From: Actinomycetes bacterium | GTDB lineage: Bacteria; Actinomycetota; Acidimicrobiia; Acidimicrobiales; Palsa-688 | Assembly (NCBI GenBank): GCA_021838445.1 | Contig: JAKCDU010000012.1 | Span: 1 to 64,000 of the forward strand | DNA: 64,000 bases | Direction of reading: 5' to 3' | In this document: piece by piece, positions 1-64,000 of the stretch | Position numbering within the stretch: position 1 is the first letter of the stretch | Layout: each line of letters starts with the position of its first letter | The notes under the pieces: generated by a model | The model's input: the letters and a program-made list of their open reading frames with translations, nothing else | Database searches by the model: none | What the model was told of the DNA's origin: nothing | Made by a program: the position numbers and the translations under genes

Positions 1-49
1 GACCTGACGCTTACAAGGCGCCTGCTCTGGCCAACTGAGCTACTCGGGC
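1..49 (-). tRNA. tRNA-Thr (anticodon TGT), 3' part cut off by the window edge
   Basis: Read on the minus strand from position 49, the sequence opens with a 7-nt acceptor strand GCCCGAG, then TA. A D-arm bounded by GCTC and GAGC follows, then an anticodon stem GGCGC/GCGTC closing the 7-nt loop CTTGTAA. The anticodon is TGT (Thr, ACA codons). The variable loop begins (AGGTC) and the T-arm and acceptor 3' strand lie outside the window. No gene is visible between this tRNA and position 203. Confidence 0.9.
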
Positions 50-203
50 GTGCGTCGTGGACCGGCGCCTCCAGTAGGGAGGAACGGTCCTCGTTCGAGC
101 GGCTTCGACACCCGAACGGGGCCGTACTCTACCGGGCGGGGCGGCACGACGCGGGTGGTCCACGGCGACGGGACGGCCCGGGGATCAGAGCAACGCCCGG
201 AGA

Positions 204-737
204 TCAGAGCAAGGCCCGGCCGGGTGAACGCCCGAGATATGCCTCGTCGTGATCCATGGAGTCGAGCAGGAGCCGTTTGGCTGTGATCAACTCGAGCCAT
301 TCGCTGTCGGCGGCCCCCGAGTTGCGCCGGTCGTGGGTTGCGAGCAGCTCTTCGATCTCGGCCACGGCTCGTTTCAGCAGACGATGATCCTGGCCGCTCG
401 CCCCCCACAGCGCTCCGGCCGCTCCGCCGGTGTAGGGAGACGGTCGACGGGCCAGTCGGCGAGCCTCACCGACCAGCTTGTCGATGCTGCCCTGCGATGC
501 ATCGGTCGGGGCCTGGCCGACCGATGTGGGGGTGCGTGGGCCGGTGGGGACTGACCTCTCGTCGGGAATGGCCGACACGTCGACGATGACCGAATCGCCG
601 AACACGTGGTGCCAGGCGTCGGCCTCCGCCGGTCTCAACTCGTTCCAGGCGTGGCTCTGCCAGGAGCACGAGCAGGTGGCCTTGTGCGAACGCCCGCGGC
701 GCTCGATCGTCACGCGGTGATCATCGGGTCGAGTCAC
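204..737 (-). CDS. hypothetical protein, 177 aa
   Basis: I do not recognise a family. The chosen start is the GTG at 737, preceded by a near-perfect Shine-Dalgarno GAGGAGGT (748-741), though the spacer is short. An open frame continues upstream to 908, but that part is a low-complexity Pro/Ala/Arg stretch and looks non-coding. The N-terminal third has a CSCSW motif followed by a His-rich WHH stretch, which could be a small metal-binding or degenerate zinc-ribbon patch. The C-terminal 90 residues look helical and charged (EIEELLATHD, LITAKRLLLDSMDHDE). No signal peptide or membrane segment is visible. It stands alone between the tRNA and the oxoprolinase genes. Confidence 0.6.
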   Translation of the reverse strand: MTRPDDHRVTIERRGRSHKATCSCSWQSHAWNELRPAEADAWHHVFGDSVIVDVSAIPDERSVPTGPRTPTSVGQAPTDASQGSIDKLVGEARRLARRPSPYTGGAAGALWGASGQDHRLLKRAVAEIEELLATHDRRNSGAADSEWLELITAKRLLLDSMDHDEAYLGRSPGRALL

Positions 738-915
738 GTGACCTCCTCGAGTCGGCTGGTCCCAGACTAACCATCCGGCGCGCCGGGTCGACCCAGCCAG
801 AGGCGGCCCGGCGGGAGCGGCCGGCCTCGCGGATGCGACCCGGCCAGAGGGTGCGCCCCGGCCCGGCGGGGGAGGCCTGGCCCACGAGGTCGAGGAGGCC
901 TCCCCCACTCGTCGT

Positions 916-2556
916 TCAGGTCGGTGGGAACACGAAGCGCAGCCGGGTGCCGGGCTCCGCCTGGGCCAGGTCGTCGAGGCTCAGGTCGTCGACGACAGCC
1001 ACGACCGGGTACCCGCCGGTGGGCGGATGGTTGCGCATGAGGACTATCGGATGTCCTGCCGGGGGTACCTGCACCGCGCCGGCGATCATCCCCTCGGAGG
1101 GGACGCCGCCCGGGTGGACCAAGGACAGGGCCCGTCCATCCAGGCGCATCCCGACCCGGTCGCTCCGCGGGCTGACCGACCACTCCGTCGAAGCCAGGGC
1201 CAGCCGGCCGCTCGGACCCAGGCGGTCGTCGCGGGGGCCCCAGCGGGCCCGGATCTCGAGCACGTCCGGCCTTTCCCGCGGTGGGCCGCCGGTCACCCGA
1301 AGAGCCGGGAGCTCCAGCCCGACCTCGCGACCGATCACGGGACCGGACCCGGGCGGGCCGGTACCGACCCGGTCGGAGCGCAGCTGACCGTTCCGGGTGC
1401 GGCGGTCGGGACCGACGGCCACGAGATCACCGTCGCGCAGCGGCGGAGGGCCCAGACCCGAGAGGGTGTCCGTGGATCGGCTCCCCAGAACCACCGGTAC
1501 GTCGAAGCCGCCGGAGACGGCCAGGTAGATGCGGAGTCCCGAGCGGCAACGGCCGATGACGAGCTCGGATCCAGACCGCAGGGCGAGGGCGGTGTAACGG
1601 CGGGCCGGAAGCCCGTCCACGGTTACCGGTGCGTCGGCGCCGGTAACGGAGATCAACCGGTCGGCCCGCATCCGCAAGCGCACCGGACCGGTGAGAGCTT
1701 CCATTACCGCCGCCCCGTCGGGATTCCCCACCAGCTGGTTGGCTGCTCGGGCCGCCCCGCGGTCGGCGGCCCCGGCGGCGGGAACCCCCATGTGGGCCCA
1801 CCCCTGCCGGCCCAGGTCCTGAACCGTCAGGTGCGGCCCGCGGTCGAGGACCAGGACGGCTGGTTGACCCGGCGACGGCGGGGTCAGCGGGTGGGACAGT
1901 CGGCCGGCACCACTTGACACATCGCCCGTCGCGGGGTGGAAGCGGACCCGGTCGCCGGGGGACAGCAGCGCCGGCAGGTTCCGGGCGGGATCGAACATCA
2001 CGGTCCCGGTACGGCCGATTATCCGCCACCCGCCGGGGGTGGACTGGGGGTAGACGGCGGCCATCTCGTCGGCCAGGCCGACCGATCCGGCCGGGACCGA
2101 CGGCCGCGGCGTGTCCAGCCGCGGGACCGACAGGGCTCCGGGTCCTCCGGCCAGGTAGGCGAAGCCGGGGGAGAAGCCGAGAAAGGCGACCGTGTACTCT
2201 GTGGCGCCGTGGCGTTCGACCACCTCCTGCGGGCTCAGGCCGCACATCTCGGCCACCGCCTCGAGATCAGGCCCGTCGTAGGACACGGGGATGGTCACCG
2301 CTCGAGGCGGGGCCGTGTCGATTTCTCCCATCTCGGGCAGGGCCTTGGCCACCATCGAGAGGTCCACCGGTACCAGCGGTCCGGCCGGGTCGAGCCGCAG
2401 CAGCAGCGATGACGCGCCGGCCACGATCTCCTCGACGCCGGCCACCGGTCGGACCCGCAGCGTCCTCCACAGGCGGTGGACGTCGCCCGTCGATGCCAGC
2501 TCCACCAGCACGGCCCTCTCCCCGACGGGGCGGACCCGGACCGGCTCGGAGGTCAC
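916..2556 (-). CDS. pxpBC: 5-oxoprolinase subunits B and C fused (PxpB-PxpC; KipI-KipA type)
   Basis: With PxpA this would form the ATP-dependent 5-oxoprolinase that opens 5-oxoproline (pyroglutamate) to glutamate in the cytosol. The 546-aa protein is a head-to-tail fusion. Residues ~1-220 are the KipI/allophanate-hydrolase subunit 1 domain (YTVAFLGFSPGFAYL, then a RTGTVMFDP segment). Residues ~235-546 are the KipA/subunit 2 domain (LTVQDLGRQGWAHMGVP near its start). Such fusions are known in bacteria. I use the GTG at 2556, which gives the usual N-terminus (VRVRPVGERAVLVEL) and lies 7 nt from the end of pxpA. The open frame up to 2940 is the antisense shadow of pxpA. No SD is obvious, so translation may be coupled to pxpA. 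Confidence 0.9.
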   Translation of the reverse strand: MTSEPVRVRPVGERAVLVELASTGDVHRLWRTLRVRPVAGVEEIVAGASSLLLRLDPAGPLVPVDLSMVAKALPEMGEIDTAPPRAVTIPVSYDGPDLEAVAEMCGLSPQEVVERHGATEYTVAFLGFSPGFAYLAGGPGALSVPRLDTPRPSVPAGSVGLADEMAAVYPQSTPGGWRIIGRTGTVMFDPARNLPALLSPGDRVRFHPATGDVSSGAGRLSHPLTPPSPGQPAVLVLDRGPHLTVQDLGRQGWAHMGVPAAGAADRGAARAANQLVGNPDGAAVMEALTGPVRLRMRADRLISVTGADAPVTVDGLPARRYTALALRSGSELVIGRCRSGLRIYLAVSGGFDVPVVLGSRSTDTLSGLGPPPLRDGDLVAVGPDRRTRNGQLRSDRVGTGPPGSGPVIGREVGLELPALRVTGGPPRERPDVLEIRARWGPRDDRLGPSGRLALASTEWSVSPRSDRVGMRLDGRALSLVHPGGVPSEGMIAGAVQVPPAGHPIVLMRNHPPTGGYPVVAVVDDLSLDDLAQAEPGTRLRFVFPPT

Positions 2557-2563
2557 CGGGCCC

Positions 2564-3316
2564 CTATACCGAGGCGACGAACGGGGCGATGGCGACCCCC
2601 GCCGCCTCCAGTCCCGAGCGGACCGCCCGAGCCAGGCCGGCTGCGCCCGGTTGGTCACCGTGGATGCAGATGGAGTCGACACCCACCCTGATCTCGCTGC
2701 CGTCGATGGCGACGATCCGTCCCTCCAGAACCATTTGCACGGTTCGGCGGGCCACTCCATGTGGATCTTCGATGACCGAACCGGGGGTACCTCGGGGGGC
2801 CAGCGTTCCGTCGGGGAGGTAGGCCCGGTCGGCGAAGACCTCGCGGTAGCACCGAAGGCCGGCCTGCGACGCCAGTCGGTGCATCTGCGATCCGTCCGGG
2901 CAGAGAAGGGCCAGCCCGAGAGCGGCCACCGCCCGCACAACCGGGGCGGCCACCGCCGCGTCGGTCACCGCCGCGCTGTAGAGGGACCCGTGGGGCTTGA
3001 CGAACCGCAGCCGGCTCCCCGCCGCCCGCGCCGCCGCCCCCATGGCCCCCACCTGGTAGACGATTTCGGCGAAGAGGCGATCTTCAGGGACATCCACCGG
3101 CCGGCGCCCGAACCCTTCCCGGTCGGCGTAGGACGGGTGGGCGCCGACGGTCACGCCCATCCGGGAGGCCTTGGCCGCGGTGGCCACCATGGTGGAGGGG
3201 TCGCCGGCGTGATAGGCACATGCGACAGATGCGCTACTCACCACCCGCAGAAGGTCGTCGTCGGACGGCCCGCCCTCACCGAGATCGGCGTTGAGGTCGA
3301 CAGTGCCGCTCGTCAC
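2564..3316 (-). CDS. pxpA: 5-oxoprolinase subunit A (LamB/YcsF family)
   Basis: This is the LamB/YcsF subunit of 5-oxoprolinase, 250 aa, the normal family length. It opens with the family signature VDLNADLGEG, followed by SVACAYHAGDP and VGAHPSYADREGFGRR, and later KPHGSLY and ICIHGD. All of these are conserved metal/substrate-site segments of the family. The GTG at 3316 is the only start that begins directly ahead of the signature. The upstream extension to 3490 runs into the divergent DUF3263 gene. It is the first gene of a two-gene minus-strand operon with pxpBC. Confidence 0.9.
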   Translation of the reverse strand: MTSGTVDLNADLGEGGPSDDDLLRVVSSASVACAYHAGDPSTMVATAAKASRMGVTVGAHPSYADREGFGRRPVDVPEDRLFAEIVYQVGAMGAAARAAGSRLRFVKPHGSLYSAAVTDAAVAAPVVRAVAALGLALLCPDGSQMHRLASQAGLRCYREVFADRAYLPDGTLAPRGTPGSVIEDPHGVARRTVQMVLEGRIVAIDGSEIRVGVDSICIHGDQPGAAGLARAVRSGLEAAGVAIAPFVASV

Positions 3317-3419
3317 CGCACCAGTTTGGCGGCTCGAGGAGCCCCTCCCCGGGCCACCTCGCACCGCGGCGACAGGAGAATGCTTGATCCGCCCAGGCCG
3401 GGATGGCAGGCTCGGGCGG

Positions 3420-3677
3420 ATGGGACTATCCGAACGGGAACGGGCGATCCTCGATTTCGAGGGTTCCTGGTGGACCGTACCGGGCCCCAAGGAGGCCGCT
3501 ATCCGGGCCCGACTGGGTCTGTCAGCGAGCCGCTACCGCGAGATTCTCGCCGGTCTGATCGATTCCCCTGACGCCCAGAGCGCCGCCCCGCTGCTCATCC
3601 GCCGGCTCCGGCGCGAGCGTGACCGGCGCAGACGGGCCCGCTTCGAGGGTCGCCCCGCCGGCGGCAGGAAATTCTGA
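3420..3677 (+). CDS. DUF3263 family protein
   Basis: This 85-aa basic protein matches the actinobacterial DUF3263 family: it starts MGLSERERAILDFEGSWW, then has a helix-turn-helix-like RARLGLSASRYREIL segment and an Arg-rich tail. The family has no known function, but the HTH-like core and tail suggest nucleic-acid binding (inference). The ATG at 3420 is chosen because family members begin with this conserved L-S-x-R-E-R motif. Its stop codon overlaps the ATG of the next gene by one base (TGATG). Genes 3420-4992 therefore look like one transcriptional unit. Confidence 0.85.
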   Translation: MGLSERERAILDFEGSWWTVPGPKEAAIRARLGLSASRYREILAGLIDSPDAQSAAPLLIRRLRRERDRRRRARFEGRPAGGRKF

Positions 3678-4222
3678 TGAACCGTCCCGCAGCCGGCCGG
3701 AGTCGATCCGACAGCGGTGTGCAGTGGGGTCGGGCCCTGGGCCTGATCGCGGTGCTGGTGATCGTCGGCGTGATCGTCCTGGCCAAGACCCACGGCTCCA
3801 CCCCGACCGCCACGTCGACCACCGGTACCGCCACCCACCACGGCAGCACGACCACCTCCACGCTGGCCACGTCGACCACTACGACCGCCCTGCTGCCCGC
3901 CTCGCAGGTCAAGGTCCAGGTGCTGAACGGCTTGAAGACCGGCCTTCTGGCCAGCCAGTGGACGCAGAAGATCAAGACCCAGTTCGGCTACATCACCGAA
4001 CCGCCCGACGACGCCACCGTGACCGTACCGGCATCGATCGTCTACGTGCTGACCCCCGGCTACCAGGCCGAAGCTCAGAAGCTGGCCACCTCGGTCGGTC
4101 TGGCGGCGAGCGCGGTGTACCCGACGGTTCCCCCGCCGGCGAGCGCCCCGATCCCCACGGCCGACCGGGCGGCGGCCAACCTGGTGCTGGTGATCGGCCC
4201 CGACCTGGCGGCGACCAGCTGA
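3677..4222 (+). CDS. LytR_C-domain membrane-anchored protein
   Basis: The 181-aa protein has a short basic cytoplasmic N-terminus and one membrane segment at ~19-36 (ALGLIAVLVIVGVIVLA). A Thr/Ser-rich linker (~38-72) follows, then an extracytoplasmic domain of the LytR_C type starting at KVQVLNG (~77). LytR_C domains occur at the C-terminus of LCP cell-wall ligases or alone, as here, in actinobacteria; their role in the envelope is undefined. It is sandwiched by overlaps: its ATG overlaps the DUF3263 stop, and otsB starts within its last codons. The linkage to trehalose phosphatase is unusual and may reflect envelope/trehalose coupling (speculation). Confidence 0.8.
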   Translation: MNRPAAGRSRSDSGVQWGRALGLIAVLVIVGVIVLAKTHGSTPTATSTTGTATHHGSTTTSTLATSTTTTALLPASQVKVQVLNGLKTGLLASQWTQKIKTQFGYITEPPDDATVTVPASIVYVLTPGYQAEAQKLATSVGLAASAVYPTVPPPASAPIPTADRAAANLVLVIGPDLAATS

Positions 4223-4992
4223 ACCGTCTGGTCGCCGAATGGCTGGCCGCCGCCGGCCGGGACCCCCAGAAGGCCGGTGTCTTCGTCGATTTCGACGGGA
4301 CCCTCGCCCCTATCGTCGATGACCCGGCTGCGGCGCGGCCTCACCGCGCCGCCGTAGGGGTCCTGTCGGAGCTGGCCTCTCGGTGGGGGACGGTCGCCGT
4401 CGTGTCGGGCCGCCCCGTAGCCTTCCTCGCCGAGCACCTGCGCGGTTCGGGGGCGACGGTCCTCCACGGGCTCTACGGACTGGAGCGGGCCAGCGCCTCG
4501 GGTGGGGTGGAGACCGAGCCTGCGGCGGCGGAGTGGAGGGTGGTGGTCGATTCCGCGGCGACCGAGGCCGAAGCCGAGCTGGGGCCGGGAGCGGTGGAAC
4601 GCAAAGGCCTGACCGTGACCCTGCACTACCGCACCGATCCCGGTCGTGAGCCCCAGGTCGCCCGACTGGCGGCCGGCTTGGCCGGTCGGTCCGGGCTGGT
4701 CGTCCACGACGCCAAGATGTCGGTGGAGTTGCGACCCCCGGTGGAGACCGACAAGGGCACGGTGCTGCGCCAGAGCGCGGCGGGACTCGTGGCCGTGGCC
4801 TTCGCCGGGGACGACCTGGGCGACCTTCCCGCCTACTCGGTCCTCGCCGAGTTGCGCGCCGCCGGCGTCGCGACCTTGTCGATCGCGGCCGGCGGGGACG
4901 AGACCCCTCCCGCAGTGCTCGAGGCGGCCGACCTGACCGTGGAGGGCCCGTCCGGGATCATCGAGGTGCTCGAGCAGCTAGCCGGTAGCTGA
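4219..4992 (+). CDS. otsB: trehalose-6-phosphate phosphatase
   Basis: This is a HAD-family phosphatase that removes phosphate from trehalose-6-phosphate, completing the OtsAB pathway with the otsA gene at 5044-6453. Motif I VFVDFDGTLAPI lies near residue 24. Motif II is the Ser in VAVVSGRP, motif III the Lys in KMSVELRP, and motif IV FAGDDLGDLPA. The length of about 257 aa is normal. The start is a problem: no ATG, GTG or TTG lies in frame between the stop of the upstream gene region and the HAD motif. The best candidate is CTG at 4219, overlapping the LytR_C stop as CTGA; CTG at 4228 is an alternative. Function is certain; the start is not. Confidence 0.9.
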   Translation: MNRLVAEWLAAAGRDPQKAGVFVDFDGTLAPIVDDPAAARPHRAAVGVLSELASRWGTVAVVSGRPVAFLAEHLRGSGATVLHGLYGLERASASGGVETEPAAAEWRVVVDSAATEAEAELGPGAVERKGLTVTLHYRTDPGREPQVARLAAGLAGRSGLVVHDAKMSVELRPPVETDKGTVLRQSAAGLVAVAFAGDDLGDLPAYSVLAELRAAGVATLSIAAGGDETPPAVLEAADLTVEGPSGIIEVLEQLAGS

Positions 4993-5043
4993 CTCGACCG
5001 AAACTTTTCCCGACCCGCCGCTCAACCGCCCCGACCCGCCCGC

Positions 5044-6453
<1,410 letters not shown>

Positions 6454-6483
6454 GGTTGGCCCGACCATACCCAGCATGGAGGC

Positions 6484-7476
6484 ATGCCCAGGGTCGTGGT
6501 AGCCCCCGACAAGTTCCGGGGCAGCGCGTCTGCGGGCGAGGTGGCCGCCGCCATAGGCGACCAAGCGCGCCGGCTCGGCTGGTCGGTCGATCTCGCTCCG
6601 CTGTCCGACGGTGGCGAGGGCTTCTGCTCCGTTCTCGGTGGGAGACCCCGGCCGGTGACGGTGCGCGGGCCGCTCGGAGAGCCGGTCGAGTCAGCCTGGT
6701 TCGAGCTCGACGGCGGCGCCACCGCGGCCATCGAGATGGCCATGGCGTCGGGGCTGGTCCTGGCCGGGGGCGAGGAGGCCAACGACCCGATGCGGGCGGG
6801 GACCGCCGGGGTTGGCGAGCTGATCGCCGCCGCGGTGAAGGCCGGAGCCCGGCGCCTGCTGGTGGGTATGGGCGGCTCGGCGTCGACCGACGGCGGCTGG
6901 GACGCCCTGCAGGTCCTCGAACCCCACAGCCGCCTGTCGGGGGTGCGTATCGAGGTCGCCTGCGATGTGCGGACCCGCTTCCTCGACGCGGCCGCGGTGT
7001 TCGCCCCTCAGAAGGGGGCGACCCCCGCCCAGGTGGAGATGCTGGGTCGGCGCCTCGAGCGACTGGCCCAGTTGTACCTGCAGCGATACGGGGTCGACGT
7101 CACCGAGATGGACGGAGCCGGGGCGGCGGGCGGGCTGGCCGGTGGCCTGGCGGCCGTCGGCGGGGTCCTGATGAGCGGGTTCGAGGTGGTCTCCGATCGG
7201 ATCGACCTGCCGTCACGCATCGAAGGGGCCGACCTGGTGATCACCGGCGAGGGCCTGCTCGACGACCAGTCCTTCGAGGGTAAATCAGTCGGTGGTGTAG
7301 CCGAGCTCGGCGCCGAGCTGGGGGTGCCGGTGGTCGTCATCGCCGGCGACGTCGAGGGCGATCCGGACATCGAGTACCAGACCCTCGTCGGCTTCGCCGG
7401 GGAGGAAGCCGCCTGGAGCGACCCGCTCGGCGTTCTCCGCCGCATCACCGCTCAGGTGCTCACCGTGGCGCGCTGA
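6484..7476 (+). CDS. glycerate kinase (GlxK/GarK type I)
   Basis: It phosphorylates D-glycerate with ATP. The 330-aa protein starts with VVVAPDKFRGSASAGEVA, the type-I glycerate kinase N-terminus. It has the LSDGGEGFC segment, MGGSASTDGGWD, GAGAAGGLAGGL, and VITGEGLLDDQSFEGKS near the nucleotide site. The ATG at 6484 is preferred over 6448 because it leads directly into the conserved strand. It lies between otsA (divergent) and gpgS (convergent). It might salvage glycerate released from glucosylglycerate, feeding phosphoglycerate to GpgS; that link is inference from position. Confidence 0.9.
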   Translation: MPRVVVAPDKFRGSASAGEVAAAIGDQARRLGWSVDLAPLSDGGEGFCSVLGGRPRPVTVRGPLGEPVESAWFELDGGATAAIEMAMASGLVLAGGEEANDPMRAGTAGVGELIAAAVKAGARRLLVGMGGSASTDGGWDALQVLEPHSRLSGVRIEVACDVRTRFLDAAAVFAPQKGATPAQVEMLGRRLERLAQLYLQRYGVDVTEMDGAGAAGGLAGGLAAVGGVLMSGFEVVSDRIDLPSRIEGADLVITGEGLLDDQSFEGKSVGGVAELGAELGVPVVVIAGDVEGDPDIEYQTLVGFAGEEAAWSDPLGVLRRITAQVLTVAR

Positions 7477-7490
7477 CCGATCCGGGCCCC

Positions 7491-7522
7491 GAGCCGACGG
7501 CGTCGTCGCCCGGTCGGGGCTC
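7491..7522. terminator. possible bidirectional hairpin terminator
   Basis: The gap between the convergent glycerate kinase and gpgS genes can fold as GAGCC-GAC-GGC pairing with GCC-(CG)-GTC-(GG)-GGCTC, a GC-rich stem with two small bulges and a short loop. There is no T-run on either side, so this is a structural suggestion only. Confidence 0.35.
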
Positions 7523-7532
7523 AGAGGGGCGC

Positions 7533-8402
7533 TCAGGCTGTCTTGCGGTGGGCCGGCACCTCGATCAGGGGTGGCAGCTCGAGGTAGCGCACCGCCACCG
7601 TTTCGGTGCCCGGCCGGACCAGGCGGGCCACCCACGGGAAGTCCTCGCCGGCCAGCCCGGCCCGCTCGACGGCCAGCTGCATGATGGACAGGGACTGCGG
7701 ACCGAGCTCGGCGAGCGGGCGGTTGCGGTGGACCCGCTCGCCGAGATCGCACTGCACCAGCCCGGCGTTGCCGAACCGGGCGGTCACGTCGATCAGCAGG
7801 CCGAGGTCCACGCTGTAGCCCCCGGCGAAGGGCAACGACTCGAGGATGTGGCGGTAGGAGGCGCACTCGCCCGACAGCGGCTGGTCGAGGTCGGCCAGAT
7901 GAGGGAAGAAGAGGGAGATGAGCGGCCGGGCGACCAGTTCGGTGGTGCGCCCCCCGTTGCGCTCGTAGGAGCCCTTGGTGAACATCACGTCGTCGCGGGC
8001 GAGGAGCGGGCCGGCCAGACCCAGCACGAAGGCCGAGGTGAAGCCGCGGATGTCGCCGTCGCAGAAGACGATCACCTCCCCGGTGCAGACGTGAACCCCC
8101 TTCCACATGGCTTGGCCCTTGCCGTGGGCCGGGTAGTCGGGCAGGACCGTCTGGGTGGAGCACACTTCTGCCCCGGCGGCGGCGGCGATCCGGGCGGTGT
8201 CGTCGGTGGACCCGTCGTCGATGACCATGATCTGGTCCACCACGGGGACCGCCTCCACGAGGTCCCGCCTGATACGGGTGACGATCTCGCCGATGGTCTC
8301 GGCCTCGTCGCGGGCCGGGATGCAGACACTGACCCGGCGTCCCCGCTTGGCCGCGAGGACCCGGCCGGCCGGGTAGTCGGCCGAGTTGAACGAGCGGCGC
8401 AT
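7533..8402 (-). CDS. gpgS: glucosyl-3-phosphoglycerate synthase (GT81)
   Basis: GpgS transfers glucose from an NDP-glucose to 3-phosphoglycerate, the first step of glucosylglycerate (and, in mycobacteria, of methylglucose lipopolysaccharide). The 289-aa protein has the GT-A landmarks RVSVCIPARDEAETIG, VIDDGSTDDTARI, HGKGQAMWKG and the metal-binding CDGDIRGF. GECASYRH and GYSVDLGLLID follow, typical of GT81. It is slightly shorter than the mycobacterial enzyme. I use the ATG at 8402 (MRRSFNSADYP); the frame upstream overlaps the SAM riboswitch of the divergent operon and is not coding. No phosphatase (GpgP) is seen nearby. Confidence 0.9.
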   Translation of the reverse strand: MRRSFNSADYPAGRVLAAKRGRRVSVCIPARDEAETIGEIVTRIRRDLVEAVPVVDQIMVIDDGSTDDTARIAAAAGAEVCSTQTVLPDYPAHGKGQAMWKGVHVCTGEVIVFCDGDIRGFTSAFVLGLAGPLLARDDVMFTKGSYERNGGRTTELVARPLISLFFPHLADLDQPLSGECASYRHILESLPFAGGYSVDLGLLIDVTARFGNAGLVQCDLGERVHRNRPLAELGPQSLSIMQLAVERAGLAGEDFPWVARLVRPGTETVAVRYLELPPLIEVPAHRKTA

Positions 8403-8446
8403 GGCCCCAATCCTGCCACGGCTGACATCGCCAGCCCGAAAGCGGG

Positions 8447-8474
8447 CTGCACCGGTGCGGCGAGGATGTACACT
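8447..8474 (+). promoter_or_regulatory. candidate promoter for the riboswitch transcript
   Basis: CTGCAC (8447-8452) and TACACT (8469-8474) are spaced by 16 nt and sit immediately upstream of the riboswitch aptamer (8478). The match to a primary-sigma consensus is moderate. The position, with the transcript starting just before the P1 stem, is what makes it plausible. Confidence 0.4.
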
Positions 8475-8477
8475 CGA

Positions 8478-8587
8478 GGCCGACATCATCAAGAGCGGCA
8501 GAGGGACGGGCCCTGTGAAGCCGCGGCAACCCACCGTCACTCCCATGGGAACGTCGGTTCGGTGCCAATGCCCGGTTCGATGAGGCC
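8478..8587 (+). promoter_or_regulatory. SAM-I (S-box) riboswitch
   Basis: The segment contains the SAM-I core in order: ATCAAGAG (kink-turn side of P2), GAGGGACGGGCCC, TGTGAAGCCGCGGCAACC, then GGTGCCAATGCC and the closing GATGAG. GGCC at 8478-8481 and 8584-8587 closes the P1 end. These are the conserved blocks of the S-box class, not the SAM-II or SAM-IV pattern. It ends 4 nt before the AGGAGGA Shine-Dalgarno (8591) of the PLP enzyme gene. SAM binding could therefore control SD access or an anti-terminator; the mode is not visible. The expected effect is repression when SAM is plentiful. Confidence 0.9.
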
Positions 8588-8604
8588 ATCAGGAGGAAAT
8601 CGAA

Positions 8605-9846
8605 GTGCCATACGTCGAAGGTCTGCGGTGCCGGGAATGTGGCCGGCCCTACCCAGCCGAAGCTCTGCACGTCTGTGAGTGGTGTTTCGGTCCGCTCGAG
8701 GTGGTCTACGACTACGAGGCCATACGGGCGGCCGTTTCGCGCCCCCGCATCGCCGCCGGGCCCCTGTCCATCTGGCGTTACGCCGACCTGCTGCCGGCGG
8801 CCGCCGACGGAGCGGTGAGCCTCGGGGCCGGGTTCACCCCGCTGGTCCGGGCGGACCGGCTGGCGGCCGAGCTCGGCCTGCGGGAGCTTTGGATCAAGAA
8901 CGACACCCTCAATCCCACCGGATCGTTCAAGGACCGGGTGGTTTCGGTCGCCCTCACCAAGGCCCAGGAGCTCGGCTTCAAGGTGGCGGCGTGCGCCTCC
9001 ACCGGGAATCTGGCCAACTCGGTGGCCGCCCACGCGGCCCACGCCGGGATGGAGTCGGTGGTGTTCATCCCCGCCGACCTGGAGGCCGGCAAGGTCGTTA
9101 CCACCGCCGTCTTCGGGGGCCGCCTGGTGGCCGTCGAGGGCAACTACGACGACGTCAACCGGCTCTGCGCCGAACTGGCTGGTGAGCACCCGGCGTGGGC
9201 CTTCGTCAACGTCAACGTGCGGACCTATTACGCCGAGGGGTCCAAGACGCTGGCTTTCGAGACGGCCGAGCAGCTCGGCTGGCAGGCGCCCGACCACGTC
9301 GTGGTGCCCGTCGCCTCGGGGAGCCAGCTGACCAAGGTGGCCAAGGGCTTCAAGGAGCTGTGGGCGGTCGGCCTGCTCGACGAGGAGCCTCATGTGCGGA
9401 TATCGGGGGCCCAGGCCACGGGGTGCTCCCCGGTGGCCGCCGCCTTCGCCGCCGGGCGCGACGTGGTCAAGCCGGTCAAGCCCGACACCATCGCCAAGTC
9501 CCTCGCCATCGGCAACCCCGCCGATGGCCCCTATGCGCTCGAGGCCGTGCGTTCCTCGGGGGGCGGCTTCGGGTCGGTCACCGACGACGAGATCGTGGCC
9601 GGGATCCGCCTCCTGGCCCGCACCGAGGGGATATTTGCCGAAACCGCCGGAGGGGTTACCATCGCCTCGCTGGTCCAGCTCGTAGATTCCGGCGTGGTCA
9701 AACCCGACGAGCGGGTCGTCGCCCTGGTGACCGGGAACGGCCTCAAGACCATCGAAGCGGTGGCCCCGCACTGCCGGCCCACCGCGACCATCGCCCCCAC
9801 CCTCGAGGCCTTTGCCGAGGCCGTCGACCTTCCCGCGGAGTTGTAG
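8605..9846 (+). CDS. thrC: threonine-synthase-like PLP enzyme (possibly O-phosphohomoserine-dependent homocysteine synthase)
   Basis: This 413-aa fold-type II PLP enzyme has an N-terminal zinc ribbon (CRECG ... CEWC, residues ~8-30) and the PLP lysine in NPTGSFKDR. It also has the phosphate-binding STGNLANS loop and the Ser/Gly-rich VPVASGSQL segment. The GTG at 8605 follows AGGAGGA with ideal spacing. Family membership would give threonine synthase, which converts O-phosphohomoserine to threonine. Two contextual facts point elsewhere: a SAM-I riboswitch directly upstream, and a CysO-like sulfur carrier 3 nt downstream. SAM control makes sense for methionine synthesis, not threonine. I recall a reported Streptomyces route (named MetM/MetO) in which a ThrC-like enzyme makes homocysteine from O-phosphohomoserine with a sulfur carrier; this pair fits that description. 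Both options remain open. Confidence 0.88.
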   Translation: MPYVEGLRCRECGRPYPAEALHVCEWCFGPLEVVYDYEAIRAAVSRPRIAAGPLSIWRYADLLPAAADGAVSLGAGFTPLVRADRLAAELGLRELWIKNDTLNPTGSFKDRVVSVALTKAQELGFKVAACASTGNLANSVAAHAAHAGMESVVFIPADLEAGKVVTTAVFGGRLVAVEGNYDDVNRLCAELAGEHPAWAFVNVNVRTYYAEGSKTLAFETAEQLGWQAPDHVVVPVASGSQLTKVAKGFKELWAVGLLDEEPHVRISGAQATGCSPVAAAFAAGRDVVKPVKPDTIAKSLAIGNPADGPYALEAVRSSGGGFGSVTDDEIVAGIRLLARTEGIFAETAGGVTIASLVQLVDSGVVKPDERVVALVTGNGLKTIEAVAPHCRPTATIAPTLEAFAEAVDLPAEL

Positions 9847-9849
9847 AGC

Positions 9850-10125
9850 ATGACGATCAGCGTCCGGATACCCACCCAACTGCGCCCCCTGGCCGGAGGC
9901 CAGTCCACGGTCGCGGTGGACGGCTCGACCGTCGGCGAGGCGCTCAAGTCCCTCGAGGCCGCCCACCCCGGCTTCGAGGACCGGCTCTTCGACGAGACCG
10001 GCAAGCTTCGACGCTTCGTGAACGTCTTCGTGGCCGAAGAGGACATCAGGTTCCTCGACGGGCTGGAGACCCCGGTGGCCGACGGGGCCACCCTTTCGAT
10101 CGTTCCCGCGGTAGCCGGCGGCTGA
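9850..10125 (+). CDS. cysO: CysO-like MoaD/ThiS-family sulfur carrier protein
   Basis: This 91-aa beta-grasp ubiquitin-like protein ends in VPAVAGG; the terminal Gly-Gly is the site of adenylation and thiocarboxylation in sulfur carriers. From memory it resembles mycobacterial CysO along its whole length (IPTQLRPLAGGQ, LRRFVNVFVAEEDIRFLDGL, SIVPAVAGG). In mycobacteria CysO donates sulfur to O-phosphoserine with CysM. Here the partner is a ThrC-like enzyme, which suggests sulfur delivery to O-phosphohomoserine. The ATG at 9850 comes 3 nt after the upstream stop, with GGAG at ~9837, so the two genes are cotranscribed under the SAM riboswitch. No Mec-type protease or MoeB-like activator is in the window. 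Confidence 0.92.
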   Translation: MTISVRIPTQLRPLAGGQSTVAVDGSTVGEALKSLEAAHPGFEDRLFDETGKLRRFVNVFVAEEDIRFLDGLETPVADGATLSIVPAVAGG

Positions 10126-10126
10126 A

Positions 10127-10162
10127 CCCGGCGACCAGCCGGGACGGGGCCGAAATCGGCCC
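10127..10162 (+). terminator. tandem hairpins after the sulfur carrier gene
   Basis: Two adjacent stems follow the stop codon: CCCGGC-GACCA-GCCGGG (10127-10143) and GGGCCGA-AA-TCGGCCC (10147-10162). A short A-run lies further on (10189-10195) but no T-run follows. They separate the sulfur operon from the groEL promoter and are probably its terminator. Confidence 0.5.
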
Positions 10163-10243
10163 GCCAATCGGCTCCGGCCCCCCGGAAAAAAGGCCTCACG
10201 ACACAACCGCGGTTGCATTAGCGGCGTCTAGGCGGTTAACTGG

Positions 10244-10270
10244 TTAGCACTCGGGATGTGAGAGTGCTAA
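10244..10270 (+). promoter_or_regulatory. CIRCE operator (HrcA binding site)
   Basis: The site is TTAGCACTC - 9 nt - GAGTGCTAA, a perfect 9-bp inverted repeat identical to the CIRCE consensus. It sits 30 nt upstream of the groEL start codon. It predicts heat-shock control by the repressor HrcA, which is not in the window. Confidence 0.97.
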
Positions 10271-11923
<1,653 letters not shown>

Positions 11924-11964
11924 TAAGTCGCCCCCTGGGGCCCGACCTCTCGGGATCACCAGTA

Positions 11965-11996
11965 CCGGTCCCGGCCCTTTCGAGGGCCGGGACCGG
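11965..11996 (+). terminator. groEL terminator hairpin
   Basis: A perfect 13-bp stem, CCGGTCCCGGCCC (11965-11977) and GGGCCGGGACCGG (11984-11996), closes a 6-nt loop TTTCGA. There is no T-run downstream, which is common in GC-rich actinobacteria. Confidence 0.75.
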
Positions 11997-12065
11997 CCGC
12001 GTCGGGGTAGCCGCCCTCCCTGGTCAGGCGTCGGGTCCGTCCCCGCCGGGTCCTAAACTGAAGGG

Positions 12066-12749
12066 GTGATCGAGCCGTTGAAGCCATCCGTCGGTTGGGG
12101 AGTACTCCACCTCTTCTGCCGGGTCCGTCCCGGAGCCGACGGACAGGCCGTGGTGGCGGCCGTCAAGGCCCTCCAGGATGAGGAGCACCAGGTCGTACCT
12201 TTCACCGTTCTCGGGCACAAGGCCGACCTGGGCTTTCTCGCCATCGGCCCCGATTGGGTGGTCCTGCGCCGCCTCCAGAGCGGCTTGCAGGCCGCCGGGC
12301 TCGAAGTGTGCGACTCCTACGTGTCGCTGACCGAGGTCTCGGAGTATGCCGCGGGAATGCCCGAGGAGCACCTCCAGGCCCGGCTCTACCCGACCCTGCC
12401 CCCAGCCGGGAAGCGGGCCATCTGCTTCTATCCGATGACCAAGCGCCGCGGCGACAGGGATAATTGGTACAGCCTCGACTTCGATCAGCGGAAGCGTCTG
12501 ATGATGGAGCACGGTCAGTCGGGGCGACGTTTCGCCGGCCGTATCGTCCAGCTCATCACCGGGTCCACCGGCCTCGACGACTACGAATGGGGGGTGACCC
12601 TCTTCGGGGTCCACCCCGACGACCTCAAAGAGACCGTCTACACCATGCGCTTCGACGAGGCGTCGGCGCTCTTCGGTGAGTTCGGGCCGTTCTACGCCGG
12701 GGTCGTCGGGTCGGCCGAAGAGGTCGTGACCGAGGCCGGGTTGGCTTGA
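12066..12749 (+). CDS. hemQ: coproheme decarboxylase HemQ (chlorite dismutase family)
   Basis: HemQ (ChdC) oxidatively removes two propionates from iron-coproporphyrin III, the last step of the coproporphyrin-dependent haem pathway of Gram-positive bacteria. The 227-aa protein carries the reactive tyrosine in DNWYSLDF (Tyr135). The proximal haem ligand is His149 in MMEHGQSGR, followed by ITGSTGLDDYEWGVTLF. The GTG at 12066 follows an AAGGG tract. It fits with hemY/cgoX and hemE at 37052-39515. It is the first gene of an overlapping operon that continues with alaX', larE, a NIL protein and an unknown gene. Confidence 0.95.
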   Translation: MIEPLKPSVGWGVLHLFCRVRPGADGQAVVAAVKALQDEEHQVVPFTVLGHKADLGFLAIGPDWVVLRRLQSGLQAAGLEVCDSYVSLTEVSEYAAGMPEEHLQARLYPTLPPAGKRAICFYPMTKRRGDRDNWYSLDFDQRKRLMMEHGQSGRRFAGRIVQLITGSTGLDDYEWGVTLFGVHPDDLKETVYTMRFDEASALFGEFGPFYAGVVGSAEEVVTEAGLA

Positions 12750-13015
12750 GCGGCGTCGGGGCGACGGTCACCGACCTGGTCCATCTGCGTGATGCCTACC
12801 TGCGGGAGCTCGACGCGACCGTGACCGCGGTCGAGCCAGAAGCGCGCCGGGTCGCTCTCGACCGCACCGTCTTCTACGCCACCGGCGGCGGCCAGCCCCA
12901 CGACACCGGCACCCACGTCCGCTCCACCGCCGAGGTCGGTCGGGTGGCGGTCGTGAAGACCGAGTCCAAGGGCAAGGGCAACAAGCGCATCCGCCTCGAG
13001 GTGCGCAACTCATGA
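12746..13015 (+). CDS. internally deleted AlaX-like alanyl-tRNA editing domain (89 aa remnant)
   Basis: The first ~50 residues match the N-terminus of AlaX/AlaRS editing proteins (LRDAYLRELDATVTAVE, LDRTVFYATGGGQPHDTG). The last ~36 match their C-terminus (THVRSTAEVG, then ESKGKGNKRIRLEV). The ~130 residues normally in between are absent, including the zinc-binding HxxxH motif. The Cys of the usual CGGTH motif is replaced (DTGTH). The join falls at GGCACC (~12907-12912), a short sequence that both flanks would share, so an in-frame microhomology deletion is likely. It starts with TTG overlapping the hemQ stop (TTGA) and ends overlapping the larE ATG (ATGA). It probably has no editing activity; it may persist only to keep translational coupling. 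Confidence 0.75.
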   Translation: MSGVGATVTDLVHLRDAYLRELDATVTAVEPEARRVALDRTVFYATGGGQPHDTGTHVRSTAEVGRVAVVKTESKGKGNKRIRLEVRNS

Positions 13016-13803
13016 GCCTGGCCGTGCTGCAGGAGCGCCTGGCGCAGCTCGACCGGGTGGTGGTGGCCTTCAGCGGCGGGGTGGACTCGGCGCTCCTCGC
13101 CCGGGTCGCCCACGACGTCCTCGGCGACCGCAGCGTGGCCGTCACCGCCGTGTCGGAATCTCTGTCGCCGGCCGAACGGGATGACTGCCGGCGCTTCGCA
13201 GGGGACTGGGGCATGCGCTGGCTCGAGGTGGGCACGGACGAGCTCGCCAGACCCGAGTACGTGGCCAACGGTATCGACCGCTGCTACCACTGCAAGAGCG
13301 AGCTCATGGACCGGCTCCTCCCGGTCGCCGAGGCCGAGGGCGGGGCGAGCATCGCCCTCGGGGTGAACCTCGACGACCTGTCGGATCACCGCCCCGGCCA
13401 GCAGGCCGCCCGCGAGCGAGGGGCGCGCTTCCCGCTGGTCGAGGCCGGGTTCACCAAGGATCAAGTGCGGAGCACCGCTCGGGAGCTCGGCCTCGAGGCC
13501 TGGGACAAGCCAGCCGCCGCCTGCCTGGCCTCCCGTATCCCCTACGGTACGCCTGTGACGATCAGCAATCTGGGCCGGGTGTCGCGTGCCGAGGACGCCA
13601 TCAGGGCTCTCGGGTTCCGGGAGCTTCGGGTCCGCCACTACGGCGACGTGGCCCGCATCGAGCTTCCCACTGCCGAGCTCGGCGAGGCGGTGCGTCGCCG
13701 GGAGGAGATAGTCGAAGCGGTAAAGGCCCACGGCTACCGGTACGCCACCTTGGATCTCGAGGGCTTCCGCAGCGGCAACCTGAACATGGGGTACACGGCA
13801 TGA
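13012..13803 (+). CDS. larE: LarE-family sulfur transferase, three-cysteine type
   Basis: LarE proteins (PP-loop ATPases) adenylate a pyridinium dicarboxylate and install sulfur for the nickel-pincer cofactor of lactate racemase-type enzymes. The 263-aa protein has the PP-loop SGGVDSA (21-27), and ends with IELPTAELGE and a LDLEGFRSGNLN segment typical of LarE. Cysteines lie at 91, 94 (RCYHCK) and 171 (AACLASR). The Lactiplantibacillus enzyme that sacrifices one Cys lacks, as I recall, the CxxC pair. Three-Cys LarE proteins instead bind a 4Fe-4S cluster that carries an extra sulfide, so catalytic rather than sacrificial transfer is likely here. No larA, larB or larC is in the window; the true acceptor is unknown. 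Confidence 0.9.
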   Translation: MSLAVLQERLAQLDRVVVAFSGGVDSALLARVAHDVLGDRSVAVTAVSESLSPAERDDCRRFAGDWGMRWLEVGTDELARPEYVANGIDRCYHCKSELMDRLLPVAEAEGGASIALGVNLDDLSDHRPGQQAARERGARFPLVEAGFTKDQVRSTARELGLEAWDKPAAACLASRIPYGTPVTISNLGRVSRAEDAIRALGFRELRVRHYGDVARIELPTAELGEAVRRREEIVEAVKAHGYRYATLDLEGFRSGNLNMGYTA

Positions 13804-14036
13804 ACGACCGGGTCCGTCTCACCTTTCCCGCCGACCTGGTCCGCCAGCCGGTGATCGGGCAGCTGTCGGTCCGCTTCGGGGTCATGCCCAACATCCGTCG
13901 CGCCGACGTGAGCGACGATGTCGGATGGATCGTCTGCGAGCTCGACGGGGAGCCGGCGGCCGTCGCCGCGGCCATCGCCTGGATGCAGGAGATCGGCGTG
14001 GACGTGGACCAGCTCGCTCATCCTCTGGAGAGCTGA
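13800..14036 (+). CDS. stand-alone NIL domain protein
   Basis: The 78-aa protein is a single NIL domain (VRLTFPADLVRQPVIGQLS, then NIRRADV, AAIAWMQEIGVDVDQL). NIL domains are small ACT-like modules found at the C-terminus of the methionine importer MetN and in proteins linked to homocysteine/sulfur metabolism, where they are thought to bind ligands. The ATG overlaps the larE stop (ATGA), so it is translated with LarE. A role in sulfur transfer or sensing with LarE is inference. No membrane segment. Confidence 0.8.
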   Translation: MNDRVRLTFPADLVRQPVIGQLSVRFGVMPNIRRADVSDDVGWIVCELDGEPAAVAAAIAWMQEIGVDVDQLAHPLES

Positions 14037-14044
14037 GCCGCCGG

Positions 14045-14566
14045 GTGGGCGCACCCGAGGCGGCCGACGGCTCCCCCAGGGATGGCGCATCCCCCATTGA
14101 CGGCGAGGGATCGCCCGAGGACCAGCTGCGGGTCTACGCCCGGGAGTTGGCCGAGGGCATCGTCGCCGCCCTGCCGGGGTGGGTGATCGCCTCGGTCGAA
14201 CGGCTCGTGTCGGCCTACACCGGTCGGGTCCCCGACGCCGTCGGCGAGGAGGCCCGCGCCGCCGCGGCGACCGCGGTGGCCGCGGTCGGCCCCCCGCTGC
14301 GGGACCTCCTCGAATCCGATCCCGACGACCAGCGGACCACCCCTCTCGACCTGGTGCGCGCCGCGGTGCGCTACCCGACCGGGGTGCTGCGGCGAGCGGG
14401 GGTCCCCCCAGTCGAGCGCGACGCCTTCGACGAGCGCGCCTTCCCCGATGACCGCTACGGTCTCACCCCGGCCTCGCTGGCCGACCTCGACCCGGGCCTG
14501 GCCGACGTCGGTCTGCGGTGGGGTGCCGCCAAGGCCTTCGTGCACCGGCGCCGGCACCGCTCCTGA
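14045..14566 (+). CDS. hypothetical protein, last gene of the hemQ-larE operon
   Basis: I do not recognise a family. The GTG at 14045 gives 173 aa and begins 8 nt after the NIL stop; GGAG lies ~13 nt upstream. The first ~30 residues are Gly/Ser/Asp-rich and probably disordered. The rest is helical and acidic, with LAEGIVAALPGWVIASVERLV, a PTGVLRRAGVPPVERDAFDE stretch, and a conserved-looking FPDDRYGLTPASLADLDP segment. The tail is basic (HRRRHRS). No signal peptide or membrane helix. It is convergent with the histidine kinase, 21 nt away. Confidence 0.65.
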   Translation: MGAPEAADGSPRDGASPIDGEGSPEDQLRVYARELAEGIVAALPGWVIASVERLVSAYTGRVPDAVGEEARAAAATAVAAVGPPLRDLLESDPDDQRTTPLDLVRAAVRYPTGVLRRAGVPPVERDAFDERAFPDDRYGLTPASLADLDPGLADVGLRWGAAKAFVHRRRHRS

Positions 14567-14587
14567 GCGGCCACTGCCGGGGCCCGA

Positions 14588-15985
14588 TCAGCTCGACGGG
14601 AGGGTGAGCGTGAAGACGGCTCCGCCGTCGGGGGCGTTGGCCACGCGGGCCCGGCCGCCGTGCTCCTGGGCGATGGCCGCCACGATGGACAGCCCGAGCC
14701 CGGCCCCCTTGCCGACCCGGGCCTTGTCCCCCTGCCAGAAGCGGTCGAACACGTGGGCCAGCGAATCGGGATCGAGACCGGACCCGTGGTCGCGCACGGT
14801 GATCACGGCCGAGCCGTCCCGGAGGTGGCAGCCGACCTCGATGGGGGTGCCGGCCGGGGTGTGACGCAGGGCGTTGCTGGTCAGGTTGGCGAGCGCCTGG
14901 CGGAGGTAGGCCTCGTCGCCGGAGACGACCACCGGTTCGGGAGCGTCCAGAGTGACGTTGCGCTGCGGGTCGCTGGCCACCACGTCGGTGCACGCATCGG
15001 CGACGAGCACCACCAAGTCGGTGGGCTTGCGGGCGATCTCGCGGTGCTCGTCGAGGCGGGCCAGGAGCAGGAGATCCTCGACCAGGACCTTCATGCGGGC
15101 GGCTTCCTCCTCGATGCGGCGCAGGATGGTCGGCAGGTCGACTCGCGCCTGGTCGCCGCTCACCCGGAACAGCTCGGCGAAGCCCTGGATGGACGTCAGC
15201 GGTGTCCGCAGCTCGTGGGACGCGTCGGCGAGGAACTGGCGCAGGCGTTGCTCGGTGGCGTCGCGCTCGGCGAAGGCGGCCTCGATATCGTCGAGCATGG
15301 TGTTGAAGGCCAGGCCGAGCTGGCCGACTTCGCTGGTGCGCCCGGCGGGGCTCACCCGCGGCGACATGTCACCTGCCGATATCAGCGCCGCGGTACCGGC
15401 CATGCGCTCCAGGGGGCGCAGACTGTGGCGCACGATGAACCAGGCGCCGACGGCCGTGACCAGCAGGAGGCCCCCGACGGCGGCCACCTCGATCAGGACC
15501 AGGCGCCGCAACGCCGCCGCCACCTCGCTGGTGGGTACGGCGATCACGGTGAAGCCGGTCTGACGGTTCGGTATCTCGAGGACCCGGAACTCGACCGACC
15601 CTTTGGTGGCGCCCACGGTCAGCAGCCGCCCGTTGGGGGGAGGGGGCGGGATCACCGCCGGGAGCTTCGGCTGGGTCGCCAGACCGAGGGATACGTAGGT
15701 GCCCACGAGGGTGCCGGCCATGCTGCGGCGTTGGCCGAACTCACCGGAGGGCAGGAACGGGCCCGGCAGTCCCCTTCCCTGGTCGCCGACGTCCCCGCCT
15801 CCGGGTAGTCCGTCGCTCTGGCTGTCGAGCAGCTGGTCCACGAGCGGCTCCGAGCTGCGCAGCTGATTGTCCAGGCGCTGGTACTCGGAGCTGCGGTAGG
15901 CCAAGTAGGTGGCGGCGAAGGCAATGCCCTGGGCGGCGATCACCAGGGCCACCAGGCCCAGCACCAGGCGCAGGCGGAGGGTCAA
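14588..15985 (-). CDS. sensor histidine kinase (TcrY/MprB-like)
   Basis: This 465-aa membrane kinase has a first membrane helix at ~8-29, an extracytoplasmic sensor region of ~130 residues (Pro/Gly-rich), and a second helix at ~163-185. HAMP (~186-240), HisKA with phosphoacceptor His257 in ASHELRTP, and a C-terminal HATPase domain follow (N-box LTSNALRHT, then DHGSGLDP and GAGLGLSIVAAIAQEHGG). It lies directly downstream of its response regulator, with the stop of one adjoining the ATG of the other. The stimulus is not deducible. The architecture resembles actinobacterial TcrY/PrrB kinases. Confidence 0.93.
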   Translation of the reverse strand: MTLRLRLVLGLVALVIAAQGIAFAATYLAYRSSEYQRLDNQLRSSEPLVDQLLDSQSDGLPGGGDVGDQGRGLPGPFLPSGEFGQRRSMAGTLVGTYVSLGLATQPKLPAVIPPPPPNGRLLTVGATKGSVEFRVLEIPNRQTGFTVIAVPTSEVAAALRRLVLIEVAAVGGLLLVTAVGAWFIVRHSLRPLERMAGTAALISAGDMSPRVSPAGRTSEVGQLGLAFNTMLDDIEAAFAERDATEQRLRQFLADASHELRTPLTSIQGFAELFRVSGDQARVDLPTILRRIEEEAARMKVLVEDLLLLARLDEHREIARKPTDLVVLVADACTDVVASDPQRNVTLDAPEPVVVSGDEAYLRQALANLTSNALRHTPAGTPIEVGCHLRDGSAVITVRDHGSGLDPDSLAHVFDRFWQGDKARVGKGAGLGLSIVAAIAQEHGGRARVANAPDGGAVFTLTLPSS

Positions 15986-16681
15986 CTAGCGGGGTAGGCG
16001 CAGGGCGTAGCCGACGCCACGCACGGTGTGGATCAGCGGCTGCTCACCATCGTCGATCTTGTGGCGGAGGTAGCTGATGTAGGTCTCGAGGACGCTCGCG
16101 TTGCCGGCGAAGGTGTACTCCCAGACGTGCTCGAGGATCTGCTCCCGGGTCAGGACCCGCTTGGCGTTCACCAGCAGGTAGTGCAGCAGCTTGTACTCGG
16201 TGGGCGTCAGGTCCACGAGACGCCCGTTGCGCCACACGTCCCGGCTGTCCTCGTCGAGCTCCAGATCGGCGAAGCTGAGACGTCCGCCCCCCGACCCGTC
16301 GGCACCCGAGCGGCGCAGGACGGCCCGGACCCGCTCCACCAGTTCCTCGATGCTGAACGGCTTGGTGACGTAGTCGTCGCTGCCGATGCGCAGCCCCTCG
16401 ACCTTGTCCGCGGTGGCGTCGCGAGCGGTGAGGAAGATGATCGGGACGTGGGCGCCGGCGCCCTCGGCCGAGCGGATGCGCCGGGCCACCTCGAAACCGT
16501 CGAGGTCGGGGAGCATCACGTCGAGCACGACCAGGTCGGGGCGCTGCCGGTCGATGGCGTCGAGGGCCTGGCGGCCGGAGTCGACCCGATCGGTGTCGAA
16601 CCCGTTGTAGCCGAGGGCCATGGCCACCAACTCGGTGATGTGCTCCTCATCGTCGACCACCAGGACGCGGGGCTTGCTCAT
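15986..16681 (-). CDS. OmpR/PhoB-family response regulator (TcrX-like)
   Basis: The 231-aa protein has a receiver domain (1-120) with the acidic pocket Asp10-Asp11, phosphoacceptor Asp54 in VVLDVMLPDLDG, a switch Thr in IFLTA and Lys in VTKPF. A C-terminal winged helix follows (DSRDVWRNG, LTPTEYKLLHYLL, ISYLRHKID, VRGVGYALR). It is cotranscribed with the kinase at 14588-15985. The ATG at 16681 is the natural start (MSKPRVLVVDDE). The ~60-nt gap upstream, towards the small divergently placed gene block, presumably holds its promoter. Confidence 0.95.
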   Translation of the reverse strand: MSKPRVLVVDDEEHITELVAMALGYNGFDTDRVDSGRQALDAIDRQRPDLVVLDVMLPDLDGFEVARRIRSAEGAGAHVPIIFLTARDATADKVEGLRIGSDDYVTKPFSIEELVERVRAVLRRSGADGSGGGRLSFADLELDEDSRDVWRNGRLVDLTPTEYKLLHYLLVNAKRVLTREQILEHVWEYTFAGNASVLETYISYLRHKIDDGEQPLIHTVRGVGYALRLPR

Positions 16682-16743
16682 ACGGCCACCTTGGGCTCGG
16701 TTGCTGGGACTTTGCTGGGTATTGCCTGAGAAATGGCGTGTTG

Positions 16744-16995
16744 CTATTTGCGCCGGCGGGGCCGCTTGGGTTTCTGGGGAGGCAGGGCGTTGAGGCCGTC
16801 AGCGGTGTTGGTCATCCGCTCGGCCGGCGCCTGCGTCCAGCCCGCGGCCGACACCGGCCGGTCCTCTTTGAAGAGGCAGTCGGGAGGGCAGGCGAAGGGG
16901 TTCTCGGCGTTGGCTGTGAGCCGGCAGCGCTGCACGACCTCGCCGCTGGCCGTGCTCCGTGCGAGATAGTGCCGGCATTCCTCGTATACGCCCAC
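16744..16995 (-). CDS. small Cys-rich conserved actinobacterial protein
   Basis: The 83-aa protein has four cysteines in a pattern I recall from an uncharacterised actinobacterial family: ECRHYLARS, then RCRLTA, then NPFACPPDC, then an aromatic-Lys-Glu stretch and SAAGW. The order C-x(15)-C-x(11)-C-x(3)-C suggests a zinc or Fe-S knuckle. The tail is basic (KPKRPRRRK), compatible with nucleic-acid binding. The GTG at 16995 gives MGVYEECRHYL. Opposite-strand and overlapping frames of similar size lack any such pattern. It is divergent from the flavoprotein at 17021, 25 nt away. Confidence 0.7.
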   Translation of the reverse strand: MGVYEECRHYLARSTASGEVVQRCRLTANAENPFACPPDCLFKEDRPVSAAGWTQAPAERMTNTADGLNALPPQKPKRPRRRK

Positions 16996-17020
16996 GCTGG
17001 GTATTTTAAGGTTCTGCCCG

Positions 17021-18355
17021 ATGGGAGCACGTCTAGTGGTGGTCGGCGGCGATGCCGGCGGGATGTCGGCCGCCCTCCAGGCCCGTCGCCTCGACCCCGG
17101 CCTGGAGATAGTCGCCCTCGAGCGGACCCGCTGGACGAGCTATTCGGCGTGTGGCATCCCCTACCTGGCGGGGGGCTCGGTGCCCGACCTGGACAGCCTG
17201 GTGGCCCGGACCCCCGACGCCCTTCGCGCCCAGCGCATCGACGTCCGTACCGGCCACGAGGTGCTCGGCGTGGACCTGGCGGCCCGCCGCGTCGAGGTCC
17301 ACGACCGGGCCCACGGCCGGAGCTTCGCGCTGGGCTTCGACCTGCTGCTCCTGGCCACCGGCGCCCGGCCGCGCCGGCCCGTCATCGAGGGGATCGACGC
17401 GCCCCACGTGCACGGGGTGCAGACCCTCGACGACGCCGCCCACCTGCTCGACACCACCAGGCGCCACCGTCCCGCTTCGGCGGTGGTGATCGGTGGCGGG
17501 TACATCGGCCTCGAGATGGCCGAGGCCTTCCTGGCGCGGGGTATCCCGGTCACGGTGCTCGAGCGCAGCTCGGAGGTGATGGGCAGCTTCGACCCCGACC
17601 TCGGGGCGGAGATCGCCGCGGTCATGCGCCGCTTGGGGATCGACGTTCGGACCGGCGTCGAGGTGACGTCCATCGGGCCCGCCTCGGTGACCACCTCCGA
17701 CGGGGACGTGCCCGCTGAGGTGGTCGTGCTCGGCACCGGCGTCGTCCCCAACGCCGAGCTGGCCGCGGAGGCGGGCCTGCTCACCGGTCCCCACGGCGCC
17801 CTGACCGTCGACCGGCGTCAGCGCAGCTCCGAGGACGGCGTGTGGGCCGCCGGCGACTGCTGCCAGTCGGTGCACCGGCTGACCGGCCAGCCCGTCTACG
17901 AACCCCTGGGGACCGTCGCCAACAAGATGGGTCGCGTCGCCGGCATCAACTTGGGGGGCGGCTACGCCTCCTTCCCCGGGGTCCTCGGCACCGCGGTGAC
18001 CCGGGTCGGATGGCTCGAGCTGGGCCGTACCGGGCTGCGCCGGGTCGAGGCGCAGGCCATCGGATTCGAGGTGGTCGAGGAGACCATCCACAGCACGACG
18101 GCAGCCTCGTACCTCCCCGAGGCCCACGCCACCACGGTGAGGATGGTGGCCGAGCGGCGAACCGGTCGGGTGCTCGGCGTGCAGTCCCACGGAGGACCGG
18201 GATCGGCCAAGCGGATCGACGTGGCCGTGGTGGCCGTGGCCTCGTCGCTGACGGTGGAGGACCTGGTCGGGATGGACCTCTCCTACGCCCCGCCGTTCTC
18301 CCCGGTGTGGGACCCGATACAGACCGCGGCGCGAGCACTTTTGTCAAAGCTCTAG
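17021..18355 (+). CDS. FAD/NAD(P)-dependent disulfide oxidoreductase (CoA-disulfide reductase-like)
   Basis: The 444-aa flavoprotein has an N-terminal FAD site VVVGGDAGGMSAA, a single redox cysteine Cys44 in SACGIPY, and an NAD(P) site VIGGGYIGLEMAEAF. A second FAD motif VWAAGDC and a C-terminal dimerisation domain follow. The single-Cys SxxCGIPY arrangement is that of CoA-disulfide reductases and Nox/Npx enzymes, which use a Cys-SSCoA or Cys-SOH intermediate, not the CxxxxC pair of lipoamide reductases. Substrate therefore is CoA disulfide, O2, peroxide or polysulfide; the sequence does not decide. The ATG at 17021 is close to the divergent small gene. Confidence 0.85.
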   Translation: MGARLVVVGGDAGGMSAALQARRLDPGLEIVALERTRWTSYSACGIPYLAGGSVPDLDSLVARTPDALRAQRIDVRTGHEVLGVDLAARRVEVHDRAHGRSFALGFDLLLLATGARPRRPVIEGIDAPHVHGVQTLDDAAHLLDTTRRHRPASAVVIGGGYIGLEMAEAFLARGIPVTVLERSSEVMGSFDPDLGAEIAAVMRRLGIDVRTGVEVTSIGPASVTTSDGDVPAEVVVLGTGVVPNAELAAEAGLLTGPHGALTVDRRQRSSEDGVWAAGDCCQSVHRLTGQPVYEPLGTVANKMGRVAGINLGGGYASFPGVLGTAVTRVGWLELGRTGLRRVEAQAIGFEVVEETIHSTTAASYLPEAHATTVRMVAERRTGRVLGVQSHGGPGSAKRIDVAVVAVASSLTVEDLVGMDLSYAPPFSPVWDPIQTAARALLSKL

Positions 18356-18366
18356 ATTCACTGCTG

Positions 18367-19050
18367 ATGCCGGAGCGACCCGTCACGGACGTTGACCTGA
18401 TCCGATGGAGCGAAGCGCTGGCCGGCATCGCCCGGACCGGTCTGGCTTTCACCCAGAGCCTCTACGAGCGGGAACGCTTCGAGGAGATACTCAAGGTCGC
18501 CGCCGACATCCGGGTGGCGGCGGACCACGACGGTGGTCGATTCGATGCCGAGGCGGTGGCCGCCGGCTGGATCGACAGCGTGGACGCCGGGGTGGCCGGG
18601 TACGTCACCCCCAAGGTGGCGGTCGGCGCCATCGTGGGCAACGACCGCGGTGAGCTCCTGCTCATCCAGCGCGGCGACTCCGGGGTGTGGCTCTACCCGA
18701 CCGGGTGGGCCGACGTCGGGTACTCGGCCGCCGAGGTGGTGGTGAAAGAGGTCGAGGAGGAGGCGGGCATAGAGGTCGAGCCGCTGCGCCTGGTGGCTGT
18801 CATCGACGGGCTACGCCTCGGGGCCAACGGGCTGCCGTTCTACTCCCTCGTCTTCCACTGCCGGGCGGTGGGCGGTGACCTGCGGCCGCATCCCCTCGAG
18901 ACCAGGGATGTGGGCTGGTTCGCCGAGGACGCCCTCCCCAGTCCCCTCGCCGGCGGCGGCCACTGGCGGGAGATGGCCTTCAACGCCATCCGGGGACGCC
19001 CCTTCGACGTGGTGTTCGACCTGCCCCGGCGGTCGACCTGGCGGAGCTGA
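18367..19050 (+). CDS. Nudix hydrolase with N-terminal helical domain
   Basis: The 227-aa protein has an N-terminal ~65-residue helical domain (RWSEALAGIARTGLAFTQSLYERERFEEIL) like the 'hydrolase of X-linked nucleoside diphosphate' N-domain. A Nudix fold follows. The Nudix box reads GWADVGYSAAEVVVKEVEEEAGI: the usual first Glu is Tyr and the REUxEE Arg is Lys, while the metal-binding EEExG core is kept. It probably hydrolyses a nucleoside-diphosphate-linked compound; the substrate is unknown. The ATG at 18367 begins 11 nt after the flavoprotein stop, so both are likely cotranscribed. Confidence 0.85.
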   Translation: MPERPVTDVDLIRWSEALAGIARTGLAFTQSLYERERFEEILKVAADIRVAADHDGGRFDAEAVAAGWIDSVDAGVAGYVTPKVAVGAIVGNDRGELLLIQRGDSGVWLYPTGWADVGYSAAEVVVKEVEEEAGIEVEPLRLVAVIDGLRLGANGLPFYSLVFHCRAVGGDLRPHPLETRDVGWFAEDALPSPLAGGGHWREMAFNAIRGRPFDVVFDLPRRSTWRS

Positions 19051-19056
19051 GGCGGC

Positions 19057-19668
19057 GTGGGCCTGCCCACCTGGTTGCAGCGCCAGCAGTCGGTGACGGT
19101 GCGGGCCGCCACGCAGCGGGTGAACCGTTCCGACCTCGACCGTTTCTTCAAGAGCCTCGGCGCCGATGGCGCCGTCGCCCGGGATCTCGACGCCGAGGTG
19201 GACAAGGAGCTGGCCCGCGTCAACGCCCTCAGCACTCTCACCTCACCTCTGGCCGTCTCCTACATGGAGCGTCTGTCTCGGCCCATCCCCAGCCTCACGC
19301 CTGAGATCGGCGTGCTGATCGTGGGCCGTACCTACGTGGCCCACATGGTGGTCGAGTCCGATCCGAACCGCTTCGGGGCCGCTGACGTTCCCGTCCTCGC
19401 CACCCTCCCGCCGCTGAAGAAGGGCCGGCCCCCGCAGGACCTGCTGACGAGAGTGGTGAAAGTGAGCAGGGGTCGCACCTTCCCCCCTATATGCGCCCTG
19501 ACCCCGGCGGCGTGGGAGGGCCTGGTGCGAGCCACCACCAAACGGGCCCACGACGCCGCCGCCGGGGAGTTGGTCTCGATCGAGGTGGTGGACGGCGTCG
19601 CCCGCTTCGCCTGGGTGTTGCGCCAGGTAGACCTGCACTACGGGCTTTCGCCCGAGGTCAACAGCTGA
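19057..19668 (+). CDS. hypothetical protein, 203 aa
   Basis: Not recognised. It starts with GTG 6 nt after the Nudix stop, so it belongs to the same operon. The N-terminal third is helical and charged (RVNRSDLDRFFKSLGADG, ARDLDAEVDKELARV). The middle has a beta-rich part (IGVLIVGRTYVAHMVVESDP), and the C-terminal part has AHDAAAGELVSIEVVDGV and ends VDLHYGLSPEVNS. No signal, membrane helix or catalytic motif is apparent. Its last 31 nt overlap the end of the convergent gene at 19638-20117. Confidence 0.7.
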   Translation: MGLPTWLQRQQSVTVRAATQRVNRSDLDRFFKSLGADGAVARDLDAEVDKELARVNALSTLTSPLAVSYMERLSRPIPSLTPEIGVLIVGRTYVAHMVVESDPNRFGAADVPVLATLPPLKKGRPPQDLLTRVVKVSRGRTFPPICALTPAAWEGLVRATTKRAHDAAAGELVSIEVVDGVARFAWVLRQVDLHYGLSPEVNS

Positions 19669-20117
19669 TCCAGTAGGGCGTCGATCACCGAGACCCGCCC
19701 CGCCGAGCGCTCCCAGGCGTCGCCTATCCGGTCGTGGTCGACCAGTCCGGCGGCTTCGGGCTCGATCCCCAGGGCCGCCACCGCAGCTACGACCAGCGGT
19801 CGGGGTTCGATTTCGTCGCCGTAGGCGGCGAAGGCCTCCAGCCCGTCCCACAGTCGCTCCAAAGGGGCGGGGGGCGGGGCGCCGGTGGCCAGGGCCAGCG
19901 CCGTCTCGGAGAACACCTCGTAGGTTCCCGTTCCCTGCGGGCGCTGGTAGCCGGCCACCGGATGGAGGCGCCACTCGACGGGCATCCCGGCCGGGCCGTC
20001 ATCTCTCAGCCACACCTGCGAACCGTTCACGTAGGCGTCCACGGGCTCACCGAAGCGTTCGTCGAGGGCGACGATGAGAGCGGGGGTGGCCCGCCACACC
20101 GCCGCGGCTACGAGCAC
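19638..20117 (-). CDS. hypothetical protein downstream of PAC2 gene
   Basis: Not recognised. The GTG at 20117 gives 159 aa (VLVAAAVWRATPALIVALDERFGEPVD...). The frame is open much further upstream, but that part is antisense-like low-complexity sequence lying inside the PAC2 gene. Visible features are a VDAYVNGSQVWLRDDGPAGM segment, an EWRLHPVAGY motif and a long acidic helical tail. It follows the PAC2 gene by 44 nt on the same strand and may be cotranscribed. It converges on, and overlaps by 31 nt, the gene ending at 19668. Confidence 0.6.
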   Translation of the reverse strand: MLVAAAVWRATPALIVALDERFGEPVDAYVNGSQVWLRDDGPAGMPVEWRLHPVAGYQRPQGTGTYEVFSETALALATGAPPPAPLERLWDGLEAFAAYGDEIEPRPLVVAAVAALGIEPEAAGLVDHDRIGDAWERSAGRVSVIDALLDQLLTSGESP

Positions 20118-20161
20118 GGCGGCACACTCAGGCCGGGGCGCAGGGCGTTGCCGGGCACGGT

Positions 20162-21040
20162 TCAGTCCCGGCGCGGGTGCTCGCGCAGGAACTTCTCGAC
20201 TTCGGAGGCCAACTCGTCGATGTTCCCGAGGCGGAGCGAGCCGGGCACGCCCGGGTCGGTCCAGTCGGCATCGGCGCTCTCCTCCAGCTGGGCCACGTAG
20301 GCGGCGGCGTCCTCGTCGTCGGCGATGCGCTCGGTCACCTCCCTCTCGTACTGGCGCGCCGCGGTTCGCAGCTCCATGGGATCGACGGGCGCTCCGAGCA
20401 GGGCCGCCGAGCGTTCCACGAGAGCCAGGGCCGCTTTGGGGGAGGGGAGTTGGTGGACGTAGTGGGGAACGGCGGCCCAGAACGAGGCGGTCGGTATCCC
20501 GCCGCGGCGCAGGGCGTCGTGGAGGACACCCACGATCCCGGTGGGGCCCTCGTAGGTGGGGGCGGCCAGGCCGAGGCGGTCGGCCAGGTCCCGGTCGTCG
20601 GTGGTGCCCGAGACCCGCACCGGGCGGGTGTGGGGCACGTCGGCGAGCAGGGCCCCGAGGATGACCGCCAACTCGGCCCCGACCTTGGTGGCCACCTCGA
20701 CGAGGGCCTGGGCGAAGGTCCGCCACTTCAGCTGGGGTTCCACGCCCCGCACCAGCACCAGGTCGTGGTTGGAGCCCGGCACCCCGGCGCCGAGGAGCTC
20801 GATGTCGGGCCACACGATCTCGCGGTGGCCGGCGTCGGAAAGGCGGACGTTGGGCCGGGTGACGGTGAAGTCGTAGAACTCCTCGGCGTCGATGGTGGCG
20901 AAGCGCTCGGCCTGCCAGGCCTGCGCCAGGTAGCTGAGGGCCAGCGAGGAGGCATCCCCGGCGTCGTTCCATCCCTCGAAGGCGACCACGAGTAGCGGCC
21001 GGCGCAGAGCGGGCTCGCGTTCCCAGCGCACGAGTTCCAT
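20162..21040 (-). CDS. PAC2 family protein
   Basis: The 292-aa protein belongs to the PAC2 (proteasome-assembly-chaperone 2-like) superfamily: PLLVVAFEGWNDAGDASS near the N-terminus, RPNVRLSDAGHREIVWP, ILGALLADVPHTRPVRVSGT, and YEGPTGIVGVLHDA. In actinobacteria these proteins accompany proteasome-bearing genomes, but a chaperone role in bacteria is unproven. The ATG at 21040 gives the typical MELVRWEREP opening. It is divergent from lhr (65-nt gap). Confidence 0.88.
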   Translation of the reverse strand: MELVRWEREPALRRPLLVVAFEGWNDAGDASSLALSYLAQAWQAERFATIDAEEFYDFTVTRPNVRLSDAGHREIVWPDIELLGAGVPGSNHDLVLVRGVEPQLKWRTFAQALVEVATKVGAELAVILGALLADVPHTRPVRVSGTTDDRDLADRLGLAAPTYEGPTGIVGVLHDALRRGGIPTASFWAAVPHYVHQLPSPKAALALVERSAALLGAPVDPMELRTAARQYEREVTERIADDEDAAAYVAQLEESADADWTDPGVPGSLRLGNIDELASEVEKFLREHPRRD

Positions 21041-21105
21041 GTGTCGAACCTACCGGGACGGATCGCTCGGCGCAGAACAACCTGTCCACTCGTACCCTTC
21101 AAGGC

Positions 21106-24100
21106 GTGGAGTTCTCCCCGGCAACTCGGGCGTGGTTCGAGGCCGCCTTCGACGCGCCCACCGACGCCCAGACGAGAGGATGGGAGGCCATCGGCCGTGG
21201 CGACCACACCCTGATCCTGGCCCCGACGGGTTCGGGCAAGACCCTCGCCGCTTTCCTGTGGGCTCTGGACCGGCTGCTGACCCACGGGTCGGGCGTCGGC
21301 TGTCGGATCCTCTACGTCAGCCCGTTGAAGGCCCTGACCTACGACGTGGCCCGCAACCTGCGGGCGCCGCTCGCCGGAATCGCCCGGGAGGCGGCCCGGG
21401 CCGGGCTGCGGCTGCCCGAGGTGAGCATCGCCACCCGCACCGGTGACACGCCGACCGAGGAGCGGAGGGCCATGGCCCGCCGGCCCCCCGACATCCTCAT
21501 CACCACCCCCGAGTCGCTGTACCTGCTGCTCACCTCCAAGGCGGCCTCGATGCTCCACACGGTGGAGCACGTGATCATCGACGAGATCCACTCGGTGGCC
21601 GCCACCAAGCGGGGCTCGCACCTGGCGGTCTCACTGGAGCGACTGGAGGACGTGACCGCCCGACCCCCGCAGCGCATAGGCCTGTCGGCCACCCAGCGGC
21701 CGCTCGACGAGCTGGCCCGCTACCTGGGGGGGGGTGCGCCCCACCCCCGGCCCGTGACCATCGTCGACGCCGGAGTGCGAAAAGCCCTGGAACTGTCCAT
21801 CGTCGTCCCGGTCGCCGCCATGGGGGACCTGGCCCGACCCCCGCTGGACGGTCCCGCCGCAGGGCCTCCGCCGGCGGGAGAGGCCCCGGCCCCGTCGATC
21901 TGGCCGGCGGTGTACCCCGAGTTGCTGCAGCTGATCCGGACCCACCGCTCCACCCTCATATTCGTCAACTCCCGCCGCCTGGCCGAGAGGCTGGCCGCCC
22001 GCTTGAACGAGTTGGCGGCCGACGACGACACCTACGCGTCAGGAGCCTCGTCGTACATGGCGGCGGGAGCCCCGGCCGAGCTGGTCCGGGCCCACCACGG
22101 GTCCATCGCCCGAGAGCAGCGCCTCGAGATCGAGGACGCCTTGAAGGCCGGCACCCTGCCCGCTCTGGTCGCCACGTCGAGCCTGGAGCTCGGTATCGAC
22201 ATGGGCGCCGTCGACCTGGTGGTACAGGTCGAGGCCCCGACGTCGGTGTCCTCGGGGCTGCAGCGGATCGGGCGGGCCGGTCACCAGGTGGGCGAGCCGT
22301 CCAAGGGAAAAATCTTTCCGAAGTTCCGTCACGACCTCCTCGTGGCCGCCGCCGTGGCCGAACGCATGCAGGCCGGGCTCGTGGAGGAGACCCGGGTCCC
22401 ACGGAACGCGCTCGACGTCGTGGCCCAGCAGGTGGTGGCCATCGTGGCGTCAGCCGAGGGTCGGGTCCCGGTGGGGGACCTGGCGGCCACGCTGCGACGG
22501 GCCTATCCCTACCGGGACCTGCCCGACGAGGCGTTCCACGGGGTCCTCGACATGCTCTCGGGGCGCTACCCGAGCGACGAGTACGCCGATCTGCGACCCC
22601 GGCTGGTGTGGGACCGGGTGTCCGGTGAGGTCGAAGCGCGCCCCGGGGCCCGGATGCTCGCCGTCACCTCCGGCGGGACCATTCCCGACCGGGGGCTGTA
22701 CGGCGTGTTCACCCCGGAGGGGGGCCGGGTGGGGGAGCTCGACGAGGAGATGGTCTACGAGTCGCGGGTGGGCGAGACGTTCCTGCTCGGGGCCACCACC
22801 TGGCGCATCCAGGAGATCACCCGGGACCGGGTGATCGTCATCCCCGCCCCCGGCGTTCCGGGCAAGATGCCGTTCTGGCACGGTGACAGCGTCGGGCGGC
22901 CCTACGAGCTGGGGCGGGCCATCGGAGCGTTCACCCGCGAGGTGCGGGTCCGCTCCGACGAGGACCTGGCCCGAAGCTGCGGGCTCGACGAGCTGGCCGT
23001 GGGGAACCTCCGGGCCTACATCGACGAGGAGCGGGCCGCCACCGGGGGGCTGGTGCCGACCGACCGTCAGATAGTCGTGGAACGCTTTCGCGACGAGCTC
23101 GGCGACTGGAGGGTGGCGGTCCTCTCGCCTTTCGGGGCGCGCGTCCACGCCCCGTGGGCCATGGCCATCGAGAGCCGCCTGCGGCGCGACACCGGCGTGG
23201 AGGTGCAGGCCCTGTGGAGCGACGACGGGATCATCATCCGGCTGCCCGAGTCCGAGGACGCCCCACCCCTCGACGCGGTCCTGGTCGACCCCGACGAGCT
23301 CGACGAGCTGGTCGTCGGTGCCGTCGGCGGCTCGGCCCTGTTCGCCGCCCGCTTCCGGGAGAACGCCGCCCGGGCCCTGCTCATCCCCCGCCGCCGCCCC
23401 GGTAGTCGCACCCCGCTGTGGCAGCTGCGCCAGCGCGCCGCCGACCTACTGGCGGTGGCGAGCGGCCACGAGTCGTTCCCCGTCCTGCTCGAGACCTACC
23501 GGGAGTGTCTGCAGGACGTCTTCGACCTCCCCGCCCTCAACGATCTCCTGCGCGACATCGCGGCCCGGCGAGTCCATGTCGGGGAGGTCGAGCTCGAGGA
23601 CCCGTCGCCGTTCGCCAGCGGGCTGGTGTTCTCCTACGTGGCCCAGTTCATGTACGAGGGCGACGCCCCTCTGGCCGAGCGCCGGGCCCAGGCGCTCACC
23701 CTCGATCGCCGGATGCTGTCCGAGCTGCTCGGGACCGATGAGCTGCGGGACCTCCTCGACGCCGAGGTCATCGATGGCCTCGAAGCCGAGCTGCAGGGCC
23801 GGGCCCCCGGGCGCCGCTGCGCCACCGTGGAGGCGGTCTCGGATCTGCTGCGGCGGATCGGCGATGTGACCGCCGGGGAACTGCAGCCGCGCTGCACCAG
23901 CGAGGCTCTGGCCGGCGAAGCGTGGGCCGAGCTGGTCGCCACCCGCCGGGCTTTCGTGGTGCGGGTGGCGGGCGAGGAGCGGCTCGTGATCGCCGACGAC
24001 GTGGCCCGCTACCGGGACGGGCTCGGTGTCGCCGAGCCCAGGGGCGTCGCTGAATCTCTCCTGGATCCGGTGCCCGACGCCTTGATGCAGCTGGTCCGGC

Positions 24101-25680
24101 GCTGGGCTCGGACCCACGGCCCCTTCGAGTCGGCCACCCCGTCGGCTCGGTTTGCCGTCCCCGCCCCGGAGATGACCGCGGTGCTGGACCGTCTGGCCGG
24201 CGAGGGGAGGCTGGTCCGGGGGGCGTTCCGCCCCGGCGGCCACGGTCGCGACGAGTGGTGCGACGTGGACGTGCTGCGCATCCTGCGCCAGAGGTCTCTG
24301 GCGGTGCTGCGCCGCGAGGTGGAGCCGGCCGACGCCGAAGCCCTGGCCCGCTTCCTGCCGGCCTGGCACGGGGTGGCCCCGGTGGGTACCCGGCCCGAGT
24401 CGACCGGGGCCGACCGGGTCCTCGAGGTGATCGGCCAGCTGGAGGGTTGGGCGGTACCGGCCAGCGCCCTCGAGGCCGACATCCTGGCCGTCCGGGTGGG
24501 CGACTACGACCCCCGGATGCTCGACGAGCTGATGGTCAGCGGCGAGGTGATGTGGGTGGGAGCGGGACCGCTCGGGCGCGGCGACGGCCGGGTCGTGCTG
24601 GCCCGCCGGGGGGTGGCCGGGCTGCTCCTGCCCCGCCTCGGTTACGGCCCGGCGGAACCCGCGGGGTCGTGGCCGCCTCCTGCCGGCGAGGGCCCCGAGG
24701 ACGCAGCTGCGGCCCACGACGGGCTGCACAACCACATCCGCCAGCAGTTGGCCGCCCGCGGTGCCTGCTTCTTCCGTGAGATCGGCGGCATCCGATGGTC
24801 CGACCAGGAGGTGCTGGCGGCCCTTTGGGACCTGGTCTGGTCGGGTGAGGTCACCTGCGACGGGTTCGCCGCGGTGCGGGCTTTTGTCTCCCCGGCGTCG
24901 GGGGCCGGTCGGCGATCCGGGGGGCGAGGCTCGGGGCGGCCCCGGGCGGCACCCCTGCCGAGGCCGTCACGGCCCCGCCCGGGCTCGGTCCGTTCCGCCG
25001 CCCCGCCGAGCGGGCAGGGCCGGTGGTCCCTGGTGGGGCGCGAGCTCAGCGGCCCCCTTGTCGAGGACCCCCGGGAGCGGAGCCGTCGCGACGTCGAGTC
25101 GGCCGCTGCCGCGGTAGGCGCTCTGCTCGAGCGCCACGGAGTGCTCACCCGCGACGCCGTACGCTTCGAGGCGGTTCCGGGAGGGTTCGCCGGTATCTAC
25201 CCGGTGCTCAAGACCCTCGAGGAGTCCGGACGGATACGGAGGGGCTACTTCCTGTCCGGCATGGGAGGCGCGCAGTTCGCCCTGCCCGGAGCAGTGGATC
25301 GGCTGCGAGCCGAGTCCCGGCGCTTCGACACCGGCCGGGACGACCCCGAGGTGCACGTCCTGGCGGCCACCGACCCGGCCAACCCCTACGGGGCGTCGAT
25401 CCCCTGGCCGGTCAAGGGTCCACAGCGTGTGCCCGGGGCCTACGTCATCCTGGTCGACGGTCTGGGCTGCGCCTACCTGGAACGATCGGGCCGGGGCCTG
25501 GTCGCCTTCCGGGACCCCGACTCCCGGTGGGGACCGACGGTGGCCGCCGCGCTCGCCGATCTGGTGAGGGCGGGGCGGTGGAGGCGCCTCGCCCTGCAGC
25601 GTTGGCCCGACGACCTGACCGAAGCGCTCACCTCCGCCGGCTTCGTGCCATCCCCCAAAGGGCTGGTCCTCTACCGCTGA
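21106..25680 (+). CDS. lhr: Lhr-type ATP-dependent helicase
   Basis: This 1524-aa superfamily 2 helicase is of full Lhr length. Motifs include Q-motif region TDAQTRGWEAI, Walker A APTGSGKT (39-46), DEIH (159-162), SATQRPLDELA and RIGRAGHQ (motif VI). After the two RecA domains comes a winged helix, then the Lhr-core barrel (TSGGTIPDRGLYGVF) and the long Lhr C-terminal region typical of actinobacterial Lhr. Lhr translocates 3'-5' on single-stranded DNA and unwinds RNA-DNA hybrids; in mycobacteria it is induced by DNA damage. The start is the GTG at 21106. The C-terminal part has a disordered Pro/Arg-rich insert (~1265-1305). Confidence 0.95.
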   Translation: MEFSPATRAWFEAAFDAPTDAQTRGWEAIGRGDHTLILAPTGSGKTLAAFLWALDRLLTHGSGVGCRILYVSPLKALTYDVARNLRAPLAGIAREAARAGLRLPEVSIATRTGDTPTEERRAMARRPPDILITTPESLYLLLTSKAASMLHTVEHVIIDEIHSVAATKRGSHLAVSLERLEDVTARPPQRIGLSATQRPLDELARYLGGGAPHPRPVTIVDAGVRKALELSIVVPVAAMGDLARPPLDGPAAGPPPAGEAPAPSIWPAVYPELLQLIRTHRSTLIFVNSRRLAERLAARLNELAADDDTYASGASSYMAAGAPAELVRAHHGSIAREQRLEIEDALKAGTLPALVATSSLELGIDMGAVDLVVQVEAPTSVSSGLQRIGRAGHQVGEPSKGKIFPKFRHDLLVAAAVAERMQAGLVEETRVPRNALDVVAQQVVAIVASAEGRVPVGDLAATLRRAYPYRDLPDEAFHGVLDMLSGRYPSDEYADLRPRLVWDRVSGEVEARPGARMLAVTSGGTIPDRGLYGVFTPEGGRVGELDEEMVYESRVGETFLLGATTWRIQEITRDRVIVIPAPGVPGKMPFWHGDSVGRPYELGRAIGAFTREVRVRSDEDLARSCGLDELAVGNLRAYIDEERAATGGLVPTDRQIVVERFRDELGDWRVAVLSPFGARVHAPWAMAIESRLRRDTGVEVQALWSDDGIIIRLPESEDAPPLDAVLVDPDELDELVVGAVGGSALFAARFRENAARALLIPRRRPGSRTPLWQLRQRAADLLAVASGHESFPVLLETYRECLQDVFDLPALNDLLRDIAARRVHVGEVELEDPSPFASGLVFSYVAQFMYEGDAPLAERRAQALTLDRRMLSELLGTDELRDLLDAEVIDGLEAELQGRAPGRRCATVEAVSDLLRRIGDVTAGELQPRCTSEALAGEAWAELVATRRAFVVRVAGEERLVIADDVARYRDGLGVAEPRGVAESLLDPVPDALMQLVRRWARTHGPFESATPSARFAVPAPEMTAVLDRLAGEGRLVRGAFRPGGHGRDEWCDVDVLRILRQRSLAVLRREVEPADAEALARFLPAWHGVAPVGTRPESTGADRVLEVIGQLEGWAVPASALEADILAVRVGDYDPRMLDELMVSGEVMWVGAGPLGRGDGRVVLARRGVAGLLLPRLGYGPAEPAGSWPPPAGEGPEDAAAAHDGLHNHIRQQLAARGACFFREIGGIRWSDQEVLAALWDLVWSGEVTCDGFAAVRAFVSPASGAGRRSGGRGSGRPRAAPLPRPSRPRPGSVRSAAPPSGQGRWSLVGRELSGPLVEDPRERSRRDVESAAAAVGALLERHGVLTRDAVRFEAVPGGFAGIYPVLKTLEESGRIRRGYFLSGMGGAQFALPGAVDRLRAESRRFDTGRDDPEVHVLAATDPANPYGASIPWPVKGPQRVPGAYVILVDGLGCAYLERSGRGLVAFRDPDSRWGPTVAAALADLVRAGRWRRLALQRWPDDLTEALTSAGFVPSPKGLVLYR

Positions 25681-25723
25681 CTCCAGCCGGGAGCCGCCGG
25701 GAGCCGGGGTAGCCTGACCCGCC

Positions 25724-27040
25724 GTGCCCGCTCGGCTGCGTAGGACCCGACCCAGCCGGACGTGGCTGGTGGACCTCGGTCCCCTCCGCGACTCCCGGGA
25801 TTTCCGGTTGCTGTTCTCCGGCCAGCTGGTGTCCACCCTCGGGACCCAGCTGACGGCCGTGGCCGTCCCCTACCAGGTGTTCCGCATGACGGGCTCCTCC
25901 CTCGACGTCGGACTGGTCAGCCTCGCCCAGCTGGTCCCGCTGATCGTGTGCTCCATGGCGGGGGGCGTGCTGGCCGACACCCACGACCGGAGGCGGGTGC
26001 TGATGGCCACCGAGGTGCTGATGGCCGTGGCCAGCGTCGGTCTGGCCCTCAACGGCGGTCTCAGCCGACCGGCGCTGTGGCCGTTGTTCGTCCTGACTGC
26101 CGTCCAGGGGGGCCTGGCCGGATTCGACCGTCCCACCTTCAACGCCGCCATCCCCCGCCTGGTCCGCACGTCGGAATTGGCGGCGGCCTACTCCCTGTGG
26201 CAGGTGCAGTTCCAGCTGGGCATCGTGGTCGGCCCGTCGGTGGCCGGGCTGGTGCTAGCCGGCAGCGGAGTCGCCACCGTCTACTGGTTGGACGTGGCGT
26301 CGTTCGTGGTGTCGTTCGTGTCAGTGACCCTCCAGCGGCCCCAACCCCCCTCCGACCCGCAGGGGCGCCCCCCCGCCTGGCGTTCCCTCCGGGAGGGATT
26401 CGCCTACCTGCGGGGGCGTCAGAACCTCCAGGGGGTGTACCTGCTCGACATCGACGCCATGGTGTTCGGTATGCCCCGGGCGCTCTTCCCGGCCCTGGGG
26501 CTGGACTTCTTTCACGGCGGGGCCGAGGTCGTCGGGTTCCTCTACGCCGCCCCCGGGGTGGGGGCGCTGATCGGTGCGTTGACGACCGGGTGGGTGCAGT
26601 CGGTGCGGCGCCAGGGCCGGGCCGTGATCATCGCGGTGATCGTGTGGGGGGCGGCCATCGCCGCTTTCGGGCTGATCGACGTTCTGTGGATCGGCCTGGT
26701 GCTGCTGGCGCTGGCCGGGTGGGCCGACGTGGTGTCGGCGGTGTTCCGCAACACCATCCTGCAGACAGCCGTGCCCGACCACCTGCGTGGGAGGCTGTCA
26801 GCCATACAGATCGCCGTGGTCCAGGGAGGGCCGCGCCTCGGGGACCTCGAGGCGGGCGCCGTGGCCGACGGTCTCGGCAACGCCTTTTCGGTCGTGTCGG
26901 GCGGGGTCGCCTGCGTGATCGGGGCGCTGCTCCTCGCCGCCGCCCTGCCCGGCTTCCGCCACCAGGAGACCGCCGATCACGAGACCGTCGACCAGCCGGC
27001 CAGCCACGGCCACCCGCCGGGCGACCAGCGCGCCCCCTGA
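25724..27040 (+). CDS. MFS transporter (enterobactin-exporter-like, MFS_3)
   Basis: The 438-aa membrane protein has about 12 hydrophobic segments. Family features are DFRLLFSGQLVSTLGTQLT in helix 1, the loop motif GGVLADTHDRRRVL between helices 2 and 3, and VPDHLRGRLSAIQ in the second half, typical of the MFS_3 group of drug/siderophore exporters. The substrate is unknown. The GTG at 25724 is 43 nt after lhr, so cotranscription is possible. The last ~30 residues are His/Pro-rich (HQETADHETVDQPASHGH), possibly a cytoplasmic metal-binding tail. Confidence 0.85.
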   Translation: MPARLRRTRPSRTWLVDLGPLRDSRDFRLLFSGQLVSTLGTQLTAVAVPYQVFRMTGSSLDVGLVSLAQLVPLIVCSMAGGVLADTHDRRRVLMATEVLMAVASVGLALNGGLSRPALWPLFVLTAVQGGLAGFDRPTFNAAIPRLVRTSELAAAYSLWQVQFQLGIVVGPSVAGLVLAGSGVATVYWLDVASFVVSFVSVTLQRPQPPSDPQGRPPAWRSLREGFAYLRGRQNLQGVYLLDIDAMVFGMPRALFPALGLDFFHGGAEVVGFLYAAPGVGALIGALTTGWVQSVRRQGRAVIIAVIVWGAAIAAFGLIDVLWIGLVLLALAGWADVVSAVFRNTILQTAVPDHLRGRLSAIQIAVVQGGPRLGDLEAGAVADGLGNAFSVVSGGVACVIGALLLAAALPGFRHQETADHETVDQPASHGHPPGDQRAP

Positions 27041-27127
27041 GCGGCCGGTGGGTCCCCCGCCCCAACCGGGGTTCGGGGGCCTCGCCGCCTCCGCAGGGGT
27101 TCGGGGGGACGGGGCTACAGTCGGGCG

Positions 27128-27562
27128 GTGTTCGTGATCGAGGTGGCTCAGCCCGGGGATCCCGACGTGGTCAGTGCGTTTGGCCGGCTCCTGCCGCTGC
27201 TGTCCAGTTCGGCCCCGACTCCCACGGCGGCCGAGGTGGACGAGATCGCCGGCTCGCCGGCGACCACCCTGTTCGTAGCCCGCGACGGGACGGGTGGCCC
27301 GATCGTCGGCACCTTGACGCTGGCGATGTTCCGCCTACCCAGCGGCCTGCGAGCATGGATCGAGGACGTGATCGTCTCCAGTGAGGCGCGGGGCCGGGGT
27401 TGCGGCGAGCAGCTCACCGAGGCCGCCCTGGAGGCGGCCCGGGAGGCGGGGGCGCGTACCGTGGAGTTGACGTCGCGACCTTCCCGGGAGGCGGCCAACC
27501 GGCTCTACCGCCGGATGGGTTTCGAGCTGCGGGAGACCAACGTCTACCGCTATCAGCTCTGA
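27128..27562 (+). CDS. GNAT family N-acetyltransferase
   Basis: The 144-aa protein is a compact GNAT. WIEDVIVSSEARGRGCGEQL carries the acetyl-CoA pyrophosphate loop (RGRGCG), and SREAANRLYRRMGFELRETNVYRY is the typical C-terminal NxxLYxxxGF segment. The substrate is unknown. The GTG at 27128 is about 90 nt downstream of the MFS gene. It is convergent with the chorismate mutase gene, 14 nt away. Confidence 0.88.
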   Translation: MFVIEVAQPGDPDVVSAFGRLLPLLSSSAPTPTAAEVDEIAGSPATTLFVARDGTGGPIVGTLTLAMFRLPSGLRAWIEDVIVSSEARGRGCGEQLTEAALEAAREAGARTVELTSRPSREAANRLYRRMGFELRETNVYRYQL

Positions 27563-27576
27563 GCGCCGCACGCCGG

Positions 27577-27873
27577 CTAGACCTCGTCGGGTCCCAGCTC
27601 TTCGACTTCGAGCAGGGTGAAGCCGTCGATGATGGTGCGCAGCACCTGCTGCGCGACCCGTGGGTCCACGCCCGCTTCAGTGGCGATGTGGGCGATGCGG
27701 TCCAGCATGCGGTCCTCGCGGGCGCGGTCCACCACCGGCATGTGGTGGGCCCGCTTGTAGTGGACGACCTCGCCTACGAGGCGGGCCCGCTCGGCCAGCA
27801 GGGCTATCAGGCGTCGGTCGACGTCGTCGATGCGTGTCCTGACCTCTTGAAGATCGGGTATCTCGTCGGGCAC
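27577..27873 (-). CDS. chorismate mutase (AroQ type)
   Basis: This converts chorismate to prephenate for Phe/Tyr synthesis. The 98-aa protein is a single AroQ helical domain: RTRIDDVDRRLIALLAERARLVGEVVHYKR holds the catalytic Arg/Lys residues, followed by DRAREDRMLDRI and VLRTIIDGFTLLE. The GTG at 27873 gives the normal cytoplasmic length; no secretion signal is seen, unlike the secreted AroQ-gamma type. Longer upstream frames are antisense shadows of citrate synthase. It is divergent from citrate synthase, 129 nt away. Confidence 0.88.
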   Translation of the reverse strand: MPDEIPDLQEVRTRIDDVDRRLIALLAERARLVGEVVHYKRAHHMPVVDRAREDRMLDRIAHIATEAGVDPRVAQQVLRTIIDGFTLLEVEELGPDEV

Positions 27874-28002
27874 CGCAGCATCATGCCCGACGGGACAGCC
27901 CGCAGGGCGGGAAACCAACCTGTGCCGTCTGGAAGTTCCCGCCGCTCGTAGCGGTAGCATGCCGAACGTACCCATAATGATCTTTCTCCTATAGGGGGAG
28001 CT

Positions 28003-29271
28003 GTGGCCGAATCCATCACCGTCACCGATAACCGCACTGGTGAGGTCGTAGAGATCCCCATCACCGACGGCGGCGTATCCGCGGACGACTTCCGCAAGCT
28101 GCTCCCCGGCGTCTGGTTCTACGACCCGGCGTTCATGACCACGGCTCTGACGTCCAGCTCGGTGACCTACCTCGACGGTGACGCCGGGGTTCTCCGTTAC
28201 CGCGGGTATCCCATCGAGCAGCTGGCCGAGTCCTCGACCTACCTGGAAGTGGCCTACCTGCTCCTCCACGGGGACCTTCCCAACCCCGCCGAGCTCGACA
28301 AGTGGACCGACGACATCCGTCACCACACCTACATCCACGAGAACTTCCGGAAGCGGTTCGTGGACGCCTTCCACTACGACGCCCACCCCATGGGGATGCT
28401 GGTGTCGGGCCTGGCCGCGCTGTCGACGTTCTATCCCGAGGCCAAGCAGGTGCAGGATCCGGCGGTGCGGGCCGACCAGATCGTCAGGTTGATCGCCAAG
28501 ACGCCGACCCTGGCCGCCGCCTCGTACCGCTACAGCCGGGGTATGCCGTTCGTCTTCCCGGATAACGACCTGTCGTTCACGGAGAACTTCCTCTCGATGA
28601 TGTGGAAGGTCGCCGAACCCCGCTACCAGGCCGACCCGGTGCTGGCCCGGGCCCTCGACGTGCTGTTCATCCTCCACGCCGACCACGAGCAGAACTGTGG
28701 CACGCTCGCCATGCGGACCGTGGGGTCCTCCCACGCCGACCCCTATTCGGCGGCGGCCGCGGCGGCCGCCGCGCTGTACGGCCCCCGCCACGGCGGAGCC
28801 AACGAGGCGGTGCTGCGCATGCTCACCGAGATCGGCAGCGTGGAGAATGTCCAGCCGTTCATCGACGCCGTCAAGAGCGGCAAGGGCAAGCTGCAGGGCT
28901 TCGGCCACCGGGTCTACAAGAACTACGACCCACGGGCCAAGATCATCAAGAAGACGGCCGACGAGGTGTTCGCGGTGACCGGCAAGAACCCCCTCCTCGA
29001 CATCGCCCTCGAGCTCGAAGAGGTCGCCCTTTCGGACGAGTACTTCGTGTCCCGCAAGCTGTACCCCAACGTGGACTTCTACTCCGGCCTGATCTACCAG
29101 GCGATGGGGTTCCCGACCGAGATGTTCACGGTCCTCTTCGCCATCCCCCGGGTGGCCGGCTGGTTGACGCACTGGCAGGAGCTGATCGAGCAGGACTCCA
29201 AGATTTACCGGCCCCGACAGCTGTGGACCGGCCAGGACGAGCGCTCCTACAAGGCGATCAGCTCTCGCTGA
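28003..29271 (+). CDS. gltA: citrate synthase
   Basis: This condenses acetyl-CoA and oxaloacetate to citrate, the entry of the TCA cycle. The 422-aa protein has all family landmarks: LRYRGYPIEQLAE, HADHEQNCGTLAMR (active-site His), GPRHGGANEAVL, and FGHRVYKNYDPRAKI (second His and oxaloacetate-binding Arg). DFYSGLIYQAMGF carries the Asp. Length fits the hexameric NADH-sensitive type. The GTG at 28003 is preceded by AGGGGGAG. CATAAT at 27973-27978 could be a -10 box. Its 3' end overlaps the convergent tesB gene by 14 nt. Confidence 0.96.
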   Translation: MAESITVTDNRTGEVVEIPITDGGVSADDFRKLLPGVWFYDPAFMTTALTSSSVTYLDGDAGVLRYRGYPIEQLAESSTYLEVAYLLLHGDLPNPAELDKWTDDIRHHTYIHENFRKRFVDAFHYDAHPMGMLVSGLAALSTFYPEAKQVQDPAVRADQIVRLIAKTPTLAAASYRYSRGMPFVFPDNDLSFTENFLSMMWKVAEPRYQADPVLARALDVLFILHADHEQNCGTLAMRTVGSSHADPYSAAAAAAAALYGPRHGGANEAVLRMLTEIGSVENVQPFIDAVKSGKGKLQGFGHRVYKNYDPRAKIIKKTADEVFAVTGKNPLLDIALELEEVALSDEYFVSRKLYPNVDFYSGLIYQAMGFPTEMFTVLFAIPRVAGWLTHWQELIEQDSKIYRPRQLWTGQDERSYKAISSR

Positions 29272-30127
29272 CAGGGGTCCGGAGCAGACCCTCCTGCACG
29301 ACCGACACGGCCAGGCGGCCGTCGCGGGTGAAGATGGTGCCGGTGGCCAGCCCCCGCGCCCCCGAGGCCGTGGGGCTGTACTGGTCGTAGAGCAGCCACT
29401 CGTCGGCCCGGAAGGGGCGGTGGAACCACATGGCGTGGTCCAGGCTGACCTGCATCCCCTCGGTCCAGGTCACCCCGTGGGGCAGCATGATGGTGTCGAG
29501 CAGGGTCATGTCGCTGGCGTAGGCGACGAGGCAGGTGTGCAGCAGGGGGTAGTCGGGAAGCCGTCCGTCGGCCCGGAACCACATCTGGTGCGAGGGGGGT
29601 CGGGGAGCCTGCTCGCCAGGGGTGCGGATGGGGTCGCCGACGTGGCGCACGTCGATGGGTCGGGACCGGTTCATCCACTCGTCGTAGTTGTCGGCGTAGC
29701 GGGCCGCCGCCTCGGCCCAGGTCGGCAGGGTCTCGGGGTCGGGGACCGGGGGGGCTTGTTCCTGGTGGGTCACCCCTTCCTCGGGCACCTGGAACGAGGC
29801 CGACAGGTGGAAGATGGGCTCGCCGCGCTGTATGGCCGCCACCCGGCGGGTGGTGAAGGACCGGCCGTCGCGGATGCGGTCCACCTGGTAGAGGATGGGG
29901 ATCTTCGGGTCCCCGGGGCGGAGGAAGTAGGCGTGGAGGGAGTGGACGGGTCGTTCCACCCCCTGTCCGTCGGCGACGGTACGCCCCGCCGCGATGAGCG
30001 ACTGGGCGGCCACCTGGCCCCCGAATACCCGCAGTCGCTCCTCGTTGGGGCTCACCCCGCGGTAGAGGTCGACCTCGAGGGACTCGAGGTCGAGCAGGTC
30101 CAACAACTCGTCGAGGGCGGCGGTCAC
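29258..30127 (-). CDS. tesB: acyl-CoA thioesterase II (TesB)
   Basis: It hydrolyses acyl-CoA to free fatty acid and CoA. The 289-aa protein is a double hotdog fold: RVFGGQVAAQSLIAA and HSLHAYFLRPGD in the first half. LDHAMWFHRPFRADEWLLYD and GARGLATGTIFT in the second carry the Asp and catalytic polar residues of TesB. The length matches the family. The start is a GTG at 30127. The last 14 nt overlap the citrate synthase 3' end. Confidence 0.93.
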   Translation of the reverse strand: MTAALDELLDLLDLESLEVDLYRGVSPNEERLRVFGGQVAAQSLIAAGRTVADGQGVERPVHSLHAYFLRPGDPKIPILYQVDRIRDGRSFTTRRVAAIQRGEPIFHLSASFQVPEEGVTHQEQAPPVPDPETLPTWAEAAARYADNYDEWMNRSRPIDVRHVGDPIRTPGEQAPRPPSHQMWFRADGRLPDYPLLHTCLVAYASDMTLLDTIMLPHGVTWTEGMQVSLDHAMWFHRPFRADEWLLYDQYSPTASGARGLATGTIFTRDGRLAVSVVQEGLLRTPVSES

Positions 30128-30228
30128 TGGCTCAGCGAGCGGGAGTAGGTGGGATCGAGCGGGGTCAGACGGCGCACCGACTCATATTGGCTGGCTGACC
30201 ATGGTTACCTCCAGCCCGTCCTATAGCC

Positions 30229-30741
30229 TTGGTGGCCGTGGCGAACACCCTCCCAGTGTTTCGAGAGAAGCTTCGCAGCCCGATGGGTCAGAAGTTGTTC
30301 CGATATTCGATGGCCTCGGTGGTCGCCGTGATCGTCAGCAACCTGTTTCTTCTCTTCTTCGTAGGCGTCCTCAACATGGGGGAGGTCCTGGCCAGCACCC
30401 TGGCCACCACCATCGCCGCCATACCCAGCTACGAGATGAACCGGAAATGGGCCTGGGGCAGATCGGGAAAATCTCATCTGATGAAAGAGGTCGTCCCGTT
30501 CTGGGCGCTGGCCCTCGTCGGATGGGCCTTCTCGACTCTGGCGGTGTGGTGGATGGGCCGTTATGCCAAGAGCCACCATTTCAATCACGGGGCCAAGACC
30601 CTGGCCGTCCTGGTGGTCTACTTCGCCGCTTTCGGGGTGCTCTGGGTGGCCAAGTTCATGATCTTCAACAGCGTCATGTTCGTGCACCACCACCACGATC
30701 AGAATGCCGACGACCGCGACGACGCACCGGCGGCCGCTTGA
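30229..30741 (+). CDS. GtrA-like membrane protein
   Basis: The 170-aa protein has four hydrophobic segments (~26-46, 52-70, 95-113, 127-150). It shows the GtrA/DPMS family pattern FRYSMASVVAVIVSNLFLLFF and NRKWAWG. Such proteins are thought to help flip or present polyprenyl-phosphate sugars. The tail is His/Asp-rich. The start is uncertain: TTG 30229, GTG 30232 and GTG 30238 are in frame and none has a clear SD. It is translationally coupled to the methyltransferase gene that follows, and a GT2 gene lies beyond. Confidence 0.8.
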   Translation: MVAVANTLPVFREKLRSPMGQKLFRYSMASVVAVIVSNLFLLFFVGVLNMGEVLASTLATTIAAIPSYEMNRKWAWGRSGKSHLMKEVVPFWALALVGWAFSTLAVWWMGRYAKSHHFNHGAKTLAVLVVYFAAFGVLWVAKFMIFNSVMFVHHHHDQNADDRDDAPAAA

Positions 30742-31460
30742 GGGCCGGCCTCCCCGTGCCGCCCGATGTGACCCCTACCGCCGACCCCATCGATACCGCC
30801 GACACGGCCGACCCGGGACTGCGATCCGACCAGCTCGAGCTGATCCGCTCGGTCAAGGGGTTCATGCCTGACGACGAGGGACAGGCCCTCTTCGGCGTGG
30901 CCCGGCAGGCCGCCCGCGGCGGCCTCGGCCCGCTGCTCGAGGTCGGCACCTACTGCGGTAAGTCGGCCCTCTACCTGGGCTTCGGTGCGGTCCCGTTCCG
31001 GACTCCGGTCTTCTCGGTGGATCACCATCGCGGCTCGGAGGAGAACCAGGCGGGCTGGGAGCACCACGACGCGTCCCTGGTGGATGCGCGCAGCGGCCGG
31101 ATGGATACCCTCCCGGTAGCCCGCCGGGCCGTGGAGTCAGCCGGCCTCGACGAGACCGTGGTCTTGGTGGTCGGGCCCTCCACGGTGGTGGCCTCGGCGT
31201 GGGGTCAGCCTCTGAGCCTGCTGTTCATCGACGGCGGACACGGTCGCGAAGTGGCGTGGGCCGACTATCGGAGCTGGACCCCCAAGGTGGCCGAGGGGGG
31301 CTACCTGGCCATCCACGACGTCTTTCCCGATCCCGCCGACGGTGGCCGACCGCCCTACGAGATCTTCTGCGCGGCGCTCGAGTCGGGGCGTTTCCGGGAG
31401 GTTCCCGAACGGTCCTGCGGCAGCCTGAGGGTCCTTCGACGCCTGGCGGCCCCGGTCTAG
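30738..31460 (+). CDS. class I SAM-dependent methyltransferase
   Basis: Motif I is LLEVGTYCGKSALYLG, the glycine loop for SAM, followed by the acidic end of strand 2 in VFSVDHHRG. LLFIDGGHGREVAWADY and GGYLAIHDVFPDP are typical of the Methyltransf_24 family, as in sugar or lipid-linked O-methyltransferases. The TTG at 30738 overlaps the GtrA stop as TTGA and gives 240 aa; the GTG at 30756 is an alternative. The substrate is unknown; coupling to GtrA suggests a glycolipid or glycan target (inference). Confidence 0.82.
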   Translation: MRAGLPVPPDVTPTADPIDTADTADPGLRSDQLELIRSVKGFMPDDEGQALFGVARQAARGGLGPLLEVGTYCGKSALYLGFGAVPFRTPVFSVDHHRGSEENQAGWEHHDASLVDARSGRMDTLPVARRAVESAGLDETVVLVVGPSTVVASAWGQPLSLLFIDGGHGREVAWADYRSWTPKVAEGGYLAIHDVFPDPADGGRPPYEIFCAALESGRFREVPERSCGSLRVLRRLAAPV

Positions 31461-31522
31461 GAGGTTGGTGACCCCCCGGGGCGGTGGCGCTACCGTGCGG
31501 CCCCCCTTAGGGAGGGGGCGCC

Positions 31523-31546
31523 GACCGCTGTGGCCGCTCAGCGGTC
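31523..31546. terminator. bidirectional hairpin between convergent genes
   Basis: GACCGCTG (31523-31530) pairs with CAGCGGTC (31539-31546) across an 8-nt loop. The stem overlaps the stop codon of the minus-strand glycosyltransferase. A second GCCCCC/GGGGGC stem (31500-31519) lies just before it. Together they probably end both transcripts. Confidence 0.5.
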
Positions 31547-32236
31547 CCGGCGTAGCACCAGCCAGAGGCGGCCCAGACCGAGCAGCGTGCGGGGTATCCG
31601 CCGGGCGATGGACGTCCGGGGCGGACGGGTGTCGCTGATGGCCACCGGGATCTCCCGGACCTGGAGGCCGTTGCGCTCGGCGCGGATTATGAGCTCGGTG
31701 TCGAATATGTCCTGGCCGAAGTGGCAGCGCGCCGCCAGCGTCTCGAGCGGGCCGCGCCGCAGAGCCTTGAGGCCGTGGGTGTCGCTGCTGTGCAGGCCGA
31801 AGCCGAAGCGCAGAACCACAGAGAAGGTGGTGGTCACCAGGCGCCGGGCCAGACCCCGGCGGTCGTCGGACCCCGGACCCCGCTTGGAGCCCACGACGAC
31901 CGCCGCCGGCCCCTCCTGCATCACCGCCAGGGCCCGGTCCAAGAAGTCGAGGTCCACGAGGTCCACGTCGAAGTTGACCACGATGTCGCCTCTGGCCCGC
32001 AAGAAGCCGTCCCGCAGCGCCTTTCCGTAGTCGGCCTCGGCCCGGTTCACCACGCTGACGTGGGGATACGCCGCTTCGAGCCGGTCGGCCTCCTGGCTGG
32101 TCCCGTCGGACGACCCGTTCTGGACGATGATCACCTCGTAGTCGTGGCCGCGGGTCGCCATACCCGCAACCACCGCTTTCACCGCGGGCTCGAGGTATCC
32201 CTCCTCGTTGTGGGCCGGCATGACGATCGAGATCAC
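31538..32236 (-). CDS. glycosyltransferase family 2
   Basis: The 232-aa GT-A fold protein has SIVMPAHNEEGYL, then VIIVQNGSSDGT in place of the usual DDGS strand. VNFDVDLVDLDFLD acts as the metal-binding acidic motif, and GSKRGPGSDDR follows. No membrane helices are present, so it is a soluble or peripheral enzyme resembling polyprenyl-phosphate sugar synthases. Context supports that: GtrA lies nearby and lnt is the divergent neighbour. In mycobacteria Lnt and polyprenol-phosphate-mannose synthase are fused as Ppm1. The GTG at 32236 precedes the first strand; 32296 would nearly touch lnt. The exact sugar is unknown. Confidence 0.85.
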   Translation of the reverse strand: MISIVMPAHNEEGYLEPAVKAVVAGMATRGHDYEVIIVQNGSSDGTSQEADRLEAAYPHVSVVNRAEADYGKALRDGFLRARGDIVVNFDVDLVDLDFLDRALAVMQEGPAAVVVGSKRGPGSDDRRGLARRLVTTTFSVVLRFGFGLHSSDTHGLKALRRGPLETLAARCHFGQDIFDTELIIRAERNGLQVREIPVAISDTRPPRTSIARRIPRTLLGLGRLWLVLRRDR

Positions 32237-32305
32237 CGCCGGCAATGGTAGGAGAGGAAGGTCCGACTGGCCCGCCGGGCGGCGGACCGGCAACATTCGG
32301 GACCT

Positions 32306-33931
32306 ATGCCAGACGTTTCCACCCAGCCCCCCGGGGTGGCCGCCGCCCTTCCCGGGGGTCCCGGCCGGCGGCCGGGATGGAGGGTTCCGGTACTAGCCGG
32401 GGCCGTTGCCGGCGGGCTGGTCGCGCTGTCGGTGCCCCCGTTCGGGTTCTGGCCGCTGGCGTGGTTGGGGCTGGGGGTTCTGGCTTTCGTCCTGCCCGGC
32501 CGGGGACGCCGGGTCCGTCTGGCCGTCGGTGCGGCCTTCGGCTTGGTCGACTTCGCCGTGGGCCTGGCCTGGGTGCAGGAGTTCTCGGTCTACGGCTACG
32601 TGGCGTTGGTGGTGATCAGTGCGGCCTACTCCATGGTCGCGGTGCTCCTCGTGCCGGCCCACCGGCGCGGCGGCGTGGTGCTCGGCCTGCCGTGCACCTT
32701 CGTGCTGGCCGACTGGGCCCGTGACCGCTTCCCGCTGGGTGGTCTCCCGCTCGGCGGTTTCTCGCTCGGTCAGGCGGCGGGACCGTTGGCGGCGGTGCTG
32801 CGCCTCGGCGGGAGCCTGGCCCTGACCGCCGAGACGGTGCTGGTCGGCGTGGCGCTGGCCGAACTGGCCCGATGCGTGGTGGGTTGGCGGGGAAACCCGG
32901 CCCACGGTCCGCGGCGGGTGCCGGTGGTGGCGGTGGTCGCGGTGATCCTCGCCGTCGCCCTGCCGGTGGTCGGAGCGTGGTCGCCGTCGGGCGCGGGTGG
33001 CCACCGGGCGGCCATCCGGGTGGCCCTGGTCCAGGGAGGGGGTCCCCGGGGGACCCGGGCCATCAACACCGATCCCCAGGTCGTCTTCGAACGCCATCTA
33101 CGCGAGAGCGCCGCCATCTCCGGGCCGGTGGACCTCATCGTGTGGCCCGAAGGGGTACTGCAGGCGTCGAGCCCGGCGACTTACGCGGCCGACGTCGCCG
33201 ACCTGGCCCAGCTGGCCGTGCGCCACCGGGCGACGGTGGTGTCGGGGGCTGAGCAGCCCGTGGGGGCCACCCACTACCGCACCGACGTACTGGCCTGGAA
33301 CCCGCAGGGGCAGGTGGTCGGCCGGTATGTGAAGAACCATCTGGTGCCCTTCGGGGAGTACGTGCCGTTCCGTTCGGTCATACAACGCTTCTTCAACCTC
33401 GCCGACGTTCCCTACGACGCCATCCCCGGTCATTCGTCGGGGTTGCTCCCCACCCCGGCCGCACCGCTGGCGGTGATGATCTCCTACGAGGTGTTCTTCG
33501 ACGAGCGGGCCCGGGGAGGGGTGCGGGCGGGGGGTGAGCTGCTCGTGGTCCCGACCAACACGGCGTCCTACCGGAGCACCCAGGTGCCGACCCAGGAGGT
33601 CGCCGCCGACCGTCTCCGGGCGTGGGAGACGGGGCGGTGGTTGGTCCAGGTGACACCCACCGGATACGCCACGGTCGTCAGCGCCACGGGCGCGGTGATC
33701 CGCAAGAGCCACCTCGATGCGGCCCAGGTCGAGTCGGCGACGGTGCCGCTGCGCACGGGGTATACGGTCTATGACCACATCGGTGACGAATCAGTGGCGT
33801 TGATCGCCCTCCTCGGCTGGCTCGTCGCCGGGCGGGGAGCCCTCCGCGGCCGGCTGAGTCGACTCCGGAGCCGGCTGAGTCGACTCCCGAGCCGGCTCGA
33901 CCGAGCCGGCACCACCGCACCAGGAATCTAG
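32306..33931 (+). CDS. lnt: apolipoprotein N-acyltransferase homologue with Ser at the nucleophile position
   Basis: Lnt N-acylates the N-terminal Cys of lipoproteins in the cytoplasmic membrane. The 541-aa protein has an N-terminal bundle of hydrophobic helices (~28-215) and a nitrilase domain (~230-495). The general-base Glu lies in VWPEGVL, and the Lys in VGRYVKNHLVPFGEYVP. The third residue of the triad, normally Cys in an IC[YW]E motif, is Ser393 (VMISYEVFF). The rest of the domain is well conserved, e.g. VVPTNTASY and ADRLRAWETGRW. A last helix follows, then a Ser/Arg/Leu repeat tail. Either Ser works as nucleophile or activity is altered. A lipoprotein with a clear lipobox is encoded at 45691-46119. 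Confidence 0.9.
   Translation: MPDVSTQPPGVAAALPGGPGRRPGWRVPVLAGAVAGGLVALSVPPFGFWPLAWLGLGVLAFVLPGRGRRVRLAVGAAFGLVDFAVGLAWVQEFSVYGYVALVVISAAYSMVAVLLVPAHRRGGVVLGLPCTFVLADWARDRFPLGGLPLGGFSLGQAAGPLAAVLRLGGSLALTAETVLVGVALAELARCVVGWRGNPAHGPRRVPVVAVVAVILAVALPVVGAWSPSGAGGHRAAIRVALVQGGGPRGTRAINTDPQVVFERHLRESAAISGPVDLIVWPEGVLQASSPATYAADVADLAQLAVRHRATVVSGAEQPVGATHYRTDVLAWNPQGQVVGRYVKNHLVPFGEYVPFRSVIQRFFNLADVPYDAIPGHSSGLLPTPAAPLAVMISYEVFFDERARGGVRAGGELLVVPTNTASYRSTQVPTQEVAADRLRAWETGRWLVQVTPTGYATVVSATGAVIRKSHLDAAQVESATVPLRTGYTVYDHIGDESVALIALLGWLVAGRGALRGRLSRLRSRLSRLPSRLDRAGTTAPGI
33850..33891 (+). repeat. 21-bp tandem repeat in the 3' end of lnt
   Basis: CCGGCTGAGTCGACTCCGGAG is repeated at 33871-33891 with one change, and a third partial unit begins at 33892. 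In frame it encodes RLSRLRS, RLSRLPS and RLDR, a basic amphipathic tail. Each unit contains the palindrome GAGTCGACTC. Confidence 0.85.
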
Positions 33932-33975
33932 AACGAGTTGCAAATTTGTCACCGCTGAACAAGGATTTGACGCTT

Positions 33976-35250
33976 ATGGCCGGGACCGACGGGCTTCGTG
34001 TCGCTCTGCTCGTCTACCGGGGCAACCCCCACTCGGGCGGCCAGGGGGTCTACACCCGCTACCTGGCGCGGGAGCTGGTCAACCTGGGCCACCAGGTGAC
34101 CGTCTTCGCCGGCCAGCCCTACCCGGAGCTCGACGAGGGGGTGGGCTGGGCGCCGGTCCCCAGCCTGGACCTCTACCGTCCCGACAACCCGTTCCGGATA
34201 CCGCACCCGCGCGAGTTCAAGACGCGCTACGACCTGGCCGAGTTCGCCCTGATGTGCACCGCCGGCTTCCCCGAGCCTCGGACCTTCAGCTGGCGGGTCC
34301 GCGACGTGCTGGCAGCTCGCCGGGACGACTTCGACGTGGTCCACGACAACCAGACGTTCGGCACCGGCCTGCTCGACGTGATGAGCAGCGGATTGCCGCT
34401 GCTCGGCACCTGCCACCACCCCGTCACCGTGGACCGCAAGCTGGACCTCGAGCACGCCCCCACGTGGCGGCGGCGCCAGCAGCTGCGCCGCTGGTACGGC
34501 TTCTTGCAGATGCAGATGAAGGTGGCCCGGCAGATCCCCCGTATCCTCACCGTCTCGTCCTCCTCCAAGCGTGACATCGTCGAGCAGTACGGCGTTCGGG
34601 AGGGGCAGCTAGAGGTCGTTCCCATCGGGGTGGACCAGAACCACTTCCGACCCCGGCCCGACATCGCCAGGGTTCCCGGCCGGATCATGACCACGGCCAG
34701 CGCCGATGTGCCCTTCAAGGGCCTGCTTCCCCTTGTGGAGGCGGTGGCCAAGGTCCGCACCGAGCGCCCCGAAGCCCACCTGGTCGTGGTCGGCAAGCTG
34801 CGCGCCGACAGCCCGGTGGCCAAGGCCATCGAGCGGCTCGGCGTGTCCGACGGGGTGACCTTCGAGTCGGGAATCAGCAACGAGCGCATGATCGAGCTGT
34901 ACGCCGAGGCCGAGGTCGCCGTGGTCCCCTCCCTCTACGAGGGCTTCTCCTTGCCGGCCGTCGAGTCCATGGCGTGCGGGGTGCCTCTGGTGGCGACCAC
35001 CGGCGGGGCCCTGCCGGAGGTGGTGGGCCGGGACGGCGAGACCGGACTCCTGGTCACCCCCGGTGACTCGGGCGAGCTGGCCGCGGCCATCGAGCGGGTC
35101 CTCGCCGACCGGGAGCTGGCCGCTCGCTTATCGGAGCAGGGGCGCCGCCGGGTCCTGGAGCGCTTCACCTGGCAGGCCTGTGCGGCCGCCACGGCGGACA
35201 GCTACCGGTGGGTCATCGAGGAGAAGCAGCGGGGCGCGCCCAGGTGCTGA
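33976..35250 (+). CDS. glycosyltransferase family 4
   Basis: The 424-aa GT-B protein has an N-terminal acceptor domain (VALLVYRGNPHSGGQGVYTRYLA, then VVHDNQTFGTGLLD) and a C-terminal nucleotide-sugar domain. Within the latter lie VPIGVDQNHFRP, PEAHLVVVGKL and the family E-x7-E motif in SLYEGFSLPAVESMACGVP. The ATG at 33976 has AAGGA ~11 nt upstream and is preferred over TTG 33946. Donor and acceptor are unknown. It overlaps the next gene, which in turn overlaps a third, making a three-gene cassette (33976-37027) of glycosyltransferase, methyltransferase and alpha/alpha-barrel protein. Confidence 0.9.
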   Translation: MAGTDGLRVALLVYRGNPHSGGQGVYTRYLARELVNLGHQVTVFAGQPYPELDEGVGWAPVPSLDLYRPDNPFRIPHPREFKTRYDLAEFALMCTAGFPEPRTFSWRVRDVLAARRDDFDVVHDNQTFGTGLLDVMSSGLPLLGTCHHPVTVDRKLDLEHAPTWRRRQQLRRWYGFLQMQMKVARQIPRILTVSSSSKRDIVEQYGVREGQLEVVPIGVDQNHFRPRPDIARVPGRIMTTASADVPFKGLLPLVEAVAKVRTERPEAHLVVVGKLRADSPVAKAIERLGVSDGVTFESGISNERMIELYAEAEVAVVPSLYEGFSLPAVESMACGVPLVATTGGALPEVVGRDGETGLLVTPGDSGELAAAIERVLADRELAARLSEQGRRRVLERFTWQACAAATADSYRWVIEEKQRGAPRC

Positions 35251-35963
35251 CCGTTCGCTACGACCGCCTCGGGGTGCGCCCGGGTGACCGACTGCTCGAC
35301 CTGGGAGCAGGCGCCGGCCGTCACGCCTTCGAGGCCATGAGGAGGGGTGCTTCGGTGACCGCCGTCGATGCCGACGCGGCCGAGGTCAAAGACGTGAGCT
35401 GGATGATGAAAGGCCTGGCCGCGGACGATCCCGTCGTGGCGGCCGGGGTTGGCCGGGGGTCGGCCATGGTCGCCGACGCCCTGGAGCTGCCGTTCCCCGA
35501 CGGAGCTTTCGACCGGATCATCGCCGCCGAGGTCCTCGAACACATACCGGGCGACCGTCAGGCCATCGGGGAGCTGACCCGGGTATTGCGCCCGGGCGGG
35601 ACGATGGCGATCACCGTCCCCCGCTGGTGGCCCGAGTTGGTGACCTGGGCCATCTCCGACGACTACCACAACAAGCCCGGCGGCCACATCCGCATCTACC
35701 GCGCTTCGGCGCTGGTGTCGCGCGTCGAGGAGGCCGGGCTGGAGCGCTACTCCTCCCATCACGCCCACTCCCTGCACAGCCCCTACTGGTGGCTTCGAGC
35801 CGCGGTGGGCGTCGATCGCGACGATCACCCGCTCGTGAGCGCCTACCACCGGATGCTGGTCTGGGACATCACCGCCCGTACACCGTTCACCCGGGTTCCC
35901 GAAGCCCTGCTCAACCCGGTCATGGGTAAGAGCCTCGTGACCTACTTCCGGAAGCCCGGATGA
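35244..35963 (+). CDS. SAM-dependent methyltransferase (Methyltransf_11 type)
   Basis: Motif I is LLDLGAGAGRHAFEA, with TAVDADAAEV as motif II, FDRIIAAEVLEHIPGD as motif IV and VLRPGGTMAITVPRWWPE after it. The 239-aa protein starts at GTG 35244, inside the end of the GT4 gene; an earlier GTG at 35208 is possible. The C-terminal half has a long aromatic/His insert (YSSHHAHSLHSPYWWL) that may form the acceptor pocket. Being locked between GT4 and the barrel protein by overlaps, it probably methylates the same glycan or glycolipid (inference). Confidence 0.88.
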   Translation: MLTVRYDRLGVRPGDRLLDLGAGAGRHAFEAMRRGASVTAVDADAAEVKDVSWMMKGLAADDPVVAAGVGRGSAMVADALELPFPDGAFDRIIAAEVLEHIPGDRQAIGELTRVLRPGGTMAITVPRWWPELVTWAISDDYHNKPGGHIRIYRASALVSRVEEAGLERYSSHHAHSLHSPYWWLRAAVGVDRDDHPLVSAYHRMLVWDITARTPFTRVPEALLNPVMGKSLVTYFRKPG

Positions 35964-37027
35964 GCCACCAGCCGTTGAGCCGGGAGGAGGTGGTGGCCAC
36001 CGCCGGGTGGATCGCGTCCGTGCAGCTGCCCAACGGGATGATCCCCTGGTTTCAGGGCGGTCACTGCGACCCCTGGAACCACACCGAGGCGGCCATGGCA
36101 CTGCTGCTCGGCGGACGACGCCACGAAGCCGAGAGGGCGTTCGACTGGCTCGCCGCCAACCAGCTCGACGACGGTGGGTGGTGCCGCTACTACCTGGCCG
36201 AAGGTGTGGAGGACCCCCGCCGGGACCCCAACGTCGGCGCCTACGTAGCCGCCGGCGCGTGGTGGCACCACCTGATCACCGGGGATGTCGGGTTCTTGGA
36301 GAAGCTGTGGCCGGTCGTCGAGGGGGCCATCGAGTTCGCCCTGCGCCTCCAACAGCCCGGCGGCGAGATCCTGTGGTCCATGGACCCCGACGGCCAGCGG
36401 GGCCGCTACGCCCTGGTCACCTCGACGGCCTCGATTCACCACAGCCTGCGCTGCGCCATCGCCACCGCCGAGCGGCTCGGCCATGAGCGCCCCGAGTGGG
36501 AGTTGGCCGCCGACCGGGTCGTCGACGCCATCGCCCATCGCCCCTCGGCCTTCGCCCCCAAGGACCGCTGGGCCATGGACTGGTACTACCCGGTGCTCTC
36601 GGGCGCTCTGCAGGGGGAGACGGCGGTGCAGCGGATCGAGTCCCGCTGGTCGGAGTTCGTGATGGATGGGGTGGGGGTGCGCTGCGTGTCGGACGAGCCG
36701 TGGGTCACCGCCGCCGAGACGGCCGAGTGCGCCATGGCCCTCGACGCCGTGGGCCTCGTCGACCTCGCCGGGGACCTGGTGACCGCCACCCGGCACATGC
36801 GCGACGACGACGGTTCCTACTGGACCGGCTGCGTGCATCCCCAGTGCGTGCGTTACCCCGGCGGCGAACGGACCACCTACACCGCGGCCGCGGTGCTCCT
36901 CGCCGACCACGCCCTCTGGGGTGACACCCCGGCGGCCGGGCTGTTTCGCGGTGAGAGCCTTCCCGGGGTGGTCGACGTGACCCGGGTCGCGGAGAACGTG
37001 GGCAGTAGTCGCGACCACCGGGGCTGA
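35960..37027 (+). CDS. alpha/alpha-barrel protein (prenyltransferase/glycoside-hydrolase-like)
   Basis: The 355-aa protein has repeated helical hairpins with Trp/Asp-rich loops: ASVQLPNGMIPWFQGGHCDPWNH, NQLDDGGWCRYY, ADRWAMDWYYP-like and DDDGSYWTGC. This is the pattern of (alpha/alpha)6 barrels such as terpene cyclase/prenyltransferase or some glycoside hydrolase families. It is often annotated 'prenyltransferase', but I see no DxDD or zinc site that would confirm it. No signal peptide, so it is cytosolic. The ATG overlaps the methyltransferase stop (ATGA). A role in trimming or modifying a sugar product of the GT4 is a guess. Confidence 0.75.
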   Translation: MSHQPLSREEVVATAGWIASVQLPNGMIPWFQGGHCDPWNHTEAAMALLLGGRRHEAERAFDWLAANQLDDGGWCRYYLAEGVEDPRRDPNVGAYVAAGAWWHHLITGDVGFLEKLWPVVEGAIEFALRLQQPGGEILWSMDPDGQRGRYALVTSTASIHHSLRCAIATAERLGHERPEWELAADRVVDAIAHRPSAFAPKDRWAMDWYYPVLSGALQGETAVQRIESRWSEFVMDGVGVRCVSDEPWVTAAETAECAMALDAVGLVDLAGDLVTATRHMRDDDGSYWTGCVHPQCVRYPGGERTTYTAAAVLLADHALWGDTPAAGLFRGESLPGVVDVTRVAENVGSSRDHRG

Positions 37028-37051
37028 CCGGAGCTGACGGCTCCGGTTCGG

Positions 37052-38443
37052 TCAGGCCGGCTCCGGCTCGGGCCGGGCGTCGGCCGCCAGCACCGTGCGC
37101 GCCGCCGAGCGCCCCGACTTGATGCACGCCGGTATCCCCGCACCCCGGTAGCTCGCCCCGGCGACAGCGACCCGGGGCGACCGGGCCGCCAGGGCCTGCT
37201 CGATCCCGTCGACGACCGACCCGTGGCCGACCGGGTAGAGCGGGAAGGCGTCCGGCCAGCGGCTCAGTCGGCTCTCCGCCGGCTGCAGGGGGCGACCTAC
37301 CGCCGAGGACAGTTCGGCGATCAGGCTGGCCGTCAGCTCGGCGTCGTCGAGCCGGTCGACGCGCCCGTCGCGGGAATGACCGGCGGAGACGCGCACTATG
37401 TGGTGACCCGTGTCGCCCCCGCCCGCCGGCCACTTGTTGGTGAAGAAGGAGCAGGCGGTCATGAGTCGGTGCTCGTCGTGGGGTACCAGGAACCCGTTGT
37501 AGCCGGCCGGGGGACTCCACTGCGACTCGGGGATCGAGACGGTCAACAGGGCGACCGAGGTGAAGCGGATCGATCCCAGACCGGCCGGGGCGGCCGGGCC
37601 GAGCAGGCGGGACGCCACGGGTGCCGGCACGGCTAGCACCACGCCCTCGTAATCCCGTGATCCGGAGGGGGTGGAGACCTTCACCGCGGCGTTTCCCCCG
37701 GCCGGACCTACGGCCTCGACCGCCTCGACGGGCTCGGCGTGGAACTCGGTGGAAGCCGCCCGCAGGGCCTTCTCGAGCTCCTCCACCAGGCGTCCCGTTC
37801 CTCCCGCCGGGGTCAGGAAGATGGGCCCCGACTGGGTGCCGACGGGGGCCGTCTGGGTCCGCAGTCCGAGCAGCAGGCTGCGGTGGCGGCGGGCCGCGGC
37901 GAGCAGGTGGGGAGCGGTGAGCTCGGCGCTCAGCTCGTCGAGCGAGGCGGCGTGGATGCCTCCGAGGAGGGGTTCCACCAACCGGGTGGCCACCTGCCGC
38001 CCGAAGCGGCCGGCGACCAGGTCCCCGACGCTGACGTCGCCGGCCGGGCGCGATGGGGGCAGCACCAGGTCGAGGGCGGCCCGGGCCAGCCCCCCGGGGC
38101 CGAGCAGACCCGAGCGGATGACCGGCCCCAGGCGGCCGGGTACGCCGAGCACCAGCCCGTCGGGCAGGCGCCTCAGGCGTCCCCGGGTCCACAGCAGGGT
38201 GCGCCCGGCCGCCGGGGCTACCAGGTCGCCCAACCCGATCTCGGAGCACAGATCGGTGGCGTCGGGGGTCCTCACCAGGAAGGCGTCGGGCCCCTCGTCC
38301 ACCGGCCGGCCGGCGAAGGGCGACGTGCGGATCTTCCCGCCGATGCGGCCCGGTTCGTAGAGGTGGGCGGGGTGGCCGGCCCGGGCCAGCTCCCACGCCG
38401 CGGCCAGCCCGGCCACGCCCCCGCCGACGACCGCGTAGGTCAC
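37052..38443 (-). CDS. hemY: coproporphyrinogen/protoporphyrinogen oxidase (HemY/CgoX)
   Basis: This FAD enzyme oxidises coproporphyrinogen III to coproporphyrin III in Gram-positive organisms with HemQ. The 463-aa protein has the dinucleotide motif VVGGGVAGLAAAWELARAG at the N-terminus, IGGKIRT, and GPDAFLVRTPDA. FLTPAGGTGRLVEELE and the C-terminal FAD segment VAVAGASYRGAGIPACIKSGR follow. HemQ at 12066 implies the coproporphyrin route, so CgoX is the better functional name. The GTG at 38443 starts it; hemE lies 46 nt upstream on the same strand. Confidence 0.92.
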   Translation of the reverse strand: MTYAVVGGGVAGLAAAWELARAGHPAHLYEPGRIGGKIRTSPFAGRPVDEGPDAFLVRTPDATDLCSEIGLGDLVAPAAGRTLLWTRGRLRRLPDGLVLGVPGRLGPVIRSGLLGPGGLARAALDLVLPPSRPAGDVSVGDLVAGRFGRQVATRLVEPLLGGIHAASLDELSAELTAPHLLAAARRHRSLLLGLRTQTAPVGTQSGPIFLTPAGGTGRLVEELEKALRAASTEFHAEPVEAVEAVGPAGGNAAVKVSTPSGSRDYEGVVLAVPAPVASRLLGPAAPAGLGSIRFTSVALLTVSIPESQWSPPAGYNGFLVPHDEHRLMTACSFFTNKWPAGGGDTGHHIVRVSAGHSRDGRVDRLDDAELTASLIAELSSAVGRPLQPAESRLSRWPDAFPLYPVGHGSVVDGIEQALAARSPRVAVAGASYRGAGIPACIKSGRSAARTVLAADARPEPEPA

Positions 38444-38489
38444 CCGGGCGGGGGCCGGCGGCCCCCGCGGGGGCCGCCGGAGCGGTCTG

Positions 38490-39515
38490 TCACTCCACCT
38501 TCCCGGCGGCGTGCAGGTGGTCCACCAGGGCGGTCAGGACCCCGGGGTCGGTGTCGGGCAGTACGCCATGGCCGAGGTTGAAGATGTGGCCGCGTCCGCC
38601 CCCCTGGGCCACGATCCGATCGGCGCGCTGGCGGGCCACATCCCAACCGGCCAGCACCGAGACGGGGTCCAGGTTGCCCTGCACCGCGAAGTCGGGCCCG
38701 AGCCGGGCCCGGGCCTGGTCGAGCGGGACCCGCCAGTCGACGCCGACCACGTCGGCCCCGGCCTGGGCCATGAGGCCGAGGAGCTCGCCCGTGCCCACCC
38801 CGAAGTGGATCCGCGGGACGCCGAGATCGGCCACCCCGTCGAGCACCTTCTTCGAGGCGGGCATGGCCTGGCGGGCGTAGTCTTCGGGCGAGAGGGTCCC
38901 CACCCAGCTGTCGAAGAGCTGGACGGCCTGGGCCCCGGCCCCGACCTGGGCCCGCAGCGTGGCGATGGCCAGATCGGCCAGCCGGTCCAGGAGCGCCGCC
39001 CACAGGTCGGGCTGCTGCCACATGAGCGCCTTGGTGCGGACGTGATCGCGCGACGGTCCTCCTTCGACCAGGTAGCTCGCCAGGGTGAAAGGAGCGCCGG
39101 CGAAACCGATGAGCGGCACCGTCAGCTCCCGGCTCAGGAGGCGGATGGTCTCGATCACGTAGGGGATGTCGGCCTCGGGCTCGAGGGGTCGAAGCCGGGC
39201 CAGGTCGGCGGCCCCGGCGAAGGGCTGCTCGACGACGGGACCCACGCCGGGCTTGATGTCCACCCCGAAGCCGATGGCCTCGACCGGCACGACGATGTCG
39301 GAGAAGAGCACCGCCGCGTCGACCCCGTACCGGCGTACCGGCTGCAGGGTGATCTCGGCGGCCAACTCGGGATCGCGGATCGAGTCCAGGATGCTGCCCT
39401 GGTGGCGGGCGGCTCGGTATTCCGGCAGAGCCCGGCCGGCCTGCCTCATGAACCAGACGGGCACATGGTCCGCCGGCTGGCGCCGGCAGGCCGCGAGGAA
39501 AGGGGCCAGGGTCAA
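38490..39515 (-). CDS. hemE: uroporphyrinogen decarboxylase
   Basis: It converts uroporphyrinogen III to coproporphyrinogen III, feeding the oxidase encoded downstream. The 341-aa protein shows the signature [16 protein letters not shown] near the N-terminus, [12 protein letters not shown] with the catalytic Asp, [13 protein letters not shown], and [16 protein letters not shown] at the end. The TTG at 39515 gives the standard UroD length; TTG 39605 would add 30 residues of doubtful sequence. First gene of a hemE-hemY operon, divergent from helD. Confidence 0.95.
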
Positions 39516-39610
39516 GCCGGTCGGATCGGGTCGGGGGGCGGCAAGTCGGCCACGGCAGATGCTAACTCGACAGCCCGGCTTGCGATCGTCGTCCGCAGCA
39601 CGCAAAGTAG

Positions 39611-41767
39611 ATGTTTCCTCGTATGGCCCACCCCGACGTCACGGCCGAACAAGCTCACGTCGATCTGGCGTACCAGAGACTCGCCGATATGAGGGCGGCG
39701 GCTCGATCCATGCTCCAGGACGCGTTCGGCGAGCGGGGAGGCACCTTCCAGGCGGTGACCGAACGCGACATCCGGGTCCGTACCAGCCTGGGCCGACTGG
39801 AGCATCTCCAGCTGGGGCGGGAGTCGCTCGTGTTCGGCCGCATCGACCGCTCGGGGGGTGACCCCGACACGCCGGTCGAGGAGTTCCACATCGGCCGGTT
39901 GGCGGTCTCCGACGCCAACCTGGAGCCCCTGGTGGTCGACTGGCGGGCTCCCGTCGCCGAACCCTTCTACCGGGCGACCGGCGCCCACCCGATGGGCCTG
40001 AGCCGCCGTCGGCACCTCCTGACCGAAGGTCAGAAGGTGCTCGACCTCGAAGACGAGCTGTTCGACCCTGAGGGCGACCACTCGGGTCGCGGTCTCGGCC
40101 TCTCCGGCCCCCAGGTGCTGCTCAGCACCCTGGAGCGGACCCGTACCGGCCGCATGCGCGACATCGTCGCCACGGTCCAGAGGGAACAGGACGAGATCAT
40201 CCGCGCCCCCCTGCCGGGGGTGCTCGTGGTGCAGGGAGGGCCGGGTACGGGCAAGACCGCGGTGGCCCTGCACCGGGCCGCTTACCTGCTCTACACCCAC
40301 CGGTTCCCGCTGGAGTCCCAGGGGGTGCTGGTCCTCGGCCCGAACCCGACCTTCCTTCGCTACATCGAGCACGTCCTGCCGTCGCTCGACGAGACGGGCG
40401 TCGAGCTGTCGACGGTCAACGGCCTCTACTCCCGTACCCGCCCCACCGGCACCGACGACGAGGCCGTCGCCATCCTCAAGGGCGACGCCCGCATGGCCAA
40501 GGTCATCGCCCGGGCCGTGGCCGACCGGGAGCGCCCGCTCCGACGTACCGCCGAGATCCCTTTCGGTCGGCGGGTGCTGCGAGTCACCGCCGATCTGTCG
40601 GCCCAGCTGGTCGCCGCCGTGAAGCGCCGCCCGGGCACCCACAACGCCCGGCGGCGGACCATCGAAGGTGCCCTGTTCCGTCACCTGGCCGAGCAGATCG
40701 CGGCCGAATCAGAGGACGGTTCGAGCGATACGGTGAGCGCCGAAGAGCTCGCCAGCATGGTCCGCCGCCTGCCCGAGATGACCGAAGCGCTGGAGCGCAT
40801 GTGGCCGGTGCTGACCCCCGAACAGCTGCTCCACGACCTCTTCGGCGCCGCGTCGCTCATCGAGTTGGCCTCGAGGGGGGTGCTCTCGCCGGCCGAGCAG
40901 AAACTGCTGCGCCGGGAGAGGGGCGGCCCCGACGATCCCATCGGCTGGACCGACTCCGACATCCCCCTCCTCGACGAGGCCCTGGCGCTGCTCGGATCCC
41001 GTCGCCGCCCCGGCCAGGAGCGGCCCGAGAGCATAAGGACCTTCGGTCACGTGGTGGTCGACGAGACCCAGGACCTGTCGCCCATGCAGCTGCGGATGGT
41101 GGCCCGGCGGTCGCTGTCGGGCTCGATGACCGTCGTCGGTGACGTGGCCCAGGCGACCGGACCGTGGGCGCCGTCGTCGTGGTCGCAGGTGGTCGAGCAC
41201 CTGCCGGCCCGCAAGGGTTGGAAGCTCGTCGAGCTGACGGTCAACTACCGCACCCCCTCCGAGATCATGGAGGTGGCGGCGCGGGTGCTCGAGCAGGTGG
41301 CCCCCACCATGCGGGCGTCGGAATCGGTGCGGGCGACCGGTCGGAGACCCCGGATTGTGCGGGCCGACCGCCCGGGGGGTTTCAGCTCGCCCGACGGGAT
41401 CGCCGCTGCGGTCGCCGAGGCCCTCTCGGTGGATCTCGACGACGGGGCCGGTGGGAACGCCGCGGTGATCGTGCCGCCCTCCCTCGAGCAGCCCGTCGCC
41501 GAGGCCATCCGGCGGTCCGGGGTGGGCTTCGGGACGGCCGGGCGGGAGGCGCTCGACCAGCGGGTCTCGCTGCTCAGCGTCGACGACGTGAAGGGCCTCG
41601 AGTTCGACCTGGTGACGGTGGTCGAACCGGCCCGGATGGTGGCCGAGTCGCCGCAGGGCCTGCGGGCCCTCTACGTGGCCTTCACCCGGGCCACCCAGCG
41701 GCTCACCATCGTGCACGCCGATACCCTCCCGGCGGTCCTCGCCGGGGTCGCGCAGCACTCCGCCTAG
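39611..41767 (+). CDS. helD: HelD-like superfamily 1 helicase (RNA polymerase recycling factor)
   Basis: The 718-aa protein has an N-terminal coiled-coil arm region (1-60) and the HelD-specific segment [19 protein letters not shown]. Walker A GGPGTGKT lies at 209-216, followed by [35 protein letters not shown] is the Walker B, then [13 protein letters not shown] and [17 protein letters not shown]. HelD inserts into RNA polymerase and releases stalled complexes by ATP-driven motion. Actinobacterial homologues can protect polymerase from rifamycins. The start is ATG 39611 or 39623. It is followed after 13 nt by pyrE. Confidence 0.92.
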
Positions 41768-41780
41768 TCTGTTCTGCGCT

Positions 41781-42332
41781 ATGGCTCTAGACCCTGCCAC
41801 GAGGAAATCGATCGCCGATCTGGTCCGCCGGACGGGCTACGAGCGGCGGGAGGAGCCATTCCAGCTGACCTCGGGAGGATGGAGCCACGACTATGTCGAC
41901 GGCAAGTACGCCGTCGCTGCCGGGCCGGCGCTGCGCCAGGTCTGCGAGGCCGTGGTCGAGCTGATCGACGATCCGTTCGACTCGGTGGGCGGCCCGACCA
42001 TGGGCGCCGACGCCCTGGCCCACGGTGTGGCCATGATCGCGGGGTGCACCTGGTTCTCGGTGCGCAAGGAGCCCAAGGGGCACGGGCGGGGTGCCTGGGT
42101 GGAAGGGGCCCGGCTGGGTCCTGGCGACCGGGTCGTCATGGTGGAGGACGTGGTCTCGACGGGGGCGTCGCTGCTCAGGGCCGCGGAGAAGGTCACCGAT
42201 ATGGGGGCCTCGGTGGTGGCCGCCTCGGCCCTGCTCGACCGCAGCCCCCAGGTGGCCGAGCGCTTCGCCGCCGCAGGAGTGCCCTGGCAGCCCCTCCTGA
42301 CGTGGGCCGACCTGGGCATAGAGCCGCTCTAG
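41781..42332 (+). CDS. pyrE: orotate phosphoribosyltransferase (PyrE family)
   Basis: It makes orotidine monophosphate from orotate and PRPP in pyrimidine synthesis. The 183-aa protein shows FQLTSGGWSHDYVDGKY, the GGPTMGADALAHGVAM segment, the active-site Lys loop RKEPKGHGRG, and the PRPP loop VVMVEDVVSTGAS. Length is slightly short but within family range. It could also be a PyrE-like phosphoribosyltransferase of other specificity. It lies 13 nt after helD and 1 nt before pdxH, so the three form an operon. Confidence 0.88.
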   Translation: MALDPATRKSIADLVRRTGYERREEPFQLTSGGWSHDYVDGKYAVAAGPALRQVCEAVVELIDDPFDSVGGPTMGADALAHGVAMIAGCTWFSVRKEPKGHGRGAWVEGARLGPGDRVVMVEDVVSTGASLLRAAEKVTDMGASVVAASALLDRSPQVAERFAAAGVPWQPLLTWADLGIEPL

Positions 42333-42333
42333 G

Positions 42334-42945
42334 GTGGCCGCCGCCGACGGGCTGTCGGAACCCCCCGGCACCGATCCTCTGGAGGTGTTCGGGGAGTGGT
42401 TCGCCGCCGCCGCGGCAGCCGGCCAACCCGAGCCGGAGGCCATGGCGCTGGCCACGAGCACCGCCGACGGCCGGTCGTCGGCGAGGTTCGTGCTGCTGCG
42501 GGGCTTCGACCGGCGGGGGCTGGTCTTCTACACCAACCGCCGCAGCCGCAAAGGCGGCGACCTGGGCGCCAACCCCTACGCCTCGGTGGTCTTCCGGTGG
42601 TTGGCGGTGGACCGTCAGGTCAGAGCGGCGGGGCCGGTGGTGCTCGTCGACGACGACGAGTCGGACGCCTACTTCGCATCCCGGCCCCGGGGATCGCAGC
42701 TCGGGGCGTGGGCTTCGGAGCAGAGCCGGCCCATCGGGTCCCGGGACGACCTCGAGCGCCGCCTGGCCGACGTCGAGGCCCGTTTCGCCGGTGTCGAGGT
42801 GCCCCGCCCGCCGTGGTGGGGCGGCTACCGGGTCGAGCCCGACGAGATGGAGTTCTGGCAGCAGGGGTCCTTCCGCCTCCACGACCGCTTCGCCTACCGC
42901 CGGGTCGACGGCGGCGGCTGGTCCTGCAGCCGGCTCAACCCCTGA
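42334..42945 (+). CDS. pdxH: pyridoxamine 5'-phosphate oxidase
   Basis: This FMN enzyme oxidises pyridoxine/pyridoxamine phosphate to PLP. The 203-aa protein has the family order: MALATSTADGRSSARFVLLRG, FYTNRRSRKGGDL (FMN phosphate), ASVVFRWLAVDRQVRAAG, SRPRGSQLGAWASEQS (substrate), and EFWQQGSFRLHDRFAY near the end. The GTG at 42334 begins 1 nt after the pyrE stop. Confidence 0.94.
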   Translation: MAAADGLSEPPGTDPLEVFGEWFAAAAAAGQPEPEAMALATSTADGRSSARFVLLRGFDRRGLVFYTNRRSRKGGDLGANPYASVVFRWLAVDRQVRAAGPVVLVDDDESDAYFASRPRGSQLGAWASEQSRPIGSRDDLERRLADVEARFAGVEVPRPPWWGGYRVEPDEMEFWQQGSFRLHDRFAYRRVDGGGWSCSRLNP

Positions 42946-42981
42946 GCCACGCCGAGGGGCGGAGGGTGGGGGTGGACCCGT

Positions 42982-43482
42982 TCAGATCCCCGGACAGCAG
43001 CCCGAGGCCCCCTCGGCGTCGGTGGGGCAGACCGGGTCTCCCAGGGCCTGATCGACCTCGGAGAGCCCCCGGGCCAGGCCTTCGAGGTGACTGGCCAACG
43101 GATCGAGCAGGAACCGGCGGACGCCCTCCACGTGGGTGGGGGCGGCGGCGGCGAGACGCTCCCGGCCCGACGCCGTCAGGTGGGCCATGGCTCCCCGCCC
43201 GTCGGCCGGGCACGAGCGGCGCTCGACCAGGCCGGCTCGGACCATGCTGTCGAAGCGGCGGGTGAGCCCGCTTCTCGAGAGGAGGAGTCGGTGGGCCAGT
43301 TCGGACATGCGCAGACCGTCGGGTCCGGCTTCTGAGAGGTGGACGAGCACCGCGTACTCGGCCAGGCTGAGACCGTGATCCACCCGCAGGTCGTGGTCGA
43401 GGCGGCCCTGCAGGCGGGCTTCCACGCTCAGCAGGAGTCGCCACAGAGCCTGCTCGTCATCGGACAGCCACCGTGTCGGCAC
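42982..43482 (-). CDS. MarR family transcriptional regulator with C-terminal cysteines
   Basis: The 166-aa protein is a winged-helix MarR: LSLAEYAVLVHLSEAG, MSELAHRLLLSRSGLTRRFDSM (recognition helix), and the wing VERRSCPADGRGAMAHLT. The C-terminal 17 residues have three cysteines (CPTDAEGASGCCPGI) not typical of MarR, plus one in the wing; they may bind metal or sense oxidants. The GTG at 43482 is the chosen start. The target is unknown; no adjacent divergent transporter exists. It is convergent with pdxH. Confidence 0.9.
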   Translation of the reverse strand: MPTRWLSDDEQALWRLLLSVEARLQGRLDHDLRVDHGLSLAEYAVLVHLSEAGPDGLRMSELAHRLLLSRSGLTRRFDSMVRAGLVERRSCPADGRGAMAHLTASGRERLAAAAPTHVEGVRRFLLDPLASHLEGLARGLSEVDQALGDPVCPTDAEGASGCCPGI

Positions 43483-43667
43483 GACTCCAGGGTAGGGCGG
43501 GCGGGCAAAGTCGCGGCCGGTGACGCTCCGCAGGCCCGGTAAGGCCCGACTTACCCTTCACGAAAACGCCTTGATCAGCTAGTATGCGTTTCCTGGCGGC
43601 CGCGGGTCATCGTCGACCGGGTTCGCCGGAAGTTCCTGTCCGGGTACATCGGGAGAGACGAGGACGA

Positions 43668-44603
43668 GTGCCCAACAACCACGCCGCTCAGCCCGAGGAG
43701 GACTTGGTCCGCCTCTATCTGAACGACATCGGTAAGCATGCCCTGCTGACCAAGGACGACGAGGCCCGCCTGGCTCAGGCCATCGAGGCCGGTCGCGAGG
43801 CGCGGGCCGAGATGGCGTCCGGCAAGACCATCACGCCGGCCCGCAAGCGTGAGCTGCGCCGCTTGATCCGCGACGGCGACGACGCCGCCGAGACCTTCGT
43901 GAAGGCCAACCTGCGTCTCGTCGTCTCCATCGCCAAGAAGTACCAGGCTGCCGAGCTACCCCTGCTCGACCTGGTCCAGGAGGGCAACCTGGGCCTCATG
44001 CACGCCGTCGAGAAGTTCGACTGGCGCAAGGGCTTCAAGTTCTCCACCTACGCCACCTGGTGGATCCGCCAGGCCATCACCCGGGGTATCGCCAACACCG
44101 GCCGGACGGTCCGCCTGCCGGTCCACGCCGGGGACCTCCTGACCCGGGTCACCAAGGCCCGCGGCCGGCTCGAGGGCCAGTTGGGGCGGCGCCCGACGGT
44201 GGCCGAGCTGGCCGCCGACCTCGAGCTCGAAGAGGAGAAGGTCACCGAGATCCTGCGGCACGCAGCCGAGCCTCTCTCCCTGTCCGAGCCGCTGCGGGAG
44301 GACGGTGACGCCGAGCTGGGCGACGTGGTCGAGGACCGCTCGGCGGTGTCACCCTTCGATGCCGCCGCCGCCGCCCTCCTGTCGGGCGAGGTGAACAAGA
44401 TGCTGGTCGCTCTCGACGAGCGGGAGCGGGAGATCCTCCGCCTGCGCTTCGGGCTGGACCGGGGAGAGCCCCGCACCCTGGATGAGGTCGGCGAGCACTT
44501 CTCCCTCACCCGGGAGCGCATCCGCCAGATCGAGGCGCGGGCCATGTCCAAGCTGCGTCATCCCTCCACCGACCGCGGCGCCCGGGAGCTCCTGACCGGC
44601 TGA
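43668..44603 (+). CDS. RNA polymerase sigma factor, RpoD/SigB-like
   Basis: The 311-aa sigma70 factor has region 1.2 (EEDLVRLYLNDIGKHALLT) and region 2 (LVVSIAKKYQAAELPLLDLVQEGNLGLMHAVEKFDWRKG split by the 2.3/2.4 WWIRQAITRGI). Region 3 starts at LPVHAGDLL, and region 4.2 has LDEVGEHFSLTRERIRQIE. It lacks the long acidic N-terminus of the housekeeping factor, so a group 2 (SigB/HrdD-like) alternative is likely. The GTG at 43668 follows a GA-rich stretch and is preferred to the ATG at 43584. Its stop abuts the stop of the convergent methylase without a spacer. Confidence 0.92.
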   Translation: MPNNHAAQPEEDLVRLYLNDIGKHALLTKDDEARLAQAIEAGREARAEMASGKTITPARKRELRRLIRDGDDAAETFVKANLRLVVSIAKKYQAAELPLLDLVQEGNLGLMHAVEKFDWRKGFKFSTYATWWIRQAITRGIANTGRTVRLPVHAGDLLTRVTKARGRLEGQLGRRPTVAELAADLELEEEKVTEILRHAAEPLSLSEPLREDGDAELGDVVEDRSAVSPFDAAAAALLSGEVNKMLVALDEREREILRLRFGLDRGEPRTLDEVGEHFSLTRERIRQIEARAMSKLRHPSTDRGARELLTG

Positions 44604-45677
44604 TCAGGCCGAAGCGGATGCGGCGGGGCTCCACCTGGTGAACCCGGCACACATCCGACCGACGGTGCCGGCCGGGCCGGCCACCACCAGATACTCGATG
44701 TTGCGGGTCCGCCCGACCTGGCCGACCTTCTGGCCCTGAGGGTTGTGAATACCGATCTGGGCACCCACGTAGCGCTTCGAGTCGAAGGCCAGTATCTCCA
44801 CCGTTCCCCGGGAAGCGGCCATGTCGGCGACCTCGCCGGGGGTCACCCAGCCCTCGTCGCTACCCGATACCAGCAGGGTGTCAGCCGGCACCTCGTCGAT
44901 CAGCCGGGCCAGGGCCTCGGGCGCCTCACGGCGGCGGTTGAAGATGCTGTTACCAGACCCTTCCCGCAGATCCGACCGCTTGCAGGCCACCCCGTAGTGG
45001 TCGGGTGCGTCCCACGCCATCAGGGTCTCCCAGACGTGGTAGTTCCCGGCGTAGCGGTGCTGGTTGTACGGGGGATCCAGGTAGGCCAACCCGGCCGCGG
45101 GCAGGAGGGACGCGACCCGGGTGACGTCGGCGCGCACCGACGTCCCGGTTCCGGGGAGCAACTCGGGGAGGCGCAGCTCGAGCTCCAGGTAGGAGCGGGG
45201 CGACCAGTTCTTCAGGTAGGCCATCTGGACTCCGGTGGTCGAGTCCACCCGGTCCGCGGCCTCCAGGAGTGAGGTGAGCAGCAAGGGCCGCCAGGGGTGG
45301 TCGGGTCCGAAGTCGTCGATGGCGTCACGGATGGCGTCGATGCGTCGAGCGTTGTGCTCCTGGAAGTACCGGGCCCGGCGGCTGAACGTCTCGGTGAAAT
45401 ACCCGACCCGGCCTTCGAGGTCCTGGAGCCGGCGCAGAGCCGCGGTCGCCCCCTCAACGTCCACCGCGGTGGCGTCGGTGGCGACGTAGCAGCCCGACAG
45501 GGCCTCCGAGTAGCGGGCCGTGTCGACGGCCACCACGTGCGCCCCCCGGCGCTTCCACTCCCGCGCCACCCGCGTGGTCCCGGTGAACAGGTCGAGGGCG
45601 GTGGTCGCCCCGCAGCGGTCGAGGAGCTCACCCAGGACCGGCACCAGGCGGCGTTTGGAACCGATGTACTTGATCAT
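44604..45677 (-). CDS. D12-class DNA adenine N6-methyltransferase, orphan
   Basis: The 357-aa protein opens IKYIGSKRRLVP (motif X), has DLFTGTTRVAREWKRRG (motif I, SAM), and the catalytic DPPY in AYLDPPYNQHRYAGNYH (motif IV). This is the order of Dam/MboI-type enzymes of the MethyltransfD12 family. No restriction endonuclease is next to it, so it is a solitary methylase or the remains of a restriction system. The C-terminal 70 residues (FDSKRYVGAQIGIHNPQG) may be a target-recognition part. Its stop codon shares the palindrome TGATCA with the sigma factor stop. Confidence 0.88.
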   Translation of the reverse strand: MIKYIGSKRRLVPVLGELLDRCGATTALDLFTGTTRVAREWKRRGAHVVAVDTARYSEALSGCYVATDATAVDVEGATAALRRLQDLEGRVGYFTETFSRRARYFQEHNARRIDAIRDAIDDFGPDHPWRPLLLTSLLEAADRVDSTTGVQMAYLKNWSPRSYLELELRLPELLPGTGTSVRADVTRVASLLPAAGLAYLDPPYNQHRYAGNYHVWETLMAWDAPDHYGVACKRSDLREGSGNSIFNRRREAPEALARLIDEVPADTLLVSGSDEGWVTPGEVADMAASRGTVEILAFDSKRYVGAQIGIHNPQGQKVGQVGRTRNIEYLVVAGPAGTVGRMCAGFTRWSPAASASA

Positions 45678-45690
45678 GGGCGCGATGAGG

Positions 45691-46119
45691 TCAGACGGTC
45701 CGCCCGCCGAAGGCCCGGGGGAGCGACTCGAGGACCACCGAGGCGATCAGCTTCAGCTGGCGGCTGGTCACGAGGAGCAGCGCGTAGCGGCCGCGGCGGC
45801 CGGGAGGGGCCAGCTCGACGTCGGCCGACGTGAAGTCACCGCGGAAGGCCATGACGCAGACTGACGTGTCGTTCTCGGCGGTCAGCTGGGCCCGGGCCGC
45901 TGGGGGCAGGTGACTGCGCACCGCGTCGACGGGCACCCGGTGCACCCCGATGAGCGAGGCGTGGTGGGCGTGGATGGCGTTGCGGCCCACCGGGATGGCC
46001 CGGAAGCAGACCGACACCGAGCCGTTGGAGACCCCCGGCGCGTTGCTGCAGGCACCGAGCAGGAGCAGGCTGGCGGCCAGGACCACGCGGTGGGCCCGCC
46101 GTAGCGAGAGGAGGGGCAT
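45691..46119 (-). CDS. putative lipoprotein
   Basis: The 142-aa protein has a clear type II signal: basic RRAHR, hydrophobic VVLAASLLLLGAC with the lipid-modified Cys24. The mature part is 118 residues without recognised family. It contains a pair of Cys (VCFRAIP and VCVMAF), possibly disulfide-bonded, an alternating beta-rich pattern and a PGRRGRYALLLVTSRQLKL segment. It lies between the methylase and the UPF0104 membrane protein (3 nt away), suggesting cotranscription. It is a candidate substrate of Lnt encoded at 32306. Confidence 0.8.
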   Translation of the reverse strand: MPLLSLRRAHRVVLAASLLLLGACSNAPGVSNGSVSVCFRAIPVGRNAIHAHHASLIGVHRVPVDAVRSHLPPAARAQLTAENDTSVCVMAFRGDFTSADVELAPPGRRGRYALLLVTSRQLKLIASVVLESLPRAFGGRTV

Positions 46120-46122
46120 GGG

Positions 46123-47226
46123 CTAGCTCCCGGACTCTAGTGCCGGGACCCCGGCGGCCAGGGGGTCTGCTTCGACGCGGTCTCTCCGGCCGGCCATGGC
46201 CAAGGTGCCCCACGACATCCAACCGACGGGCAGCACCAGCCAGAAAGAGACCATCCGGTAGAGGAGGACCGCGGCCACGGTCGACTCGGCCCCGCCTCCG
46301 AAGGTCACCAGTGCCACCGTGATGCTGCCCTCCACAGCTCCCAGCCCGCCCGGGGTGATGGGCATGATCGACGCCAGCTGCCCCGCCCCGTAGGCGAGGA
46401 GCAGGCCCCGCCAGGGGACGCCCACGCCCACCGCCAGGAAGGACATGGCCAAGCAGCTCAGATCGGCCAGCCAGTTGGACAGTCCCATCACCGTGGAGCG
46501 CATCCACACCCGCCGCGACGGGTTCACCGATTTGAGCTCGGCGGCCCAGGAGGAGACCAACTCGGACGCCGGCCGGTTGGTGTCGGGACGGCGGAGAACC
46601 CGCTGTGAGAGCCCCACCGCCCGGATCAGGTGGGGCAGCAGGTGCCGGCGCTGGATCACGACGATGACCAGGCCGGCGGTGACGGCCGCCGTCCCGCTGA
46701 TCACCTCCACGAGGTCGTAGGTGCTGCCCGTGCCGAAGGCCAGGGCCAGTCCCACCGCGGAGATGGCGGCCAGGGAAGCGAAGGTGACGACGTTGAACGC
46801 CACCACCACCCACCCGGCCAGCAGGTCGTCGGAGCCCCAGCGGCGGAACTGGCGGAACAGGTAGGCCAGGTAGATGACCCCTCCGCCGGGGAAGGAGTAC
46901 TGGATGGCCGAACCGGCCAGGGTTATCCCGAGCATGTTGGCGGCCGGGACCCGCACCTGACCGGCTCTGAGCAGACGGCGCTGCAGGGACGACAGGGCCG
47001 TGTAGGAGACCAGCTCGGCGAACACGGCGAGGGTGAGCCACCACCACCGGAGGTGGTCGAGATAGCTCCCCACGCCGGTGAGCTCCTGGGTCTTGCCCGA
47101 CACCGCCCACGCCGCGACCCCAATGGCGGCCACGGCCACGATGACCCTGAGGTAGGGCCAGGCCCGTCGCAGGAGCCCCGGTCCGGAGGCCACCAGCGGC
47201 GGGTCGGGCGGAGGGGATCGGTCCAA
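46123..47226 (-). CDS. UPF0104/LPG-synthase-TM-like membrane protein
   Basis: The 367-aa protein has eight or so hydrophobic helices and family landmarks: LAGSAIQYSFPGGGVIYLAYLF and the late GAGQLASIMPITPGGLGAVEG. The latter is the signature of the MprF/AglD flippase-like superfamily (PF03706). Members flip or transfer lipid-linked products; here no synthase domain is attached. The frame starts at TTG 47226; GTG 47193 is an alternative and neither has a clear SD. It lies upstream of the lipoprotein gene and divergent from the CPBP gene. Confidence 0.85.
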   Translation of the reverse strand: MDRSPPPDPPLVASGPGLLRRAWPYLRVIVAVAAIGVAAWAVSGKTQELTGVGSYLDHLRWWWLTLAVFAELVSYTALSSLQRRLLRAGQVRVPAANMLGITLAGSAIQYSFPGGGVIYLAYLFRQFRRWGSDDLLAGWVVVAFNVVTFASLAAISAVGLALAFGTGSTYDLVEVISGTAAVTAGLVIVVIQRRHLLPHLIRAVGLSQRVLRRPDTNRPASELVSSWAAELKSVNPSRRVWMRSTVMGLSNWLADLSCLAMSFLAVGVGVPWRGLLLAYGAGQLASIMPITPGGLGAVEGSITVALVTFGGGAESTVAAVLLYRMVSFWLVLPVGWMSWGTLAMAGRRDRVEADPLAAGVPALESGS

Positions 47227-47277
47227 GGAGGGGATTCTGACACCTCGGGATGGTCGAGCCGGGGCGCCCGAGCACCG

Positions 47278-48606
47278 ATGGCCAGAGGTGTGATGTCGAG
47301 CGACCCGGACGGTCTGGCACCCTGGTGGGCGGTGGAACAGCCAGGTGAGCCCTCGATCCCGACCGCGGCGGGCTTCACCCCGGTCCCGCCGGTCGCCGCC
47401 CCCCCGGGAGGCTCGGGCGGCCTGGCGGCCGGCCCGCCCCCCGCCCCCGGTCGCCGCCCCCGCTGGTACGCCATCGGTGACGACCCGCCGTTGGAGCCGG
47501 TGGGGGCCCGGCGGGCCTACACGGAGGTGCTGCTGGTCTACCTCGCCTTCTTCGCCGCCGGCATCGTCGCCGCCGCCCTCCTGCTCGGCAACCGCGGTTC
47601 CGACCTGGCCAACCGGGGAAGCTGGGGGGTCTACATGCCGGCCGCGGTGAACGTGGTGGCCGAGATCGGTCTGGCCGTCGCGGTGGTGCTGCTCCTGTCG
47701 GCCCGGCGGGGGGTGTCACCTGCCGCCCTGGGGCTGCGGGTGGGACGCCACGGCGACGGGCGAGTGAACGTCAGCCAGTCCATCCGGATCATGGGCTGGT
47801 CGTTCCTGGCCATCATCGTGGGTGGGGTGCTCAACGCCGCCCTGCAGAGCGGATCGCTGCCCCCGTTCAAGGACAATGCGCCGTCGTTGATCTACGCCAT
47901 GTTCGACTCCCTGCAGGCCGGGGTGGTCGAGGAGATGGTCGTCCTGGCCTTCGTCGTGGTCACCCTGCGCCAGGCCCGGCGCCCCTGGTGGGAGGTCACG
48001 GTGGTGGCGCTTATCCTGCGCGGCGCATACCACATCTACTACGGGCCGGGGGTGCTGGGCATCCTGGTCTGGGCCGCCCTCTTCTGCTGGATCTACCTTC
48101 GATTCCGGCAGCTGTGGCCCCTCATCGTGTGCCACGCCCTCTGGGACATGGTGGCGTTCCTGTCCAGACCGGCGCCGGTGGTGGCCGGAGTGGGCGTGCT
48201 GGCCGTCCTGGCGCTATGGGTGACCAGCATCATCTTGTGGTTGGTGGCCCGCGGTGAGCGCTCCGGCCGGCCCCGACCGCCGACCTACGGATGGCCGGCC
48301 GAGGCCAACGCTCCGTGGCTGCCGGGTGGTCCCCCTTCCGGGTGGGGCCGCCCGCCGCGGGTCGACGGGCCGGCCCAGGGTTACCCGGGTGTCGGCCCCG
48401 GACCGGTTCAGGAGGTCCCGGGTGTCGGCCCCGGACCGGTTCAGGAGGTCCCGGGGGTCGGCGCCGGGCCGGGCCACAACGGACCGGTACCCACCGGGGT
48501 GGCCGTCGGGGGCCCACCGCCGGGTTGGCACCCGGACCCGGCGGGTCACAACCGGTGGCGGTGGTGGGACGGGCAGCGCTGGACCGACCATGTCTCGGGT
48601 CACTGA
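47278..48606 (+). CDS. CPBP-family intramembrane protein with Pro/Gly repeats and C-terminal DUF2510
   Basis: The 442-aa protein has a disordered Pro-rich N-terminus (~1-70), then about eight membrane helices. These contain the CPBP (Abi) segments GVVEEMVVLAFVV (Glu-Glu kept, the usual Arg of EExxxR absent), a His in AYHIYYG, and CHALWDMVAF. A long Pro/Gly tail contains the repeat PGVGPGPVQEV, and ends in a DUF2510 domain (GWHPDPAGHNRWRWWDGQRWTDH). CPBP proteins include prenyl proteases and bacteriocin-immunity proteins; the target is unknown. The ATG is 47278 (47293 also possible); longer upstream reading is antisense to the UPF0104 gene. Confidence 0.85.
   Translation: MARGVMSSDPDGLAPWWAVEQPGEPSIPTAAGFTPVPPVAAPPGGSGGLAAGPPPAPGRRPRWYAIGDDPPLEPVGARRAYTEVLLVYLAFFAAGIVAAALLLGNRGSDLANRGSWGVYMPAAVNVVAEIGLAVAVVLLLSARRGVSPAALGLRVGRHGDGRVNVSQSIRIMGWSFLAIIVGGVLNAALQSGSLPPFKDNAPSLIYAMFDSLQAGVVEEMVVLAFVVVTLRQARRPWWEVTVVALILRGAYHIYYGPGVLGILVWAALFCWIYLRFRQLWPLIVCHALWDMVAFLSRPAPVVAGVGVLAVLALWVTSIILWLVARGERSGRPRPPTYGWPAEANAPWLPGGPPSGWGRPPRVDGPAQGYPGVGPGPVQEVPGVGPGPVQEVPGVGAGPGHNGPVPTGVAVGGPPPGWHPDPAGHNRWRWWDGQRWTDHVSGH
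48384..48468 (+). repeat. 33-bp tandem repeat (2.6 copies) in the CPBP gene
   Basis: The unit starting CCCGGGTGTCGGCCCCGGAC at 48384 recurs at 48417 without change and partially at 48450. It encodes PGVGPGPVQEV, an extended Pro/Gly linker ahead of DUF2510. Perfect copies suggest recent slippage; copy number may vary between strains. Confidence 0.9.
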
Positions 48607-48644
48607 ACAGCAGTCGGGCCCCAGCCGTCGCCCCCCGTCGGCGC

Positions 48645-50816
48645 TCAGCGGCTGGCGTCGAGGCCTCGGTCGTGTCCCGGGGCCGGCCGGGGCTGGCCCC
48701 GGTCGGCCACGACCCGCTCCCGGGCCCGGCCCACGGCGGCCGCCGGGCCGAGGACCATCAACGGGCGGTCCCCCAACGACGCCAACCGCGGGGTGGCGGC
48801 ATAGCCGAACCCGACCCGGCGCTGGTCGGACAGGTCGAGCACCGATCGCCGGCCGCCGGTCCATTCGACGGTGACCGCCCCTGAGGACCCCGAGGTGGTC
48901 TCGGCAACGATGCCGATGACGCCGGCTCCGGGCAGACGCCGGCCTCCGCGTACCACCACCACCCGGTCGCCGGGTTGGTAGCGGCCCCGGCCGCGCTCGG
49001 GACGGTCCTCACCGAGGGCGGCTCGATTGAGCGCCCTCACCTCCTCGACGCCGAGACCGACCAGCAGGGCGGCGCGCCCGTCGCCGTCCCATCGCGCCAA
49101 CAGCTCGGCGGCGGCTGACCGCCCCGGTGAGCGCACCGGTACCGTCGAGGGCCCGGCCCCGACGGCCCACGGCTCGGCGCGGGGAGCGAAGTGGCGGCCG
49201 ATGAGCTCCGACGCCTCCACCAGCCCGTGACTGGCCGGGTTGGTCAGCCTGGGCATGGTCCCGCCTTCGACCAGGATCAGGTGCTCTCGGGCGCGTCGTG
49301 ACTGGCGCAGCAACTCCGAGGACGTGCGCCGATCGGCCTGGTCGACCACCACGATGTCCGCGCTGGCCCTGGGGTGGGAGGCGGCGGCGCCGGTCAGGAC
49401 CTGCCAGCGCAGGCGTCCCTCGTCCGTGGTGTCGATGGCCACCGAGCGGTCGGTGGCCGCCCACCCGTCCAGGCAGGCGGCCAGGATGTCGGCCTGCCCG
49501 AGTAGCTCGCTGTGCCCGGGTGGCGCTGCGAGGATGGTGACTCGGCGTCCCGGAGTGGTCAGCAGGTCGATCAGCTCCCTGGGTCGGTGGCGGGACCATT
49601 GGTCACCCTCGGGCGGTGGTAGCTGGGAGTGCCCGCTGGAGAACCGCTCGGCCAGCGCCTCCAGCAGCAGATCATCCATGCGCCGGGCCGCCGGGGTGGT
49701 CCAGCGGGGCCCGGAGGTGGGCGACGGCGCCGAGGGCATCTGCGAGCAGAAGCGCTCGACCCAGCCGAGGGCTTCTCCCACCGGCTGTCCGAGGGGACTG
49801 GCCGCAGCGAGAGCCACGAGTGCGTCACTGGCGCGGAAATCGGATCGGCGCTCGGCCAGGCGCAGCTCGACCCGGCGGGCGAGCGCGGCCGGGTCGGGGA
49901 CGCCGGGGGCCTCCCCTCGACCGGCGGGGCGAAGCTCCGAGGAGTGCCCGCCGGCCCCGGGCCGGGTCGCAGCCCTGGTGTTGAGCTGGGCCCGACGCTC
50001 GGTGGGCTGGGGGGCGCCCAGTGCCCCCGGGGCCGGTGGGCCGCCCGTCGACGCCGGAGACGGGGGACCGGGCAGCCGCGCCAGATCGGTCGCCGTGGAC
50101 CGAGCGGCGCGGCGCGCCGCGAAACGTCCGACGGTGCGCACCCGACGGCTCTGGGAGCTGGCCTGACGGATGGCCGCAGTGGGGGTGTCGGCCAGGTCGG
50201 CCAGGCCGTCGGGTCTCAGTCGCCAGTCCAAATCCCAGCCCCGTCTACGCAGATGATGGCGGAGACCCATCTGGTAGAGGGCGGCCAACCCGGCTCTTTC
50301 CACGAACCAGGTCGGCGCCACTGCACCCCAGGCGTTTCCGGAGCGGGACAGGTTGGCGATCAGCAGATGGCTGTGGACGTGGGGTTCTCCCGCAGAGTTG
50401 GCCAGATGGAGGAACTGGGCGCCGACCAGACCCTCGGCCGGGGTGGACTGACCGCCGGACCGGCGCCTGGAGGTCACGGCGCGATCGAGGTGGTCGACGA
50501 CGTCGTCCACCGCATCGCAGTGGGCCTGCGCCACGGCTGCGCCGTCGGGCGGGGCGACCGCGGAGTGGAGCAGCGAGAGCGATTTCGGCGCCGAGAAGAT
50601 CAGGTCCCAGCCACTCCCGCGCCGGGCTGGCCGCCGCTCCGGCAGGTAGCCACCGGTCCGTGGGTCGCAGCCGTCGAGGACCCGCTCGATCTCAGCTCGG
50701 GACGGTGGCCCGTGCAGACCGAGCAGCCGCGTGGCGCCATCGTGCCAGCGGCCCGGGTCGCGCCCGTCGAAGAAGTAGCGCGCCGACCCGGGAGAGAGCG
50801 GTCGGATGATCAACAC
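48645..50816 (-). CDS. MobF-family relaxase (TrwC-like) with degenerate helicase region
   Basis: The 723-aa protein starts as a TrwC relaxase: SARYFF with the candidate nicking Tyr14, RWHDGATRLLGLHG, and GWDLIFSAPKSLSLLHS. The HUH metal triad is His137, His148, His150 (FLHLANSAGEPHVHSH), with the same 11+2 spacing as TrwC. The second half should be a RecD-like helicase. There the Walker A region reads LAAPPGHSELLG without GK[ST], and Walker B reads VVVDQAD. So it can probably nick and carry DNA but not unwind it. The central ~80 residues are low-complexity. GTG start at 50816, divergent from the T4SS operon. Length is below that of typical ~1000-aa MobF proteins. Confidence 0.85.
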   Translation of the reverse strand: MLIIRPLSPGSARYFFDGRDPGRWHDGATRLLGLHGPPSRAEIERVLDGCDPRTGGYLPERRPARRGSGWDLIFSAPKSLSLLHSAVAPPDGAAVAQAHCDAVDDVVDHLDRAVTSRRRSGGQSTPAEGLVGAQFLHLANSAGEPHVHSHLLIANLSRSGNAWGAVAPTWFVERAGLAALYQMGLRHHLRRRGWDLDWRLRPDGLADLADTPTAAIRQASSQSRRVRTVGRFAARRAARSTATDLARLPGPPSPASTGGPPAPGALGAPQPTERRAQLNTRAATRPGAGGHSSELRPAGRGEAPGVPDPAALARRVELRLAERRSDFRASDALVALAAASPLGQPVGEALGWVERFCSQMPSAPSPTSGPRWTTPAARRMDDLLLEALAERFSSGHSQLPPPEGDQWSRHRPRELIDLLTTPGRRVTILAAPPGHSELLGQADILAACLDGWAATDRSVAIDTTDEGRLRWQVLTGAAASHPRASADIVVVDQADRRTSSELLRQSRRAREHLILVEGGTMPRLTNPASHGLVEASELIGRHFAPRAEPWAVGAGPSTVPVRSPGRSAAAELLARWDGDGRAALLVGLGVEEVRALNRAALGEDRPERGRGRYQPGDRVVVVRGGRRLPGAGVIGIVAETTSGSSGAVTVEWTGGRRSVLDLSDQRRVGFGYAATPRLASLGDRPLMVLGPAAAVGRARERVVADRGQPRPAPGHDRGLDASR

Positions 50817-50819
50817 GAG

Positions 50820-50870
50820 AAAATACTAGCAAACCATGAAAGTATCTGACATGCTTTCAACCGTCCCCGA
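50820..50870. promoter_or_regulatory. AT-richer divergent control region with a dyad
   Basis: The 72 nt between the relaxase and T4SS operons include an AT-rich patch unlike the surroundings. It carries the dyad TGAAAG (50837-50842) - 11 nt - CTTTCA (50854-50859). TAGTAT on the minus strand (~50828-50823) could be a -10 box for the relaxase. A shared operator for both transfer operons is plausible; the regulator is unknown. Confidence 0.4.
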
Positions 50871-50888
50871 CCCAGGAGGTTCCCGAAG

Positions 50889-51269
50889 ATGCTCACCGCC
50901 TCGCTCGCAGTGTCCGGGCTGGTAGTTCCAGCCCTCCCCCCGTTTCCTGTCCCCGCTCTCCCGGTCCTGGCCGCTATCCCGCTTCTGGCCATGCCCGCCG
51001 TCAGCCTCAACCCCAATCCATCCGACCTGCCGGGTTCGAACGTGCTCAGCGAGCTGACCAACGGTTTGGGGGCGTGGGCGCTGATCGCCGCCATGGTCGG
51101 CATCGTCGTCGGGGCGGTGATGTGGGCTTTCGGCCACTACAGCCAGAACTGGCAGCAGGCTTACAACGGGAGGAGAGGGGTCATCGTCTCGGCGCTGGCC
51201 GCGGTGCTGATCGGGGGCGCCCCGCTGATCATCAACTTCCTGGTCCAGAAGGGCGGCACCATCCGTTGA
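50889..51269 (+). CDS. VirB2/TrbC-like pilin-type membrane protein (DUF6112-like)
   Basis: The 126-aa protein has a hydrophobic, Pro-rich N-terminus that may be a signal sequence (to ~42), then two membrane helices (~61-82 and ~99-119). They are joined by a short basic/aromatic loop (HYSQNWQQAYNGRRG). This is the layout of actinobacterial T4SS pilin-like proteins placed directly before TrbL. The ATG at 50889 follows AGGAGG (50874-50879) with good spacing. First gene of the transfer operon; its stop overlaps the TTG of trbL. Confidence 0.75.
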   Translation: MLTASLAVSGLVVPALPPFPVPALPVLAAIPLLAMPAVSLNPNPSDLPGSNVLSELTNGLGAWALIAAMVGIVVGAVMWAFGHYSQNWQQAYNGRRGVIVSALAAVLIGGAPLIINFLVQKGGTIR

Positions 51270-52384
51270 TCGCCCTTCCGACCGACCCGCTCTCCACTTC
51301 GGGACTGTGCCTGCCGACCATTCCCTGCCCGTCACAGATCATCGATGCCGGCAACAGCGTCGGGGGGGCTCTCGCCGCTCAGGCCGCGACGTCGGTGTTC
51401 CAGAGCGTGGCGGATGGTCTCAACCAGGCCACCGACTGGTTGTTCGGGACCATCGTGCAGCTGGTCACCGACTCGGCGTCGCCTCAGATGGGCGCCAGTT
51501 GGTTCATCAAGGAGATGGGGCTGATGGAGCAGGTCGCTCTGGCCGTGGTGCTACCCGTCCTCCTGGCCGCCACCATAGGGCCGCTGCTGCGCCAGGACGG
51601 TAGACGACTACTACGGGTCTGGGGAGTCGGGTTGCCTCTTGCCCTGTTCTCGGGACTGGCGGCCTCGCAGGCGGCCGGGCTCCTGCTGTCGGCGACCGAC
51701 GCCATGTGCGCCCTGGTGCTGGGCTCGGACATGCAGCGTCTCGGTCAACAGTTCAGCAATGCCATGGCCGCCGCCGCGCTCAGCCCGGCCCCCCTGTTCG
51801 TGCAGATCGCCCTGGCCCTGATAGCCGTCCTGGGCGCAGTGCTGGTCTGGCTCGAGTTGATGGTGCGTTCGGCGGGGGTGTACGTGGCGACGTTCTTCAT
51901 GCCGCTGACCCTGATCGGCTACATCTGGCCGGCTACCGCAGGGATGGCCCGTCGTGGCATCGAGATACTGGTCACCCTGATCCTGTCGAAGTTCGTGATC
52001 CTGGCTTCGATCGGGCTGGGGCTGGCCGCCTGGGCGGGCGGGGGCGTCGATGCCAGCTTGTCCGGGGCGGCGGTGCTGCTGATCGCAGCTTTCGCCCCGT
52101 TCGCGCTGCTCAGGTTGGCGCCGGTGGTGGAGGCCTCGGCCATCGCCCACCTCGAGGGGATGGCGCGCCGGCCGGTCCGGGCCGCCACCAGAGCCATGGC
52201 CACCCCGCTCCATCCCGCCGCACAGGCCGGGATGGCCGCGGCATCGGCCCGCCGCAGCGGGGCCGCCGAGGAGGGGGGTGGGCTCGGGACCCGCCCGGTG
52301 ACGAGCCAGTCCCTGCCGTGGCGCAGAGCCGACTTCCCTCTCGGGGACCGACCGGGGGGTGGGGCAGGAGCCCAGGATGGCTGA
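51266..52384 (+). CDS. TrbL/VirB6-like conjugation membrane protein
   Basis: The 372-aa protein has six or more hydrophobic segments between ~80 and ~300: LMEQVALAVVLPVLLAATIGP, LFVQIALALIAVLGAVLVWLE and others. It also has the conserved MVRSAGVYVATFFMPL segment seen in TrbL proteins. TrbL/VirB6 forms the inner-membrane channel platform of T4SS. The hydrophilic C-terminal tail (~310-372) is Arg/Gly-rich. The start is TTG 51266, overlapping the upstream stop as TTGA. Its end overlaps the ATG of the SCO6880 gene. Confidence 0.82.
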   Translation: MIALPTDPLSTSGLCLPTIPCPSQIIDAGNSVGGALAAQAATSVFQSVADGLNQATDWLFGTIVQLVTDSASPQMGASWFIKEMGLMEQVALAVVLPVLLAATIGPLLRQDGRRLLRVWGVGLPLALFSGLAASQAAGLLLSATDAMCALVLGSDMQRLGQQFSNAMAAAALSPAPLFVQIALALIAVLGAVLVWLELMVRSAGVYVATFFMPLTLIGYIWPATAGMARRGIEILVTLILSKFVILASIGLGLAAWAGGGVDASLSGAAVLLIAAFAPFALLRLAPVVEASAIAHLEGMARRPVRAATRAMATPLHPAAQAGMAAASARRSGAAEEGGGLGTRPVTSQSLPWRRADFPLGDRPGGGAGAQDG

Positions 52385-53885
52385 TTCCCACCGCTACAGC
52401 TTCGGCCCGCTGGAGCGGCGGGGGCTCCTGCTCGGCCTCGGCCCCCTCCAGCTGTCCACCATCGCCGCCGGCCTGCTGCTGGCCGTGACCGCTCGGGCCG
52501 GGCTGGCGGGGACGGCGGGCCTGATCGCCGCCCTCGTGGTCCTCCTGGCTTCTCTCGTCGGTGCCCTCTGGACGAGGGAGGGGCGTCCGCTGGTGGCCCG
52601 CGGCGGCATCGCCGCGGCCTGGCTCCTGCGCAACCGGGCCGGTCCCGCATTCGATCCGGCTCCCACCACCGGTACGGCAACCGGAGTCCGGAAGGGACGC
52701 GTCGATGGTAGGGCCGCCCCCGGCCCGCGCCGGATGGTTCCCGGGATGGCCGTGCTGGAGGATCCCGGCCTGCCCGGGGAGGAACCGCTCGGGGTGATCC
52801 GGGACAGCCGGTCGGGTACCTGGGCGGCGGTCCTCGCGGTGCGGGGTACGCCGCTTGCCCTCCTCGACCCGCCCGACCAGAGCCGCTGCCTCGAAGGGTG
52901 GCGTCAGGTGCTCGGGTCGCTGTGCCGGCCGGGCAGCCCCGTCGTGAGGGTGCAGTGGGTCCAGCGAACATGGAACGGCTCGGAGGCCGAGGTCTCCGAT
53001 GGTCGCGGGTGGGATGCCGGCCCTGAGGTGATGCCCGGGCGTTCCGTGCGGCGCGCCGTTCCTGAGTGGGGCGGGGGGTCGGTTTCCTCCCCGTCGGATA
53101 GCTACCGCCAGGCGTGGGCCGAGGTGGCGCCGCGCATCACCTACCACGACACCTGGCTCGTCGTGGCTGTCGGCTCGGCGGGGGAGCGGTTCGCTCACCA
53201 GCCGGGGCGTCGCCGCGGTGACGAGGTTCTGGCGGGGCTGCGAAGGGAGATGCGCATCCTGGGCGCTCAGCTCACCGCGGTGGACCTACGGCCGGGTCCG
53301 CCCCTCCACGGAGATGAGCTGGCCGACCTGATCAGACGACCCCATGAGGAAGCCGCCAGGCGGCGGCGCGTCGCTCGCCCCTGGCCCACAGCTGTGGAGG
53401 ACCGATGGTCGTGCTGTCGCGCCGATGGCATGTGGCACGCCACCTTCTGGGTGGCGGAATGGCCGAGGGTCGAGGTGGGGCCGGACTTCCTCGGTCCGCT
53501 CCTGCTCGGGGAGGGCCGGCGCAGCGTCTCGCTGATCATGGCCCCGGTGGGGTCGGAGCGGGCCGAGCGCGAGGTCCGCTCGGCCCGCACCGCCGACGCG
53601 GCCGACCGCGAGTTGCGCGCCCGCGCCGGATTCCTGGCCAGCGCCCGGCGACAGCGCGAGGCGGACGGGGTCGAGCGTCGGGAGCAGGAGCTGGCCGAAG
53701 GCCACCACGACTTCCGCTTCTCGGGCTACGTGACCGTCTCGGGCCCCGATACCGAGACCCTGGCCGCGGCGTGCGCCGAAGTCGAACACGCGGCCCAGAG
53801 CTGCCGGTTGGAGTTGCGGCGCCTCTACGGTCGCCAGTTGGAGGCTCTGACCTGGACCCTGCCCTTGGGGCGCGGGCTGCGCTGA
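52377..53885 (+). CDS. SCO6880-family T4SS protein (VirB3/VirB4 N-part equivalent)
   Basis: The 502-aa protein has two membrane helices near the N-terminus (~16-60; GPLQLSTIAAGLLLAV and LIAALVVLLASLVGALW). This is like PrgI/VirB3, followed by a large cytoplasmic region without Walker motifs. Segments such as YHDTWLVVAV, LRREMRILGAQL and FSGYVTVSGPDTETLAAAC resemble the N-terminal domain of VirB4 ATPases. Together with the shortened VirB4 downstream it probably makes up a VirB3-VirB4 equivalent in two pieces. ATG 52377 overlaps the trbL stop. Confidence 0.78.
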   Translation: MADSHRYSFGPLERRGLLLGLGPLQLSTIAAGLLLAVTARAGLAGTAGLIAALVVLLASLVGALWTREGRPLVARGGIAAAWLLRNRAGPAFDPAPTTGTATGVRKGRVDGRAAPGPRRMVPGMAVLEDPGLPGEEPLGVIRDSRSGTWAAVLAVRGTPLALLDPPDQSRCLEGWRQVLGSLCRPGSPVVRVQWVQRTWNGSEAEVSDGRGWDAGPEVMPGRSVRRAVPEWGGGSVSSPSDSYRQAWAEVAPRITYHDTWLVVAVGSAGERFAHQPGRRRGDEVLAGLRREMRILGAQLTAVDLRPGPPLHGDELADLIRRPHEEAARRRRVARPWPTAVEDRWSCCRADGMWHATFWVAEWPRVEVGPDFLGPLLLGEGRRSVSLIMAPVGSERAEREVRSARTADAADRELRARAGFLASARRQREADGVERREQELAEGHHDFRFSGYVTVSGPDTETLAAACAEVEHAAQSCRLELRRLYGRQLEALTWTLPLGRGLR

Positions 53886-53894
53886 GGCACGACG

Positions 53895-55190
53895 ATGAAG
53901 CCGCCTCCCGCCCACCGGGCCACGACCGCCCATCTCCAGGCGGTTTACCCCTTCGCGTCCTCCGGCGGGATCGGCGGGGCAGGTCCGCTGCTGGGCAGAG
54001 ACGTGTTGGGCGGCCCGTTCTCGTTCGATCCGTGGGAGCTGTACCGGTCGGGCCGTATCACCAACCCCAACCTGGTGGTGCTGGGACAGCTCGGCCGGGG
54101 CAAGTCCACCTTCGTCAAGATCCTGGTCTGGCGCCAGCTGGCCTTCGGTCGCCGGGCGTGGATCATGGACCCCAAAGGGGAGTATGGTCCGCTGGCGCGG
54201 GCCTGCGGCACAGAGCCGCTGGCCCTGGTCCCCGGCGGTTCGGTCCGGCTCAACCCTCTCGACGGCATCAGTCGCACCGCGTCCGGCGGCGGCACCGGTG
54301 GCACCCGGCGGGCCACGGATCTGGTGTCGACCCTGGTGGCCACCTCACTCCGGCGCCTGCTGGCGCCCGAGGAGAGGGCGGCCATCGACCTGGCCGTCCA
54401 CCACCTGGCCGAAGGTGGGCCGAGCCCCACCCTCCCCGACCTCGTGGAGGTCCTGCTCCAGCCCTCACCGGAATCGGCCGCAACCGTCGGGACCGACGTG
54501 GCCGGCCTGGCGAGGGCCGGGCGCGACGTGGCCCTGGAGATCCGTCGCATGGTGAGAGGAGATCTGGCCGGCATGTTCGACGGGGAGACCTCGGGGCGCA
54601 TCGACGACAGTGACGCCGCGGTGGTGGTGATCGACCTCTCCGCGGTGTTCGCGTCCCCGGCCCTGCCTCTGATCATGACCTGCGCGGCGGCGTGGCTGCA
54701 GGGAGCGCTGGCCGCGGCCGACGGAGTCAAGCGTCTGGTGGTGATCGACGAGGCGTGGGCCATCCTCAATGACCCGGCCATCGCCCGCTGGTGTCAGGCC
54801 AACTTCAAGCTGTCCCGCTCGTTGGGTATCGCCAATGTGGTGGTGGCCCATCGGGTGTCCGACCTGTCGGCGGCCGGCGCCGACGGATCCGCCGAGGAGA
54901 AGTTGGCCACCGGTCTTCTGGCTGACTCCGAGACCAGGGTGGTGTTCGGCCAGCCCCCCTCCGAGGCCCGAGCGACGGCGAGGGAACTGGCGCTCAGTCG
55001 GGCCGAAGCCGACCTGATACCCCGGCTCCCGAGAGGCATGGCCCTGTGGCGGGTGGGATCACAGTCCCATCTCGTCGAGCACGTGCTCGGCCGCGCCGAG
55101 GCGGTGCTGGTCGATACCGACGCGGCCATGCGGGACAACCCCCGCCAGTTCCCAGGATCTGGTGCCGATTTCTCGGGAACTGAAGGGTAG
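53895..55190 (+). CDS. VirB4-like T4SS ATPase (C-terminal ATPase part only)
   Basis: This is the AAA motor that energises pilus assembly and transfer. The 431-aa protein has Walker A GQLGRGKS (64-71), WIMDPKGEYGPLARACG, Walker B LVVIDEAWAIL, and the sensor region VVAHRVSDL. A normal VirB4 is about twice as long; the missing N-terminal half seems to be supplied by the SCO6880 protein. The final ~20 residues (FPGSGADFSGTEG) run to the point where the recombinase element begins, so the natural C-terminus may have been altered by that insertion. Confidence 0.85.
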   Translation: MKPPPAHRATTAHLQAVYPFASSGGIGGAGPLLGRDVLGGPFSFDPWELYRSGRITNPNLVVLGQLGRGKSTFVKILVWRQLAFGRRAWIMDPKGEYGPLARACGTEPLALVPGGSVRLNPLDGISRTASGGGTGGTRRATDLVSTLVATSLRRLLAPEERAAIDLAVHHLAEGGPSPTLPDLVEVLLQPSPESAATVGTDVAGLARAGRDVALEIRRMVRGDLAGMFDGETSGRIDDSDAAVVVIDLSAVFASPALPLIMTCAAAWLQGALAAADGVKRLVVIDEAWAILNDPAIARWCQANFKLSRSLGIANVVVAHRVSDLSAAGADGSAEEKLATGLLADSETRVVFGQPPSEARATARELALSRAEADLIPRLPRGMALWRVGSQSHLVEHVLGRAEAVLVDTDAAMRDNPRQFPGSGADFSGTEG

Positions 55191-55238
55191 GTGCTGGTGC
55201 GGAGCCTACCGGCCGCCGTGGGTTGGGGGAACCGGCGG

Positions 55239-55646
55239 TCAGCCGGCTTTGCGCCCGGGCGGGGTTTCGGGTGTGAGGAGCTGGTGGACGCGCTGGTGGG
55301 AGATACCGAGGATGGCGGCGGCGTCGCGCATGCTGATGCCGCGGCTGGTGAGGGCGACGGCGGCTTTGCGGGTCTGCTCGATGGCCAGGCGGTCGGCGTT
55401 GCGGGCGTGCTCTCGGGCTTTTCGGGCTTGCTCGACGGTTCGGCCGGTGGCTTTCGGCAGCACGGGTCGGGCCACGAGCTCGATGGCAGCTTCGTCGGTC
55501 TGGAACCACAAGGCGGCGGCTTCGCGCATGCGGGTGAGGGCTTGGTCGATGGTCTTGCCCCAGGTGTGGACCCGGGGTTCCTCGGCCAGCTCGACCGACC
55601 AGCGCCCGTCGTCTTCGTGTTCGAGGCACGCGGTGTAGGTGGTCAC
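55239..55646 (-). CDS. hicB: HicB family antitoxin
   Basis: The 135-aa protein has a partly degraded RNase-H-like HicB fold at the N-terminus (YTACLEHEDDGRWSVELAEEP, TWGKTIDQALTRMREAAALWF). A C-terminal DNA-binding helix-turn-helix follows (SRGISMRDAAAILGISHQRVHQLL). It should neutralise HicA and repress its own operon. The GTG at 55646 is placed by GGAGG (55655-55651). The frame upstream to 55793 is the shadow of hicA. It ends 48 nt from the virB4 stop. Confidence 0.88.
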   Translation of the reverse strand: MTTYTACLEHEDDGRWSVELAEEPRVHTWGKTIDQALTRMREAAALWFQTDEAAIELVARPVLPKATGRTVEQARKAREHARNADRLAIEQTRKAAVALTSRGISMRDAAAILGISHQRVHQLLTPETPPGRKAG

Positions 55647-55675
55647 GGTGTCCTCCTTCGTGTTGGTGTCGATTC

Positions 55676-55876
55676 TCATTTGGTCAGCCATTTGGGGCCG
55701 AGGCAGGGCTCGAGGTCGCGTTCTATGGACCGCAGCGTGCCCGGGGTGATGTCGCCGGCGTGGAGGGGGATCACGGTCTGGCAGGTGGCGCACCGCCAGA
55801 TCTGGTGCGATCCTCGTTGGCGCACGGAGTGGCAGCCGTGGTCGAGCAATATGCGGATCACCGCCCGAGCCGTCAC
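55676..55876 (-). CDS. hicA: HicA family toxin (mRNA interferase)
   Basis: The 66-aa dsRBD-like protein has the catalytic His24 in RQRGSHQIWR, then VIPLHAGDITPGTLRSIERDLE, the HicA pattern. HicA cleaves mRNA; HicB blocks it. The order hicA-hicB with a 29-nt gap is usual. Two extra Cys (CATC) give a small CxxC. The GTG at 55876 is 4 nt downstream of the recombinase-like gene stop, so hicAB may be read from the recombinase operon too. Confidence 0.88.
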   Translation of the reverse strand: MTARAVIRILLDHGCHSVRQRGSHQIWRCATCQTVIPLHAGDITPGTLRSIERDLEPCLGPKWLTK

Positions 55877-55880
55877 CGCC

Positions 55881-57632
55881 TCAGTCTACCGTCCTAGACG
55901 GATACCTGTCCAGGTCATTGGACGGATGTTGTTCTGTCCGGTGGGCGAGGTCGGGATGGCCGAGGGTGCCGGCGTAGCGCATGGCGGTGCCCACGGTGAT
56001 GCCGAAGAGGTCGCAGATACGGCGGATGTCGCCTCCGGTGGCGTGGATCTCGGCGAGGATGCGGTCTTCTCGGAGGGCTTGGGGGCGCAGACCGGTTCCC
56101 TTCCAGGGGAACTGTTTGCCGATCGGGACCAGTCTGGGGGCGCTGACCCGGCCGACGAACAGGTGGGGATTGATGCTGGCCGGCCAGGTCCGGTTGCGGT
56201 GATCGAGCCAGGCGCCGAGGCGTATTCGTACGGGGCCGGCGAGCGGGATATCTCGGCCGTCGAGGTGGAGTCGTCCGTCGACGATGTCGGTCAGTTGCAA
56301 CCCGGTGAGCTGTTGGGCAGTGAGGGCGTGGAAGGCGACCAGGGCCACCGCCAGCGCCACCGCCGGGTCGGCCGAGTCGAGGGCGTGGCGGACGGCGACG
56401 GTGTCGAGAGGCAAGGGCACGGTGGCGTTCACGGCCGTGATGGGCATGCCCCGGGTGGGGTTGGTGAAGATCAGTTTGCGGGCCTTGAGGACCTTGAACA
56501 GCGACCGCAGTCCGTACTCGGCCCAGTTGCGTCTCGACCCGCTGGGGGGCAGCGCGGCGCGCACCTGTTCGGGCGTGATCTCGGCCAGGGATTGGTGGCC
56601 GGCGTCGGCCCAGGCCTCGATGATTCCGGCGATTCCCATGATGTGGATGCGGGCGGTTTGGGGATCCCGGGAGCGTTGCCGGGGGGCGGTGCTGCTCCCG
56701 TCGAGCATGATCTCGAGCCAGATCTCCAGCTGCGCTTTCATCGGTTCGGGCAGGTGGGCGGTCTTGGCCGCGAAGTAGCGCTCGACATGGGAGATGCGGT
56801 CGTCGATGAGCATGTCGGCCGCCGCCACGACGTCGAGGGTGGAGGTGATGTTGCCGTCATAGCGGGGCAGTTGGGCCACGTCGGTGGCGCGGATCTTCGC
56901 TCCTGGGGTGTCTTGGAGGACCTGCAGGAGTCGCAGGGATCGGATGACATCGTTGGTCTGGCGTCGGGACCGTCCGTGGCGAGCGGCGTGGTCGCGTACC
57001 ACCGCGGAGCAGTGTCGGATCAGGTCGCTGTCGGCGTCGAAGGCCCGTTCGCGTACCACTACCGGGTCGGGGTCCATCCAGAACAGGGACTCCTGACGCC
57101 AGGCCAGGGGCCGGAACCCGGTCGGGGTCGGCCGGGATCGTCGTCCCTCCGGTCGGAGCCGGGGGGTGCGGGGCCGCCCGAAGCGCATGTTGGCCAGGAA
57201 CAGCTGCTGGCCATACCGGTTGGCGCCGGGAAGGTCGACTGCTCGGCCGGGTTCTTGGACGCTGCGGGCCTGTGTAAAGCACAGCCGGCAGGCCCGGGCT
57301 TCGCCGACGTGGGTGTGGCGTCCGCAGTATTGGCAGTCACCCAGTGGGTAGTGGGTGTGCCACCACCGGCAGCTCCAGCACCGCCAGTTGTGGGCTCGAT
57401 ACACCCCCCAGGCCAGACAGTCGCGGCAGGTGCCCAGGTGCAGCGGGGCGCCGGGATGGCAGCGGTCGCACAGTCCCTCGCTGAAGTATCGGTCCGCGGT
57501 GGCGCATTTGCGGCAGGCAGGCGGAGTGAACGGCCCGCCCGGCAGGCACTCGTAACAGAAGTCGACCCGCGGTCGCACCCAGGCGACCCGCCGGACCTGG
57601 CAGGCGTTGCAGCGCGCCGGCGGGCGGGTCAC
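55881..57632 (-). CDS. zinc-ribbon recombinase-like protein, third gene of the recombinase trio
   Basis: The 583-aa protein has eight CxxC pairs in residues 8-118 (C8/11, 26/29, 40/43, 55/58, 69/72, 85/88, 100/103, 115/118), i.e. probably four zinc ribbons. A helical region and a C-terminal tyrosine-recombinase-like fold follow. In that fold, HALTAQQLTGLQL lacks the first catalytic Arg. The H-x-x-R box is reduced to Q-A-L-R, while a Tyr remains in AMRYAG. It therefore looks like an accessory or partly inactivated recombinase working with the complete enzyme at 57957-59036. GTG 57632 overlaps the HTH gene stop as GTGA. A 134-bp fragment of a second copy lies at 59211. Confidence 0.8.
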   Translation of the reverse strand: MTRPPARCNACQVRRVAWVRPRVDFCYECLPGGPFTPPACRKCATADRYFSEGLCDRCHPGAPLHLGTCRDCLAWGVYRAHNWRCWSCRWWHTHYPLGDCQYCGRHTHVGEARACRLCFTQARSVQEPGRAVDLPGANRYGQQLFLANMRFGRPRTPRLRPEGRRSRPTPTGFRPLAWRQESLFWMDPDPVVVRERAFDADSDLIRHCSAVVRDHAARHGRSRRQTNDVIRSLRLLQVLQDTPGAKIRATDVAQLPRYDGNITSTLDVVAAADMLIDDRISHVERYFAAKTAHLPEPMKAQLEIWLEIMLDGSSTAPRQRSRDPQTARIHIMGIAGIIEAWADAGHQSLAEITPEQVRAALPPSGSRRNWAEYGLRSLFKVLKARKLIFTNPTRGMPITAVNATVPLPLDTVAVRHALDSADPAVALAVALVAFHALTAQQLTGLQLTDIVDGRLHLDGRDIPLAGPVRIRLGAWLDHRNRTWPASINPHLFVGRVSAPRLVPIGKQFPWKGTGLRPQALREDRILAEIHATGGDIRRICDLFGITVGTAMRYAGTLGHPDLAHRTEQHPSNDLDRYPSRTVD

Positions 57633-57952
57633 AACGGCGGTTCGGACTTCGGTCTACCAAAGCGCGGTGTGACCCTCGGCGAGGCCGTCTCCGAGCTGGC
57701 CGTCTCCTGGCGTCGGGGACGGCGGGCCGCGACCTTCTCCGGTTCGCGGATCAACAGCGCGGCCGGGTCGCAGTCCAACACGGCGCAGATTACGTCGAGA
57801 TCATCGAGTCGGATCGAGGTCGGCGTCCCGGCCCACAAAGCCGACATCTTCCCGGCTGACAGCTCCAGCCCGGCGTCGCCCAGCCGGCGGCGCATCTCCG
57901 CCGACTTCCAGATTCCGCGCTCGGCCGCTTTCAACCGCAGGTTCCACTGCAC
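57629..57952 (-). CDS. small helix-turn-helix protein of the recombinase trio
   Basis: The 107-aa protein has an HTH of the XRE type: GIWKSAEMRRRLGDAGLELSAGKMSALW and then RLDDLDVICAVLDCDPAALL. A basic Ser/Arg/Pro-rich tail follows. The GTG at 57952 starts MQWNLRLKAAERGIW. It begins 4 nt after the tyrosine recombinase stop and overlaps the next gene. It probably binds element DNA and regulates the operon or assists recombination (inference). Confidence 0.82.
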   Translation of the reverse strand: MQWNLRLKAAERGIWKSAEMRRRLGDAGLELSAGKMSALWAGTPTSIRLDDLDVICAVLDCDPAALLIREPEKVAARRPRRQETASSETASPRVTPRFGRPKSEPPL

Positions 57953-57956
57953 CAGG

Positions 57957-59036
57957 TCAGCCTCCTTCGGCGAAACGGGTTTCCAGGCGCCGGTTGGCGG
58001 TCGTCCACGCCTGCTCGATGTGGTCGTCGCGGACGTGGATGTATCCCGACGTGGTGGCCAGCCACTGATGGCCCAAAAGCTCCTGCAGGGCCTTGAGGTC
58101 CATGCCGGCGCCATACAGCGAGGAGGCGCAGAAGTGGCGCAGCACGTGAGGGCTCAGCCGCCCCGACCATCCCGGCAGCCAGGCCGCGGTGGCCACGCAC
58201 AAACCTTGGCGCAACGCGTCGTCGCCGACCCGCCGGCACCGCTCCAAATCAGGGTCGTGCCGTTCGCTGGGCAGCATCGGGGCGTCGGGATCGGACCAGT
58301 CATCTCCGAAGCGATGACGGACCTCGCCCAGCCACCAATCCATCAGCCGGTCGGCGCCGTTGATCGCCGGGACCAGCCGGGCTTTCGGGCCGCGGCCCCG
58401 GCTTCCCTTGCCATGACGGACGTGCAGCTTGCCGAACCCGCCCAGATCGGGCCGCCAGTCGCGGATGTCCAGCATCACTGTCTCGTTGATCCGCAACCCC
58501 AGCCGGCGCCACAGCGACGCCGCGAAATAGTCCCGGGCGGCCGGCAGGTACTTGCGGGCCCCCACCACCGACACCCGCCACTGGGCAAACAGCTCATCGA
58601 CCTCGACCTCCGAGGGCGGCACCCGCACCTTGCCCAACGAAGCGCCCGACTGCCGGTTGAACTCGTCGATCGGCTGCTCCACCACGAACCCCGTCAGAGC
58701 ACGAATGTCGCCCTGATAGCGGCTGATCACGAACTCGAAGAACAACGCCAACGCCCCCGCCTTGCCCGCCCGGGTGGACACGCTACGTCCGGCCCGACGC
58801 TGCTCGACCAGAAAACGGTCCGCGTCGTCACAGGTCGCCGACCACAACGGCCGGCCCAACGACCGGGCGAACTCGATGATCGTCGACCGGGTGTGGCTCA
58901 CATGCCCGTCGCCCAGGCCCGCGGCTGCCATCGCCAACGCGTACTGGTCGACGATCTCCTGCTCGAAGTCCTCAACCTCCTCGCCGCTGCGCAACGCCCG
59001 AGGCGAACCGATGTTGCGAACGGCGGCCAGGCTCAA
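57957..59036 (-). CDS. tyrosine recombinase / site-specific integrase
   Basis: The 359-aa protein has a SAM-like core-binding domain (~20-120) and a complete catalytic set. Arg182 is in RRLGLRINE, Lys210 in RHGKGSR, His297 and Arg300 in LSPHVLRHF, His323 in LLGHQ and nucleophile Tyr332 in SGYIHV. It should cut and rejoin DNA as the main enzyme of the element. The frame starts at TTG 59036; a later start would cut into conserved sequence only slightly. First gene of a tight three-gene operon. Confidence 0.92.
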   Translation of the reverse strand: MSLAAVRNIGSPRALRSGEEVEDFEQEIVDQYALAMAAAGLGDGHVSHTRSTIIEFARSLGRPLWSATCDDADRFLVEQRRAGRSVSTRAGKAGALALFFEFVISRYQGDIRALTGFVVEQPIDEFNRQSGASLGKVRVPPSEVEVDELFAQWRVSVVGARKYLPAARDYFAASLWRRLGLRINETVMLDIRDWRPDLGGFGKLHVRHGKGSRGRGPKARLVPAINGADRLMDWWLGEVRHRFGDDWSDPDAPMLPSERHDPDLERCRRVGDDALRQGLCVATAAWLPGWSGRLSPHVLRHFCASSLYGAGMDLKALQELLGHQWLATTSGYIHVRDDHIEQAWTTANRRLETRFAEGG

Positions 59037-59404
59037 CGACCAGCCGGTTCACTCAGACAGCACATTCGTCGACTATACCGACTAACCGTCAGGAATCCCG
59101 ACCATCCGTCATTCAAACGTAGTTGGACCGCGAACCCGCCCCTACCTGCACCAGCCCCTCAAAGCACGCCGCAGCCCACAGACGAACCCGAAGGAATGGA
59201 GATTAACCCCCGCCAGCGCCACGGCGGGGTCGGCCGAGTCCAGGGCGTGGCGGACAGCCGCGGTGTCGAGGGGCGAGGGCACGGTGGCGTTCACGGCTGT
59301 GAGGGGCATGCCCCGGGTGGGGTTGGTGAAGATCAGCTTGCGGGAACAGAGATTGACCCGGCCGGTTCGGCGCCGGGCCACGGCCAGCCCGGAAGGTCTT
59401 CCAC
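59037..59404. other. intergenic edge of the recombinase element
   Basis: This 368-nt stretch between the recombinase start and virD4 holds no complete gene. Its left part (59037-59150) is relatively AT-richer and should contain the recombinase promoter. The right part holds the decayed 134-bp copy at 59211-59344 and about 60 nt that lead into virD4. Confidence 0.7.
59211..59344 (-). pseudogene. fragment of a second zinc-ribbon recombinase gene
   Basis: These 134 nt align without gaps to 56349-56482, inside the 583-aa gene, with about 11 differences by hand count (roughly 92% identity). They lie in the same orientation. Translated, the shared piece reads RKLIFTNPTRGMPLTAVNAT and on to AVRHALDSADPAVALA. 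It is a relic of an earlier or second copy of the element. Confidence 0.88.
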
Positions 59405-61132
59405 TTGACCGCCGACAGCACCCGTGGACCCCGGGCCGGCTCGCCCTCGGAGACGCTGCTCCTCGGCGTGCTGGGTGTGGTCGCGGCGCTCGGAGCCTGG
59501 TTCTGGGTGGCCTCCAGCCTGGCCGCGTGGGTCAGCACCGGACGCTGGCCCGACTACCCCCTCCGGGGGGCCTGGGTGGCGGCCTTCCGTTTCGGGGCCG
59601 ACGCCGGGCGGCCGCTGCGGGCCTGGGTGGGGCGCGGCTCGCCCGGCCCCGCCCCGGGGGGCGCCTCGGCCTTGGTCTTCTACCCCATCGGGGCGGCCAT
59701 CGGAGCCGGCCTGGCGATCGTCGCCGTGGTGATGGCCCGGGCCATAGCCCGTCCCCGCGACGCCAGGACGGTTGGTGCCCGGTGGGCGAGGCGCGCCGAC
59801 CTGCGGCCGGTAGCGGTGCGAAGCGGGCGGACCCGGGGCCGGTTGGTGATCGGTCGACCAGCCGGCGGGCGGGGCCTGGTGGCCACCGAGTCCCGCCATT
59901 CGCTCCTGGTGATAGGCCCCACCCAATCGGGCAAGACCACCGGCCTGGCCGTGCCCGCCATCCTCGAGTGGTCCGGTCCGGTGGTCGCCACTTCGGTCAA
60001 GGACGACCTGGCCCAAGCCACGTGCGGGTGGCGATCCCGGGGTGGCCCGTGCTGGCTGTTCGACCCGACCGTGAGCAGCGCGATGGAGGGGCCGTCGCGC
60101 TCGCGATGGTCTCCGCTGTCGGCATGCGGCACCTGGTCGCAGGCCCAGAAGATGGCCTCCTGGCTGGTGGAGTCCACGCCGGGGCGTAGCGGCATGGCCG
60201 ACGCGGCCTTCTGGTACAGCGCGGCGGCCAAGCACCTGGCCCCCTTGCTCCTCGCCGCCGAACGAGGCGCCCTGCCCATGGCCGACGTGGTCCGTTGGAC
60301 CGACACCGAGAACTTCGACGAGCCGGGCACCCTCCTCCACCTGAGCGGGGAGGCCGAGGCGGCGGTGGCCCTCCAGGCCTGCCAGGGTCGCGACGAGCGC
60401 ATCCGCAGTTCGGTCACCACCACCTTGGAGACGGTGCTCTCACCCTTCTCCGATCCTCACGTGGCCCGTTCCACGGCGGCCACCGACGTCGATGTAGCCG
60501 CCCTGCTGGAGCGGAGCGGCACCCTCTTCCTCTGCGGTCCCTCCCACGAGCAGGCCCGGGTCCAGGGGCTGTTCGCATCCCTCGTGTCCACCGTCATCGC
60601 CGCCGCCGTCACCGAGGTCGGCCGCCGGGGCGCCCCGCTCGATCCGCCCCTGCTGGTGGTGCTCGACGAGGCGGCCAACATCGCCCCGGTGCGGGACCTC
60701 GACACTCTGGCTTCGACCGCCGCCGGTCTCGGCATCCAGTTGGTCACGGTCTGCCAGGACCTGTCACAGCTGACGGCCCGCTACGGCCCCGAGCGGTCGC
60801 GGACCATCGCCAACAATCACCGGGCCAAGCTGCTGCTGAGTGGGGTGGGTGACCTGCAGACCCTGGATCTGCTCTCGGGCCTGGCCGGTGAGCAATCGGT
60901 GCGCGAGACGTCGTTCACCAGGGACATGAGGACCGGCTCCGCCACCCGGTCCGACTCGACCCGGATTCGCCGCCTGGCGCCCACCGACGAGCTGCGCCGC
61001 GTGGCCCCCGGCCACGGTGTACTGGTCTACGGTCACCTCCCGCCGGTACGGGTCAGGCTGCGCCCCTGGTACTCCGATCCGGTGCTGCGCCGACGGTCCG
61101 AGGCGGGCGGAGCGACCCCGGGGGGCGCCTGA
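59405..61132 (+). CDS. VirD4/TraG-like type IV coupling protein
   Basis: It delivers the relaxase-DNA complex to the secretion channel. The 575-aa protein has two N-terminal membrane segments (~18-44 and ~90-112). Walker A VIGPTQSGKTT, SVKDDLAQATCGW, Walker B LLVVLDEAANIAPV, and QDLSQLTARYG follow, with the typical TraG tail. It starts at TTG 59405, without an SD, about 60 nt after the recombinase relic, so its original upstream context (behind virB4) is lost. Last gene of the transfer module. Confidence 0.88.
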   Translation: MTADSTRGPRAGSPSETLLLGVLGVVAALGAWFWVASSLAAWVSTGRWPDYPLRGAWVAAFRFGADAGRPLRAWVGRGSPGPAPGGASALVFYPIGAAIGAGLAIVAVVMARAIARPRDARTVGARWARRADLRPVAVRSGRTRGRLVIGRPAGGRGLVATESRHSLLVIGPTQSGKTTGLAVPAILEWSGPVVATSVKDDLAQATCGWRSRGGPCWLFDPTVSSAMEGPSRSRWSPLSACGTWSQAQKMASWLVESTPGRSGMADAAFWYSAAAKHLAPLLLAAERGALPMADVVRWTDTENFDEPGTLLHLSGEAEAAVALQACQGRDERIRSSVTTTLETVLSPFSDPHVARSTAATDVDVAALLERSGTLFLCGPSHEQARVQGLFASLVSTVIAAAVTEVGRRGAPLDPPLLVVLDEAANIAPVRDLDTLASTAAGLGIQLVTVCQDLSQLTARYGPERSRTIANNHRAKLLLSGVGDLQTLDLLSGLAGEQSVRETSFTRDMRTGSATRSDSTRIRRLAPTDELRRVAPGHGVLVYGHLPPVRVRLRPWYSDPVLRRRSEAGGATPGGA

Positions 61133-61188
61133 CCCCCGGGGTCGGCGGCGACCCCGGGGGTGCCCCTTCCGGGCCCCCCGGTCCATCT

Positions 61189-62238
61189 TCACGGCGGGCG
61201 TCGGTCGGGGCGGCGGGTCGGCGGGTCGGCGGGCGGCTTGCGGGCCCGGCTGGGCGACACCCGGGGTGGCTCTCCGGGCATCTTGGGGTACACGGGAGGC
61301 CAGGGAGCATCGGTCAGCCCCGACGCCAGGTCGCGACGCGACATCTCGAGGAGCGGTTCCAGGGACTGGGGGCGGCTTGCCTCCCAGGGGTCACCGTCGG
61401 CGGCGACCCGGGCCGGAACGGTGACCAGGGTCAGCTCGTCGGGGGCGATCGTCGGCAGCTCTTCCCAGGCGAACGGGGTTGACACCTGACCGGCGGCCCG
61501 GGCCCGAACCGACCAGGCTCCGAACACCGTCTTGTGGGGGGCGTTCTGGTTGAAGTCGACGAACACCCGGGCTCCCCGCTCTTCCTTCCACCACGCCGAG
61601 GTGATCAGATCGGGCCGGCGACGCTCGAGCTCGCGGGCCACGGCGACCGCTGCGGCGCGAACTTCGATCGACCCCCACCGGGGCTCCAGGCGCACATAGA
61701 CATGGACGCCGCGGTTGCCGGTCGTCTTGGGCCAGCCCACCAAGCCCACCGAGCGCAGCAGGAGATCGGTCTCCTGGGCTGCTTCGCGGAGCATGTCGAA
61801 CCCCACCCCCGGCGACGGGTCCAGATCGATGCGCAGCTCATCGGCGTGGTCGGGGTCGGAGGCCCGGGTGGGCCAGACGTGGAAGCCGAGGCAACCCAGG
61901 TTGACCGCCCACAGCACATGGGCCAGGTCGGCGGCAACGAGCGCGTTGGAACTGGTCCCGTTCGGCGTCGAAACGACGGTGGTCTGCAGCCAGTCGGGGT
62001 GGCTGTCGGGTACCCGCTTCTGGAAGAACGAGCTGCCCCCGGCGCCGTTGGGGAACCGCTGCATCAGGACCGGCCGCCCTCCCATGGCGTCCATCAAAGG
62101 CGCCTCGACGAACTGGTAGTAGCGGACCAGGTCCAGCTTGGTGTGGCCCCCGTCGGGGAAGAAGACCTTCTCCGGGCTGGTGATCTCGATGGTCCGACCG
62201 GCCGCCTCGACCGCGACCCGACGAACCGCTCCGGCCAC
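61189..62238 (-). CDS. ligD: LigD-type polymerase domain protein (stand-alone PolDom)
   Basis: This is an archaeo-eukaryotic primase-like polymerase of bacterial non-homologous end joining. The 349-aa protein has ITSPEKVFFPDGGHTKLDL, the metal-binding pair Asp138/Asp140 in RIDLDPSPG, then TTGNRGVHVYV and VFVDFNQNAPHKTVFGAWSVR. The nuclease and ligase domains of full LigD are absent, and no ku is in the window; mycobacterial-style split LigD proteins exist. The Pro/Arg-rich tail is probably disordered. GTG start at 62238, 7 nt after the DoxX stop. Confidence 0.92.
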   Translation of the reverse strand: MAGAVRRVAVEAAGRTIEITSPEKVFFPDGGHTKLDLVRYYQFVEAPLMDAMGGRPVLMQRFPNGAGGSSFFQKRVPDSHPDWLQTTVVSTPNGTSSNALVAADLAHVLWAVNLGCLGFHVWPTRASDPDHADELRIDLDPSPGVGFDMLREAAQETDLLLRSVGLVGWPKTTGNRGVHVYVRLEPRWGSIEVRAAAVAVARELERRRPDLITSAWWKEERGARVFVDFNQNAPHKTVFGAWSVRARAAGQVSTPFAWEELPTIAPDELTLVTVPARVAADGDPWEASRPQSLEPLLEMSRRDLASGLTDAPWPPVYPKMPGEPPRVSPSRARKPPADPPTRRPDRRPP

Positions 62239-62245
62239 CGGTCGG

Positions 62246-62779
62246 TCAGGACTCGGCTTCGGTGCTCTCGGCCGGGTGGTAGCTGGCCGCCAGTAGCCCG
62301 GCCGACGAACCGATCCCGATCAGCGCGGCCAGCACCGCCCAGCGAAGCCCGGCCCGGTGGCGGCCCCGGGCGGCGTCCAACGACAGGCGGCCCGGACCGA
62401 GGGCGGCCATCACCGCCGCGACCGCGGCCACGACCCCCGTGTACTCCCAGCCCCCCTTGAACACGAAGAAGCCCTTGGCGCGGTGATCGGTGCGCGCCGC
62501 GGTCGCCATCAGGCCGATGGTGGCCGCGGCGGGCAGCGGGCTGGCCGCACCCAGGGCCAGCAAGGTCCCCGCCCCCATCTCGGTGGCTGCGGCCATCCGG
62601 GCGTGGACGTGAGCCGGCTTCAGGCCGAGGGCCTCGAACCAGGCGGTCGTGCCCTGGAGGCCTCCCTTGCCGAACACCTTGTTGTAGCCGTGGGTGAACA
62701 GCATCGGGCCTATGGTGAGGCGCAGGAGCAGCGAGGCGCTGTCTGTCGGGATTCGGGAGGATCGTGACTTGGCGGCCAT
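62246..62779 (-). CDS. DoxX family membrane protein
   Basis: The 177-aa protein has four hydrophobic helices. It carries the DoxX pattern LLLRLTIGPMLFTHGYNKVFGKGG with a conserved His/Gly stretch, EMGAGTLLALG and FKGGWEYTGVVAAVA. In mycobacteria DoxX forms part of a membrane oxidoreductase complex handling oxidative stress. The ATG at 62779 is chosen; TTG 62788 adds three residues. Cotranscribed with the ligD polymerase gene and divergent from murT. Confidence 0.85.
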   Translation of the reverse strand: MAAKSRSSRIPTDSASLLLRLTIGPMLFTHGYNKVFGKGGLQGTTAWFEALGLKPAHVHARMAAATEMGAGTLLALGAASPLPAAATIGLMATAARTDHRAKGFFVFKGGWEYTGVVAAVAAVMAALGPGRLSLDAARGRHRAGLRWAVLAALIGIGSSAGLLAASYHPAESTEAES

Positions 62780-62823
62780 TGCGCCCAAGGTAGCCGAGAG
62801 GTCCGCGGCGGCGGGCTACCCTC

Positions 62824-64000
62824 GTGCGGATCGTGGCACCGAAGGTCAACTCCCTGCAGGACCCGCCGGCTCCGGTCCCGCAGCCGGGCCGGACCCGCCT
62901 GGCGGCCGCGGTCGGAGCGGCCACGGCGGGGGTGTCGCGCCGGCTGGGGCGCGGCAGCGGGTCGGTGATAGGCGGCCGGGCCGTGCTCCTGGTCGACCCC
63001 AGGGCGCTCGAGAGGCTGTCGGCGGGCCGGACCATCGCTCTGGTGTCGGGCACCAACGGCAAGACCACCACCACGAGCCTCCTGGCTGCCGCCCTGGGCG
63101 GACCCGGCTGGGTGGACACCAACCTGCTCGGAGCCAACCTGATACCGGGCCTGGTGGCCGCCCTGGCCGCCGGCTCGCCGGAGCGGCCCGCCGTGCTCGA
63201 AGTCGACGAGGCGTGGCTGGCCCGCGTCGTGGACGCCACCCGGCCGCAGGCGGTGGCGCTGCTCAATCTCAGCCGCGACCAACTGGACCGCAACAACGAG
63301 GTGCGCACCCTGGCCAACCTGTGGCGGCGGACCTTCGAGTCCCATCCCGAGGTGACGGTGGTGGCCAACGCCGACGATCCGCTGGTGGTCTGGGGTGCCG
63401 GTCGGGCCGGAACCGTCCGCTGGGTCGGAGCCGGTCAGCCCTGGAAGGATGATGCCGGGGGCTGCCCGCAGTGCGGCGGTCGGATCGACTTCGACGACTC
63501 TGGTTCGGGGTGGCGTTGCGGGGACTGCGATCTGCAGCGGCCGGCGCTGGATGTGCGCATGGAAGGCGCCGAAGTGGTCTGGGCCGGTGGTCCCTCGGTG
63601 GTTCCCGAGCTCCACCTGCCGGGGCGGGCCAACCGGGCCAACGCGGCCATGGCGCTGGCCACGGCCGAGGCCCTCGGAACCGCTCCGTCGGTCAGCGCCC
63701 CGGCCCTGGGCTCGTTGCGGGAGGTGGTCGGTCGCTACGCGGTGGTCGACGCGGGCGGCCACAGGGCCCGCCTCCTCCTGGCCAAGAACCCGGCCGGGTG
63801 GCTCGAGGTGTTCGACTTCCTGGGCCCAGCTCCGACCCCGGTCGTGATCGCCATCAACGCCCGGATCGCCGACGGCCGGGACCCCTCCTGGCTCTGGGAT
63901 GTGCCCTTCGAGCGGCTGCGCGGCCGCTTCGTGGTGGCCACTGGCGAGCGCAGCCGGGATCTGGCGGTGCGGCTGCACTACGCCGAGGTGGACCATGTGC
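62824..64000 (+). CDS. murT: lipid II isoglutaminyl synthase, MurT subunit (3' end outside window)
   Basis: MurT with GatD amidates the D-Glu of lipid II to D-isoglutamine. The partial protein (392 codons seen) has the Mur-ligase ATP site SGTNGKTTTTSLLAAAL (from ~75), and the EVDEAWL and NLSRDQLDRNNEV segments. A MurT-specific four-Cys zinc ribbon (CPQCGG ... CGDC) and the DUF1727 region follow, up to the window edge. The first candidate start is GTG 62824; GTG 62833 is also in frame. Divergent from doxX, 44 nt away. gatD would be expected just outside the window. Confidence 0.93.
   Translation, partial: MRIVAPKVNSLQDPPAPVPQPGRTRLAAAVGAATAGVSRRLGRGSGSVIGGRAVLLVDPRALERLSAGRTIALVSGTNGKTTTTSLLAAALGGPGWVDTNLLGANLIPGLVAALAAGSPERPAVLEVDEAWLARVVDATRPQAVALLNLSRDQLDRNNEVRTLANLWRRTFESHPEVTVVANADDPLVVWGAGRAGTVRWVGAGQPWKDDAGGCPQCGGRIDFDDSGSGWRCGDCDLQRPALDVRMEGAEVVWAGGPSVVPELHLPGRANRANAAMALATAEALGTAPSVSAPALGSLREVVGRYAVVDAGGHRARLLLAKNPAGWLEVFDFLGPAPTPVVIAINARIADGRDPSWLWDVPFERLRGRFVVATGERSRDLAVRLHYAEVDHV

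Follow-up and report, generated by a model that had tools for sequence, protein, structure and literature searches.

The gene string on the plus strand at positions 8605 to 14566 of the window (the whole analysed stretch of 64,000 nucleotides) is read here as two systems in one string, with a rough probability of 0.55: a [4Fe-4S] LarE of the nickel-pincer-nucleotide (NPN) type and a stand-alone NIL protein belonging to a ThrC2-MoaD-NIL(-MoeB) module with a proposed role in homocysteine synthesis. In the best reading, this module is split in the window by groEL, hemQ, alaX and larE. The following features were assigned.

8605-9846, plus strand: thrC2, paralogue of threonine synthase with a zinc ribbon, PLP enzyme of fold type II (TIGR00260, 300.8 bits)
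9850-10125, plus strand: moaD/SAMP1-like sulfur carrier with C-terminal Gly-Gly (ThiS PF02597, 56.1 bits)
10301-11923, plus strand: groEL, sitting within the cluster in this lineage
12066-12749, plus strand: hemQ-like gene, chlorite-dismutase family (PF06778, Chlor_dismutase, 156.9 bits)
12746-13015, plus strand: alaX remnant, alanyl-tRNA editing protein, 89 aa (partial AlaXM and tRNA_SAD matches)
13012-13803, plus strand: larE, CxxC-C ([4Fe-4S]) type, 263 aa (TIGR00268, 314.9 bits, cut-off 150)
13800-14036, plus strand: stand-alone NIL protein, 78 aa (PF09383, 60.8 bits, cut-off 24)
14045-14566, plus strand: family-less ORF, conserved near NIL/LarE in relatives

Using ORFs and profiles, the features listed in the preliminary description were confirmed, namely Cys91, Cys94 and Cys171 of LarE, the larE stop overlapping the ATG of NIL (by 4 bp) and hemQ alongside. 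The hemQ product scored 216.8 bits against the NCBI heme-synthase equivalog, which is under the cut-off of 253. The MoaD protein matched SAMP1 (NF041918) with 67.7 bits at a cut-off of 60 and terminates in GG, the stop codon following immediately 3' of GGCGGC. The string closes at 14566 with the family-less ORF downstream of NIL, for which the profile search gave no Pfam or NCBIfam match. No E1-like MoeB/ThiF gene was found in the stretch 8605-14566. The alaX remnant between hemQ and larE, absent from the preliminary description, carries an in-frame internal deletion, and a full-length alaX frame was found in a genome of the same genus (G001). Genes for ThrC, MoaD, GroEL, HemQ and LarE were found on one strand at 25 of the 87 LarE loci, 19 of these 25 also with NIL.

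LarE and its probable nickel-cofactor partners

Judged by sequence and model, LarE looks like an ordinary [4Fe-4S] sulfur insertase of NPN synthesis. It contains the PP-loop motif FSGGVDS (SGGxDS type) and four cysteines, C59, C91, C94 and C171. The latter three (codons at 13282-13284, 13291-13293 and 13522-13524) align with cysteines of the mmLarE-[4Fe-4S] structure 8cnz, which supports the [4Fe-4S] type proposed earlier. Comparing the LarE model (pLDDT 87.7) with mmLarE-[4Fe-4S] gave a Z score of 28.0 and an rmsd of 2.4 over 246 residues, with about 27% identity in the structural alignment. S174, R206 and R208 correspond to S180, R212 and R214 of L. plantarum LarE and were invariant in alignment A3. 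CxxC-C was present at 86 of the 87 LarE loci, the single exception being cut at a contig end. As every complete LarE carries the motif, with or without NIL, it does not mark the LarE-NIL pair and was rejected as a sign of a NIL-linked LarE.

The same genome (G000) carries larB (contig C112, 8785-9396), larC (contig C112, 8046-8546), Lar_N proteins on contigs C49 and C18, and a LarA homologue with 885.6 bits for LarAH14/15/16, over the NCBI cut-off of 740. The statement that no other lar genes accompany larE thus applies to the window but not to the genome, where a larABC set is found elsewhere. Given these genes, the most likely task of this LarE is in making the nickel-pincer cofactor. Throughout the 99 genomes of the order, LarB presence followed LarE (77/87 with LarE versus 4/12 without, a LarE fragment in G051 being scored as present). 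The preliminary description had suggested another sulfur-insertion job for this LarE. In favour of such a non-NPN function, 10 of 87 LarE genomes have no LarB, some of them near-complete (G043, 96%), but the tracking of LarE and LarB and the partners in the own genome speak against it; with the residues equivalent to L. plantarum S180, R212 and R214 also invariant, we regard it as highly improbable. A larE gene far from larBC is no evidence for a different job, and this corrects the reading of such genes.

NIL, its fold and its gene partners

First evidence for the assignment of NIL comes from co-occurrence. Using Fisher tests on the 99 genomes of the order, which ignore shared ancestry, ThrC2 was the strongest partner of NIL (43/47 genomes with NIL versus 14/52 without, odds ratio 29, p 2e-11), where ThrC classes were taken from aligned spans among the matches listed and the partial genes of G041 and G098 were counted as absent. 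The same tests gave a p-value of 0.004 for NIL and LarE and no association of NIL with LarB (40/47 versus 41/52, p 0.45). The ThrC class was verified by sequence for 17 ThrC2 and 12 ThrC1 proteins of the order. Among the matches listed, ThrC2 also occurs in those 14 of the 52 genomes without NIL, so NIL cannot be a strict requirement for ThrC2. For named genomes, neighbour counts describe the best 80 of 518 NIL loci. ThrC or MoaD was by far the commonest neighbour there (57/80); both were found on the same strand within 2.5 kb at 46 of the 80 loci, in several phyla, and MoeB on the same strand within 4 kb at 28. LarE was found at only 5 of these 80 loci. Of 68 rows of ThrC2-linked MoaD, some of which are duplicates, 64 had Gly-Gly among the six C-terminal residues. 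A link of the LarE-NIL pair to the sulfur-carrier operon that lies 3 kb upstream had been suspected before, and for NIL it is supported by this NIL-ThrC2-MoaD linkage across genomes.

The best Foldseek matches of NIL were MetN proteins (E 4e-7), and ACT-domain proteins were also among the fold neighbours. N31 of NIL aligns with the methionine-binding N295 of E. coli MetN (3dhw), and the exchange N295A in MetN raised the Ki for L-Met 28-fold (PMC12357092). This asparagine was kept in 45/45 sequences of alignment A1 (45 of the 47 NILs of the order, the truncated L097 and L125 excluded) and in 35/35 of alignment A4 (the window NIL plus 34 of the 80 named NIL loci, the best 80 of 518). C46 was found in 44 of the 45 A1 sequences with L or V at the same position outside the order, and none of the 34 relatives in A4 contained a cysteine anywhere; a role of NIL as persulfide carrier was rejected on these grounds. 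NIL, with the methionine-binding asparagine of MetN and no conserved thiol, is proposed to bind homocysteine or methionine. In the best reading, NIL may be the subunit that binds an amino acid in, or the regulator of, a homocysteine synthase that depends on a sulfur carrier, and the earlier connection of NIL to sulfur chemistry is supported.

The LarE-NIL pairing noted in the preliminary description is conserved in the order, and above chance, because at all 45 loci with both genes they share a strand, and at 44 of these the gap between them is -28 to +55 nt. Of the 47 NIL genes of the order, 45 immediately follow LarE in the same direction. Of the grounds for refutation named beforehand, the larABC set elsewhere in the genome applies, and a non-conserved NIL neighbour does not. 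In the phylum, LarE was found about 1 kb or less from NIL in 25 of 48 genomes, in one family in convergent or inverted orientation, which leaves room for a LarE role. A literature search for LarE together with 'NIL domain' found no paper. On this adjacency and the co-occurrence with LarE one could build a dedicated LarE accessory, which would bind LarE and deliver or gate sulfur, or sense cysteine or methionine, for NPN synthesis. Such an accessory should not be missing from 41 of the 87 LarE genomes, nor should NIL persist beside hemQ in G052, where larE, larB and larC are lost; the missing association with LarB, the few LarE neighbours elsewhere and the lack of a conserved thiol also argue against it, and we consider it unlikely. 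Alternatively, NIL might be a general sensor of sulfur amino acids without a single enzyme partner, serving many sulfur-assimilation units such as cysteine synthesis, Fe-S/tRNA thiolation, LarE and ThrC2-MoaD. This would agree with CysE/CysK-like neighbours at L216, L221 and L223, Rrf2-NIL-IscS-IscU-like genes at L197, a NifU-MnmA fusion and a ThiI-like gene at L259, CysK within 4.5 kb at 36 of the 80 loci (best 80 of 518) and the ACT-domain fold neighbours. Nevertheless, the prevalence of ThrC and MoaD as neighbours and the position of ThrC2 as strongest co-occurrence in the order weigh against a general sensor, which we rate as less likely than not.

ThrC2 and a proposed route to homocysteine

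In the tree, ThrC1 and ThrC2 fell on opposite sides of one branch (SH-aLRT 100), and 25 positions discriminate between them. An N-terminal CxxC..CxxC was found in 75/75 ThrC2-type matches versus 0/36 ThrC1, and the substrate loop of ThrC2 shows the near-invariant changes S to N204, N to R206, R to Y209 and Q to S213 compared to ThrC1. The region of the PLP lysine (K109) is common to both groups and, together with the score of ThrC2 above the TIGR00260 cut-off, would fit a plain second threonine synthase in a coincidental neighbourhood. However, most genomes also have a separate ThrC1 (at least two ThrC matches in 33 of 35 NIL genomes from the best 80 of 518 loci; in the own genome ThrC1 lies on contig C94, 2616-3557), and with the altered loop and the MoaD linkage across phyla a plain threonine synthase appears quite improbable.

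Enzymes of the PF01053 family (MetB/MetC/MetY/MetZ) were absent at E<=1e-20 from 23 of the 35 NIL genomes (from the best 80 of 518 loci) and, at the same threshold, from all ten genomes G464-G473 of the Nitrospirota/Thermodesulfobacteriaceae/Manganitrophaceae group. Their presence in the other 12 of 35 counts against the proposal. In the order, where the search covered 61 of the 99 genomes, no PF01053 protein at E<=1e-40 was found in five, all of them with NIL and ThrC2; the association of the module with PF01053 absence was borderline (5/31 versus 0/30, p 0.053). Against high-scoring PF01053, NIL gave a p-value of 0.035 and ThrC2 one of 0.55. One PF01053 protein, closest to cystathionine gamma-lyase, remains in the own genome. 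According to Price et al. (2018, PMC5764234), one or more routes to homocysteine still await discovery; the organisms named are Aquifex aeolicus, Pyrolobus fumarii and Acidimicrobium ferrooxidans.

From gene content, co-occurrence, the paralogue split and residue conservation we infer a reaction, a ligand and a role for NIL. An E1-like MoeB with a sulfur source would convert the C-terminal Gly-Gly of MoaD to a thiocarboxylate. ThrC2 with its remodelled substrate site might then use this sulfur to modify an activated homoserine, e.g., O-phosphohomoserine, at its gamma carbon, the product being homocysteine, and NIL might bind homocysteine or methionine and thereby regulate or assist the enzyme. 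We tentatively propose, at odds slightly short of even, that ThrC2-MoaD-NIL(-MoeB) forms a homocysteine synthase system of a kind not yet described, which works without PF01053, takes its sulfur from a MoaD thiocarboxylate and is controlled by a methionine- or homocysteine-binding NIL. In a literature search with subscription journals mostly outside its coverage, no title on a ThrC-MoaD homocysteine enzyme was among the matches listed. If the proposal holds, it would explain how many Nitrospirota, Rokubacteria, Chloroflexota, Omnitrophota and deep Actinomycetota make methionine, it could close the published homocysteine gap of Acidimicrobium ferrooxidans, and the window would show the module split around a nickel-cofactor gene. 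The NIL/sulfur-carrier cluster in genomes without MetB/MetC/MetY/MetZ-type enzymes is a concrete candidate for the missing pathway, and it points to a likely role for the stand-alone NIL protein, that of binding an amino acid while homocysteine is made.

Comparison with known systems

The window LarE resembles the [4Fe-4S] LarE of Thermotoga maritima and mmLarE (8cnz) in SGGxDS, CxxC-C, fold and a genome that also encodes LarB, LarC and a LarA homologue; unlike in these systems, larE lies apart from larBC and adjoins NIL. ThrC2 shares the catalytic core and PLP lysine with threonine synthase (2zsj, 1uim), and differs from it by the N-terminal zinc ribbon, the altered substrate loop and a ThrC1 paralogue in the same genome. 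Amino-acid synthesis from protein thiocarboxylates is known from Wolinella HcyS-MetY, yielding homocysteine, and from CysO-CysM, yielding cysteine. As in these, a PLP enzyme is clustered with a ubiquitin-like carrier and, at 28 of the 80 NIL loci (best 80 of 518), with an E1-like MoeB. In contrast to HcyS-MetY, a ThrC paralogue of fold type II stands in the place of MetY as PLP enzyme, and a NIL protein is added. Price et al. (2018, PMC5764234) give only the name 'the protein thiocarboxylate pathway'. The fold and the methionine-binding asparagine (N31 = N295) connect NIL to the NIL (C2) domain of MetN. Unlike the MetN importer, the window NIL stands alone with its 78 aa, has no ABC ATPase fused, and shows conserved R33/R34, A35 and G42-W43 where MetN has the NIL motif. 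In the NIL/ferredoxin-DUF39-COG2122 pathway of methanogens and Desulfovibrio (PMC5764234), a NIL protein takes part in homocysteine formation, as proposed here; the window NIL, however, matched NIL only and has no ferredoxin domain, and instead of DUF39 it has a PLP enzyme and a sulfur carrier as partners.

Gene string around larE and lar genes of the host genome

The gene string at 12066-14566 agreed with the preliminary description: hemQ lies upstream of larE, whose stop codon overlaps the ATG of a gene for a 78-aa NIL protein.

8605-11923: ThrC-like and MoaD-like genes and groEL, 5' of hemQ
12746-13015: remnant of alaX (alanyl-tRNA editing protein, 89 aa), separating hemQ from larE
13012-13803: larE, PP-loop protein with Cys91, Cys94 and Cys171
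13800-14036: stand-alone NIL gene
14045-14566: ORF without Pfam or NCBIfam match

Relative to the gene in a genome of the same genus (G001, locus L075), alaX has lost about 0.48 kb internally without a change of frame, and with it a putative zinc-site stretch; the deletion apparently lies between two 7-bp direct repeats. In relatives the frame is full-length. In many order genomes, including some that lack NIL, the ORF at 14045-14566 is conserved close to LarE/NIL. ThrC, MoaD, GroEL, HemQ and LarE share one strand at 25 of 87 LarE loci, a count bounded by the length fetched.

LarE was found in 86 of 99 order genomes, host genome included, plus a contig-end fragment in G051. Its CxxC-C motif was present in 86 of these 87 loci, with or without adjoining NIL, the fragment being the exception. 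The LarE model (pLDDT 87.7) fitted the solved structure of mmLarE-[4Fe-4S] (PDB 8cnz) with a Z of 28.0 and an rmsd of 2.4 over 246 residues, and Cys91, Cys94 and Cys171 aligned with cysteines of the 8cnz chain. The accessible part of PMC9283937 reports the motif in most LarE homologues, describes transfer of a non-core sulfide, supplied by cysteine desulfurase, by T. maritima LarE, and assigns substrate-phosphate binding to S180, R212 and R214 of L. plantarum LarE. The equivalents in the window, S174, R206 and R208, were invariant in the LarE alignment. LarB occurred in 77 of 87 genomes with LarE versus 4 of 12 without. LarE is likely an ordinary [4Fe-4S] sulfur insertase of nickel-pincer nucleotide (NPN) synthesis.

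The host genome (3.99 Mb, 117 contigs, 96% complete) holds a single LarE copy, that of the window. The earlier statement that the pair stands without any lar genes is true of the window only, because larB and larC adjoin on contig C112 and two proteins with a LarA N-terminal domain are encoded on C49 and C18. Against the NCBI model 'NPN-dependent hydroxyacid isomerase, LarAH14/15/16 family', with its cut-off of 740, the C49 protein reached 885.6 bits. The C18 match was weaker, at 157 bits against a cut-off of 500 for a hexonate-epimerase model. The gene of the second, divergent LarA-like protein overlaps divergently an ORF (the two at L074:5191-6678 and 6486-7958); the resemblance of this ORF by eye to uronate isomerase suggests that the LarA-like protein is a sugar-acid epimerase. 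Four order genomes (G047, G049, G056, G064) showed a PF09861 match, as does the C49 protein (L073:3630-5216), yet larB, larC and larE were not found there; the PF09861 proteins of such lar-less genomes are possibly LarA homologues working without, or importing, the nickel-pincer cofactor.

NIL beside LarE and sulfur-carrier genes

PF09383 was detected in 47 of 99 order genomes. The tabulation of LarE-NIL adjacency proposed earlier showed it kept at 45 of the 47 loci, with NIL 3' of LarE on the same strand and a gap of -28 to +55 nt in 44. In G059 NIL resides on a different contig from LarE; in G052 it follows hemQ, with larE, larB and larC all absent. Within a phylum sample of 376 genomes, 48 matched the window's NIL subfamily strongly, with at least 75 bits, and LarE was located within about 1 kb of NIL in 25 of these, in one family in opposite orientation. 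A direct NIL-LarE interaction is conceivable.

The suggested link to the upstream sulfur-carrier operon was supported for NIL: NIL presence follows ThrC2 (the MoaD-linked zinc-ribbon threonine synthase paralogue, 8605-9846, plus strand), not LarB. Among the matches listed and with ancestry ignored, ThrC2 was found in 43 of 47 order genomes with NIL versus 14 of 52 without (odds ratio 29, p 2e-11). With ancestry likewise ignored, LarE was weakly associated with NIL in the order (46/47 versus 41/52, p 0.004) and LarB was not (40/47 versus 41/52, p 0.45).

A scan of named genomes yielded 518 NIL relatives, the best 80 of which were fetched, spanning Nitrospirota, Rokubacteria, Chloroflexota, Poribacteria, Omnitrophota, Actinomycetota and others. 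Among these best 80 of 518, 46 loci had both ThrC and MoaD, and 57 at least one of them, no more than 2.5 kb from NIL in the same orientation. MoeB, likewise in the orientation of NIL, lay no more than 4 kb away at 28, CysK within 4.5 kb at 36 and LarE nearby at 5; 7 had none of the tested sulfur genes nearby. The typical Nitrospirota order was ThiS-CysK-MoeB-ThrC-MoaD-NIL-MoeB (L238, L246, L267, L311). LarE-less NIL loci adjoined sulfur-assimilation genes: CysE/CysK-like at L216, L221 and L223, an Rrf2-NIL-IscS-IscU-like order at L197 and ThrC-MoaD-NIL at L210. Gene names at LarE-less loci of this kind were assigned by eye; CysK, MoeB, IscS-type, ThrC and MoaD were profile-confirmed at other loci. 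Two tandem NIL genes lie downstream of MoaD at L195:4044-4749 (G365). At L259:5401-6828 a NifU-like domain is fused to MnmA (tRNA 2-thiouridine synthase), with NIL and a ThiI-like gene as neighbours; similar matches occurred at L235, L236, L252, L262, L283 and L295.

ThrC2, the methionine route and the probable role of NIL

By sequence, the window ThrC is a threonine synthase paralogue. N-terminal CxxC..CxxC was found in 75/75 ThrC2-type matches versus 0/36 of the other clade, ThrC1, and one fully supported branch divides the two (tree of 68 and 36 rows, duplicates removed). Of 25 positions fixed differently, four (S to N204, N to R206, R to Y209, Q to S213) sit in the loop equivalent to residues 155-164 of T. 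thermophilus ThrC, where this loop binds the substrate phosphate; K109, the SFKDR lysine, is retained. The window MoaD ends in Gly-Gly. The host genome also encodes ThrC1, on C94, and at least two ThrC-family matches occurred in 33 of the 35 named NIL genomes from the best 80 loci.

PF01053, to which we take MetB, MetC, MetY and MetZ all to belong, was not found at E<=1e-20 in 23 of these 35 genomes, for which completeness is not given; the 23 include every one of the ten genomes G464-G473 (Nitrospirota, a Thermodesulfobacteriaceae, a Manganitrophaceae bacterium). In the order it was not found at E<=1e-40 in 5 of 61 genomes, all five with NIL and ThrC2, and the association of its absence with the module was borderline (5/31 versus 0/30, p 0.053). 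The host genome has a single PF01053 protein, whose closest match is cystathionine gamma-lyase (402 bits, cut-off 440); that enzyme uses up cystathionine and does not make homocysteine.

The NIL model (pLDDT 89.0) found its best structural matches in MetN NIL domains. N31, R33, A35 and G42 were invariant in 45 of the 47 order NILs and in an alignment of the window NIL with 34 of the 80 named loci. C46, present in 44 of the 45 but Leu or Val elsewhere, is a lineage-specific cysteine adjoining the presumed ligand site. No cysteine of NIL was conserved outside the order, which disfavours NIL as a sulfur carrier.

We infer that NIL would bind an amino acid as part of a sulfur-carrier module, ThrC2-MoaD(-MoeB), whose most likely product would be homocysteine; in the window's lineage this module extends across a conserved gene string, which would explain why LarE and NIL adjoin. 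N31 aligned with E. coli MetN N295. Given this alignment, the MetN-like model and the cysteine pattern, NIL more plausibly binds a ligand or acts as a regulator than carries sulfur. According to the accessible portion of PMC12357092, N295A in MetN raised the Ki for L-Met 28-fold. As far as PMC5764234 is accessible, Acidimicrobium ferrooxidans is described as without any known homocysteine route, and the DUF39 route to homocysteine involves a NIL/ferredoxin protein.

Follow-up and report, generated by a model that had tools for sequence, protein, structure and literature searches.

The three genes at 55,881–59,036 of the window, the whole 64,000-nt stretch of Actinomycetes bacterium DNA analysed here (GCA_021838445.1, JAKCDU010000012.1:1-64000), appear to form the transposition module of a site-specific tyrosine recombinase (YR) transposon. 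We give this reading a probability of roughly 0.85 on the sequence evidence. The trio is a small transposon family of soil actinobacteria. Its T4SS-borne members sit at one codon at the 3′ end of virB4, always antisense to the operon. The initial annotation had suspected a separate class of transposon that obeys a targeting rule of its own, and the alignment of flanks gave both the ends and the target, the rule being the virB4 3′ end.

Such a family follows a simple rule: in conjugation systems with little else in common, the insertion is at a single codon near the virB4 end. It would also add to the cases, proposed for Tfp of SE and GinC of GInt, in which an active recombinase pairs with an inactive one, and its invariant zinc ribbons offer a handle on the targeting. 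The small element can ride conjugative plasmids without obviously breaking them, and sometimes HicAB or metal/redox-like genes (merR, thioredoxin, arsC) are carried along by it.

Genes, ends and mobility of the element

The trio had been described as an overlapping operon. Its frames do lie on the minus strand as given, but the real unit is wider than the trio (Table 1). The overlap holds for the HTH and Zn583 genes, by 4 nt, and not for the YR and HTH genes, which are 1 nt apart. The element runs in the order of B-end, HicAB cargo, Zn583, HTH, YR and D-end, and lies antisense within a conjugation (T4SS) operon, where virB4 and virD4 flank it. The true start of hicB is probably internal, so the hicA/hicB overlap is nominal. 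A HicA-like gene follows the trio also at L005, L027, L028, L030, L031, L070, L127, L128 and L131.

Table 1. Positions of the element, its genes and its neighbours in the window
Feature	Position	Strand	Remark
Catalytic tyrosine recombinase (YR), 359 aa	57957..59036	-	R-K-H-R-H-Y all kept
HTH_26 (Cro/C1-type) DNA-binding protein, 107 aa	57629..57955	-	E 3.6e-12
583-aa protein (Zn583)	55881..57632	-	eight CxxC and degenerate YR fold
HicA-like toxin, cargo	55676..55876	-	PF07927, E 4.3e-12
HicB-like antitoxin with HTH, cargo	55239..55793	-	PF15919 and HTH_23, both under the Pfam cut-off
Whole integrated element, 4068 bp	55137..59204	-	from end geometry, empty sites and comparison of ~30 loci
B-end	55137..55151	-	11-nt tip AACCCCCGCCA, then arm GTTC (element strand: GAAC)
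D-end	59184..59204	-	arm GAAC, 11 nt, 6-nt GAGATT at the outer tip (element strand: AATCTC)
Target half-site in virB4	55101..55136	+	GCGGTGCTGGTCGATACCGACGCGGCCATGCGGGAC, encoding ..VDTDAAMRD up to the junction
virB4-like conjugation ATPase gene	53895..55190	+	last 18 codons including the stop are element sequence
virD4-like coupling protein gene	59405..61132	+	parted from virB4 by the element
Likely relict of an older tandem copy	59205..59354	-	AACCCCCGCCAG, 138 nt of the Zn583 gene, AGAGATT

Exact ends, forms with and without cargo, and empty sites are all found for this family. The end geometry is GAAC+11 nt at the B-end and 6+11 nt+GTTC at the D-end. The minimal relatives are 3473 bp long and contain only the genes of YR, HTH_26 and Zn583. 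Because some Arthrobacter copies differ in the final ~5 nt of the B-tip, the crossover position is uncertain by a few bases.

Empty sites occur in Arthrobacter plasmids, with a 4-nt overlap of virB4 and virD4, and in relatives of the host family (G003, G007, G012, G016 and G020), where the two genes adjoin or overlap. The closest one, in Arthrobacter U41 (NZ_CP015734), reads GGCATGAG directly followed by GCCCCGG. Its filled counterpart on FB24 plasmid 3 reads GGCATGAG, then AACGTTGAGAAGTTCG ... GAACCTGAGCGAATAGAGATA, and then GCCCCGG. The element alone lies in between, without target duplication relative to NZ_CP015734.

The whole element makes up a 3473-bp contig of Arthrobacter SO3, which matches three other replicons over its full length. 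Several further contigs are element-long, as multi-copy elements would be expected to give. At L023 (1-3394) and L090 (912-4305), the flank is 98.7% identical up to the exact D-end, from which two different elements of the family follow. The same cargo-bearing element stands beside different D-side genes in the pairs L094/L104 and L092/L093. With the empty sites, the element-length contigs and the codon-exact virB4 junction, the flanks are not ordinary chromosome without precise boundaries, an outcome that the initial annotation had set against a transposon.

The cargo can reach several kb (merR, thioredoxin, oxidoreductase, DUF305, DoxX), and elements so loaded are found at more than one site. 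It also includes arsC. A block of merR-thioredoxin-NAD(P)/FAD oxidoreductase-DUF305 recurs in L087, L094, L101, L104 and L021 and hints at functions in metal or redox stress.

A single scan covering 84,980 genomes yielded 290 relatives, and the best 80 loci were read together with plasmid loci. All three genes are present in the same order at 87 of the 92 scanned loci, so the trio does co-occur in other genomes, where its failure to do so had been named as the other point against a transposon. Of the five exceptions, three are truncated at contig ends and the other two appear decayed. The family is rare, being found in 4 of the 296 sampled genomes of the phylum with the window's genome counted. 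The viral contigs contained one relative by an alignment query and none by a single-protein query. Text searches of open-access papers found no earlier description that joins virB4 targeting with such a trio.

The catalytic recombinase and its degenerate partner

The 359-aa protein matches Phage_integrase of Pfam (E 1.8e-14). All six catalytic residues, R182, K210, H297, R300, H323 and Y332, are invariant in 15 YR relatives, in agreement with its first description as a fully catalytic tyrosine recombinase. The HTH assignment of the 107-aa protein is likewise supported by its HTH_26 match.

Zn583 has no match in Pfam or NCBIfam. Eight CxxC had been counted in it, and the 16 Cys of these eight pairs are each kept in 56–59 of 59 aligned relatives. 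We read the pairs, at residues 8–118, as four putative C4 zinc ribbons. A profile search (hmmsearch) matches the protein to XerA (PDB 5hxy) at E 9.6e-7. Its AlphaFold2 model has a mean pLDDT of 82.7, and residues ~290–567 form a full YR fold in it, at a pTM of only 0.40.

The model matches 5hxy by Foldseek at E 1.2e-7, and it matches XerH with Z 15.0 and an rmsd of 4.1 over 258 residues. The superfamily feature, the YR fold with core-binding and catalytic domains, is present in Zn583. What had been called recombinase-like thus has a complete YR fold in the structure prediction besides the XerA profile match.

The full catalytic set of R-K-H-R-H/W-Y is absent in Zn583, and generally only Arg II and Tyr are kept. 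The Arg I position is T438, with Thr in 38 and Arg in 16 of the 59 relatives. The HxxR box is QALR, or Q/RxxR among the relatives, and its Arg (Arg II) is in 59 of 59. The GH position is GI/GL and the catalytic Lys is absent, while Tyr553 is kept in 58 of 59. The loss of the first Arg and the His with retention of a Tyr, as initially annotated, extends over the alignment in this form.

Since the Cys, Arg II and Tyr553 are conserved across the 59 relatives, Zn583 is, as judged from the alignment, a degenerate YR under constraint and not a decaying gene. Degenerate YR partners have precedents in Tfp of SE (PMC10214605) and GinC of GInt (PMC5385486).

The virB4 junction and the host locus

The junction falls at the same virB4 codon in about 30 loci, immediately after xxxx-[DEY]-T-[DNEQ]-x-x-[MWLI]-x-x. 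The taxa with this same-codon junction run from Acidimicrobiia to Nocardioides and include Frankia, Streptomyces, Arthrobacter, Pseudonocardia and Amycolatopsis, and the median identity among the compared VirB4 C-terminal halves is 29%. L070, L075, L099, L102 and L106, missed by the first pattern or left out, have the same codon on inspection. For L096, L113, L146 and L117, which are TraC-type or decayed, the fit requires a mutated arm or a 1-nt shift.

The target DNA consensus has T at −29, CGACACC at −25 to −19, A at −17 and G at −7, and its last 6 nt are free. The likeness of CGACAC to CGAAC, the arm of the element itself, suggests a YR half-site. At the virB4 site, there is no target duplication and the 6 bp of the target stay at the B junction. 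A 6-bp asymmetry of the ends is present, and the 6 bp of the D-end are constant within a subfamily. A 6-bp footprint is known for Tn554 and SE elements (PMC10214605). The asymmetry here fits a moving footprint of that type, but we do not claim one, given the D-end 6 bp being invariant within subfamilies.

The orientation is fixed: 51 of 57 loci have an antisense D-side neighbour (p 6e-10), a count that takes in related and remnant loci and whose events are not fully independent. The element supplies virB4 with a short new tail and a stop, and virB4 of the empty relatives ends differently. The start of virD4 is intact beside the element.

A second branch lies next to or inside Tad/Flp pilus operons (L110, L111, L114, L116, L123-L126, L138, L141, L144, L024 and L025). 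It is mostly antisense, and the targeting rule given above was derived from the virB4 loci.

Between the window and G013, from another genus of the host family, dS is 0.30–0.57 for the element genes and 0.95–1.11 for virB4, virD4 and SCO6880. Between the window and the congener G001, it is 0.37–0.44 for the element and 0.15–0.20 for the flanks. The two comparisons go in opposite directions, and protein-level selection cannot give both. Therefore, independent insertion (or replacement) took place at one site.

Directly after the D-end (59,204) comes AACCCCCGCCAG, the same as the B-tip. It is followed by 138 nt of the Zn583 gene, 91% identical to the intact copy, and then by the D-end remnant AGAGATT and the virD4 flank. 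From its sequence, 59,205–59,354 is likely, not certainly, an older tandem copy that is mostly deleted, the doubt arising because the B-tip departs from the gene fragment in just three letters. The predicted circle joint ..GAGATT-AACCCCCGCCA.. is present at 59,204/59,205, as expected from tandem insertion.

The 138-nt repeat was also considered as an element end and was rejected in favour of the relict. This relict is absent from G001. In another congener, G002, virB4 and virD4 are separated by no more than a hicB piece and a D-end remnant, GGAACAGAGATT (L056; G002:C491:6300-7500).

In 30 of the host family's 32 genomes, the T4SS-like locus around the element (SCO6880-family, virB4C and virD4; 51,074–61,132 of the window) has been retained. 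A LigD-type polymerase gene (61,189–62,238) adjoins it in three of the family's genomes. Because of this retention and this neighbour, the locus may be chromosomal rather than plasmid-borne.

Known systems, rival readings and proposed mechanism

The trio resembles Tn554, SE and GInt yet lacks the defining features of each, as well as those of RIT and the IMEs. Tn554 and the actinobacterial Tn554-like elements (PMC3414803) are also site-specific YR transposons with two YR-fold proteins and a small protein, and they share the lack of target duplication and the 6-bp asymmetry of ends. However, both Tn554 YRs (TnpA and TnpB) are catalytic, whereas here the full motif is confined to the 359-aa YR. 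TnpC comes third there, whereas HTH_26 is in the middle here, a distinction drawn from the gene content of the 3473-bp elements. Moreover, Tn554 has no zinc ribbons, and its target is radC, or unknown for the Tn554-like elements, as opposed to virB4 with ..DTDxxMxx at the junction.

The SE elements (PMC10214605) are likewise target-specific, have inverted motifs at their ends and possess a YR-fold partner, Tfp, that lacks catalytic residues, and the 6-bp difference between the trio's ends recalls their 6-bp footprint. They differ in having four genes, intA-tfp-intB-srap, with two active YRs in gammaproteobacteria, against three genes with one active YR. Their 6 bp change at each move, whereas those of the trio's D-end are constant within a subfamily. 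The GInts (PMC5385486) share a third recombinase without the first Arg, GinC, and the insertion at a 3′ gene end that alters the C-terminus of the product. They differ by ginABCD with two full YRs, no zinc ribbons and other targets, against three genes with one full YR.

The RIT elements (PMC3414803) also have three overlapping genes, but ritA-ritB-ritC are all YRs with possible catalytic motifs, whereas the trio has one YR, one HTH_26 protein and one degenerate YR. Streptococcal IMEs in the ICE genes traG, snf2 and maff2 (PMC5357655) likewise target genes of conjugative elements. They use serine integrases, disrupt the gene and bear a relaxase, whereas the YR trio uses the virB4 3′ end with both genes apparently spared. 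As to the IME/ICE hallmarks, the minimal element has no further gene for a relaxase or T4SS but may have an oriT. Zn583 also has structural matches in MrpR and YopR of phage SPbeta. These two likewise reuse the YR fold for DNA binding, but they are regulators outside any transposon module. We know of no zinc ribbons in MrpR and YopR.

Membership in the Tn554 family, with the actinobacterial Tn554-like elements of Van Houdt et al. 2012 included, would account for the two YR-fold proteins (one ~360 aa and one long), the small third protein, the site specificity, the absence of target duplication and the 6-bp offset between the ends (PMC3414803, PMC10214605). We consider it quite unlikely, as the second YR is degenerate, the 3.47-kb element has no room for TnpC and the target is virB4, not radC. 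Moreover, pNOCA01 carries the trio once and, 85 kb away, a separate pair of 419 and 805 aa with catalytic motifs, which is unrelated to the 583-aa protein. FB24 plasmid 1, listed for Tn554-like elements (PMC3414803), has no relative of the trio.

Two other readings dispense with transposition. The block might spread only via homologous recombination in conserved tra genes, the trio being a passenger or a dimer-resolution module, and its high-identity blocks do sometimes extend into the 3′ part of virB4. In sliding windows, however, the high identity ends at the element ends, the codon-exact insertions are in virB4 genes that are ~29% identical and too diverged to recombine, and two different elements stand at the same base (L023/L090), so this spread is highly improbable. 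Vertical inheritance of the trio as a resident component of the conjugation locus, such as a regulator or switch, agrees with its same slot in several genomes of the host family and in Arthrobacter and Streptomyces plasmids. It is hardly tenable against the empty sites with overlapping virB4/virD4, the dS discordance in both directions, the trios in Tad operons of other hosts and the element-length contigs.

In the preferred reading as a site-specific transposon, the 359-aa YR would cut and join. It would excise a circle, in which the D-end GAGATT is joined to the B-tip AACCCCCGCCA between the inverted GAAC/GTTC arms. The circle would then integrate beside a CGACACC-like half-site, tolerating unrelated 6-bp spacers. 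Zn583 would be a non-cutting partner bound to the target or to one half-site. The HTH protein may be an architectural, directionality or regulatory helper. By the insertion in virB4, the element would travel on conjugative DNA, and the damage to the operon would be small because virB4 gets a short new tail and the virD4 start stays intact.

More tentatively, and at somewhat less than even odds, Zn583 could be a dedicated target selector in a role like that of TnsD of Tn7. It would read the DNA encoding the VirB4 C-terminal DT[DN]xx[MW] and recruit the catalytic YR, which would cut 6 bp further on. If so, YR transposons would target conjugation machines of widely differing ancestry, guided by a YR paralogue that is separate from the catalytic one and does not cut.

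More distant members of the superfamily occur in Mycobacterium and Peribacillus, with one zinc ribbon and the same degenerate motif and Tyr in the third protein. On a Peribacillus frigoritolerans plasmid (L155), a Bacillota trio of YR, HTH and pseudo-YR with one zinc ribbon adjoins a RadC-like gene with a JAB domain; Tn554 inserts into radC (PMC3414803). One locus, L069 (JAGWSF010000005.1), is filed under the Acidobacteriota MAG REEB343. At 45,615 nt, it has the same size and match as G001, which is placed in the window's own genus, and its label is a probable taxonomic mislabel or binning error.
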